From: Snowella sp.
GTDB taxonomy: Bacteria; Cyanobacteriota; Cyanobacteriia; Cyanobacteriales; Microcystaceae
Assembly: GCA_003249095.1 (NCBI GenBank)
Contig: QBMS01000027.1
Span: 1-39,114 of the forward strand
Length of the DNA stretch: 39,114 nt
Reading direction: 5' to 3'
Part shown: positions 1 through 39,114 of the stretch, in pieces
Numbering within the stretch: position 1 is the stretch's first letter
Layout: the number at the start of each line of letters is the position of its first letter
Translations under genes and position numbers: made by a program
The notes under the pieces: model-generated
What the model was told of the DNA's origin: nothing
Databases searched by the model: none
The model's input: the letters and a program-made list of their open reading frames with translations, nothing else

Positions 1-209
1 GTATTATACGTTTCTGAATATAGTGACTCACATTTTTGACAGATAAATATTTTTCTCTCTCCATTATTTTTCGTTTTGTAATGAGAATGAATTTTCACTT
101 CCTCGCTGTGACAATGAGGACAGTCTCGTTTAAATAATTCTTTTTCTTTCCCATTGCAAAATATAGAATCATTAAACTCTTGGATTGGCTTTATCTTTTG
201 GATTGACAT
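1..209 (-). CDS. IS-type transposase N-terminal zinc-finger fragment (runs off left edge)
   Basis: The minus strand is open from an ATG at 209 to the window edge and gives 69 residues. A strong ribosome binding site (AGGAG) lies about 8 bases upstream. The translation contains two CxxC pairs, CPHC near residue 31 and CQKC near residue 56, separated by a basic stretch. This layout is typical of the N-terminal zinc ribbon of IS1-like and related transposases. The protein therefore probably binds DNA as part of an insertion sequence whose body lies left of the window. The broken end of hsdR starts only about 150 bases away, which fits IS-linked damage. The family cannot be fixed from this fragment, and a non-transposase zinc-finger protein is possible. 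Confidence 0.55.
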   Translation of the reverse strand, partial: MSIQKIKPIQEFNDSIFCNGKEKELFKRDCPHCHSEEVKIHSHYKTKNNGERKIFICQKCESLYSETYN

Positions 210-405
210 ACTCTCTCTCCTTTTTTTACCGATTTATTTATAGTATTATTACCCTTAACACCCCTGTAAAGTTATAACCATTACTTCCAAGCTTATATTT
301 GCTTCTTTGTTTCTCTAATCCTTTGCCCAGTAATCCTTTCTGCCTTTAATCAGGCTGAACCATTGCCAGGAACGCTATCCTGTTATTGCGACCACTTCTA
401 AGCTA

Positions 406-1344
406 ATGACTACAGGGGTTGATGCTCAAACTTGTAAATTAATTGTGCTGGATTCTAATATCCAATCACCAACTGAGTTTAAGCAAATTATTGGACGGGG
501 AACACGAATTAATGAAGAGTTTAACAAACGATTTTTTACAATTATGGATTTTCGCAATGTGACCGATCAATTTTATGATCCTGCCTTTGATGATGATCCT
601 GTCATGATTAAAGAAGTACGAGAAAATGAACCCTTTACAGTAGAAAATATTACAGGCGATATCACCGAAGAAATTATTGACAAAGAAACAGGGGAAACTA
701 TCAACTTTGATCATAATGATGAGATTCCAGAAACCCAAAATCCGACCATTATTGATGGGGGTGATATTATCACAGAACCGCGAAGTAAGGTTTATATTGC
801 TGGGGTAGAGGTGACGATTTTAAATGAACGGACTCAATATCTTAATGAAGATGGACAATTAGTAACGACAAGTTTAAGAGATTATACGAAACAAAGATTG
901 TTAGGAGAATTTAGTGGTTTAGATGAATTTTTAAGTCGTTGGAATCAAGCGGATAAAAAGAGTGCCTTGATTGAGGAACTACGAAAACAAGATATTATTC
1001 TTGAGAATTTGCAGAAAGATGTTAAAAAAGATCTGGACTTATTTGATCTAATTTGTCATATTGCTTGGGATCGTCCGCCTTTAACTCGCAAAGAAAGAGC
1101 AGATAACGTCAAAAAACGAGATTTTTTTGCTAAATATGAATTACAGGCAAAACTTATAATTAATGCGCTTTTAGAAAAATATGCAACAGATGGCATCGAG
1201 AATGTTGAAGAGCTTTCTGTGTTAAAATTAGAACCTCTGAAGCAATTTGGCTCTCCATCACAGATTATACAGCTATTTGGCGGTAAATCTCAATATCTAT
1301 CTGCTTTAGGGGAACTAAAATCCGAGCTTTATCGAGTCGCTTAA
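406..1344 (+). pseudogene. hsdR: Type I restriction subunit HsdR, C-terminal fragment
   Basis: The 312-residue frame begins inside the second helicase domain of an HsdR subunit. Recognisable sequence actually starts upstream of the ATG, near base 364 (YPVIATTSKL), and the frame is open back to a stop at 331-333. Motif VI of SF2 helicases (QIIGRGTR) is present. It is followed by an EcoEI-type HsdR C-terminal domain (about residues 150-312) that docks the motor on the methylase core. The N-terminal nuclease domain, Walker A and DEAD-box motifs are all missing; full-length subunits are about 800-1000 residues. I infer a non-functional remnant cut from the left by an insertion event, since an IS-type gene fragment lies just outside. 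It probably once headed the hsdMS operon downstream. Confidence 0.85.
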
Positions 1345-1413
1345 TCTTAAGAGAAAATTCCTATTTTATGCTAAAATTTACGCAATTCTCTTCTCTCTTG
1401 ATTGATGGGTTAA

Positions 1414-1602
1414 AAACGTGATATTCAGCAGGTTAATGCGATCGCCAGGGAATTTGGTATGTCACCACCAATTAGAAAGGAATTTGGCAAGTTTATTGAA
1501 AAAGAAAAAGCCAATGGTGATATTGGAACATTGAATGCGAAAGGAGATTTTACTTGGGAAGAACTGCAAGAAAAAGCTGAAGAATTTTTAAAGAAGTTTT
1601 AA
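1414..1602 (+). pseudogene. Remnant resembling a polymorphic-toxin C-terminal tail
   Basis: A 62-residue frame is open from just after a stop at 1411 to TAA at 1600. It has no usable start; the first in-frame ATG is about 15 codons inside. It contains the pattern AIAREFGM, then EFGKFIEKEK, GTLNAKGDFT and WEELQEKAEEFL. From memory this pattern recurs at the extreme C-termini of large secreted or polymorphic toxins. I read it as the tail left when the body of such a gene was lost. The next gene starts 12 bases downstream and could be the matching immunity gene. The assignment rests on pattern memory, not on a search. Confidence 0.45.
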
Positions 1603-1614
1603 GGGATTGAAAAA

Positions 1615-2142
1615 ATGGGAACAACATCTGTAATATCCACAAAGCGAGTTATTCAACCAAATTTTGCCAAAATTATTCCTGTTATTGTCCAACCGATGAT
1701 TGGTGAAATTTGTCATCAAGTTTCCTTTAGTTATGGTGATGAGTTGGAATTAGATTTTGGTGAAATGACTCCCTATGATCATCCCAAATTAGCACATTTA
1801 CTAAAGGGTAGTTGGCGATTTGGGGCGCGGGCTACGCCTTGGATAGTGAAGCAGGGCGATCGCGTTTTAGTGGTTACTTCGGAATCGGATACAGATGAAG
1901 AGACCAAAAATGCTAAGGTAATAGTTAAACAATTAGAGAATAAAAAGTTACTTGATCTAACAGTTGATGCGGAAACAATTCGTTTAACGTTGAATTTTGA
2001 AAATCATTATCAACTAATTTTAGAACCAGATTTACAGGATGATTCGGGGCTTGCCCATTGGGAGCTATTTATGCCAACGGAGCAAATTTTAACGGTGGGG
2101 CCTGGTTATTTTTGGTCATGTAAATCAATTCATGAACCATAA
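1615..2142 (+). CDS. Hypothetical protein, possible immunity protein
   Basis: This encodes 175 residues with no signal peptide or membrane segment. It has an AAGGG-like ribosome site before the ATG and starts 12 bases after the toxin-tail remnant. The sequence is acidic and rich in beta-strand patterns. Features include FSYGDELELDFGE near residues 39-51, a GSWRFGARATPW segment near 65-76, and a C-terminal WELFMPTEQILTVGPG segment. Small single-domain beta proteins right after a toxin tail are often immunity proteins, which is the basis for the suggestion. I do not recognise a named family with certainty. The gene looks intact although its upstream partner is decayed, as expected for an orphan immunity gene that still protects against kin toxins. 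Confidence 0.5.
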   Translation: MGTTSVISTKRVIQPNFAKIIPVIVQPMIGEICHQVSFSYGDELELDFGEMTPYDHPKLAHLLKGSWRFGARATPWIVKQGDRVLVVTSESDTDEETKNAKVIVKQLENKKLLDLTVDAETIRLTLNFENHYQLILEPDLQDDSGLAHWELFMPTEQILTVGPGYFWSCKSIHEP

Positions 2143-2178
2143 TTGAAATTAATCAAATAACTTTAGAGGTATTACATC

Positions 2179-2436
2179 ATGCAACAGCTACAACAAATAC
2201 ATCAAGATATTGATAGTTTGCCCAATGAAGCGCAGGAACTATTATTTGATTTTGTCCAGATTCTGAAAAAGCGATATTTAGTATCTACACAAAATTTATC
2301 TTCAACTATACAAAAAGATGTTTTACAAGACCCTTTGGTTGGTTTATTTGCAGGTTCTCCAAATTTAGCGATGCAAGCTGAAGAAATTCTAGAAGCAGAA
2401 ATTACATCAAAATCAGGTTGGTCATGCAAAAAGTAG
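2179..2436 (+). CDS. VapB-type antitoxin (DUF2281-like)
   Basis: This 85-residue protein has an N-terminal helical segment (IHQDIDSLPNEAQELLFDFV, residues 7-26) like DUF2281 antitoxins, which are usually paired with PIN-domain toxins. Its C-terminal part reads GLFAGSPNLAMQAEE. The same F-x-G-x-P-x-L-A pattern occurs in the unrelated-looking antitoxin at 6404-6676, so it is probably the toxin-binding region. The toxin gene starts at 2424, 13 bases before this gene ends, so the two are translationally coupled. The expected role is to neutralise the toxin and repress the operon. Confidence 0.75.
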   Translation: MQQLQQIHQDIDSLPNEAQELLFDFVQILKKRYLVSTQNLSSTIQKDVLQDPLVGLFAGSPNLAMQAEEILEAEITSKSGWSCKK

Positions 2437-2837
2437 TAGGAGATACTGGTTTTGTAGTGGCTTTAACAAATCGTTCCGATCCTCGGCATGGTGAAGTAGC
2501 TGAGGTTTATTTCCAGCAAGTTGAAATCGTTTTACCTCAAACGGTATTGGCTGAAGTCGCGTATTTGATTCAGCGAGATGCGGGTGCAGAGATTTTGATT
2601 CGTTTTTTGCGCGGATTAGAACAAAGTAAGTTTGTTTTAATGGCTTTGACGGATTGGGATTTGCTACGGACAGCGGAGATTTTGACGCAATATCAGGATA
2701 GTCGGATTGATTTTGTGGATGCAAGTGTGATGGCGATCGCCGAACGGGAGAATATTGTAACTGTGTTAACACTGGATCGGCGTGATTTTAGTTTGTTTCG
2801 TCCGCAGCACTGTTTTAGTTTTACGCTTTTACCGTAA
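2424..2837 (+). CDS. vapC: VapC-type PIN-domain toxin ribonuclease
   Basis: A 137-residue PIN-domain protein from the ATG at 2424; a TTG at 2418 is possible but less likely. The metal-binding acidic residues of PIN nucleases are visible. They are Asp in GDTGF near the N-terminus, Glu in LAEVAYL, Asp in DFVDAS, and Asp in TLDRRDF near the C-terminus. Family members cleave RNA, often tRNA or rRNA, when the antitoxin is degraded. It overlaps its antitoxin by 13 bases and lies 26 bases upstream of hsdM on the same strand, so it may be co-transcribed with the methylase. It is a homologue, not a copy, of the toxin at 6654-7079. Confidence 0.85.
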   Translation: MQKVVGDTGFVVALTNRSDPRHGEVAEVYFQQVEIVLPQTVLAEVAYLIQRDAGAEILIRFLRGLEQSKFVLMALTDWDLLRTAEILTQYQDSRIDFVDASVMAIAERENIVTVLTLDRRDFSLFRPQHCFSFTLLP

Positions 2838-2863
2838 AGTGATTAATCAAGTAATTCGACAAA

Positions 2864-4303
2864 ATGACTATGAAAAATCTGAGTGGCAATATTAAATCTC
2901 TGCGTAATTTTATGCGGAAAGATCCTGGTGTGTCGGGGGATGGTCAACGGATTGAGCAGTTGGGATGGTTGCTATTTTTAAAAATCCTAGATGCGAGTGA
3001 TAAGGAATTAGAGTTACTCAAGGATGATTTTGTGTCGGTGGTTCCCGATCGCCTACGTTGGGAAAATTGGGCGGCGGATAAGGAGGGGATGACGGGGGAC
3101 AAGTTACGACTTTTTATTGATGAAGAGTTGTTTCCTACGTTGCGAAATCTCGACATAAGTACAGGTAATCAACGGGCGGCGATCGTGCGGGAGATTTTTG
3201 AAGGTACGAACAATTACATGAAAAATGGGACGATTATTCGGCAGGTGTTGAATAGTCTCAATGAGATTGATTTTGAAAATTCGGAAGATCGACATTTATT
3301 TGGGGATATTTACGAGACCATTTTGCGGGAACTTCAGACGGCGGGGGCCTATGGGGAGTTTTATACACCCCGCGCTTTGACGGAGTTTATGACGGAAATG
3401 GTGAATCCGCAGTTAGGCGAGAAGGTGCTTGATCCTGCTTGTGGGACGGGGGGCTTTTTGACCTGTGCGATTAATCATTTGCGATCGCAGGGTTTAGATC
3501 AGGTTAGGGATCTGGAAACCTTGGAAAAGACGATTAAGGGGATGGAGTTTAAGCCATTGCCGTTTATGTTGGCGGTGACGAATTTGTTTTTGCATGAGAT
3601 TGAGATTCCCAATATTGAATATACCGATAGTCTGAATCGGGAATATACTTCGATTCGGGAAGCGGATCGGGTGGATGTGATTCTGGCTAATCCGCCATTT
3701 GGGGCTTCGGTGACGGATGGGGTTCAGGATAATTTTCCGTTGAGTTATCGAACGACGGAAAGTGCGGATTTGTTTTTGTTGTTGATGGTGCGCTATTTGC
3801 ATGAGGGCGGACGGGCGGCGATCGTGTTGCCTGATGGTTCGTTGACGGGGGATGGGGTGAAGGCGCGAATCCGTCAGCATTTGTTGGAGTCTTGCAATCT
3901 CCATACGATTGTGCGTTTACCTAATTCGGTGTTTCAACCCTATGCTTCGGTGGCGACTAATCTGTTATTTTTTACAAAGGGTAAGCGGACTGAGGATATT
4001 TGGTATTGGGAGCATCGTTTGCCCGATGGGGTGAAGGCGTATTCTAAGACAAAGCCGATTGTTAAGGGTGAGTTTCAGTCGTTGCGCGATTGGTGGAATA
4101 ATCGTGAGGAGGGTGAGCAGGCTTGGCGAGTGAGTTTTGCGGAGTTAGAGAAAAATGGATTTAATTTGGATGTGAAAAATCCTCATGTGCTAGAGGTGGA
4201 ACAGGGTTATAGTTCGGTTGAGTTGTTGGGGATGTTGCATGATTCTTTTAAAAAGAGTGATGATTTATTAGATATGTTAAAAAAACAATTAGCACAGGGT
4301 TAA
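2864..4303 (+). CDS. hsdM: Type I restriction-modification DNA methyltransferase subunit HsdM
   Basis: This 479-residue adenine-N6 methyltransferase has the HsdM N-terminal helical domain (about residues 1-140) followed by the class I catalytic domain. The SAM-binding motif DPACGTGGFL starts at residue 190, and the catalytic motif NPPFG starts at residue 276. The length is normal for HsdM and the frame is uninterrupted, so the methylase looks functional. It would combine with HsdS (5024-6361) to methylate a bipartite target. The upstream restriction subunit is truncated, so the pair may now act as a methylation-only system unless another hsdR supplies the motor. The normal HsdM-HsdS junction is interrupted here by a RAYT element. 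Confidence 0.95.
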   Translation: MTMKNLSGNIKSLRNFMRKDPGVSGDGQRIEQLGWLLFLKILDASDKELELLKDDFVSVVPDRLRWENWAADKEGMTGDKLRLFIDEELFPTLRNLDISTGNQRAAIVREIFEGTNNYMKNGTIIRQVLNSLNEIDFENSEDRHLFGDIYETILRELQTAGAYGEFYTPRALTEFMTEMVNPQLGEKVLDPACGTGGFLTCAINHLRSQGLDQVRDLETLEKTIKGMEFKPLPFMLAVTNLFLHEIEIPNIEYTDSLNREYTSIREADRVDVILANPPFGASVTDGVQDNFPLSYRTTESADLFLLLMVRYLHEGGRAAIVLPDGSLTGDGVKARIRQHLLESCNLHTIVRLPNSVFQPYASVATNLLFFTKGKRTEDIWYWEHRLPDGVKAYSKTKPIVKGEFQSLRDWWNNREEGEQAWRVSFAELEKNGFNLDVKNPHVLEVEQGYSSVELLGMLHDSFKKSDDLLDMLKKQLAQG

Positions 4304-4335
4304 TTTGTAGGGGTAATTCATGAATTACCCCTACC
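4302..4335. repeat. REP-like palindrome, left copy flanking the RAYT gene
   Basis: Bases 4307-4334 are a perfect 28-base palindrome (arm GTAGGGGTAATTCA and its reverse complement). They are embedded in a 34-base stretch that recurs exactly at 4959-4992. The repeat starts at the last two bases of the hsdM stop codon. Palindromes flanking a Y1 transposase are the usual substrate of that enzyme. Confidence 0.9.
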
Positions 4336-4381
4336 TAAAAAAAACACCAAAAATTAAAATAAAAAAACCAGATTTAAAATT

Positions 4382-4951
4382 ATGACATTATTTAATCATC
4401 GTAATCGTCGATCTATTCGGCTAAAAGGTTTTGATTATTCTTCTGATGGAGCTTATTTTTTAACAATTTGTGTACAAAATCGTGAATGTTTATTTGGAGA
4501 AATTCAAAAAGAAAAAATGATTTTAAATGATTATGGCAAAATCGTTAGAGAGATTTGGGAAGATTTGCTAACTACTATTGTAGATATAGATTTGGATGAA
4601 TATGTTATTATGCCTAATCATTTTCATGCAATTTTAGTAATTGATAAGTCTCTGGAGTCAACAAATTTTTATGGATCATTAAATGTCAATAATGATAAGG
4701 AACGTAGAAAAATGATTTTATCAAAGGTCGTAGGAAAATTTAAAATGTTAACGGCTAAAGCAATTAATCAAATGCGTGGCAATGAAGGTAAATTTTGGCA
4801 ACGTAATTATTATGAAACAGTGATTCGTAGTGAAGAAGATTTAAATAGAATCCGAGAATACATTATTAATAATCCGATGCAATGGGAATTGGATGATAAT
4901 CATCCCAATTATATGTTAACCAATTGTCGTAGGGGTTATGGTCAATCGTAG
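4382..4951 (+). CDS. REP-associated tyrosine transposase (RAYT, Y1/HUH family)
   Basis: This 189-residue protein has the Y1-transposase signature. The HUH pair is His80-Phe-His82 in MPNHFHAI. The likely nucleophile is the Tyr143-Tyr144 pair in RNYYETVIR, followed by the usual REYIINNPMQW helix. Known RAYTs nick single-stranded REP palindromes and are thought to spread them. Perfect 28-base palindromes lie 47 bases before the start and 12 bases after the stop, so gene and palindromes form one element of about 690 bases. It sits between hsdM and hsdS in the same orientation without breaking either gene. Codon use is more AT-rich than in hsdM, consistent with later arrival. The catalytic residues look intact. 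Confidence 0.9.
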   Translation: MTLFNHRNRRSIRLKGFDYSSDGAYFLTICVQNRECLFGEIQKEKMILNDYGKIVREIWEDLLTTIVDIDLDEYVIMPNHFHAILVIDKSLESTNFYGSLNVNNDKERRKMILSKVVGKFKMLTAKAINQMRGNEGKFWQRNYYETVIRSEEDLNRIREYIINNPMQWELDDNHPNYMLTNCRRGYGQS

Positions 4952-4958
4952 GAATTAC

Positions 4959-4992
4959 AATTTGTAGGGGTAATTCATGAATTACCCCTACC
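4959..4992. repeat. REP-like palindrome, right copy flanking the RAYT gene
   Basis: This is an exact repeat of 4302-4335, with the 28-base palindrome at 4964-4991. It begins 7 bases after the RAYT stop and ends 31 bases before hsdS. A partial similar stretch (GTAGGGGTTA) lies just upstream, inside the last codons of the transposase. Confidence 0.9.
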
Positions 4993-5023
4993 ATGATATT
5001 AATAAACTCAACTGGAATAAATA

Positions 5024-6361
5024 ATGAAAAATTATCCTAAAAAAACAATTGGTGAACTTTGCAATATTATCAAAGGTGAAACAGGAATTGCTAGTGCGAT
5101 TGCAGGTGAATATACCCTAGTTACAACAGGTAAAGATCGCAAAACATCGGCTACTTACCAATTTGATGCTAAAGCTGTTTGCCTTCCATTAATATCATCC
5201 AGTGGACATGGAAAAAAAAGTCTTAATTATATCCATTATCAAGAAGGAAAATTTGCACTTGGGACAATTTTAGCAGCAATTATTCCAAAAAATGATAATG
5301 AGATTTCTGCGGCTTTTTTACATCAATACTTATTATTCTATAAAGATGTCAAAATAGTTCCTTTAATGAGAGGTGCTGCAAATGTATCTCTTGCAGTTAA
5401 AGATGTCGCTAAAATTGAAATTCCTTTGCCTCCAATTAATGAGCAGAAAGATTTTATTATTATTTTTAATAAACTTCAAGAATTTAAAAATAAGTTAATT
5501 TTTGAGTTTGACAAGCAAGAAAAATACGTTTCTCAGTTGAAACAGACGATTTTGCAGGAGGCGATCGCGGGTCAACTCACGGCAGAATGGCGCACCCAAA
5601 ACCCAATGCAAAAAGGCAATCCAGATACCGATGCCGCCGCACTCCTCGCTAAAATCAAAACCGAAAAACAACAGTTAATCGCTGATGGCAAACTCAAAAA
5701 AGAAAAACCTCTCGCTGAAATCGCGATCGATGAAATTCAATTTTCTATTCCTGATAGTTGGGTTTGGTGTCGTTTGGGAGAAGTTATAAAATTAGCAGAA
5801 GCAGGGAAAAGCTTTTTATGTAAAGATGGTGAAACTCGTAATCGAGATTGGGGAATCATCAAAACGAGTGCAATTACTTCTGGAATTTTTTTTGAATCAG
5901 AAAACAAACTTTATTCAGAATCTATACCAGAAGAAATTAAATATAAAATTGAAATTGGAGATTTGATTTTTTGTCGTGCTAGTGGTAGTAAAGGTTTAGC
6001 TGGTTTATGTTGTTTAGTAGAATCTTTAAGCTTAAATTTATTGTTAAGTGACAAAACTATTCGTGTAAAGCTAAGTGATTTAGTTTTGCCTGAGATTGTT
6101 AATCTTTACAATAAATCTGATTCCAGCAGAAAGTATCGAATATCACTCTCTACACAGAAAAGTACATCAATGAATAATGTAACTCGTGGTGAATTGCTGG
6201 GCGAACCTTTTCCCCTTTCTCCTCTTGCCGAACAAAAAGCAATAGTTGAAAAAGTCGATCGCCTAATGAACATCATCGACCAACTAGAACAACAAATCAA
6301 ACACCGCAAACAACTCGCCGAAGACCTCATGCAAACCGTCCTCCGCGAAGCCTTTGAATGA
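5024..6361 (+). CDS. hsdS: Type I restriction-modification specificity subunit HsdS
   Basis: This 445-residue subunit has the standard two-repeat layout. TRD1 spans about residues 1-145 and ends in IPLPPINEQ. A central conserved helix follows (about 146-235, including QTILQEAIAGQLT). TRD2 spans about 245-400 and ends in PLSPLAEQ, and a C-terminal conserved helix closes the protein (about 401-445). Each TRD reads one half of a bipartite DNA target, and the helices set the spacing. TRD1 looks AT-rich and foreign relative to the central helix, as expected from TRD swapping. The last 105 bases have a second, diverged copy at 7070-7174. It lies 32 bases after the right RAYT palindrome, so its expression may depend on read-through across that element. 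Confidence 0.93.
   Translation: MKNYPKKTIGELCNIIKGETGIASAIAGEYTLVTTGKDRKTSATYQFDAKAVCLPLISSSGHGKKSLNYIHYQEGKFALGTILAAIIPKNDNEISAAFLHQYLLFYKDVKIVPLMRGAANVSLAVKDVAKIEIPLPPINEQKDFIIIFNKLQEFKNKLIFEFDKQEKYVSQLKQTILQEAIAGQLTAEWRTQNPMQKGNPDTDAAALLAKIKTEKQQLIADGKLKKEKPLAEIAIDEIQFSIPDSWVWCRLGEVIKLAEAGKSFLCKDGETRNRDWGIIKTSAITSGIFFESENKLYSESIPEEIKYKIEIGDLIFCRASGSKGLAGLCCLVESLSLNLLLSDKTIRVKLSDLVLPEIVNLYNKSDSSRKYRISLSTQKSTSMNNVTRGELLGEPFPLSPLAEQKAIVEKVDRLMNIIDQLEQQIKHRKQLAEDLMQTVLREAFE
6257..6361 (+). repeat. hsdS 3'-end repeat, copy 1
   Basis: The last 105 bases of hsdS, starting at GATCGC, recur at 7070-7174 with about nine mismatches by eye. Apart from the stop codon (TGA versus TAA), every difference is synonymous. 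The two copies enclose the second VapBC module. Confidence 0.9.
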
Positions 6362-6403
6362 TCCGCTACACTTAAAATTTAGTCCCCACAAACAAAGCAA
6401 ACT

Positions 6404-6676
6404 ATGGACATCACCATTCATCTAGAAGACGAACAAGCCCAAAAACTAGAATACATTCAACAACAAACAAACCAAGACCCAGCAACATTACTAAATCGTA
6501 CCCTTACCCAAGCGATCGACACCTATTATCAACAAATCCAAGCATCACAATCTGATGCGATCGCACAACTTAGACAAAGCAAATTTATCGGGTGTTTTAG
6601 CGGCGACCCAGACCTAGCCACTAATTCAGAAGAGCGTTTCCAAGCAATCATGAATGAAAAATATGATCCTCGCTGA
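6404..6676 (+). CDS. VapB-type antitoxin, ribbon-helix-helix-like
   Basis: This encodes 90 residues. The N-terminus (MDITIHLEDEQAQKLEYIQ) followed by an amphipathic helix matches the short strand plus helices of CopG/RHH antitoxins that bind DNA as dimers. The C-terminus has GCFSGDPDLATNSEE, resembling GLFAGSPNLAMQAEE in the other antitoxin at 2179-2436. The two antitoxins thus share a toxin-binding tail on different DNA-binding heads. It begins 42 bases after hsdS, and its stop lies 23 bases inside the toxin gene. Confidence 0.75.
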   Translation: MDITIHLEDEQAQKLEYIQQQTNQDPATLLNRTLTQAIDTYYQQIQASQSDAIAQLRQSKFIGCFSGDPDLATNSEERFQAIMNEKYDPR

Positions 6677-7079
6677 CACAGGATTTTTTATCGCCTTGGG
6701 TAATAATCGCGATCGCGACCATAAACGCGCCATACAAATCATCTCCACCCTAAACGAACCTCTGATTACCACCTATCCCGTAATCACAGAGACGAGCTAT
6801 CTCTTAGCACGAGATGCAGGATTAATCGTGCAGTTTGCATTCCTGTCCGAAGTTGCCAATGGCATATTTCCCGTATTTGATTTCCAAAAACATCACATCA
6901 CTCGCATGGTCGAACTAATGAGACGCTATGCCAACCTACCAATGGATTTTGCCGATGCCTCTTTAGTTGTATTAGCCGAACATCTAGGACATGGGAGAAT
7001 TTTGACTAGCGATCGGCGAGATTTTAATATTTATCGATGGAATAATACCAATCTATTTGAGAATTTACTGATCGCTTAA
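6654..7079 (+). CDS. vapC: VapC-type PIN-domain toxin ribonuclease
   Basis: A 141-residue PIN-domain ribonuclease toxin. The acidic metal ligands are visible: Asp in ADTGFF, Glu in ITETSYL, Asp in DFADAS and Asp in TSDRRDF. It overlaps its antitoxin by 23 bases, the usual arrangement for coupled translation. Its final codons (encoding LIA and the stop) lie inside the duplicated hsdS tail that starts at 7070. The present C-terminus was therefore created, or at least set, by that junction. It is homologous to the toxin at 2424-2837, with the same order of motifs, but clearly diverged. Confidence 0.85.
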   Translation: MKNMILADTGFFIALGNNRDRDHKRAIQIISTLNEPLITTYPVITETSYLLARDAGLIVQFAFLSEVANGIFPVFDFQKHHITRMVELMRRYANLPMDFADASLVVLAEHLGHGRILTSDRRDFNIYRWNNTNLFENLLIA

Positions 7080-7174
7080 TGAACATCATCGATCAACTAG
7101 AACAACAAATCAAACACCGCAAACAACTCGCCGAAGATCTCATGCAAACCGTTTTAAGGGAAGCCTTTGAATAA
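7070..7174 (+). pseudogene. Remnant of a second hsdS 3' end
   Basis: In frame from GATCGC at 7070, this stretch encodes DRLM then a 31-residue tail ending in REAFE. It is identical at protein level to the end of HsdS at 6257-6361, but about nine bases differ, almost all at synonymous positions. The rest of the gene is absent. The left edge lies within the last codons of the preceding vapC. Synonymous-only divergence means both copies were long under selection as parts of working genes, so this is not a fresh tandem copy. Confidence 0.85.
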
Positions 7175-7289
7175 CGTCTATCTTCTTTCAATGATGAAAT
7201 TTAAACCGCGATCGCATTTGAGATTCAGCGTTAAAGTTTAAGAAGCGATCGCTTTGATTAAAATTGAAATGAGGAGACGCGATCGCAGA
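7175..7289. other. Intergenic HIP1 cluster
   Basis: Three GCGATCGC octamers at 7208, 7245 and 7279 fall within 79 bases between the island and the next gene. HIP1 is a genome-wide cyanobacterial repeat. It marks host-like sequence at the right boundary of the accessory region. Confidence 0.7.
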
Positions 7290-7688
7290 TTAAGAAATCG
7301 GAAGCCAACCAAAAAGTTTAGCCGCACCCGCGATCAGAGCCACAATCAGAGCCGCTAGAATGCCTCTATTGAGAAATTCTTGATTTTCCAGACGTTTACC
7401 GATACCTGTTACTTTTTCGTCAAGAGTTTTGCCTTGTCCTGAGAGTTTTTCATCAAGCGTTTTAACTTGTCCTGAAAGTTTTTCATCAAGATTTTTAACT
7501 TGTCCTGAAAATTTTTCATCAAGAGCTTTAACTTGTCCTGAAAGTTTTTCATCAAGAGCTTTAATCTCTCCCTTGATTTCTACCTGGGATACTTTGAGGT
7601 CAGTTAAGTCCTCTCGAATATCCTTAAGGTCTTTTTGGATACTGACTAAAATATCTTCTAGTTTAATTTCAACGGTAGGGTTCGGCAT
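7290..7688 (-). CDS. Small tail-anchored hendecad coiled-coil protein
   Basis: This 132-residue protein has a predicted coiled coil through residues 1-105 and one C-terminal membrane helix (about 109-128, GILAALIVALIAGAAKLFGW). The middle consists of about five copies of an 11-residue unit such as VKALDEKLSGQ, encoded by 33-base repeats. An 11-residue period gives a nearly straight, right-handed coil. The overall plan, coil plus C-terminal anchor, resembles small cyanobacterial proteins annotated only as hypothetical or hemolysin XhlA-like. The function is unknown; a membrane-tethered spacer or oligomeriser is the simplest guess. The repeat number is likely to vary between strains by slippage. 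Confidence 0.7.
   Translation of the reverse strand: MPNPTVEIKLEDILVSIQKDLKDIREDLTDLKVSQVEIKGEIKALDEKLSGQVKALDEKFSGQVKNLDEKLSGQVKTLDEKLSGQGKTLDEKVTGIGKRLENQEFLNRGILAALIVALIAGAAKLFGWLPIS
7441..7539. repeat. 33-base tandem repeats inside the coiled-coil gene
   Basis: Three full consecutive 33-base units start at 7441, 7474 and 7507, with diverged partial units on both sides (about 7412-7440 and 7540-7566). They differ at only a few positions and preserve the reading frame, adding 11 residues per unit. Confidence 0.9.
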
Positions 7689-7839
7689 AGGTTACGCTTT
7701 CGTTGGATTTGTGAATAGATGGGGAGAAGTTAGCCGATTGTCTCTTTATGCTTTCTAGGATAAGGGATTGTTAGACGCGATCGCTTAAAAAAAAGGGGGA
7801 GAATTGGAGGGCGATCGCAAGCGGAGAAATATCATCATT

Positions 7840-7882
7840 AAAAAAAGTCAGAAGAAAGCTTCAATTGCTTAACTCCTGACTT
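7840..7882 (-). terminator. Rho-independent terminator of the FKBP gene
   Basis: Read on the minus strand, AAGTCAG (7882-7876) pairs with CTGACTT (7851-7845), followed directly by a T run. It lies 22 bases past the stop codon of the isomerase gene. Confidence 0.65.
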
Positions 7883-7903
7883 CTTTTGAGCAAAAAACTA
7901 AAT

Positions 7904-8419
7904 TTAATTAATGCCTAATAATTCCACATCAAATAGAAGCGTCGCATTACCAGGAATCAGTCCCCCTGCTCCCCGTTCTCCGTAACCCAAATCGGGAGGA
8001 ATAATTAAGGTACGTTTACCGCCAACTTTCATGGTCGCAACGCCTTCATCCCAGCCTTTAATGACTTGACCGACACCGATTTTAAAAGAAAAAGGTTGCC
8101 CTCTATCAACGGAACTGTCAAACTTTTTACCATCGGTCAAGGTTCCTGTGTAGTGGACTTTGACGGTTTGTCCTTTCGTGGGACTCGCTCCCGTGCCAAC
8201 TTCCGTATCAATATACTTTAATCCTGAAGGCGTGGTGATGGCATTGTCTAAATTCATGGCGATAGTTTCCTGGCTAATGGGTGATTGGGCGATGCTCGGT
8301 GAGGACACTTGTAAATTGGCCGCGATCGCAGGGGAGGTATTGGGTTTAAAAATAGCAGAAACAATCAATAAACCACAAAAAAAGAGTACAACAGAAAAAC
8401 TAATTAAAACTTCTTTCAT
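7904..8419 (-). CDS. Secreted FKBP-type peptidyl-prolyl cis-trans isomerase
   Basis: A 171-residue protein with an N-terminal signal peptide or anchor (about residues 4-34, hydrophobic core then SPAIAA) and a C-terminal FKBP domain (about 62-171). The FKBP landmarks are present: [39 protein letters not shown] and LGYG. Such enzymes speed proline isomerisation during folding, here in the periplasm or thylakoid lumen. A GAGGAA ribosome site precedes the ATG and a clear terminator follows the gene, so it is probably a single-gene unit. Orthologues in other cyanobacteria have the same signal plus FKBP layout. Confidence 0.92.
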
Positions 8420-8456
8420 TAACGATTCCTCATTGTTGCCTTGACGATGACCAAAA

Positions 8457-8780
8457 TTATCGCCAACGCTGATTTTCTAACTCTCGGATTTGTCTTTCTA
8501 GGCGGTCAATTCGCCCCCGCAACTCGTCCATTTCAGACTGACGGGGAACCCCAATATCCTGGAGCATATTCCGTAATTGACGTTCTAAATTCGTTTCAAA
8601 ATGACTCTGTTCGGTTTTAATCTGAAGCAGTAAATCATCCACAAACGCTTTGGCTTGATCGGGATTGATTTTACCATCTTTAACCCACTGCTCGCTGGCT
8701 TCCCCAAATTTTTCAGCAACCAGGGAAGTCGTGCCAATGCCCATTAACAATAACTGTTTTAACCAATCATTCGTATCCAT
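8457..8780 (-). CDS. Phasin-family-like coiled-coil protein
   Basis: This 107-residue helical protein begins with a short hydrophobic stretch ([19 protein letters not shown]). It continues with amphipathic helices and ends in a heptad coiled coil ([18 protein letters not shown]). It matches the general plan of phasin/PhaF-like proteins that coat polymer granules or bind surfaces. It is paralogous to 9383-9760, which shares the MGIG/LGIG start and the C-terminal coil. No polyhydroxyalkanoate synthase lies in this window, so the granule role is a family inference. Confidence 0.65.
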
Positions 8781-8878
8781 AGGTTTTCGCCTTGATTTTC
8801 TCGCAAAATAATAGCCCTACTCTCCACAATAGCAATCGTGACAGATCTTGTCCCAATCGAACGAGGGGAGGATTACCG

Positions 8879-9328
8879 TCACCTGCTGTTTGGTATTTTT
8901 TCCCAATCCAGACAATGACTTTCTTCCACACCATAGGGGTGCATTCCACAAACCAATAGGGTTCCGTTATAAAGACGACCATGATAATTGACACAGCCCA
9001 CACAGGCAGGATGGTTCTCCCTGGTGGCTTCAATTTTAGGATTTAGCCAACCGTCGGGGTCATCGGTAAAATGCTCAGTCAGATCGGTACGGCTTTCCCA
9101 TTCAATTTCTAAATCGAGCAAAGGGGCAACAAAATCTTGCCAAAATAGTTCCATTTCCTGCCCCAATTCCCGTTGGAGATTATCCGCAACCTCTTCGATC
9201 GCCTGATTGATTTCTCCTAAAAAATCTTCAAAACTAAGGGCGATCGCCTCTAAAAAAAACGATAGATCGGGCGGCAACGTTTCCTTGGAATCATTTGAAC
9301 TATTGGGATCATGATTTGGGTTAGTCAT
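8879..9328 (-). CDS. Conserved hypothetical protein with C-terminal cysteine cluster
   Basis: This encodes 149 residues from the ATG at 9328. That start has an AGGA site about 8-10 bases upstream; an upstream ATG at 9361 lacks one. The first half is acidic and helical (FFLEAIALSFEDFLGEINQA). The C-terminal 50 residues contain CVGCVNYHG, then CGMHPYG, then SHCLDWE. These give four cysteines plus histidines that could hold a metal ion or iron-sulfur cluster. The arrangement between two phasin-like paralogues on one strand suggests one transcript. I do not know a characterised homologue. Confidence 0.7.
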   Translation of the reverse strand: MTNPNHDPNSSNDSKETLPPDLSFFLEAIALSFEDFLGEINQAIEEVADNLQRELGQEMELFWQDFVAPLLDLEIEWESRTDLTEHFTDDPDGWLNPKIEATRENHPACVGCVNYHGRLYNGTLLVCGMHPYGVEESHCLDWEKIPNSR

Positions 9329-9382
9329 CGAGTTTATCCTGATATCACAGCATTCATACAAAAGTCAAATTGGTGGTTAATC

Positions 9383-9760
9383 TTAATTTCGACGAATGCG
9401 CCGCAACTCCTCCTGTAAAGCCTCTACTTGTTTGCGTAAATCCTCTGCATTAGGGGAATTTTCCGTCTTAGCAATCTCTTGACCCGATTCCTCAGCCTCA
9501 TCAAACACAATTTCAATGCGACGGGGTTCACGGGGAGCGGAACTTTCCGTTGTTTCCGCAGGATTGACTTGAGCCTGATTCACCAGTTCGTCCACATAGC
9601 GACGAGCTTCCTCTGCCGTCATTTCACCCCGCAAGACCATCTCATCTGCCAACTTCTGAGCTTGGGATTTTAATTCCTGTAAATTAACATTGGCTTTCTC
9701 GGCGGCATAGGATGCTAGTCCAATTCCGAGATAAAAGGCTTTTTGTACCAAATCACGCAT
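9383..9760 (-). CDS. Phasin-family-like protein
   Basis: A 125-residue protein from the ATG at 9760; a TTG at 9772 would add four residues. The N-terminus RDLVQKAFYLGIGLASYAAE is a short hydrophobic helix. A helical segment follows, containing a basic-acidic EEARRYVDELVNQ stretch. Next comes a Pro/Ser/Glu-rich linker, and the end is a coiled coil (LRKQVEALQEELRRI). It shares its plan with the protein at 8457-8780, so the two are probably a paralogous pair of surface- or granule-binding proteins. The function is not shown by the sequence. Confidence 0.65.
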   Translation of the reverse strand: MRDLVQKAFYLGIGLASYAAEKANVNLQELKSQAQKLADEMVLRGEMTAEEARRYVDELVNQAQVNPAETTESSAPREPRRIEIVFDEAEESGQEIAKTENSPNAEDLRKQVEALQEELRRIRRN

Positions 9761-9842
9761 AGGGTCATCCAAATAAATGATTGATGGGTTAATTAACGCT
9801 ACTCTTCTAGGATACGCAGAAAATTTACCTATCGACTACTGG

Positions 9843-9858
9843 ATAACAAAACTGTTAT
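9843..9858. promoter_or_regulatory. Inverted repeat over a possible -10 element
   Basis: ATAACA and TGTTAT are separated by four bases, and the right arm runs into TATGAT, a possible -10 box for the solute-binding protein gene 100 bases downstream. The rest of the gap 9761-9958 shows nothing else I can support. No matching regulator is known to me. Confidence 0.3.
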
Positions 9859-9958
9859 GATTACCCAAATTTGAGTATGGAAGAGTTTAGCCACAGGCAT
9901 TCATCTGTATCTCTCCAGTATTTTCTCATTTTCACTATTTTACGGACGATTTAACCCT

Positions 9959-10789
9959 ATGAAAAATCGAATTCTTCTTTCTTTATTAGCTTTTCTTTGC
10001 CTTACGACCTTTTCTAGCCATGCCCAAGCCGAGACCGTTCTCGAAAAAGTAGCTCGTACAGGAGAATTAAAAGCGGGTTCTCGCGCCGATACGGTTCCCT
10101 TTAGCTATACTAATTCTCAAGGAAAATTAGAAGGATATTCGGTTGATTTGTTGTCTTTAATACACAAAAAATTAGAAGAAAAATTAAACAAAAAAATCAA
10201 GCTTAATTTAGCAACCGTGACGGTAAATGATCGTTTTAGAGAAGTCAAGAATGGCAATCTAGATATTGTTTGTGAAGCGACAACGATTACCCAAGAACGT
10301 CTAGAAAGGGTTGATTTTTCTATTCCTTTTTTTATTACGGGGGCGCAATTTTTGATCAAAAAATCTAATGATAAAAATTTTGATGTGAATGGAACCCTTA
10401 AAGATCAAGCGATCGCCTACATTCCTAATACAACTACATTTGATATTATTCCCCAAATCTATCCCACTGCAAAATGGTTAGAAGTCAAAAACCGTCAAGA
10501 AGGGATTACGAAATTAGCCAAGGGCGACGTAAGCGCAGTAGTGAGTGATGGCATTCTCTTGATTGGAGAATTAGTCAAAGATGGCAATGATCCCCGTCAA
10601 TTTATCCTCACGCCCCGACAACCGATTACAACGGAATTATATGGCTGTATTTTACCGAAAAATAATGGTGAATGGAAACAAATAGTCGATGCCGCGATTG
10701 CCAGTCCTGCCAACCATGATCTTCAAGAAGAATGGTTTAATATAGAGAAGAGTAAGTTTCCCTATCTGGTACGGACTGATGCCCGTTAA
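9959..10789 (+). CDS. Periplasmic solute-binding protein, amino-acid type (family 3)
   Basis: This 276-residue protein has a classic signal peptide (residues 1-24, ending SSHAQA). It is followed by a bacterial family 3 solute-binding fold with VARTGELKAGSR, FSYTNSQGKLEGYSVDL and ITQERLERVDFSIPF segments. Proteins of this type capture polar amino acids such as glutamate, aspartate or glutamine in the periplasm and deliver them to an ABC permease. No permease or ATPase gene is next to it, so it either feeds a transporter encoded elsewhere or acts as a sensor-like binder. The length is normal and the gene looks intact. It is transcribed alone, with the next gene 121 bases away. Confidence 0.85.
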   Translation: MKNRILLSLLAFLCLTTFSSHAQAETVLEKVARTGELKAGSRADTVPFSYTNSQGKLEGYSVDLLSLIHKKLEEKLNKKIKLNLATVTVNDRFREVKNGNLDIVCEATTITQERLERVDFSIPFFITGAQFLIKKSNDKNFDVNGTLKDQAIAYIPNTTTFDIIPQIYPTAKWLEVKNRQEGITKLAKGDVSAVVSDGILLIGELVKDGNDPRQFILTPRQPITTELYGCILPKNNGEWKQIVDAAIASPANHDLQEEWFNIEKSKFPYLVRTDAR

Positions 10790-10844
10790 TTTTGCTTAGA
10801 AAATAGGATGGCAATAATTAACAAAAATTAAATGGATTAATAAA

Positions 10845-10868
10845 AACAAGGGGCTTAAGCCCCTTGCC
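10845..10868. repeat. REP-like palindrome, GGGGCTTAAGCCCC type, copy 1
   Basis: CAAGGGGCTTAAGCCCCTTG at 10847-10866 is a perfect 20-base palindrome. It recurs with its flanking bases at 19067-19090. It sits 44 bases before the dnaE start and has no following T run, so it is not an obvious terminator. Confidence 0.8.
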
Positions 10869-10910
10869 CAAAAAATTGATTAAATTATTAAACTTAGGTT
10901 TTCTTAGAAA

Positions 10911-13900
10911 ATGTCTTTTGTTGGCTTACATATTCACAGTGATTACAGTCTTCTTGATGGTGCTTCCCAGTTACCGAGTCTGATTGATCGTGCCGTAGAA
11001 CTCGGAATGCCCGCGATCGCCTTAACGGATCATGGAGTCATGTATGGCGCGATCGAAATGATTAAACTCTGTCGCAATAAACCGATTAAGCCGATTATTG
11101 GCAACGAAATGTATGTCATCAATGGCAACATCGAAGAAAACAAAAAAAATCGTCGCTTTCATCAGGTCGTTTTAGCTAAAAATACGAAAGGTTATAAAAA
11201 TTTAGTCAAGTTAACAACGATTTCTAGTCTCAAAGGAATCCAAGGAAAAGGCATTTTTTCTAGACCGTGTATTAACAAAGAATTACTCACCCAATATCAT
11301 GAAGACTTAATCGTAACCAGTGCTTGTCTAGGGGGAGAAGTTCCCCAAGCAATTCTCAAAGGAGATCTAGCACACGCCAGGGAAGTCGCTAAATGGTATC
11401 AGGATTTATTTGGAGAAGATTATTATTTAGAAATTCAAGATCATGGTTCGATTGAAGATAGAATTGTCAATGTTCAAATCGTTAAAATTGCCAAAGAGTT
11501 AGGCATTAAACTCATTGCGACGAATGACTCCCATTTTATTTCTTGTTACGACGTAGAAGCCCATGATGCGCTACTTTGTATTCAAACAGGAAAGCTCATT
11601 ACCGAAGACAAAAGACTCCGTTACAGTGGCACAGAATATCTTAAATCCGCCGACGAAATGCGGCAACTATTTCGGGATCATTTACCCAATGAAATTATCG
11701 AAGAAGCGATTAACAATACCCTCGAAGTTGCTGAAAAAATAGAACCCTATAACATATTAGGAGAACCCCGTATTCCTAATTATCCCGTTCCTCCGAATCA
11801 TACGCCTGATACCTATGTGGAAGAAATTTCTAGACAGGGTTTGCTTGAAAGATTAAAATGTCGTTCCTTTGAGGAAGTTGAACCTGTTTATCAAGAACGT
11901 CTGGAATACGAATTAAAAATGTTACAAAGAATGGGTTTTTCGACCTATTTTTTAGTTGTATGGGACTACATTAAATATGCTAGAGATAACAATATTGCTG
12001 TCGGCCCTGGTAGAGGATCCGCGGCCGGTTCTTTGGTTGCCTATTGTTTAAGAATTACCAATATTGATCCCGTTCATCATGGCTTACTCTTTGAACGTTT
12101 TCTCAATCCTGAAAGAAAGTCCATGCCTGACGTTGATACGGATTTTTGTATTGATCGGCGCGATGACATGATTAAATACGTGACGGAGAAATATGGAGAA
12201 GCCAATGTTGCTCAGATTATTACTTTTAACCGATTAACGTCTAAATCTGTCTTAAAAGATGTGGCCAGGGTATTAGGAATTCCCTACGCTCAGTCTGACA
12301 AAATGGCTAAACTGATTCCTGTTTCACGGGGAAAACCCACCAAATTAAAGGTAATGATTTCGGCAGAAACCCCAGAGCCTGAATTTAAAAATCATTATGA
12401 TAATGATCCCGAAGTCAGACGTTGGCTTGATATGGCCATTCGGATTGAAGGAACCAATAAAACCTTTGGCGTTCATGCGGCGGGGGTGGTAATTTCCTCG
12501 GAACCTTTAGATGAAATTGTTCCTCTCCAAAAAAATAATGATGGCTCAGTCATTACTCAATATTTTATGGAAGATATCGAGTCCTTGGGTTTATTGAAAA
12601 TGGACTTTTTAGGATTAAAAAATTTAACCACCTTACAACGAGCAACGGATTTAATTAAACAAAATAAGGGAGAAATTATTGACCTGGATGAGTTACCATT
12701 AGGTGAACGTAAAGCCTTAGAGATTATGGCTAAGGGATCAATCAAAAAATTACCAGCCGATGTCAAGAAGACCCATAGCTTATTAGAAGATGGGGATTTG
12801 GAAGGAATTTTTCAGTTAGAATCATCGGGAATGCGCCAAATTGTTCGAGATTTAAAGCCCTCTAGTATTGAAGATATTTCTTCTATTTTGGCTCTCTATC
12901 GGCCTGGCCCGTTGGATGCGGGGTTAATTCCTAAGTTTATCGATCGCAAACATGGCAGAGAGGCGATCGCCTATGAACATCCTTTATTAGAAACAATTTT
13001 AAATGAAACCTACGGGGTTTTATGTTTGCCTGGGGGAACTTTAATTAATCAACCTGATGGTAAACAGATTCCTATTGAAAACATTCAGGCAGGAGACACG
13101 GTTTTAACCTCTAATGGAAAAAAAGTTTGGCCAGCCAAAGTCGCCAAGCAATGGTCAAGTGGGAAAAAGGAAATTGTCAAAATTACCCTTTCTAGTGGGA
13201 CAGTTATCTATTCAGGAAAAAATCATCGTTTTTTAACACCTGAAGGAGATTGTTTAGCAAGGGAATTAAAAGTTGGCGAAGAGGGAATGAAGAATGCCCA
13301 TATCTATAGTTCTGCTCTCTACGAAAAGTGGCCACAGTCAAGCAATAGCAAACAATTAAAACCGAATCAAGCCTATCTTTTAGGATTGTTAATCGGTGAT
13401 GGTAATTTGGTTTCCTCAACTCCTAATATTGCCTGTAAAACTGAAAAAACGGCGGATTGGGTTTCTCAGTTATTATTCCAAACCTGGGGCGGAGAACCTA
13501 AATATTATTTTCATACTCGTTGCTGGTATGCTTACTCAAAATTTAATACGGCTCCGAATCCAACGCCTTTAACTCAGTTTTTGGATCAAATTTATGGAAG
13601 CAGGAATTGGAAAGTAAAATCAACCGTTAAACATTTACCATCAGAAATAGTTAATTATCAAGAGAACGATCGCTTAGATTTATTAAAAGGGCTTTGGGAT
13701 AGTGATGGTTGTTATAGTGCGCGTTTAGTTTATTTTCGGAGTAGCTCTGCCCAGTTACTTCAACAAGTTGCTTGGTTATTGGGTAGTTTAAAAATTAATT
13801 ATTCTGTGGGAAACAATTATGTTTATGTCAGCGATCGCAGTCGTTTTAAAGCACTTTTAGGGGAACCTCTACTACCTGATAAAATCTACGAAATAGAGGA

Positions 13901-14765
13901 AAATTATTTACCGATTATTACCCAGGAATTTGCCGAACAATTAGAAACAGCGATCATCCAGACAGATCGAGAAACCCGTAAAACTATTAAACGATCTTTG
14001 CAAAAAGCAGTTTTATTTAAACCAACGAATTCCAGTTATAAAGAAAACCTAGAAAATTGGCACGCGATTTATCAGAATAATTATCAACAAACCTATCTCG
14101 AAGATGCACGATTAGTTCATGTTGTTTCCTTGGAAGATGCGGGCGAAGCGGATTGTTTTGATTTAGAAATGGCAGATCAATCTTCTCCCTATTTTTTGGC
14201 GGAGGGGATTGTCACCCATAACTGTTATCAAGAGCAAATTATGAAAATGGCTCAAGATTTGGCAGGATATTCCCTCGGAGAAGCAGACTTATTACGGCGG
14301 GCAATGGGGAAAAAGAAAGCCTCGGAAATGCAGAAACATCGGGAAAAATTTATTGATGGGGCGACTAAAAATGGCGTGACAAGTAAAGTCTCTGAAAGCC
14401 TTTTTGATCAGATGGTAAATTTTGCGGAATATTGTTTAAGTTATGACAGTTTAATTCTCACCGTTGAATATGGAGCTTTACCCATTGGCAAAATTGCTGA
14501 GGAAGAAATTGACTGTACCGTTTATAGTGTCGATCGCAACGGTTTTATTTATACCCAGGCGATCGCCCAATGGCATCATCGGGGGTCTCAAGAAGTCTTT
14601 GAATACAAGTTAGAAAATGGTTCTGTGATTCGCGCGACGGCTGATCATAAATTTATGACCCAGGATGGACAAATGTTAGCGATTAACCAGATCTTTGAAC
14701 AGGGTCTAGAATTACGTCAATTAGAAACCAACCGCGATGACTTTCCGTCAATTTTCCGTCAATAG
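10911..14765 (+). CDS. dnaE: DNA polymerase III alpha subunit, N-terminal half, with internal intein and split intein N-fragment
   Basis: This 1284-residue precursor contains three parts. Extein residues 1-704 and 1105-1174 give a 774-residue N-terminal DnaE half. Residues 705-1104 are an internal intein. Residues 1175-1284 are the N-part of a split intein. The PHP domain starts with [12 protein letters not shown], and polymerase catalytic aspartates lie in PDVDTDF (Asp407, Asp409). The 774-residue extein equals the known split point in Synechocystis DnaE, so the gene is a normal cyanobacterial dnaE-N. The other half (intein C-part plus about 420 residues of DnaE) must be encoded elsewhere, and trans-splicing joins them. 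Replicative polymerase therefore requires one cis- and one trans-splicing event. The stop overlaps the convergent cbiO stop by 7 bases. Confidence 0.96.
13023..14222 (+). mobile_element. Internal DnaE intein with LAGLIDADG homing endonuclease
   Basis: The 400-residue intein occupies precursor residues 705-1104, between extein YGVL and CYQEQIM in the polymerase finger region. It begins with Cys ([13 protein letters not shown]), has a block-B histidine in SGKNHRFLT, and ends in THN followed by an extein Cys. Two LAGLIDADG motifs are visible, LLGLLIGDG at 823-831 and [10 protein letters not shown] at 924-933, both keeping the catalytic acidic residue. The endonuclease may therefore still be active and allow homing into empty dnaE alleles. 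The usual block-B threonine appears to be replaced. Confidence 0.93.
14433..14762 (+). other. Split DnaE intein, N-terminal fragment
   Basis: The last 110 residues (from Cys1175, [20 protein letters not shown]) match the cyanobacterial DnaE-N split intein. They include the block-B TADHKFMT histidine and the typical [11 protein letters not shown] tail. The fragment is slightly longer than the 102 residues of the Nostoc punctiforme version. It ends at the stop with no C-extein, confirming a trans-splicing arrangement. Confidence 0.95.
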
Positions 14766-15505
14766 TGGCGACGACCGCAACTTAACGGCAATTCAAGTTG
14801 GTAGCGTTCTAATGTGGGAGCATCCCTCAAAATTTCCTGCGTTAGGCCATCTCTGACAACCTGCCCTTGACTGAGAATAATGGTGCGATCGCATAATTCC
14901 AACGCCAAATCTAAATCATGGGTCGCAATGAACTGAGTCAAGGAAAGAGTCCGTAATAACTCAATCAATTGACGACGACTACGGGGATCAAGCTGCGCCG
15001 AGGGTTCATCCAATACTAAAATTTGGGGGTGCATAGCCAAAACTCCCGCGATCGCCACCCGCTTTTTTTCTCCTCCCGATAAATGATTGGCATTGCGCGA
15101 TTGATATAAATTGGGATCAAGTCCGACGGCTTGTAAAGCCTGCAAAGCGCGATCATCAAGATTTTTCCCCCTAATTCCTTGATTCATGGGGCCAAATTTT
15201 ATATCTTCCCCTACCGTTGGCATGAAAATCTGATCATCAGGATTTTGAAAAACCATTCCGACAAAATTACGAATTAATTTAAAATTTTGGGGAATAACCT
15301 CGTAGTCTCCCACTAAAATTTTTCCCGATTGGGCTAACAATAAGCCATTTAAATGTAACAACAAAGTCGATTTTCCCGATCCATTTGCTCCCACCAAAGC
15401 AACCCTTTCTGTGGCTTGAATCGACAAATTAATCCTTTTTAGAGCCTCTATCCCATCGGCATAGGCAAAGCTGAGATTTTTGATAGCGATCGGATTGTGG
15501 TGCAT
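14759..15505 (-). CDS. cbiO: Cobalt/nickel ECF transporter ATPase CbiO
   Basis: A 248-residue ABC ATPase starting at the ATG at 15505; the frame is open further upstream, but that part overlaps cbiQ and has no homology. Walker A is GANGSGKST, the Q-loop is in VFQNPDDQ, the signature is LSGGEKKR, Walker B is ILVLDEPSA, and the H-loop is ATHDLD. The start lies 5 bases after the cbiQ stop, so it is the last gene of the cbiM-N-Q-O operon. It powers uptake of Co2+ or Ni2+ through the CbiMNQ membrane complex. Only one ATPase gene is present, so it probably works as a homodimer. The last codons overlap the dnaE end on the other strand. Confidence 0.93.
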
Positions 15506-15510
15506 TGGAT

Positions 15511-16287
15511 TCAAAAAAGGTAAATTCCTTGTCCCAAACTGAGAAGAGTAATCAGGCAGACCAAGACAAGCCGATCTACTTTTTTTATCGGTGGATTCTC
15601 GGCGATCGCAGAGATACCCTGATAACCCCGCGCCAGCATGGAAGCATGAATGCGTTCTCCCCGCTCGTAGGTGCGAATAAACAAGGAACCAATGATATTC
15701 CCTACCATTAATCGTTGCCAACGGGGATTATTCATCAAGTTCCGCGACAGGGCAGCACGACGCATGGTTTCCAATTCATCGATCAAAACCCCAAGATAAC
15801 GATACATTGAACTAAAGATTGCGACTAATAGGGGCGGCATTTTCAGGAAAATTAACGCCTTTAATAAATCGGTGATCGCAGTCGTCATGATCAGTAAATT
15901 CAACATTAAAAGAGACAGCAGGGCTTTGATACTAACACTACCCAAAACCGTCATACCTTCCGTTGTCACCTGTAACCATCCCCACTGCCAAAGAATGTTA
16001 CCTCCTCCCCGAAAAAGCGTACCTAAAAGGACTATTCCCATAAAAGCGAATTCGATCGCTACCCTGCGGATTAATACCGAAAAAGTGACTCGACTGAGGG
16101 TAATTATCCCAGCCAAACCAAGCCCGTAAATGGCCCAAGCCCACCAACGTCCATTGGCTGTAAAAGATGTTGCGAAAACGAATAATAGGCTACAAATAAG
16201 ACGAATTTGAGGGGTTAAATCATGCCAAATTGTGGAAAGATGACTGTCTCGATCCAGTTGAAAAGTACCAACGTGCAACAGAACCAT
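15511..16287 (-). CDS. cbiQ: Cobalt/nickel ECF transporter transmembrane subunit CbiQ (EcfT family)
   Basis: This 258-residue integral membrane protein has about five to six hydrophobic segments. It carries the EcfT coupling motifs ERGERIHASMLARGY and, earlier, ELETMRRAALSRN, whose Ala-Arg-Gly/Asn triplets contact the ATPase. It links the CbiM substrate subunit to CbiO. It follows the CbiN-like gene by 25 bases and precedes cbiO by 5 bases. The length is typical for the family. Confidence 0.9.
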   Translation of the reverse strand: MVLLHVGTFQLDRDSHLSTIWHDLTPQIRLICSLLFVFATSFTANGRWWAWAIYGLGLAGIITLSRVTFSVLIRRVAIEFAFMGIVLLGTLFRGGGNILWQWGWLQVTTEGMTVLGSVSIKALLSLLMLNLLIMTTAITDLLKALIFLKMPPLLVAIFSSMYRYLGVLIDELETMRRAALSRNLMNNPRWQRLMVGNIIGSLFIRTYERGERIHASMLARGYQGISAIAENPPIKKVDRLVLVCLITLLSLGQGIYLF

Positions 16288-16312
16288 ATTTTTTAGACGG
16301 CCAAGCCTCGAA

Positions 16313-16654
16313 TTAGGAATGGGAATCGGGTGAATCTGATTTTTTGCTCCCGATCTTACCTAGTCCGCAGCTCAGTCCAAAGGCAACTAATGTGCCAATT
16401 AAACCCGCGAGGGGAGTTGCCACTGACTTGGGAACACCACGCAGGGAGTATTCATCAAAAATGGCATGAAAAGGGAGTTTTTGAGCAGGAGGATTAATTT
16501 CGGCTTTTTTTTCAAAATTGTGGTCTTGAGCGACTCGATCTAATCCGTCGGGATGATTGCTTGCCAAGGGAGACAGTAAAACCGCGATCATTAGGGCAGA
16601 ACCTAGCCCAGTGAAAATAAAAGTTTTATATTTGCTAGAAGGGGAATGATTCAT
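16313..16654 (-). CDS. PDGLE-domain protein, CbiN-like transporter subunit
   Basis: This 113-residue protein has an N-terminal membrane helix (about 11-29) and a C-terminal membrane helix (about 82-102) around an extracytoplasmic loop. The loop begins with HPDGLDRVA, which matches the PDGLE motif of CbiN-like small subunits. These stabilise or gate the CbiM substrate site. It starts 5 bases after the cbiM stop in the same operon. The PDGLE form occurs with both nickel and cobalt transporters, so it does not settle the metal. Confidence 0.85.
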   Translation of the reverse strand: MNHSPSSKYKTFIFTGLGSALMIAVLLSPLASNHPDGLDRVAQDHNFEKKAEINPPAQKLPFHAIFDEYSLRGVPKSVATPLAGLIGTLVAFGLSCGLGKIGSKKSDSPDSHS

Positions 16655-16659
16655 CGTGA

Positions 16660-17361
16660 TTAAAGTTTAGGACTGAGAGAGGGACGAGGAGAATCAAAAA
16701 TCAAATCGGGACGAGTGCGCCAGATATAGCTCACTACCGTTAAAGTAATCAATGCTTCACCAATTCCAATGACGAAATGCCAAGATAGCATGGCAAATAG
16801 GGCAAATTGGAGGGGAACCGTCCCAGAAAAAGCTAATTGCACCGAACAAAAAAGAGCCGCTACAACCACACTCGTCCAAGCCGCGATCGCCGTTCCCATC
16901 GCCATTCCCCGCCACCGAGAAAATCCAAAGAGCAAGCGAATCACTTTATAGAGATAATAGCCACCAAAAGTGCCAATTAGCCCCATATTGAAAATATTTG
17001 CCCCTAGAGCCGTTAAACCGCCATCTTGAAATAACAAGGCCTGCACGATAAATACAACCGTCATCACCAGAGAACCTGCCCAGGGGCCAAGCAAAATTCC
17101 TACCAACGTCCCCCCTAGTAAATGCCCACTTGTCCCACCAGGAATGGGAAAATTGATCATCTGAGCTGCAAAAACAAACGCCGCACAGACCCCCATCAAA
17201 GGAACAACTCGGTCTTGATAGTCTTTCTCGACTTGTTTAAGAGAAATAATCAGTAACACTAAAGAAAAGGCTCCAGTGACTAAACTCACGGGAAGACTCA
17301 GAAAACCATCGGGGATGTGCAGAGCCAAAGTAGGAAGAGGCAATGCGAGGAAGTTTATCAT
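16660..17361 (-). CDS. cbiM: Cobalt/nickel ECF transporter substrate-specific subunit CbiM
   Basis: This 233-residue membrane protein has six to seven hydrophobic segments and the CbiM/NikM signature (LHIPDGFL near residue 14, and GGTSGHLLGG near 95). In NikM/CbiM structures the free N-terminus plus a His at position 2 and a further His bind the metal. Here an extra 13-residue leader (MINFLALPLPTLA) precedes LHIPDG. Cleavage after Ala13 would put His at position 2 and restore that site. It is the first gene of the cbiM-N-Q-O operon. I saw no cobalamin riboswitch in the 298-base upstream gap, so whether the metal is cobalt or nickel is open. Confidence 0.92.
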   Translation of the reverse strand: MINFLALPLPTLALHIPDGFLSLPVSLVTGAFSLVLLIISLKQVEKDYQDRVVPLMGVCAAFVFAAQMINFPIPGGTSGHLLGGTLVGILLGPWAGSLVMTVVFIVQALLFQDGGLTALGANIFNMGLIGTFGGYYLYKVIRLLFGFSRWRGMAMGTAIAAWTSVVVAALFCSVQLAFSGTVPLQFALFAMLSWHFVIGIGEALITLTVVSYIWRTRPDLIFDSPRPSLSPKL

Positions 17362-17659
17362 GGTAAATTTATGTTCTTAAGAGTCGGCTAAGTTTTAATA
17401 TAAAAAATTCTGTCTAAACTGAAACATTTTTAAGATTTTAGTAAAAAATCAATTTTTTCAGTGATGGTTTAAGTTAAGCCAGGCGATCGGATTGACAAAA
17501 AAGCTCCTAAAAACAGTTAATGAGTTTTTTTGATCTTTAGCAATGCCCTGGGGGGGTAATTAACAGAAATAAGTTAGAAAAATGTTGATTCTTATGTCGA
17601 TTTAGTTTATGAACGTCGATATCCCCAATAATAAAGAAAGGGAATTTTAGGATCTCACG
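17362..17659. other. Divergent intergenic region cbiM-pmbA
   Basis: This is a 298-base AT-rich gap that must carry promoters in both directions. An ACTGAAA / TTTCAGT inverted pair encloses about 30 bases near 17418-17462. I saw no riboswitch, NikR-like repeat or small gene. Confidence 0.4.
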
Positions 17660-18943
17660 ATGAAACAAGAACTAGAGAAATTATTAACCTTAGCCCAAGA
17701 TGCGGGGGCTGAGGAAGCTGAAGTTTATTATTCGCGATCGCAGTCCCATCCCGTTTTTTTTGAAGCCAATCGTCTCAAGCAACTCGAAAGCTCAGAATCC
17801 GAAGGAACGGCTTTGCGGGTTTGGCGGGATGGTTGTCCTGGTTTAGCTGTTGCCTATGGCCCCGTCGATCCCCAGGCTTTAGTGGAAAAGGCGATCGCGC
17901 TTTCTTTACTGAATCCCCCTGAAACGCCCGAATTAAACGAATCTCGAACTCAGATTGCGGAATCCGTTGGTAAAACCATTCCCGTTGAAACCCTAGTCGA
18001 AGTCGGAAAAAAGGCGATCGCACAAATCCGAGAAGCCTATCCAGAGGTTTTGTGTAGTGGAGAACTAGAATGCGAAGAAGATCAGACAATTTTGCTCAAT
18101 TCCAAGGGATTGCACTGTGAACATCAGGATACGGCCATCAGTTATTACTTCGGCGTAGAGTGGATTCGGGGAGAAGATTTTTTAGCAGTATATGACGGAG
18201 AATATAGCCGAGAGAAAATTAATCCCAACCAAATTGTTGAGCAAATTCTCCAACGCTTAATCTGGGCAAAGGATAATGCGTCGAGTCCAACGGGTAAAGT
18301 GCCTGTCCTTTTTACCCCCAATGCGGCTACCATGCTCTGGGGAACGGTGATCGCCGCTCTCAATGGCAAACGGATTGTAGAAGATTCCTCGCCCTGGAGC
18401 CAAAAATTAGGAGAACAAGTTCTTTCTGACTTATTAACCTTTTCCCAAGATCCCAAGCTCATTCCCTACGATTGCCCCTTTGACGATGAAGGAACGCCAA
18501 CCCAGGCTTTAACTTTGATTAATCAGGGCAAGATTGAACAATTTTATAGCGATCGCACCATTGCCCGTAATCTTGGTTATGCACCGACAGGAAACGGTTT
18601 TCGTCCAGGACTCGGAGGCTATCCCACGCCCAATCTCGTCAACTGCATCATCGAATCGGGAGAGGGATCATTGTCCGAACTGATTAGCCAAATGGGAAAC
18701 GGTCTTGTCATCGATCAAATTTTGGGCGGCGGCCCTGATATTTCAGGAGATTTTTCCATTAACGTGGATTTAGGTTATCGCATCGAAAATGGGGAAATCA
18801 TCGGTCGGGTCAAAGATACAATGGTTGCGGGGAATGTCTATACCATTCTCAAACAAATTCTCGCCCTCGGTAGCGATCGTCAGTGGAATGGATCTTGCTA
18901 TACGCCTTCGGTTTTAGTAGATGGAGTTTCTGTGGTGGGTTAA
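17660..18943 (+). CDS. pmbA: TldE/PmbA-family modulator of TldD peptidase
   Basis: A 427-residue protein of the TldD/PmbA family. The N-terminal domain (about 1-190) has GTALRVWRDG. The C-terminal beta-rich domain includes the conserved LGGYPTPNLVNCIIESG segment and VDLGYRIENGEIIGRVKDTMVAGN. No HExxxH zinc motif is present, which marks it as the non-catalytic TldE/PmbA partner rather than TldD. In known systems TldD and TldE form a heterodimer that unfolds and cleaves peptides such as microcin precursors. No tldD gene is in this window. The gene is intact and of normal length. Confidence 0.88.
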   Translation: MKQELEKLLTLAQDAGAEEAEVYYSRSQSHPVFFEANRLKQLESSESEGTALRVWRDGCPGLAVAYGPVDPQALVEKAIALSLLNPPETPELNESRTQIAESVGKTIPVETLVEVGKKAIAQIREAYPEVLCSGELECEEDQTILLNSKGLHCEHQDTAISYYFGVEWIRGEDFLAVYDGEYSREKINPNQIVEQILQRLIWAKDNASSPTGKVPVLFTPNAATMLWGTVIAALNGKRIVEDSSPWSQKLGEQVLSDLLTFSQDPKLIPYDCPFDDEGTPTQALTLINQGKIEQFYSDRTIARNLGYAPTGNGFRPGLGGYPTPNLVNCIIESGEGSLSELISQMGNGLVIDQILGGGPDISGDFSINVDLGYRIENGEIIGRVKDTMVAGNVYTILKQILALGSDRQWNGSCYTPSVLVDGVSVVG

Positions 18944-18984
18944 TCGGTTAGGTTAAGAAACATTATTATTACAAACCAAACCGA
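18944..18984 (+). terminator. Possible stem-loop after pmbA
   Basis: TCGGTT at 18944-18949 pairs with AACCGA at 18979-18984, extended inward by GGTT/AACC with a bulge. There is no T run, so this may be a weak terminator or an mRNA-end hairpin. Confidence 0.3.
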
Positions 18985-19066
18985 GTAAAAATAGCCCGAC
19001 TTCAGCGAAAATCTTAGTAAGCTGTTACGGAGTTAGATTGCATAACGATTTTACTGAAAGTTTTGT

Positions 19067-19090
19067 AACAAGGGGCTTAAGCCCCTTGCC
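19067..19090. repeat. REP-like palindrome, GGGGCTTAAGCCCC type, copy 2
   Basis: This is an exact copy of the 24 bases at 10845-10868, with the 20-base palindrome at 19069-19088. It lies 42 bases upstream of the monooxygenase-like gene. Confidence 0.8.
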
Positions 19091-19130
19091 TGTATGCGTT
19101 TTTCATTAATAACTTAAAGAGAGAAAAAAT

Positions 19131-19463
19131 ATGCCAGAATTTTTGGACTTTTTACACCACAAATACGCCTATGTCGCAATCGGTGAATTTCAACCTGGTC
19201 GCTTTGCTGAAGCCCAACGACTCTACGAAAAAGCGGTTTCTACCTATAAAGAAGGTTTTAAGGGAGCTTATTTGCTGCAAAAGCCCAATTCCGACGAAGG
19301 CATTGCCATTATTATCTGGAAAAATATTGAAGATATGGAGGCAAATCAAAATGAAGCCTATCGAAAATTTTTAGAAGAAATGGGGCCGCTGTTTGTGAAA
19401 CCTCCTGTCACGGATTTTTATGAAGTTTGTAGCGAAATTGGGGGCTTTGAAGGCAATCAATAA
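19131..19463 (+). CDS. Antibiotic-biosynthesis-monooxygenase-like dimeric alpha-beta barrel protein
   Basis: This 110-residue soluble protein has the ABM/dimeric alpha-beta barrel pattern. It runs YAYVAIGEFQPGRFAEAQRLYEKAV, then GFKGAYLLQKP, then a strand ending GIAIIIWKNIEDMEA. Members include small cofactor-independent oxygenases and stress proteins, but no catalytic set can be assigned here. Its stop codon overlaps the start of the CpcF-like gene (TAATG), so the two are translationally coupled. This hints at a link with phycobiliprotein assembly, although none is known to me. The start has an AGAGAG ribosome site. Confidence 0.6.
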   Translation: MPEFLDFLHHKYAYVAIGEFQPGRFAEAQRLYEKAVSTYKEGFKGAYLLQKPNSDEGIAIIIWKNIEDMEANQNEAYRKFLEEMGPLFVKPPVTDFYEVCSEIGGFEGNQ

Positions 19464-20083
19464 TGGAACAAACAGTTCAATCTTTAATTCAAGCCGTTGA
19501 CGAAGCGGATTCTGCTGAAAAATTGGTAAAAGCAGTGAGGGCTTTAGCTCAACTCGAACATGAAGCGGCGATTCCGACTCTAACGACGGTTTTACGCTAT
19601 AACAACCCAGGGGCAGCGATCGCGGCAGTAGATGGATTGATTAGTTTAGGAGAAGTGACGGTTCCCTATCTTTTAGAAAATATCGACGGTTATAACTATG
19701 GAGCTAGGGCTTGGGCGACTCGTGTTTTAGCAGGTATTGGTGATCCTCGTGCTTTAGAAGTGTTAATTGATGCAGCAACCAGTGATTTTTCTTTTAGTGT
19801 GCGTCGGGGTGCAGTGAAGGGATTAGGGAATCTAAAATGGCAAAATTCCCTCGAAACTGACATTTTTCCTGATCTAGAAAAAACCTTGGGGACTTTAGCT
19901 TCTGTTGCTCTCGATACCGAGTGGGTCGTCCGTTATGCCGCGATCGCAGGATTACAATCTTTTGCGATAAATCAGGAAACGTTACGAGTAGAAGTGATGG
20001 AAAAATTAACGGAACTAAGTGCAATAGAAGCAGAATTTATCGTCAAAACTCGCATTCTTTGGGCCTTAGAAAACTTACAGTAA
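19463..20083 (+). CDS. cpcF: Phycocyanin alpha phycocyanobilin lyase subunit CpcF (HEAT-repeat)
   Basis: This 206-residue protein is built of HEAT/PBS-lyase repeats such as AIPTLTTVLRYNNPGAAIAA, YNYGARAWATRVLAGIGDPR and FSVRRGAVKGLGNL. These match CpcF-type lyase subunits, which with CpcE attach or remove phycocyanobilin at Cys84 of the phycocyanin alpha chain. The length is close to that of known CpcF proteins. No cpcE or phycocyanin gene is in the window, so it is separated from the cpc operon. It is coupled by a one-base TAATG overlap to the upstream ABM-like gene. A PecF or NblB relative is the alternative. Confidence 0.75.
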   Translation: MEQTVQSLIQAVDEADSAEKLVKAVRALAQLEHEAAIPTLTTVLRYNNPGAAIAAVDGLISLGEVTVPYLLENIDGYNYGARAWATRVLAGIGDPRALEVLIDAATSDFSFSVRRGAVKGLGNLKWQNSLETDIFPDLEKTLGTLASVALDTEWVVRYAAIAGLQSFAINQETLRVEVMEKLTELSAIEAEFIVKTRILWALENLQ

Positions 20084-20100
20084 AATTCAAGTAGGAAAAA

Positions 20101-20244
20101 TTAAGCGCGATCGCGGCGACAACGTTCAGAGCAATATTTCACCTCATCCCAGCATTTTGCCCATTTTTTGCGCCATTCAAAGGGACGCTGACAAACAGGA
20201 CAAATTTTACTCGGTAGATTCGATTTGGAATAACGAGTCGTCAT
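20101..20244 (-). CDS. DUF2256 small zinc-ribbon-like protein
   Basis: A 47-residue minus-strand gene from the ATG at 20244. The translation contains CPVC (residues 15-18), then [20 protein letters not shown] and RC. This is the DUF2256 pattern with two cysteine pairs that probably bind one zinc ion. It is a small basic protein widespread in cyanobacteria and often found near photolyase or cryptochrome genes. It begins 2 bases after the dienelactone hydrolase stop, so the two form an operon. The function is unknown. Confidence 0.85.
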
Positions 20245-20246
20245 TT

Positions 20247-20975
20247 TTACGGTTGACTAAATAATTCTAAAACTCTTTGCCAAGCATCCTGGGCGGCTTC
20301 GGGTTGATAGCTGGCTCGGCGATCACAGAAAAACCCGTGTTCGGCTCCCTGGTAACGAAAGATTTTATGGGGAATCTGGTATTGGGTGAGGGTTTCCTCA
20401 ATTTTGTCAATGTGATCAACAGGAATGCTGTCATCTTCCAAGCCAAAAAAGCAATAGATTTTTCCCTTGATCTCCGATGTCCAGTTAAGAGTCGGTTGAC
20501 CGCCCCCTGGGGAACCTGTAACAATCCCCGCCCCATAAAACGAAGCTGTTGCTTTAATTTCTGGCAAAGTTGCCGCTAAATAAACCACTAAACCCCCAAA
20601 ACAAAACCCAATGGTTCTCACGCCTGTTTTTTCTACTGTTGGCAGGGTATAGAGATAATCAATGGTTGCCTGAATATCACTTAATAATTCACTGGTTTTC
20701 GTCTGATCTTTATACTTTCGCCCTTCAGTAATGCCTTCCGATGTATAGCCAGTCTCAAAACCGGGAGCCTGTCGTTGATAAATAGCAGGCGCGATCGCGA
20801 CATAACCTTCCTTGGCAATGCGATCGGTCACATCCCGAATATGTTCATTCACCCCAAAAATTTCTTGGATTACAATTACCGAGGGCCAAACCCCTGATCC
20901 TGTTGGAGTCGCAAGATAGGCATCAATGGCTAGATCCCCGTTGTGAACTTGAACCCATTTTGTATTAATTTGCAT
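20247..20975 (-). CDS. Dienelactone hydrolase family protein
   Basis: A 242-residue alpha/beta hydrolase of the dienelactone hydrolase family. The nucleophile is Cys125 in GFCFGG, the acid is Asp181 or Asp182 in LEDDSIP, and the base is His213 in AEHGFF. The conserved QEIFG segment near residue 37 holds the nucleophile's partner glutamate. Family members hydrolyse lactones or small esters; the substrate here is not evident, and no catechol pathway genes are nearby. The gene has no signal peptide and is intact. The DUF2256 gene follows after 2 bases. Confidence 0.9.
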
Positions 20976-21101
20976 CTTAAAAAGTTGATTTAAAAAAATT
21001 ATGTTTGTCAGAAATTGATCTAATTTGAAAAGTTTAATGATTAACTTAATGCAAATTTATCTCTCAATTTTTAGGCTCAAAAAAATCGTGAATTTTAAAA
21101 A

Positions 21102-21338
21102 TTAAGCATCTTCCCAAACTTCTTGGGCCAACAGATCAATCAGACGGTCTCTTAATAAAAACTCACTCCTCTCCAATTCCCATTCAATAGCTGGCCACTC
21201 TCTTGCGGGAATGTATTGACAAAGCGTATAGATGGGTTGTTGACGATGTAATCGGCCCTGTTTGACTAATTGAGAAGCCGCCTCTTTTAGTTTTTCGATA
21301 GAGTAGCAAGGCAATGTTGCTAGACCTGTATTGAACAT
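21102..21338 (-). CDS. DUF4327 family protein
   Basis: A 78-residue protein matching the cyanobacterial DUF4327 pattern: YSIEKLKEAASQLVKQGRL, then QPIYTLCQYIPAREW, and an acidic C-terminal LRDRLIDLL helix. It is soluble, small and conserved across cyanobacteria with no known role. It is transcribed alone, between the dienelactone hydrolase and the divergent hydrolase gene. The 263-base gap to the right (21339-21601) shows nothing further that I can support. Confidence 0.8.
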   Translation of the reverse strand: MFNTGLATLPCYSIEKLKEAASQLVKQGRLHRQQPIYTLCQYIPAREWPAIEWELERSEFLLRDRLIDLLAQEVWEDA

Positions 21339-21601
21339 AAAATCTCCGATTGTGTAAACCCTATTAAACGAACTAGACTTGAACCCTGATGGATTCTAAA
21401 CGCCAAATATTCGCCTGTTGATAATTATCGGTTATAAGTTGAACAAAATACAAAAATATAGACAATTTTAAGCTTTTGTTAAGGAATGGGGGAATCCCGA
21501 CTTGCTTTCGTTGGAAGTTGACGCGACAATGTAGGTCATTGCTTTTTTCAAAAATCTTAATAAATCCATACCCAATCGATCTTACTCAATCCAAATCGCT
21601 T

Positions 21602-22492
21602 ATGACAACTCAATCCCTCAGTCGCCCCGTTGATTTAGAAAATCTTAGCTGGACTTGGCAAGATCACACCATCCGCTATACGGTTCAGGGTCAAGGAAAA
21701 CCTGTCCTCCTGATTCATGGCTTTGGGGCTTCCATTGGTCATTGGCAGAAAAATATTCCTGTATTGGCAGACAAAGGCTATCGGGTGTTTGCGATCGATT
21801 TGTTGGGCTTTGGCGGATCGGATAAACCTCCTTTGGACTACACCCTAGAACTTTGGCAAGATCAATTAGTGGCTTTTTGGCAGGCCCATATTAATGAACC
21901 CACGATTTTTGTCGGTAATTCCATTGGGGGACTGATTAGTTTGATGATGTTGGCGGAGCATCCTGACCTGAGTGCGGGCGGCATTTTGCTTAATTGTGCG
22001 GGGGGATTGAATCACCGTCCTGATGAACTGAATTTTCCCTTGCGTTTGGTGATGGGAGGCTTTACGAAATTGGTTAGTTCGCCTTTGGTGGGGGAATTTA
22101 TTTTTAATCGCATCCGCCAGAAATCCCGTATTCGTCAAACGCTTTATCAGGTTTACTGCGATCGCGAGGCGGTAACAGAAGAATTAGTAGAAATGCTCTA
22201 TCAACCGTCGGCTGACCCTGGCGCACAAAAAGTTTTTGCCTCGGTTCTCACGGCTCCTGCTGGCCCCCATCCCGCCAGTTTATTACCGAAAATTCAACAA
22301 CCTCTCTTGATCTTGTGGGGAGAAAATGATCCTTGGACACCGATCGCGGGTTCAACCCTTTATCAAGAAAGGGCCAAGAGCGACGAGAAGACCGAATTTT
22401 ATCCCATTTCCCAGGCGGGTCATTGTCCCCACGATGAAAAACCTGAAATGGTTAATTCTTTGATGTTGGATTGGTTAACGAAATATCATTAG
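21602..22492 (+). CDS. Alpha/beta hydrolase, pheophytinase-like
   Basis: A 296-residue hydrolase from the ATG at 21602; an upstream in-frame start at 21476 adds unrelated residues. The catalytic set is Ser107 in VGNSIGG, Asp in WGENDPW, and His in AGHCPHDE. The oxyanion segment is LLIHGFGASIGHW. The GNSIGG and GHCPHDE motifs are those of the plant pheophytinase/chlorophyll-dephytylase-like branch, common in cyanobacteria. A role in tetrapyrrole phytol removal is possible but unproven. No membrane segment is seen. Confidence 0.85.
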   Translation: MTTQSLSRPVDLENLSWTWQDHTIRYTVQGQGKPVLLIHGFGASIGHWQKNIPVLADKGYRVFAIDLLGFGGSDKPPLDYTLELWQDQLVAFWQAHINEPTIFVGNSIGGLISLMMLAEHPDLSAGGILLNCAGGLNHRPDELNFPLRLVMGGFTKLVSSPLVGEFIFNRIRQKSRIRQTLYQVYCDREAVTEELVEMLYQPSADPGAQKVFASVLTAPAGPHPASLLPKIQQPLLILWGENDPWTPIAGSTLYQERAKSDEKTEFYPISQAGHCPHDEKPEMVNSLMLDWLTKYH

Positions 22493-22603
22493 GCTCTAGA
22501 GCTATTGGGTAAACGGGATCAGTATCAACAACGGATTGAGGAGATCGGGACAAAAATTGACGTTGCGGCCCAACAACGCGATCGCGATCAATTCATAAGT
22601 TAG
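22493..22603 (+). other. Open coiled-coil-like frame after the hydrolase stop
   Basis: Directly after the TAG stop, and in the same frame, 36 codons remain open to the next TAG. They encode a charged heptad-like segment (GKRDQYQQRIEEIGTKID). There is no start codon. It may be a decayed gene end or chance; read-through is unlikely. Confidence 0.25.
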
Positions 22604-22607
22604 TTTA

Positions 22608-22844
22608 ATGACAAAATCTACTGATAAACCCATTATGAGATCAAAGGCTGACCGTGTGGTGGGCTTGGTGTTTGGTGTGTTCTTTATCGTCTTGGCGATT
22701 CTAATCCTCTTATTTTCTAGCTCTTCTACTTTCATCGGATCAGTGGTGGCCGCCTTGGTTGTGGGAGGACTTGGGGGAGATTCAGTGGTAAGTGCCATCC
22801 GTAATCAGCGATCACTTATTTCTCGTATTGGGCCTTTACCGTAA
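22608..22844 (+). CDS. Small conserved membrane protein
   Basis: This 78-residue protein has a basic N-terminus and one strong hydrophobic segment (about residues 19-37, VVGLVFGVFFIVLAILILLF). A second glycine-rich one follows (about 42-58, FIGSVVAALVVGGLGG). The C-terminus is a short basic tail. It is probably a two-helix inner- or thylakoid-membrane protein. The function is unknown. It starts 4 bases after the end of the open frame that follows the hydrolase stop. Confidence 0.6.
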   Translation: MTKSTDKPIMRSKADRVVGLVFGVFFIVLAILILLFSSSSTFIGSVVAALVVGGLGGDSVVSAIRNQRSLISRIGPLP

Positions 22845-23146
22845 AATCTTAATGATTGAATGGATTTTTGAAAAGGCGATCGCAGACTTGATCAATTTAC
22901 CCTAAGGAACAAGAATTTAATAAGTTGTGCATTCAAGATACCGATTTCTGTAGAGACATCATACCATTATGTCCTTAATCTCAAGGGTCAACAGACAATG
23001 TATTGCTTGATAGACGCATAAAAGGGCTTAACAGTGTTAAGCCCCTACAAAAAAGGGGATTAATCGGGGGAATAAGAACCTATAATCTCAATAATCAAGA
23101 AAAAGAGTTCTTTGTGGAATTTTTTCATCACAAACAAAAGCACAGG
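22845..23146. other. Intergenic region with a REP-like hairpin
   Basis: This is a 302-base gap between a plus-strand gene and the 3' end of panC-cmk. Apart from one HIP1 site and the hairpin at 23024-23044, I see no gene or RNA. Confidence 0.5.
23024..23044. repeat. REP-like hairpin, GGGCTTAAC type
   Basis: GGGCTTAAC and GTTAAGCCC flank a 3-base loop, followed by CCTAC. The core resembles the palindromes at 10847 and 19069, and the trailing CCCCTAC matches the arms of the RAYT palindromes. Confidence 0.65.
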
Positions 23147-24679
23147 TTATTTATTTTTCATTCCTAAATAAAGTTGAACAATTTTATGAGTAACCTCTGG
23201 AATACTTAAACCATCGGTTTGAATTTCAATGGCATCAATAGCTTTTGTTAACGGCGCGATCGCACGGGTACTATCCTGTTGGTCCCGTTGGGCAATTTCT
23301 CGTTCCAAATCTTCTAAACGAATATCGGTTTTGCCCTGGGCTTGAAAATCTGCTAACCGTCGTCTGGCCCGTTCCCCTACGGTCGCCGTGAGAAAAATCT
23401 TTACTTCAGCATCGGGAAAAACCTTGGTGCCAATATCTCGCCCTTCTGCCACCAAGCCGCCTTTCTTACCGTAGGACTGCTGGGTTTGCAATAACACCTC
23501 ACGAACCGTTTTTTGAGCCGCGATCGCCGAAACCAAAGAAGTCACTTCAGGAGTCCGAATCGCCTCGGTCACATCTTCCCCATTGATTTTTACCCTGGTA
23601 GCTTGGGGATAGGGTTGGGGAATTAATGCTAAATTCGCCTGACTGACTAATTCCGCAATGCCCGCTTCATCAGTAAGAGCTAAACCCGATTGACGCACTA
23701 ACCACGCCAAAGCCCGATACATGGCTCCCGTATCCAAATAAAGCAAGTTTAATTCCTTTGCTACCAAACGAGTGACCGTTGATTTTCCCGCGCCTGCTGG
23801 GCCATCGATCGCAATAATCGGTTGACGATTTCTCAGTAAAATATTGTCAATTAAGCGCGTTGAACCCACATAGGCCGCGATCGCGAGCAATCCTGATTCT
23901 GTGACTTCTTCTAGAGGGCTAAGGGTCTGAGGATCAACCAAATCCACGTATTGAACTTTTATTTCATCTGTAAGATCCAAATGTTGTTGAACTAAATTTA
24001 ACAGAGGCTGACGAGTTTTCGTTCCTTGGACAAAGGCTTTTTGGGCTAACTGTAAACTCTCAAATAAAGCCAAAGCAGAGGATTTTTCGGATTCACTGAG
24101 ATACTGATTGCGGGAACTCAGGGCTAAACCCGATTCCTCTCGTTGGGTTGAGCAACCTTTAATTTCTACGGGAAAGTTTAAATCGGCAACTAAACGCCGA
24201 ATGATTGCCAATTGTTGGGCATCTTTTTCTCCAAAATAGGCAATTTCAGGTTGAATAATATTGAAAAGTTTGCTCACAATCGTTGCCACTCCCGCAAAAT
24301 GGCCAGGGCGGAAGATCGCGCACAAATTACGGGTTAAGCTCTCAGGGGGAATCACCATTGTTTGAGTTTGATCGCCACTATCAATTCCCAATACTTCGGG
24401 GGAAGGTGCAAAAACCACATCTACGCCTATATCTTCACAAATCTGACAATCTTGTTCTAAAAGACGGGGATATTTCGCTAAATCTTCCGTTGGCCCAAAT
24501 TGCAAAGGATTTACAAAAATACTGACGACGACCAACTCATTTTCTCGTCTGGCCTGTTCTATTAAACTCCGATGTCCCTGATGTAAGGCTCCCATCGTCG
24601 GAACCAAACCCACTCGCTTTTGCGGTCTGTGTTGACTTAAATAAATTCGTAATCCAGCGATCGTCTGAAATAAACGCAC
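23147..24679 (-). CDS. panC/cmk: Bifunctional pantothenate synthetase / cytidylate kinase (PanC-Cmk fusion)
   Basis: A 510-residue fusion that is characteristic of cyanobacteria. The N-terminal PanC domain (about 1-275) has the TMGALHQGHRSL motif and joins pantoate with beta-alanine using ATP to make pantothenate for coenzyme A. The C-terminal Cmk domain (about 285-510) has the P-loop GPAGAGKST and phosphorylates CMP and dCMP. A GTG start at 24679 is preceded by GGGGAA. The gene is alone on its strand. The two activities are unrelated pathways fused in one chain, a known trait of this group. Confidence 0.96.
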   Translation of the reverse strand: MRLFQTIAGLRIYLSQHRPQKRVGLVPTMGALHQGHRSLIEQARRENELVVVSIFVNPLQFGPTEDLAKYPRLLEQDCQICEDIGVDVVFAPSPEVLGIDSGDQTQTMVIPPESLTRNLCAIFRPGHFAGVATIVSKLFNIIQPEIAYFGEKDAQQLAIIRRLVADLNFPVEIKGCSTQREESGLALSSRNQYLSESEKSSALALFESLQLAQKAFVQGTKTRQPLLNLVQQHLDLTDEIKVQYVDLVDPQTLSPLEEVTESGLLAIAAYVGSTRLIDNILLRNRQPIIAIDGPAGAGKSTVTRLVAKELNLLYLDTGAMYRALAWLVRQSGLALTDEAGIAELVSQANLALIPQPYPQATRVKINGEDVTEAIRTPEVTSLVSAIAAQKTVREVLLQTQQSYGKKGGLVAEGRDIGTKVFPDAEVKIFLTATVGERARRRLADFQAQGKTDIRLEDLEREIAQRDQQDSTRAIAPLTKAIDAIEIQTDGLSIPEVTHKIVQLYLGMKNK

Positions 24680-24806
24680 AAAAATTCCCCTGATTGACGG
24701 ATATATCTTTTAATACAATACCAGAGACTATTATGCAAAAGTCTCAAACTCTTGAATCGGCGATCGCATTTTTTAGGTTATAAGGGATAAAGGGCGATCG
24801 TCAATG

Positions 24807-25028
24807 TTATGATAAATTTTCTAAATCGTTTAAATCTTTAAACTTTCCACTAGCTTTTTTATTTAGCTTTAAATGGGATAGACTAATTAAATTTACTTCA
24901 ATTTCATCTATCTCAACTGTTAATTTTTCTGGGTAACAATCTGAGAATTTTACCCCTGAAATTGTTGTTAATATTTCAAGTCGTAATGGCGGAACTCCCA
25001 TACGAAATAGCCACCAATTAATAAATAT
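24807..25028 (-). pseudogene. Truncated nucleotidyltransferase, C-terminal remnant
   Basis: The remaining 74 codons read FRMGVPPLRLEILTTISGV, later ending NKKASGKFKDLNDLENL. This matches the C-terminal end of small nucleotidyltransferases of the DUF6036/AbiEii-like type, which pair with a small partner gene. The nucleotidyltransferase core (GGY/D-x-D region) is missing. The frame is continuous with the upstream small gene, separated only by its stop at 25031. An internal deletion probably removed the N-terminus. An ATG at 25001 could start a 64-residue product, but it would lack the active site. Confidence 0.6.
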
Positions 25029-25247
25029 TTAACTTGTCTTGAGTTCAGCAATTTCAAAAATTCTTTGAAATCTAGTGGTAGTTGCATCGTAGCCATAGTT
25101 GATTTGTCTCATCATTTCTAATGCAAGTAGTCTTTCCTTCGGCGTTGTTTGTAACCAATAGATTTTTTCATCATTCATATCGGTTAAGTTAGTAATACTA
25201 AGTATAGAACGATTCAGTTGATATTCTTCTAACGGCAATGAATTCAT
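25029..25247 (-). CDS. Small partner protein of a nucleotidyltransferase (toxin-antitoxin-like)
   Basis: A 72-residue acidic protein with the pattern DEKIYWLQTTPKERLLALEMMRQINYGYD, followed by RFQRIFEIAE. From memory, small cyanobacterial proteins with this YW-xxTP-xERL pattern precede DUF6036-like nucleotidyltransferase genes. It is intact, whereas its partner downstream has lost its N-terminus. It is therefore probably an orphan half of a former toxin-antitoxin or nucleotidyltransferase pair. The function is unknown. Confidence 0.5.
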   Translation of the reverse strand: MNSLPLEEYQLNRSILSITNLTDMNDEKIYWLQTTPKERLLALEMMRQINYGYDATTTRFQRIFEIAELKTS

Positions 25248-25555
25248 GATAGGCTCCTCTCAGTATTAGTCCTACATTGATCATACAATTTCTTGGCAAA
25301 TCTGAGTATCTAATCTGATCGCATTTTTAGGATGAAGGGGTAAAGGGCGATCGCCATCTATCTTACGTCCACAGTTCCCATTTAGTTTGTAAGGTTGATC
25401 CCAAAGGGGGGGGAAGCGATCGCTTGGACTAGGTTGATGATTGGGTGTAAGGCGATCGCTGATTCATTAACTTTATGTTCAATGTCCTGAAGTTTGGTCA
25501 CATTTATTAGATAATGGAAGATGTTATCATTATTGCCAATTAGCAATATCTAACC
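25248..25555. other. Intergenic region with HIP1 sites
   Basis: This 308-base gap contains several GGCGATCGC-type sites between 25340 and 25470. A short ATTGC/GCAAT inverted repeat lies about 10 bases before the lipoprotein start. No gene or RNA was recognised. Confidence 0.4.
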
Positions 25556-25795
25556 ATGAAATCTAAACTCATTGTTTTTTTACTTTTAATGATTACCATA
25601 GTAGGCTGTGGTAACGCTCCTGATGAAAAAAATCAAGATCAAGCTCCCTTGTCTTCTCCTAGCACTAATGATGATAATGGAGAGAACAGTCCTTCTTCTG
25701 ATGTAAATAATCAAGATGAAGATAGCGACGAAGATGAAGACGAAGATGAAGATGAAGAAAATGATAATAAAAAAGACAAAAAAGATAACGATTAA
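25556..25795 (+). CDS. Small acidic lipoprotein
   Basis: A 79-residue protein with a lipoprotein signal peptide. It has a basic start, a hydrophobic core (LIVFLLLMITIVG) and a lipobox ending IVGC at Cys18. The mature part is low-complexity, with Ser/Asn/Pro first, then a strongly acidic Asp-Glu run (about residues 55-69), then a Lys/Asp tail. It would be anchored in a membrane facing the periplasm. The acidic run could bind cations such as calcium, but this is only an inference. Low-complexity tails make homology hard to judge. Confidence 0.65.
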   Translation: MKSKLIVFLLLMITIVGCGNAPDEKNQDQAPLSSPSTNDDNGENSPSSDVNNQDEDSDEDEDEDEDEENDNKKDKKDND

Positions 25796-25937
25796 TTTGC
25801 CGTACCCTGTCTAAAATTCCTAACCGCGATCGCTTACTTAATAATCTTAAAACTATTAATTAAAGATTCTTTAATTATCGGGAAATCTTGAAAAAGACAA
25901 ACCATTTTTTGAGAATTTTTTACTTAGTATACAATCC

Positions 25938-27125
25938 TTAGCGATCGCGGCTAAGAAATAAACCTTGACGAAACCAACCTTTTTTCCAAAAGATATAAAC
26001 CTGAAGACTGGTAATCAATAACATAATTGTCCAGCAAAAAACGTAACCCCAATACCAATTTAATTCGGGCATATTAAAGGGCGATTTTTCCGTATTAAAA
26101 TTCATCCCATAAACGCCAACGATAAAAGTTAAGGGAATAAAAATCGTAGAAATAACGGTTAAAATTTTCATGATTTCATTCATTTTATTTCCCGTTGCTG
26201 AGAGATAAACATCGGTTAATCCAGAGGCTAATTCGCGATAGGTTTCAATCACGTCAATAACTTGAATAGTATGGTCATAGCAATCTCTTAAATAATTCAT
26301 CACATTCGGACTAATATGATCGCTACCATCCCGAATCAGGCTATTAAAAATTTCCCGTTGAGGCCAAACTAAACGTCGAAAAGCGAGTAATTCTCGGCGT
26401 ATTTGATAAATTTTACTTAGAGTGTGATGATTGGGTTTTTCGATCGCTTCTTCTTCCAATTCCTCTAGGCGATCGCCATAACTTTCTAACACAGGAAAAA
26501 AATTATCCACAATGGCATCAATCAAGGCATAACATAAATAATCTGCCTCTAATTGACGAATGAAACCAATATTTTTTTCGAGTCTATTTCTAACGGGGTC
26601 AAAGGGATCGCGGAGAGGTTCTTCTTGAATGGTGAGCAGATAATTTTTGCCTAGAATAAAACTAATTTGTTCTGTCCAAAATCCTTTACTTTTTACCATA
26701 ATCATTTGGGTTGTAATGAGTAAAAAATCGGGATGATATTCTAATTTGGGACGTTGGGGAACGTTGACAATATCTTCTAGGATTAGCGGTGGTAATTTAA
26801 AAATTTCTCCAATTTCTCTTAATACTTTTTCATTCCCCAAACCCTGAATATCAATCCAAGAAATAGATTCGGAATCTAAGTACGGAATAATCTCCTGGGT
26901 GCTTAGATGCTGGCTATGGTTAATACGCTCAAGATTATAATCAAAAATATCTATTTCTGTTGGATAGGCATCAGGTTCTATGCTTAAGGTTCCAGGCGCG
27001 CTTCCAGGATCATGGTAATAATAATCAAATAGATCCTGCTCTTCTTCGGTTGTATTCGGCGGAGTTGAATCCTTGCCACGCGATCGCATCACGCCGTTTT
27101 GGGGTCTCAAAGATTGAGAAGTCAT
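25938..27125 (-). CDS. corA: CorA-type magnesium/cobalt transporter
   Basis: A 395-residue CorA-family channel. It has a large N-terminal cytoplasmic domain (about 1-330) and two C-terminal membrane helices. The YGMNF signature at the end of the first helix forms the ion filter. The loop after it (NTEKSPFNMPELNW) is the usual acidic external loop. It forms pentamers that carry Mg2+, and in some cases Co2+ or Ni2+. The cytoplasmic part begins with a charged extension of about 60 residues. It lies near the NtcA-promoter-linked regulator but is a separate transcription unit, with a 29-base gap. Confidence 0.93.
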   Translation of the reverse strand: MTSQSLRPQNGVMRSRGKDSTPPNTTEEEQDLFDYYYHDPGSAPGTLSIEPDAYPTEIDIFDYNLERINHSQHLSTQEIIPYLDSESISWIDIQGLGNEKVLREIGEIFKLPPLILEDIVNVPQRPKLEYHPDFLLITTQMIMVKSKGFWTEQISFILGKNYLLTIQEEPLRDPFDPVRNRLEKNIGFIRQLEADYLCYALIDAIVDNFFPVLESYGDRLEELEEEAIEKPNHHTLSKIYQIRRELLAFRRLVWPQREIFNSLIRDGSDHISPNVMNYLRDCYDHTIQVIDVIETYRELASGLTDVYLSATGNKMNEIMKILTVISTIFIPLTFIVGVYGMNFNTEKSPFNMPELNWYWGYVFCWTIMLLITSLQVYIFWKKGWFRQGLFLSRDR

Positions 27126-27154
27126 AAAAGAAGGGGAGAAAAATTAAGTCAATT

Positions 27155-27922
27155 TTACTTCACCCTAGACAAATGATGACCATTACGAGAACTTACCGAT
27201 GGAGCAGGAGCGATCGCTGAATGGGGTTTATTTTCCTCTAGAGCTTCCGTATTAAAGCGATATCCGACATTTCTCACGGTCTGGACTAAGCTCGGTTGTC
27301 TGGGATCGATCTCGATTTTTTTCCGTAGAGACAGAACATGAGTATCAATGGTGCGGGGATTATCGATCGCCTCTGGCCACGCTCGCCGCAATAATTCTGT
27401 CCGACTCAGGGCCGTTCCTTCGGCTTGGGTTAAAACATAGAGCAAACTGAATTCCTGGGGAGTCAGATCAATAAAAAGACCTTGATATTGCACTCGGCGT
27501 TGAACTAAATCAATTTTGAGATCCCCATAATTCAGAACTAGGGGAGCAGAAGAAGCCCGTACTCTCCTAATCAGAGCTTCCACCCGTGCCATAAATTCCT
27601 GCATCCCAAAGGGTTTCGTCAGATAATCATCTGCCCCTGCTTTGAGACCATGCACAATATCCTTTTCTCCCGATCGCGCCGAAAGAATCATGACCATCGA
27701 CTGACGCTGTTGATATAACCAACGACAGAGTTCAATGCCATCTCCATCGGGTAGGTCAGAATCAAGAATTGCCAGGGTTGGTTGCTGATTTATGAAAGAC
27801 TGTCTCGCCTGTTGGAGGCTGGCACACTGTTGGACTAGGTAGCCCGCTTGTTGAAGATGCCAACTGAGCAGCGATCGCAGGTGAGGATTTCCCTCGACAA
27901 TAGAAAGATAAATCTGACTCAC
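27155..27922 (-). CDS. OmpR-family response regulator, atypical receiver (NblR-like)
   Basis: This 255-residue protein has a receiver domain (1-115) and a winged-helix DNA-binding domain (about 130-230, with TPQEFSLLYVLTQ and RTIDTHVLSLRKKIE). Asp54 is the phosphorylation site and TKPF holds the conserved Lys. The acidic pocket reads VEGN, so one of the two usual acidic residues is missing. I chose the GTG at 27922. An ATG at 27970 lies inside the predicted -10 box of an NtcA promoter, and the 16 extra residues do not look like a receiver. The sequence resembles the nitrogen-stress regulator NblR, but other OmpR regulators are possible. It lies 29 bases upstream of corA on the same strand. 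Confidence 0.85.
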   Translation of the reverse strand: MSQIYLSIVEGNPHLRSLLSWHLQQAGYLVQQCASLQQARQSFINQQPTLAILDSDLPDGDGIELCRWLYQQRQSMVMILSARSGEKDIVHGLKAGADDYLTKPFGMQEFMARVEALIRRVRASSAPLVLNYGDLKIDLVQRRVQYQGLFIDLTPQEFSLLYVLTQAEGTALSRTELLRRAWPEAIDNPRTIDTHVLSLRKKIEIDPRQPSLVQTVRNVGYRFNTEALEENKPHSAIAPAPSVSSRNGHHLSRVK

Positions 27923-27965
27923 CTTATTTTCATTCTCCGATAGCGTGTAGATATTGACTGAGAAT

Positions 27966-28007
27966 AACATAACAAACCCAATGTCAAGAGTTTGTAACCT
28001 CTGTTAC
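27966..28007 (-). promoter_or_regulatory. NtcA class II promoter of the response regulator
   Basis: Read on the minus strand, GTAACAGAGGTTAC (28007-27994) fits the NtcA consensus GTA-N8-TAC. It is followed after exactly 22 bases by TATGTT (27971-27966), which fits TAN3T. This spacing is that of NtcA-activated promoters. It predicts a start near 27959 and a leader of about 37 bases before the GTG. Confidence 0.7.
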
Positions 28008-28158
28008 GATGAAGACTGGATAAATCCCTTAAAACCTTAAAAAAATCTAAAGTCAAATAGGGGAACTTTAACGTCCTTTAATTTTTCTTTTGATATTTAT
28101 CAGCAATTCGTTAATCCCAAAGGATAAAATTAGAATTATTAGTCCTCTCTCGCCAACC

Positions 28159-28416
28159 ATGCTACAAGATACCCAAACAATTCGTTATTACCAAAAGCTA
28201 ACCGATGCTATGGTGGATTTATGGCATCGTGGCCGTCGTATGGAGGAAATCCGTATATACGTCGAAGGCTACCTAGCCTCCCTGCGCCACAGCAACACCA
28301 TCGAAGCTTATCTCATTCATCGTCTTGAAGAGGAGGTCTATTCTTTTCTGAGAGATCCCTCTAATTTTGAGGATTTGTACCAGTTACAAACCCAAGTGGA
28401 TTACGATTATCGCTAA
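28159..28416 (+). CDS. Conserved cyanobacterial protein (DUF6761-like)
   Basis: An 85-residue protein from the ATG at 28159, with upstream in-frame codons ignored. It is a helical, soluble protein: TIRYYQKLTDAMVDLWHRGRRMEE, RIYVEGYLASLRHSNTIEAYLIHRLEEEVYSFLRD. I recall this as a family of short proteins found throughout cyanobacteria (DUF6761), with no known function. It shares the divergent upstream region, including the NtcA box, with the response regulator. On its own strand the box has no correctly spaced -10. A hairpin terminator follows. Confidence 0.7.
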   Translation: MLQDTQTIRYYQKLTDAMVDLWHRGRRMEEIRIYVEGYLASLRHSNTIEAYLIHRLEEEVYSFLRDPSNFEDLYQLQTQVDYDYR

Positions 28417-28444
28417 TTATTTTCAACACCCGCTCACAAAATAG

Positions 28445-28495
28445 AAAAAGGGTAGCTTTCCTCTGGTGAACTAGGTGAACTACCCTTTTGTTTTT
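28445..28495. terminator. Bidirectional terminator hairpin between convergent genes
   Basis: AAAAGGGTAG (28446-28455) pairs with CTACCCTTTT (28480-28489), with a T-rich run on both sides. It ends the 28159 gene on the plus strand and grxD on the minus strand. Confidence 0.75.
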
Positions 28496-28509
28496 GGCAC
28501 TCAAAAAAT

Positions 28510-28836
28510 TTAGGACGCGATCGCCACTTCGATCTTTTCCTGAAGTTCACCCTTTTGATAAAGATCAATCAAAATATCAGAACCGCCGAGAAATTCTCCG
28601 TTCACATAAACCTGAGGAATAGTGGGCCAATTAGAATAGTCTTTAATGCCTTGACGAATTTCAGGATCACTCAAAACATCAATAGTTTCGTAGGTAACAC
28701 CTAACATATTGAGAATCTGCACAACATTATTAGAAAAGCCACATTGGGGCATGAGTTTAGAGCCTTTCATAAAAACTAAAACCTTATTTTGGGCAATAAG
28801 GTCTTGAATGCGGGTGTTAATGTCTGGTGTCGTCAT
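28510..28836 (-). CDS. grxD: Monothiol glutaredoxin (Grx4 type)
   Basis: A 108-residue monothiol glutaredoxin with the CGFS active site at residues 32-35 and the cis-proline segment [16 protein letters not shown]. Such proteins bind a [2Fe-2S] cluster as a dimer, or with BolA, and act in iron-sulfur trafficking. It lies 78 bases downstream of a bolA gene on the same strand, supporting a GrxD-BolA pair. The gene is intact and ends at the shared terminator. Confidence 0.93.
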
Positions 28837-28914
28837 AGTTGAATAGATAGAAAATGAATTAGGAGAACTTTAAAAAACTGAGATAAACAACAAGATTGTT
28901 TTTTTATTTTAACG

Positions 28915-29175
28915 CTAGACGGTTTGACCTGCTTCTACCCAGGCTTCGGGAGTATAGGTTTTCAGGGCGAGGGCATGAATCGCTCCAGAATTCATTTCTG
29001 CTTTTAAAGCACCATAGACCATTTGATGTTGTTTGACAGAGCTTTGACCGACGAATGCCGAAGAAATGACGACGGCTTCTAGATGATCTCCCCCGCCCGT
29101 TAGATCGCTGACAATCACTTCTGCGTCAGGCAGTTGAGACTTGATCATATTTTCTACTTGAGTCAGTGTAAGCAT
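28915..29175 (-). CDS. bolA: BolA family protein
   Basis: An 86-residue BolA fold protein. It has the conserved [16 protein letters not shown] and [17 protein letters not shown] segments, including the His residues that contribute to a shared iron-sulfur cluster with monothiol glutaredoxin. It immediately precedes grxD, its usual partner. The complex is thought to act in iron sensing or cluster delivery. Confidence 0.9.
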
Positions 29176-29310
29176 AAATAAAAGGGATGAGAAAAAGGGA
29201 CAATTAGAACTATTGTGACCGATCTTGGGGAGGCCAAACCGCCGATGCTGGATGAAGCCTCAGATTCAAACGCTGATTGTGAGACCTGAAATTTTCATAC
29301 TAGGAGCGGA

Positions 29311-29997
29311 TTATTTATTGGCAGGGGGTGGAGTTACAGGAGTTTGGGGGGATGTACTGGGAGCGGCGGGTGCAAAGGGAACATTAGCAAAGCCCAATTC
29401 ATAGAGTTGTTGATAGGATTTACGGCCTAGCTCGGTGGTCGGATTTTGGGAACGAATAATTTGAATCAATAAGGGAACGGCCAATTCAGGTTGATTTTTA
29501 GCACGATGCACTAGAGCGAGTTTATACGTGGCATCATCCCGCACCTGTCCTGTCTCTAGGGCTTGATTTCGTTCGGACTCAAAAACTTTAGGGTCAATTC
29601 CTGAAAAACTGTTGGCTAACTGTAAATGGAAATTGGATAGTTGGTTAAAAATTTTGCGGGCCTGTTGTAATTTATCGATCGCAACATCATATTTCTCAGC
29701 ATTAATCGCTTGGGTTGCTTCATTCATCAAGCGTTGACCCCCTGCTAGACTGAGTAAACTTTCTGATTGGTTCAAGGGACGTAAATCATTGGGATCGGCA
29801 TTTTCCTCTCCATTGAGATCTGAGGGTTGAGGGAGGGGCGGTTGAGCTTGGGGTTTAGTCTGGGGTTTCGTTTGGGCAATGAGGTGATTACTTCTAGGGG
29901 TTTGGGACTGACTCGGCAAGGTCGTCGAGAAAAAAAGGATTAGAGGAAGACTGGCAAATTTCCCAAAAGAAAGGAGATGATTTATTGAGTAGGGCAT
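29311..29997 (-). CDS. Secreted TPR-like protein
   Basis: This 228-residue protein has an N-terminal signal peptide (about residues 8-32), then a Pro/Gln-rich low-complexity linker (about 40-70). A helical domain follows with TPR-like repeats (EATQAINAEKYDVAIDKLQQARKIF and KLALVHRAKNQPELAVPLLIQ), and the C-terminus is Pro/Thr-rich. It is probably a periplasmic scaffold. I do not recognise a named family. It is transcribed alone. Confidence 0.7.
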   Translation of the reverse strand: MPYSINHLLSFGKFASLPLILFFSTTLPSQSQTPRSNHLIAQTKPQTKPQAQPPLPQPSDLNGEENADPNDLRPLNQSESLLSLAGGQRLMNEATQAINAEKYDVAIDKLQQARKIFNQLSNFHLQLANSFSGIDPKVFESERNQALETGQVRDDATYKLALVHRAKNQPELAVPLLIQIIRSQNPTTELGRKSYQQLYELGFANVPFAPAAPSTSPQTPVTPPPANK

Positions 29998-30135
29998 GGA
30001 GCGTTTATAGGGTTTTGATTAGCTGGTTAGGAGGCATTATTCTTGAGGTATCTTAGCATTGCAGGTTCTCCCCCTGGCTTATTGGTCTTAAATTTTTGGC
30101 GATCGCCCAGAGAAAATATGGTTTTTGTCTTTCTT

Positions 30136-31386
30136 TTAAGACGGTTGATCTGCTGCAAGTAACTGCTCTTGGACGAGGTGAGCAATGGCCTGGGCGGCTC
30201 CTGGTTTACCTCGGACTTGTTTGAGGCGATCGCGGATTTGGGCGAGTTTTTCAGGATGATCGAGCCAATCTAAAACCCTAACAGCAACCTCTTCAGGGGT
30301 TAATTCTCCGACTAATTCAGGCACGATTTCAGACTTTGCCCAAATGTTCGGCCAGGCATAGAGACGCTTTTGTTTAATCATCCAACCGTTAATTATCCTA
30401 GCAAAAACGGTTCCCACGAAGGGTAAACGGGCCAACACTCCAGGTAATCCATCCCAGGAACGCATGGCATCCAATTGCTGAGTCGGTAATAAAACAAGCA
30501 TCGGAACCGCTAAAGCTCCTAATTCGGCCGTATTCGCGCCAACGGTGGTGAGTGCAACAGAAAATTGACTCATAATCTCTTTTGCGGGAAATTCCGTCAC
30601 TAATTCAATGCTTAAGCCACCAGAGGTTTCGATCATTGGCTCTTGGCCCACAATTAATTTGCCACTGACTCCCCCCATTTTTTCCACTAAAGCATTAATT
30701 TTAGGATCAGCAAAACTTGCTAAAGTCTGCAAATCCAAGGTCGGGGCAACGGGTAAAATAAAACGGGTTTGAGGTCTTTGCTGATGAATTTTTTCCGCGA
30801 TCGCCAAACAAAAAGGCACACCCTGGGCCAATTTTCCCGCCTTAGAACCAGGTAAGATCCCAATGATCGGCTCCGTTTGATTCGTTGCGAGATTAATTTG
30901 CTGGACATCCGCCATCAAGTCCCCTGTGACGGTCATTTTCTCTCGATAACTGGCGGTTACTTTTTCGCGCACTGCCTCATTCATCACACCAAAAGCATCA
31001 ATCCAACGATACCAACGGGCTTCCCATTCAGCATAAATAACCGTTCGATACTGCAACCTTTTGCCAATGAGCAAAGGAAAAACCTGATCGCCGCCCAAAA
31101 ATAAGACAACTCCTTGTTTTCTCCAATCCCAAAATTCTGCCGTTTTCCCCCAGATCAGAAAATTCATAAAATACTCGCTACTTTGCACCCGATCCACTTC
31201 AGGATAACTAGCGGCGATCGCGGCTTCCTTGCCCGTTGCGTGGGGACAGGGGGACAACATCACGGAAATTCTAACCTCAGACGAATTATCCCCTAATAAT
31301 TGCCGTAGAGATTTCACCACAGGACGAACCCAAGTCGTTATTTCGCCAGGGCCATTGGATAGGATTAAGATATCAACGGGTTGCAT
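30136..31386 (-). CDS. Lipid-A-disaccharide synthase-related glycosyltransferase-like protein
   Basis: A 416-residue GT-B-like protein. The opening DILILSNGPGEITTWVRPV and the later GDLMADVQ, IGILPGSKAGKL and ELGALAVPMLVLLPTQQLD segments follow the LpxB-related family common in cyanobacteria. These are annotated as LpxB-related but differ from true LpxB, and the sugar substrate is unknown. A role in envelope lipid or polysaccharide synthesis is the simplest reading. No lipid A genes are adjacent. Confidence 0.85.
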   Translation of the reverse strand: MQPVDILILSNGPGEITTWVRPVVKSLRQLLGDNSSEVRISVMLSPCPHATGKEAAIAASYPEVDRVQSSEYFMNFLIWGKTAEFWDWRKQGVVLFLGGDQVFPLLIGKRLQYRTVIYAEWEARWYRWIDAFGVMNEAVREKVTASYREKMTVTGDLMADVQQINLATNQTEPIIGILPGSKAGKLAQGVPFCLAIAEKIHQQRPQTRFILPVAPTLDLQTLASFADPKINALVEKMGGVSGKLIVGQEPMIETSGGLSIELVTEFPAKEIMSQFSVALTTVGANTAELGALAVPMLVLLPTQQLDAMRSWDGLPGVLARLPFVGTVFARIINGWMIKQKRLYAWPNIWAKSEIVPELVGELTPEEVAVRVLDWLDHPEKLAQIRDRLKQVRGKPGAAQAIAHLVQEQLLAADQPS

Positions 31387-31587
31387 TGCGATCGCTTTAT
31401 AGAGGAAATATTAACAACATTGTAGAAGGACTCGTCTATTTAAAATAGCGATCGCAGACTCCTAACGTTTAGAGTAAAAATCTAAAAGTATGATCATTTT
31501 AAGAAAAAAGCTTGTATATTGACCGTTAGAACTGATCTGAGTTGATTTATTGTTAATAATTCATTTTCCTGCAAACTGTGTTTGATT

Positions 31588-32406
31588 ATGAAAGAAAAAC
31601 TGTTGGGTAATCCGATAGGTAGAATTGCGTTTTTTTTAAGGGACAAATTTCATCTAATTCATACCGCCTATTTCCACCCAGAGAGAGTCGGGAAAGAAGC
31701 CAATGATCAATTAGCTAATATTCTGATCACCAGAATTTGTCAATCGAACAAAACTTTTATTGATATTGGAGCGCATATTGGCTCTATTCTCTCGGAAGTA
31801 TTGTATATTGACCCTTCAATAAAAATCGTTGCCATTGAACCAATTCCCGCTAAAGTCGATTCATTAAAACGAAGGTTTCCATCTATTGAAATTCATAATT
31901 GCGCTCTTGGAAATTTTTCAGGCCAAATCCCATTTTTTGTCAATATCAAAGAATCTGGGTATAGCTCACTGAGTAAGGTTGCTAGTTCCCAAGTAGGAGA
32001 AATAATTGAAATCAGTGTTCCTATCAAAAAACTAGATGATCTACTGTCATCAAATGATGTTGATGTTATTAAAATTGATGTTGAAGGCGCGGAGCTAAAT
32101 GTCCTCCGAGGAGCGATAAGGATTCTCCAGAAAAATCGTCCAACAATTATGTTTGAAAGTGTGCTACAAGTGGATAACGATTTTGGCGGTACAAAAGAAG
32201 AACTCTACGATTTTTTTAACTCCAATAACTATGTCATTATGATACCTAATCGTTTAGCCCATGATGATCCTGGACTTTCTAAGGAAGGATTTCTTGAAGG
32301 TCATCTTTATCCCAGAAGAACAACAAATTACTTTGCTATTCCCAGGGAGCGGCGTATAGAAATCAGAGATCGAGGACGCAATATCCTAAATATTTCTATT
32401 AATTGA
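31588..32406 (+). CDS. FkbM family methyltransferase
   Basis: A 272-residue SAM-dependent methyltransferase from the ATG at 31588. The SAM site is TFIDIGAHIGSI near residue 53, with a following acidic AIEPIP. The FkbM signature VIKIDVEGAELNVLRGA lies near 162-178. Family members O-methylate sugars or polyketides. The neighbour 218 bases downstream is a Wzy/ligase-like polysaccharide protein, so methylation of a surface glycan is likely. The gene is AT-rich compared with its neighbours, which may reflect transfer. Confidence 0.88.
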   Translation: MKEKLLGNPIGRIAFFLRDKFHLIHTAYFHPERVGKEANDQLANILITRICQSNKTFIDIGAHIGSILSEVLYIDPSIKIVAIEPIPAKVDSLKRRFPSIEIHNCALGNFSGQIPFFVNIKESGYSSLSKVASSQVGEIIEISVPIKKLDDLLSSNDVDVIKIDVEGAELNVLRGAIRILQKNRPTIMFESVLQVDNDFGGTKEELYDFFNSNNYVIMIPNRLAHDDPGLSKEGFLEGHLYPRRTTNYFAIPRERRIEIRDRGRNILNISIN

Positions 32407-32623
32407 TTCCTCATGATTTAAAAATTATCCTCGCTGATTTTATCTAAGCTATTCCCCAGCGATCGCCTTTAGGCTTGAAAAAAAATCAGGTACAATCCCC
32501 CATTTCTTTGATTTGCGAATATCATGGTATGCCAAAGCTTCAATAGAGATCACTCGATATTTTTAGGAACGCGATCGGGTTTATGGTAACTTCTAATATT
32601 TTAATTCATAACTCTTTAAAAGA

Positions 32624-34078
32624 ATGACTCCCCAAGCCCAACTGGCCATGCTCCTCTGGCTACCCCTTACCCTATACCTATTTACCCGATATTCTTCCCA
32701 AAAAGCCATTATTCTGTCATTTGTTGGAGGATTACTCTTTTTACCCCAACGGGCTGGCTTTAATCTCCCTTTAATCCCCGATTATGCAGGAATGGTCGCA
32801 ACCTGTTATGGGATTATGATAGGAACCTTAATCTATGACTATACAAAGATTAACCAATTTAAATGGTCGTGGATCGATATACCGATGGTACTTTGGTGTA
32901 CCTGCCCGATGCTTTCCTCCTTAACCAATGATTTAGGAGCCTATGACGGCTTTAATGCTGTCTTAGAACAAAGTGCCGTCTGGGGATTACCCTATTTTTT
33001 AGGTCGTCTTTATCTCAATAATCTCTCTGGACTCAAGGAACTAGCCATTGTCATCTTAAAAGGAGGATTAATCTATGTCCCTCTATGTCTCTATGAAATC
33101 AGACTGAGTCCTCAAATCCATAACATGGTTTATGGCTATTATGCCCATCCATCTGGCATTCAACAATCCATTCGTTTAGGAGGATACAGACCCAATGTTT
33201 TTATGTCTCATGGATTAGTTTTAGCCATGTTTATGACCACTGTTACGCTGGTTGCCATTTGGTTATGGCAAAGCAAGACAATTAGCGAACTATGGGGAAA
33301 ACCAATGATCTTTTGGGTTGGGGTTTTGGTAGTGACATTTGTTTTGCTCAAATCGTCGGGAGCCTATGGCTATCTCATTTATGGATTAGTGATCCTTTTT
33401 GTTGCTAAATGGACTCGTCTGAATTTTCCCCTCATACTCTTGATTTTCTTGTGTGTTTATTATCTTTATTTAGGAATAATCGGAGCTTTTAGTGGGGCGG
33501 AAGTATCAGATTGGCTAGCGAAGAACTATAGCCCCGAAAGAGCCGAATCGCTACAATTTCGTTTTGCAAATGAGGAACTTTTAAGAGCCAAGGCCCAGGA
33601 AAGACCCCTTTTTGGTTGGGGCGGATTTGGGCGCAATCGTGTTTATGATTACGATTGGAAGGGCGATCTAGTTGATGTATCGGTAACCGATAGTTATTGG
33701 ATTATTGTTTTTGGCGTTAATGGTATCTACGGCCTAGTCACTTTTACCGTGGCTCTCCTAAATCCTGTTTTTATATTTGCTGTTTTTCGTTATCCAGCGA
33801 AAACCTGGCTCAATCCCAAGGTGGGGCCTGCGGCGGCTCTGTCCGTCAGCTTAGTTCTTTTCTTTCTGGATAGCTTATTAAATGTGGGTTTTAATCCCAC
33901 TTTTCCTTTGATTTGTGGGGGGCTTTCGGGCTTGGTGATCAAACCAGTCGAAAATTTGAGCGATTCTCCTTCAGCTTCACCAAAAACAAAATTACCGACA
34001 AAAGTTAAGCGGAGTCCAACCAGCCGCACGAGAAGGGGGCCGATCATGGGAAGGAATACGGCTAATCTTCGTCGCTAA
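32624..34078 (+). CDS. O-antigen polymerase/ligase-like membrane protein
   Basis: A 484-residue integral membrane protein with about ten hydrophobic segments. It has a long extracytoplasmic loop containing ERAESLQFRFANEELL and GWGGFGRNRVYDYD, which match the Wzy/WaaL-type region. The C-terminal 45 residues are a basic, Ser/Pro-rich cytoplasmic tail. Such proteins polymerise or transfer polysaccharide repeat units outside the membrane. It follows the FkbM methyltransferase gene, suggesting a small cell-surface glycan cluster. The substrate is unknown. Confidence 0.85.
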   Translation: MTPQAQLAMLLWLPLTLYLFTRYSSQKAIILSFVGGLLFLPQRAGFNLPLIPDYAGMVATCYGIMIGTLIYDYTKINQFKWSWIDIPMVLWCTCPMLSSLTNDLGAYDGFNAVLEQSAVWGLPYFLGRLYLNNLSGLKELAIVILKGGLIYVPLCLYEIRLSPQIHNMVYGYYAHPSGIQQSIRLGGYRPNVFMSHGLVLAMFMTTVTLVAIWLWQSKTISELWGKPMIFWVGVLVVTFVLLKSSGAYGYLIYGLVILFVAKWTRLNFPLILLIFLCVYYLYLGIIGAFSGAEVSDWLAKNYSPERAESLQFRFANEELLRAKAQERPLFGWGGFGRNRVYDYDWKGDLVDVSVTDSYWIIVFGVNGIYGLVTFTVALLNPVFIFAVFRYPAKTWLNPKVGPAAALSVSLVLFFLDSLLNVGFNPTFPLICGGLSGLVIKPVENLSDSPSASPKTKLPTKVKRSPTSRTRRGPIMGRNTANLRR

Positions 34079-34120
34079 CTGAAATCCCGTTAAAACATCG
34101 GGTAGGAAAACTGAGGCGTA

Positions 34121-34996
34121 TTAGGATTTGGCGGAAAAAAAGAGCATAGGAAACCAGCTCCGCTCTAACAGATTTTCTGCGGTACTAGAGACTGTCCACT
34201 CTAAGAAGTTACCGCGATAGTTAGAGGTTGCGATCGCAGAAACATCAAAATCAACCGCGAGTTTTAAGACTTCACTGATCGGGTTGCCCTGACAAACTTG
34301 AGTATGAACCGAAATACTGAGTTTTTCTAACTCCTGCTTGACCTCCTCTAACTTTCTTTGAGCCTCTTCTAAACGGTATTGGGTAAGTTCTACCTGCCTT
34401 CCACCATCATCCACAACCCAAATCAACAAACATTCTTGAAACACATTTTCAGAGCGATTTAAAGCGTATTGCTTGAGTTGTTGTACTAAATATTTTGAGG
34501 CAGCACTATCATCGTAGGGGATCAACAGATAACGAAATAGATGTTGACAACGCAGGGACAATTCTTCATTGGTATAGGTCGAAATCAACTGGGGACGTAA
34601 AATCATCAAGGGAATTTTCGTCGTCTTAGACAATTCCAAGGTATGGCTCCCCCAAAATTTTGCTTCTAAATTACTTTTTAGAGGCGTTCCCAAAAGGATC
34701 ACATCAATGGCATAGGTCTGAACCAGTTTTAAAATTGTGTCGAGGTAGCGGACAGTGGTAACTTCAGTTTTTACTTCAATACCATCAGGAATTTCTTTCA
34801 GGATAGACGCGAAATATTTTTCAGCTTCAATCACCTTTTGTTCATCGACGCGGGCAACTCTTTCATCTTCCCAAACAGAAACAGTGTGTAAAAAGATGAG
34901 CCGTTTAAAACCACCTTTAGCTAAATCGGGGATAAAATTGACTAAACGCTGCAATCCATCATTAAAGTCCGTACAGATGAGACAGTGTTGAAACAT
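34121..34996 (-). CDS. Tandem universal stress protein (UspA family)
   Basis: A 291-residue protein with two UspA domains, about 1-145 and 155-291. The first has LICTDFNDGLQRLVNF and the second YLLIPYDDSAASKYLVQQL. The usual ATP-binding G-x2-G-x9-G(S/T) motif is not clear in either half, so nucleotide binding may be lost. No membrane segments are present. The gene is transcribed alone, with a 239-base gap before the nblA operon in which I see no gene. Confidence 0.8.
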   Translation of the reverse strand: MFQHCLICTDFNDGLQRLVNFIPDLAKGGFKRLIFLHTVSVWEDERVARVDEQKVIEAEKYFASILKEIPDGIEVKTEVTTVRYLDTILKLVQTYAIDVILLGTPLKSNLEAKFWGSHTLELSKTTKIPLMILRPQLISTYTNEELSLRCQHLFRYLLIPYDDSAASKYLVQQLKQYALNRSENVFQECLLIWVVDDGGRQVELTQYRLEEAQRKLEEVKQELEKLSISVHTQVCQGNPISEVLKLAVDFDVSAIATSNYRGNFLEWTVSSTAENLLERSWFPMLFFSAKS

Positions 34997-35235
34997 GACA
35001 TTAAAAAACCCATAATAACTCCCTTTCTATTATATCTACTCCCCAAGACGAACCGATTCCCATCTTTGTTGATTCGCGATCGCCTTTTTTCTCTAGCGTC
35101 ATCAATGATGGTTAACCAACAAAAAATCTAAAAGAAAGGGCGATACCCCCGCACCCCCTGTCACTCTTCTGTCTGGTACTAACGAATTAAGAAGCTTGAC
35201 AGGAGATGGAGATAGTCCGTATTCTTTAGTATTCA

Positions 35236-35415
35236 TTAAATAGGTGCCTTTCTCATTAAGTCGCGGATTAAATTATCGCGCACCATTAACTGCTGCATGG
35301 CATCCAATAAATGACCGATAACTGCATCGTGATCCAAGTCGTGGAACTCTTGCTGTAAACATTGGAGCTGAAATTGCTGCTCCAGGGACAATTCAAATGA
35401 TTTCGCATTCATCAT
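35236..35415 (-). CDS. nblA: NblA-family phycobilisome degradation protein (second gene)
   Basis: A 59-residue protein from the ATG at 35415 (AGGAG site 8 bases upstream). It has the NblA layout: SFELSLEQQFQLQCLQQE near the start and LMVRDNLIRDLM at the end. NblA proteins bind phycobiliproteins and direct them to Clp protease under nutrient stress. The middle is less conserved than in the upstream paralogue (FHDLDHDAVIGHLLDAM). It lies 12 bases after the other nblA gene, so the two share a transcript. Confidence 0.8.
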   Translation of the reverse strand: MMNAKSFELSLEQQFQLQCLQQEFHDLDHDAVIGHLLDAMQQLMVRDNLIRDLMRKAPI

Positions 35416-35427
35416 GGCGGTATCTCC

Positions 35428-35616
35428 TTACAATAGTGGCTCTAAAGGGCATTGGGTCATTAAATTTCGCATGACATTGGTTTTAATCATCAACAGACGA
35501 GAAGCTTGCAACAGAAGTTCAAGAGCTTGTTCCCGACTCATCTGTAAAGCCGCATCACGCATTTGTCGAATTTCAAATTGTTGCTCCAAGGTCAGATCGA
35601 ACGAAGTAGATTCCAT
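35428..35616 (-). CDS. nblA: NblA-family phycobilisome degradation protein (first gene)
   Basis: A 62-residue protein matching NblA: FDLTLEQQFEIRQMRDAALQMSREQALELLLQ, then LLMIKTNVMRNLM. The AGGAG site is about 9 bases upstream of the ATG at 35616. The promoter in front has a perfect -10 (TATAAT) and an HLR1 site for RpaB. As an adaptor, NblA would mark phycobilisome rods for breakdown. It heads a two-gene operon with the gene at 35236-35415. The usual KDNL near the C-terminus is KTNV here, so this member may bind differently. Confidence 0.8.
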   Translation of the reverse strand: MESTSFDLTLEQQFEIRQMRDAALQMSREQALELLLQASRLLMIKTNVMRNLMTQCPLEPLL

Positions 35617-35637
35617 TTAAAACAGTCTCCTTACTTG

Positions 35638-35655
35638 AATGTAACTGAATGTAAC
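35638..35655 (-). promoter_or_regulatory. HLR1 site (RpaB binding) at the nblA promoter
   Basis: On the minus strand GTTACATT-CA-GTTACATT is a perfect direct repeat matching the HLR1 consensus (G/T)TTACA(T/A)(T/A)NN(G/T)TTACA(T/A)(T/A). It lies 2 bases downstream of the -10 and covers the predicted transcription start, a position expected for repression. Confidence 0.8.
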
Positions 35656-35657
35656 AC

Positions 35658-35663
35658 ATTATA
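35658..35663 (-). promoter_or_regulatory. Promoter -10 of the nblA operon
   Basis: TATAAT on the minus strand is a consensus -10, about 42 bases before the first nblA ATG. No good -35 is seen at the normal spacing (the hexamer is CGATCA). Confidence 0.6.
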
Positions 35664-35769
35664 ACAAAAGTTTGACAGGGTGATCGATTCGTGTTTTCAG
35701 ACTCCTTGGTGGGGATAGGGGTTCCCGCTCAAGGGTTTCTTCCTTAGATTCCCGTTGAGGCAAAGAGCA

Positions 35770-35922
35770 ATGCACATGGCATCTGTTTTAACAAGTCTTT
35801 TTAAGAAAAAATGCTCAACACGAACAAAACGTCTGAGTAAATATACTTATTTATCCTGGCGGTTGGATGAAAATTTAGAAATTTCTACCAATTATTTGAC
35901 GAATGGGATAAACCATCTGTAA
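35770..35922 (+). CDS. Possible small protein of 50 residues
   Basis: A 50-codon frame starts at the ATG at 35770 (a second ATG is two codons later) with a GAGG about 9 bases upstream. The sequence is basic at first (SLFKKKCSTRTKRLSKY), then reads YLSWRLDENLEISTN. No family is recognised. It occupies part of the 594-base gap between nblA and the RRM gene, which otherwise shows nothing beyond the nblA promoter. It may be chance. Confidence 0.3.
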   Translation: MHMASVLTSLFKKKCSTRTKRLSKYTYLSWRLDENLEISTNYLTNGINHL

Positions 35923-36210
35923 TAATCTAATAAGGCATCAAAATAGTAGAGTTATTTTAGGCAGGGAGGATAGAGAATCCAAGTCTGATCTAAAACGAAT
36001 TCTCACTAATTTGTATTGTTAGAGGAATGTGTATTTTGACGGCAAGAGCCGCTATCACTAAAAATCGTGACCCTTGGGGAAATGAAGAAGTGCGTCTAGG
36101 CGAGATAAATACTGGCTTAGCCCTTCTTTTTCTGTGGGCAGGAATTTCCTTTGAATTAATCCCATCAAGTTTTTTACTCATTTTTAATATCTTTGGAGGT
36201 ATCTAAGATT

Positions 36211-36702
36211 ATGTCCATTCGCTTATATGTCGGCAATTTGCCCAAGGAACCCATTGAACGGGAAGCATTGCAAGAGATTTTTGCAGAGGCTAATGCGGTT
36301 GTTTCGACCAAGGTGATCAAGGATCGCAAAACGGGAAAATGTCGGGGCTTTGCCTTTGTCACCGTTTCCACCGATGAAGCGGCTGATGAATTTATTGAAA
36401 AATACAATGGTCAGTCCTTTATGGATAGCCCCCTCAAAATTGAAAAAGCTCTTCCTCGTGCTAAGGGTGAAGAAAAAGAGGGTGGTGAAGGAGACGGTGC
36501 AAATGCGATCGCAGAAGCCCCAGAAATCGCGGTTGCGGCTCCCGTTAAAACAGGCGGGGCTAAAAAATCTAACAAAAAACGGGGTGGACGGACTCAAACG
36601 ACGAGTAGCAGTAACGCTTCCAATGACGGAATTCAACCCGATCCGCGTTGGGCTGATCAATTGGCACAACTCAAGGAAATGTTGGCCGCAGCCAATAGCT
36701 AG
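36211..36702 (+). CDS. RNA-binding protein with RRM domain
   Basis: A 163-residue protein from the ATG at 36211 (GGAGGT 10 bases upstream). The RRM (about residues 1-80) has RNP2 LYVGNL and RNP1 KCRGFAFV. The C-terminal half is not the short glycine-rich tail of cyanobacterial cold-induced Rbp proteins. It is a charged and Ala-rich region with a KKSNKKRGGR basic patch, ending in a helix (RWADQLAQLKEMLAAA). It probably binds mRNA in the cytoplasm. The long upstream leader may matter for control, but I see no element in it. Confidence 0.88.
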   Translation: MSIRLYVGNLPKEPIEREALQEIFAEANAVVSTKVIKDRKTGKCRGFAFVTVSTDEAADEFIEKYNGQSFMDSPLKIEKALPRAKGEEKEGGEGDGANAIAEAPEIAVAAPVKTGGAKKSNKKRGGRTQTTSSSNASNDGIQPDPRWADQLAQLKEMLAAANS

Positions 36703-36881
36703 GTGTTGAGTTATTTATTTTGCTCTAACCAATCCTAGAAAAAAGTTGATGGTAAACATTAACCAGAATTAGTGGAGTGTCTGGTGTCTTTTTGTTGCGC
36801 TACTCTTTGCGCTGGCTGAACGGCGTTGGGAGATTGGTGAAGCCTATATAAACAAAACAGTTAAAACAATGAGGTTAAAAA

Positions 36882-37592
36882 ATGACGGAAATAACTGATC
36901 CAGTTGTATTGATGAAGCAGGAAGTGGGTAAAGCTGCCGCTAATCGGGTGCAATCTAATTCTATTGTCGGATTAGGAACGGGTTCTACAACGGCTTTTGC
37001 TCTGCAATATATCGGTGAACGATTACAAAAGGGGGAATTAACCAATGTCGTGGGAGTTCCTACTTCCTTTCAGGCGGAAGTGTTGGCCCGCCAGTATGGG
37101 ATTCCTTTGACGACTTTGGATGTTATTGATCATATTGATATCGCGATCGATGGTGCGGATGAAGTTGATCCTCAGAAAAATTTAATCAAGGGGGGCGGAG
37201 CGGCCCATACTCGTGAAAAGATTGTCGATGCCTTGGCTGATTTCTTTTTGGTGGTTGTCGATAGCGGTAAGTTAGTTGAAAAATTAGGTTCAACTTTTTT
37301 ATTACCCGTTGAAGTGATTCCGATGGCAGTTCATCCTGTGATGCGGGCTTTAACAAAATTAGGGGGTACGCCAGAATTGCGGATGGGAATCAGAAAAGCA
37401 GGCCCCGTTGTGACGGATCAGGGAAATTTGGTCATTGATGTCAAGTTTGAGGCGATCGCGAATCCTGCGGAATTAGAAAAAACGATTAATAATCTACCAG
37501 GGGTCTTAGAGAATGGATTGTTTGTCGGAGTGACAGATTTAGTATTAGTCGGCGAAATCATTGACGGTAAGCCCTCCGTTCGTGAATTTTAA
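36882..37592 (+). CDS. rpiA: Ribose-5-phosphate isomerase A
   Basis: A 236-residue enzyme converting ribulose-5-phosphate to ribose-5-phosphate in the Calvin and pentose phosphate pathways. Signature segments are [33 protein letters not shown] and VDSGKL. The catalytic Glu of HTREK and Asp of DGADE are present. The length is normal. A hairpin terminator follows the stop, and an AATGAGG ribosome site precedes the ATG. Confidence 0.97.
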
Positions 37593-37620
37593 GAATCCTT
37601 TTGTCAAAAATAAACACGAT

Positions 37621-37666
37621 GTCGCCTCCGTCCCTTGCTCTAAATTTTGGGACGTGCGACTTTTTT
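37621..37666 (+). terminator. Rho-independent terminator after rpiA
   Basis: GTCGC and GTCCC pair with GGGAC (37649-37653) and GCGAC (37656-37660), with an internal bulge. Six T residues follow immediately at 37661-37666. It lies 28 bases after the rpiA stop. Confidence 0.75.
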
Positions 37667-37771
37667 ACATTTATTTTTACGGCTATGTCAGAGTTGGGGG
37701 TGATGTTCCAAATCTGTTGATCCTATTTTTAAAACGCTCTCTGTCTATTTCACAATTTTCTCTTTCACAAT

Positions 37772-38746
37772 TTAATGAATACTATCAACAGGCGGCAATA
37801 AACGGATCGTGCCTCCATAGTTTTCGTCATCGGTTCCGATAAAAATTTCTGGTTGCTGATTTGGGGTCGGACGAAGGGCTAAACTTTCGACTTTGAACCC
37901 GTCAATCTCGGCGATCGCGTGATTTTCTGGAACCAGGTTTATCTGAGGTAAATTAGTCTGGTCTAATTCAACTTTGCCGATTTTCCAGACAGAACTTTTA
38001 AAGGGGCCATTGTCTTGATTGGGGTCAAAGGCTGAGGCAATATAAATAGTTCCTGACGCATCGATCGCGAGGTCAGAAATCTGGCGAATATGGGGAGTTG
38101 GATCGGCTGTACTAAATCTAGTGGCGTGGCAATCACCAATGCTAAAAGGTTCTACGGAAAGAGTTGTCCAACAAATATTGGTACTCGGTTGAGCGGCTCC
38201 CCTTTCTGCATAGAAGAAATAGAATTGATTATTTAATTTTGTCGTGGCGATCGCTTCTATATTAATAATATTTTGGGGCCAATTTGTAATGGCGATCGGC
38301 TTTAAATCTGAGTTTTCAAATTTCATTAAAAATAAACGACCCTGATGTTTTTGATAATTGCTACTTTCGGCTAGGATAAATAAATTAGTGTCGGGAATGG
38401 GGGTAATGCTTTCCAAATCCATTGCGATTCCCCCAACAGATTCCCAGTCAATGGTCAGGGGTTGCCATGACAGACCTTTGGCGGATTGGGGTAGAGTAAT
38501 TAGGCTAACTCTGGGTTGATTAGAATCTAAATTTTTACTGTCATGAACGGCTAAAAATTGGTCTTCTGTTAACCAGGCTAAACCACTGAGATCAGGTAAG
38601 GTTTTTCCCATTTCTACATTTGTTACTGTTTGGGAAAAAGACGGAAAAGCAAAAATTTTTATCTGGAATGCAATAACCATTAAAACCACAATAAATCTAA
38701 TCATAAAATACTGAATTTTGTTTTTTAACATACGATTTTTTATCAT
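37772..38746 (-). CDS. Secreted beta-propeller-like protein (esterase-like/SdiA-regulated type)
   Basis: This 324-residue protein has an N-terminal signal peptide (about 14-39, ending FSQ). The body is strand-rich: KTLPDLSGLAWLTEDQFLAVHD, GIAMDLESITPIPDTNLFILAE and ISDLAIDASGTIYIASAFD. The repeated 'acidic residue then aliphatic, then E/D at strand ends' pattern fits phytase-like or SdiA-regulated beta-propellers that bind Ca2+ and a phosphoester or lactone. The catalytic role is not shown. A second in-frame ATG at 38731 is possible. It converges on rpiA. Confidence 0.65.
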   Translation of the reverse strand: MIKNRMLKNKIQYFMIRFIVVLMVIAFQIKIFAFPSFSQTVTNVEMGKTLPDLSGLAWLTEDQFLAVHDSKNLDSNQPRVSLITLPQSAKGLSWQPLTIDWESVGGIAMDLESITPIPDTNLFILAESSNYQKHQGRLFLMKFENSDLKPIAITNWPQNIINIEAIATTKLNNQFYFFYAERGAAQPSTNICWTTLSVEPFSIGDCHATRFSTADPTPHIRQISDLAIDASGTIYIASAFDPNQDNGPFKSSVWKIGKVELDQTNLPQINLVPENHAIAEIDGFKVESLALRPTPNQQPEIFIGTDDENYGGTIRLLPPVDSIH

Positions 38747-39114
38747 GGTTAATCAAAAAAATTAGATGATCTTTACGATTTCATAAAAACTATCATTCTA
38801 GGTAATGGTTTGTCGCACTTAGCCATTAAAAACTGATAAATCAGGTGATCGTAGGATAATATATTACGAGGTCAATTTAAAGTTAGAAATTACGCCATTT
38901 TCATAGCAGATTTTTTTTGCATAAGTAAAATTACTGAAATAACCTTAAGATTTGCGATCGCGACTTGTCCCAATGGACTTAATTCCAGAATACAAAAAGG
39001 CGGAATATTTAAAAGTTGGCTAAAGTAGTGCATATTCGGAAATCAGGCTTTAATATTGTATTGGGGTTTTTCATGATTCCACGTCCATAAATCACGCTCC
39101 CTATTGTTCTATTG
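38747..39114. other. Right-end intergenic sequence
   Basis: This is 368 bases of AT-rich sequence with one HIP1 site near 38955. Only trivial short frames (16 codons or fewer) are visible. No gene, RNA or repeat that I can support. Confidence 0.4.

Follow-up and report, generated by a model that had tools for sequence, protein, structure and literature searches.

The window analysed here, which is the whole stretch of 39,114 nt, carries a type I restriction-modification (RM) locus with all of its genes on the forward strand. Only the 3' part of hsdR is present (370–1344): the similarity to the hsdR genes of loci L107, L108 and L110 begins at position 370, and upstream of this point there is no open forward frame. 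The gene was named by eye and by its similarity to a gene of locus L070. The hsdM gene (2864–4303; Pfam N6_Mtase, 5.7e-70) shares 87–89% DNA identity with loci L107–L110, and hsdS (5024–6361) encodes a specificity subunit of 445 aa (Pfam Methylase_S, 3e-17; PADLOC Specificity_I, 3e-52). As the system is seen here, with a partial hsdR, restriction may be absent.

Behind hsdS lie a vapB-like antitoxin gene (6404–6676, 90 aa) and vapC, the second PIN-toxin gene of the window (6654–7079, 141 aa; Pfam PIN, 2.7e-12). The two overlap by 23 nt, and a small antitoxin gene upstream of and overlapping a PIN-domain toxin gene is the arrangement of a VapBC module. VapB has no Pfam match and its role was assigned by position and conservation, homologues being found in Pseudanabaena-family genomes. 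Directly behind vapC the last 105 nt of hsdS (6257–6361, copy 1) are present again (7070–7174, copy 2).

The two hsdS tails

The preliminary description of this DNA had reported the repeat and about nine differences between its copies, synonymous apart from the stop codons; direct reading, a repeat finder (6257–6359 against 7070–7172, 92%) and blastn all bore this out. When copy 1 was compared with everything downstream in the window, a single blastn match of 103 nt (E 1e-39) was obtained. In the 4.6-Mb genome to which the window belongs the hsdS tail has no further match of that length, the others spanning less than 40 nt. Displaced copies of the HsdR, VapC1 and HsdM tails and of the HsdM and HsdS heads of the window were also searched for, and none was found.

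The nine differences in 105 nt consist of eight silent ones within 34 codons and the exchange of TGA (copy 1) for TAA (copy 2), and they include two doubly substituted Leu/Arg codons, both silent. Random substitution at the eight sites would be expected to give 5.8 amino-acid changes; none was observed, and 0 of 5,000 simulations gave a value that low. Since the divergence is exclusively silent, the second tail would have come from another functional hsdS, as had been proposed from the first inspection, and would not have drifted from the local gene. Judging from their codons, both tails appear to have been evolving as coding sequence before they came together.

The direct repeats of about 103 nt bracket vapBC alone and are of the order of 100 bp, as in long target duplications. 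An insertion of this type, in which vapBC entered a single hsdS, about 100 bp of the gene end was duplicated and the copies diverged in place, would explain why the module fits between two copies of a target of about 103 nt; RM insertions with variable duplications of the order of 100 bp are reported in PMC3874152 and PMC3031569. The relic should then have drifted freely, yet all eight coding differences are silent, and hsdS is a mosaic whose 3' half and left junction are common to another genus (see below). We therefore consider target duplication quite unlikely.

The joints of the vapBC insert

Using positions 6240–7290 as query, long matches to vapBC were obtained in five of 38 Pseudanabaena-family genomes, at 74–80% DNA identity. 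At the protein level VapB is 72–83% identical across all 90 residues in four Pseudanabaena-family genomes and partial in a fifth. The blastn similarity to these relatives begins at 6364 (G674) or 6386 (G680, G684 and G686), while in G679 the match covers only the part from the second half of vapB onward. The left junction, between the hsdS tail and the upstream flank of vapBC, was accordingly placed at 6359–6364 with the TGA at the joint, and a CGCTACA box common to the vapBC relatives starts 2–4 nt after this TGA, as judged by eye. On the other side the similarity of all five relatives stops at 7062–7072, where the second hsdS tail begins (7070). The edges of the vapBC and hsdS similarities thus set the right junction at 7067–7075, at CTGATCGC. 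Since the edges of the relatives coincide with the ends of the hsdS copies, the insert is one vapBC unit with both ends fused to hsdS 3' ends.

The left edge of copy 2 is a GATCGC at 7070 in the last codons of vapC (6654–7079), as had been noted before. The VapC proteins of the relatives end in FENLLLEQN, FENLLIEEV or FENLLVLE and that of the window in FENLLIA, which makes it two to three residues shorter; at the joint CTGATCGC the comparison of vapC ends is with relatives of 74–80% DNA identity. The GATCGC is part of the hsdS copy. From the longer C termini of the relatives, vapC was apparently truncated by the junction, and it receives its stop codon from the hsdS tail. Both retention and loss of the toxin activity are possible for such a truncated VapC. 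In one of the relatives, G680, vapC is frameshifted. No hsdS was seen by eye in the frames neighbouring vapBC in the two relatives inspected (G674 and G680, out of five).

The mosaic structure of hsdS

A scan of named species genomes with alignment of the hsdS tail yielded the nine nearest loci, four of which belong to the Pseudanabaena group (L107–L110) and five to Nostoc, Cuspidothrix, Desmonostoc or Anabaena; L070–L072 are among these five. The match coordinates of L109 are those of genome G587, whose genus is that of Pseudanabaena sp. lw0831 (L108). Among the eight nearest hsdS relatives with an intact end, seven stop with TAG or TAA and one (L112) with TGA.

The identity profile of hsdS (5024–6361) changes along the gene: the half containing the first target recognition domain (TRD1) is of one type, and the TRD2 half together with the tail is of another. 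Up to about 5553 the gene resembles Pseudanabaena L107 and Desmonostoc L113, the identity in 60-nt bins (5014–5553) being 0.73–0.92 to L107 and 0.32–0.67 to L108. In the bins from 5674 to 6213 it is 0.92–1.00 to L108 and 0.28–0.78 to L107, and from about 5794 through TRD2 the match is to L108 only. In the conserved central region between these parts (5554–5673), where L107, L108 and L110 match about equally well, the left crossover would have taken place by homology.

From about 5554 onward the TRD2, the tail, the TGA, the spacer and vapB are 92–93% identical to sequences of lw0831, where another insert separates the TGA-vapB part from hsdS. The hsdS of lw0831 has the TRD2 in common with the window (5471–6359, 92%) and ends with TAG. 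It is followed by a 0.7-kb stretch holding two small genes on the opposite strand, and then by some 53 nt of an orphan hsdS tail with a TGA stop, the spacer and a broken vapB; this orphan segment matches positions 6307–6621 of the window at 93% over 315 nt. Within its 17 codons the orphan tail differs by 1 nt from copy 1 of the window and by 3 from the hsdS of lw0831 itself. The tail, TGA and vapB of lw0831 indicate that the joint between hsdS, TGA and vapB existed outside the lineage of the window, and copy 1 would have arrived together with the insert. In lw0831 this joint was in turn displaced behind a new tail. The right side of the lw0831 vapB is gone, and this locus is silent on whether the donor already had a second tail.

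Fragments of this kind occur in other relatives as well. Behind its hsdS, L110 carries two more fragments of the tail, and G691 contains a solitary hsdS tail of 72 nt with no other match to the RM proteins of the window in 18 kb. The amino-acid changes in the orphan tails of L108 and L110 were not below the random expectation, those of L110 being at the random rate.

The repeat could also have arisen from a tandem arrangement hsdS1-vapBC-hsdS2, by deletion of most of hsdS2 and fusion of vapC to its last 105 nt. This course of events would likewise account for two working alleles and for a joint within vapC; it requires an earlier duplication and a deletion ending in vapC. A complete second hsdS at this place in relatives, which the preliminary description had named as the sign of gene decay after tandem duplication, was not seen in the nine nearest loci, two of which have short 3' flanks (1.1 kb in L112 and 0.2 kb in L115); with the same two short flanks, the vapB of the insert was detected in one of the nine, lw0831. 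We regard the tandem origin as unlikely, and return to it below with the displaced tails that lie close to their genes.

Flank, empty site and donor

The segment 7177–7252, immediately behind copy 2, was found again in another contig of the same genome (78%), and relatives of the gene at 7904–8419, which is FKBP-like by eye, occur in 45 of 50 family genomes. The sequence after the second tail thus looks like resident host chromosome. No strain in which the 7070–7174 version comes directly after hsdS was found, and searches of 50 genomes of the family and 388 of the order, where the genome of the window alone represents its genus, gave no empty site. Nor was a donor with an intact TRD2 and vapBC found in the family, order, tail-relative or Pseudanabaena-family searches. 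In the 388 order genomes the best-scoring protein match to TRD2 was only 32% identical, and the near-identical TRD2 of L108 was reached through the tail search only. Viral contigs contained no relative of the hsdS tail, and among plasmids four records gave short matches (71–77%) to an hsdS or to PIN genes.

Displaced 3' ends at RM genes of cyanobacteria

In order to see how common such tails are, 100 hsdS loci were collected: 81 were picked by hand among the Methylase_S matches listed, 18 came from the TRD2 search and one was from elsewhere. The hand-picking mostly avoided frames that were very short or very long and fused, as well as matches at the start of a contig; no locus was chosen for repeats, and 98 had enough 3' flank. 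A gene was scored as having a displaced end when its last 150 nt gave a second match in the same orientation up to 5 kb downstream (blastn E ≤1e-5, 25 nt or more). Tandem paralogs were set aside (two among the other genes of the loci, two among the random genes, none among the RM genes), and HsdM and HsdR were classed by blastp to two references at 1e-8. Some of the frames classed as HsdM are unusual in length, with 208 aa in L320, 742 in L275 and 804 aa in L307.

Displaced own 3' ends were found in 5 of 98 hsdS, 10 of 71 hsdM and 1 of 24 hsdR genes, that is in 16 of 193 type I RM genes (15 loci in 14 genomes), frequencies which are rough as the loci are the top of score lists. The other genes of the same loci gave 2 of 205, and the genes of 20 arbitrary 20-kb segments 2 of 197. 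The excess (16/193 against 4/402) is significant by Fisher's test (P 1.2e-5; hsdS alone, P 0.017). It persisted when the tandem paralogs were returned to the control side (8/402; P 5e-4), when displaced tails starting within 150 nt were removed (11/193 against 3/402; P 5e-4) and when the hsdS match of L255 was removed (P 3e-5); the latter falls within the frame of a DUF1016 nuclease and may be unrelated to tail displacement. Weaker matches (E 1e-5 to 1e-3) in five additional loci stand outside the count. For hsdS, the reversed-sequence control gave no match and the opposite strand one at E ≤1e-5 (L276) and one weaker (L303).

Displaced gene starts were sought upstream in a matched run, and were found in 3 of 142 RM genes against 17 displaced tails in 196 (P 0.017). 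This difference is driven by hsdM (11/72 tails against 0/22 starts, P 0.06); for hsdS alone the values are 5/98 and 3/100 (P 0.5). A polarity toward the 3' end was considered as a general rule and could not be established, the overall P value resting on hsdM.

Thirteen of the 16 displaced RM tails end between -26 and +6 of the stop codon, while those of L255 (hsdM), L305 and L328 extend well into the spacer; joining exactly at the stop codon is only a tendency. The points at which they begin differ between loci and are situated some 25 to 150 nt ahead of the stop. In five of the 16 cases the tail follows the gene at 150 nt or less (L255 hsdM, +25; L307, +69; L314, +64; L328, +90; L305, +142), and these close tails, with little or nothing inserted, are what speaks elsewhere for a tandem origin.

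The test for silent changes was applied to 20 RM relics. Nine of them showed a deficit of amino-acid changes relative to random substitution (P <0.05, uncorrected; three in L252, the one at +1234 in L278, two in L280, and those of L304, L320 and L328), and eleven did not: L241 and L327 (near 0.07–0.08), L278 at +407 (0.06), L247, L255 twice, L275, L305, L307 (no difference), L314 and L332. Thus some of the relics look allelic, but not all of them.

What lies between the copies

Three of the 15 loci have named toxin-antitoxin genes between the copies, and in three more (L314, L320 and L328) a PIN gene closely follows the displaced tail. L247 has a HicA together with DUF559 between the copies. 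L280, with two hsdM tails, carries ParD/ParE, a nucleotidyltransferase and a DUF6883-DUF4926 pair, and L252, with three displaced hsdS tails, has two PIN genes between the copies and a Y1 transposase beyond the last tail. In L278 a DUF6883-DUF4926 pair lies between the tails, the last of which abuts the hsdS start; a junction common to the pairs of L278 and L280 was tested for and was not found. An HNH gene is enclosed in L241 and small frames in L275, L327 and L320 (DUF2281 in L320, no family in L275 and L327), while L304, L305, L307 and L332 have no forward frame of at least 60 aa between the copies. The inserts are therefore unrelated modules from locus to locus. Other loci with modules between hsdS tails, which the preliminary description had asked for, were found in the nested arrangement of lw0831 and in L252 with its PIN genes.

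The preliminary description had likened the structure to a cassette that inserted at the 3' end of hsdS and restored it. The topology agrees: hsdS is whole, its tail adjoins the insert and the displaced tail is outside, and both the nested tails of lw0831 and the three tails of L252 look like serial insertion behind a gene. Such a cassette would resemble integrative elements which replace the end of the gene they target. The part of the proposal that found no support is the discrete mobile cassette. The 0.7-kb insert of the window consists of vapB and vapC only and has no recombinase gene, and the imported DNA reaches back through TRD2 into hsdS, from about 5554. A fixed core site is not apparent, as the left edges of the displaced tails vary between the loci, and the inserts differ in kind. 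A site-specific element that targets and restores the end of hsdS is thus very improbable.

Discussion

We propose, with a probability of about 0.65, that the repeat is what remains of a horizontal recombination event, by which the 3' half of hsdS and vapBC were imported and the resident tail was stranded. As far as sequence can show it, the tails belong to two alleles, vapBC is the sole insert, hsdS is a mosaic and the left junction is common with a Pseudanabaena. We infer from these features the single step, the direction of the transfer, the route through RecA and microhomology, and the relic being without function. Several results weigh against this reading: the genomes searched yielded neither a donor nor an empty site, the argument from silent changes does not extend to all displaced tails, and the other RM genes of the window have no displaced ends.

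The mosaic of hsdS is the ground for reading the locus as a single import, joined by homology on the left and illegitimately on the right. The donor would have been a type I RM locus that already carried vapBC directly behind hsdS, in the order tail, TGA, spacer and vapB. A block of about 1.45 kb (hsdS TRD2, tail and vapBC) would have entered the lineage of the window. At its left end, homologous recombination inside the central region of the resident hsdS (about 5554–5673) would have swapped TRD2; at its right end, in the last codons of vapC, a joint with short or no homology (GAT or GATCGC) would have been made to the Asp-Arg-Leu-Met-Asn codons of the resident hsdS. The outcome would be a whole hsdS with the tail of the donor, a gained vapBC, and the tail of the former resident hsdS (7070–7174) left as a relic.

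In homology-facilitated illegitimate recombination, 3–10 bp can suffice to join the far end of a long piece of foreign DNA. The process is on record, with very short integrated segments of 3–10 nt, and as described in PMC6382021 RecA anchors the incoming DNA by homology while the rest is joined illegitimately. At the present locus one flank lies in long homology, as seen from the identity switch at 5554–5673. The process is known from laboratory transformation, whereas here it would be deduced from a locus in nature at which an RM gene was the anchor.

Three further systems resemble parts of the structure. Insertion with long target duplication (Nobusato, Uchiyama, Ohashi and Kobayashi 2000, as cited in PMC3874152, PMC3031569 and PMC1643837) also places an insert between direct repeats of the order of 100 bp and is also tied to RM genes. 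In those accounts, however, it is the RM genes that are inserted, whereas here an RM gene served as target for a toxin-antitoxin module, and the repeats seem to represent two alleles instead of a single duplicated target. The shuffling of hsdS domains, in which recombination in conserved repeat regions swaps TRDs (PMC3077401), is similar to the left joint; here the exchange would in addition have brought in an adjacent module and left behind an extra tail. In Synechocystis 6803 toxin-antitoxin modules are clustered with type I RM genes (PMC4963859), so that both cases concern such modules near type I RM genes in a cyanobacterium. The passage in question describes the clustering alone, whereas the displaced tails would record how a module was added. 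Among the matches listed for literature on toxin-antitoxin modules and hsd genes, no stranded hsd tail is described in the titles or the openings of the abstracts.

As a wider and only tentative possibility, type I RM genes in cyanobacteria might serve as standing homology anchors, by which small modules, including toxin-antitoxin pairs, are added time and again directly behind hsdM or hsdS without an integrase. Each module would bring its own tail and strand the old one, and the tails of L252, L280 and lw0831 would then be an acquisition record. If this is true, stranded tails are a readable history of past acquisitions. The movement of toxin-antitoxin modules that lack transposases, and their accumulation at restriction systems, call for an explanation. 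Displaced gene ends, which can be counted in any genome, are direct physical traces of the joints and of the sequence in which events took place. In our sample the frequency of such ends is 8.3% in type I RM genes and 1.0% in other genes, roughly an eightfold difference. The present locus suggests that the exchange of DNA specificity through TRD2 and the gain of a toxin-antitoxin module can be a single event. That event is here one of ordinary recombination, and the surplus of stranded ends seen at RM genes merits follow-up.

The hsdR-hsdM region

At the start of the window (1-1344) only the 3' part of hsdR is found, and its similarity to three relatives begins at position 370. No forward reading frame is open in the 369 nt ahead of this point. 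This locus may have a defective restriction subunit.

Between hsdR and hsdM lies the first vapBC-like pair (2179-2863). In the hsd locus of Pseudanabaena sp. lw0831 (L108) vapB1 is present, with 86% amino acid identity, and the counterpart of window positions 2437-2823, which make up most of vapC1, is missing. ORF1615 of the window encodes 175 amino acids and has no Pfam match; two tandem relatives of it were observed upstream of hsdM in another locus of the Pseudanabaena group (L110, 1755-3039).

Y1 transposase gene, palindromes and other features of the window

The segment 4302-4992, between hsdM and hsdS, contains an IS200-like Y1 transposase gene (4382-4951) with a 34-nt palindromic repeat on either side; the two copies, at 4302-4335 and 4959-4992, are identical. 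Similar palindromes occur in three loci of the Pseudanabaena group (L107, L108 and L110), and Y1 genes were also seen at a further hsdS relative locus (L112) and behind the array of three displaced hsdS tails and two PIN genes in L252. By eye, a segment of roughly 230 nt, made up of a tail and a palindrome, could be recognised in two tandem copies behind the hsdS of L110 (6150-6610).

Further downstream in the window, a small minus-strand gene (7290-7688) carries direct repeats at 7387-7571, in four copies with a period of 33 nt. A DNA polymerase III alpha-like frame (10911-14765) has apparent intein-like insertions, seen by eye alone.

Displaced gene ends at other loci

A solitary hsdS tail relic of 72 nt was observed in a Pseudanabaena-family genome (G691, locus L174, minus strand, about 9952-10025); besides this tail, no match to the RM system of the window was found in 18 kb. 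In G084 (L067/L073) and G106 (L068/L074) a 49-amino-acid match to the hsdS tail lies inside a short frame of 73 amino acids, and no further HsdS match was detected within the fetched stretch. These are possible additional orphan hsdS tails. Short-frame candidates for hsdS tails were also noted in G314, G304 and G105 (L175-L177).

In the survey comparing displaced 3' gene ends of RM genes with those of other genes, an arbitrarily chosen control segment (L337, about 4425-8275) proved to contain a 553-amino-acid gene with a displaced 127-nt tail approx. 2.1 kb downstream. This tail shows 4 amino acid changes, compared with 14.1 expected. Thus the phenomenon is not restricted to RM genes.
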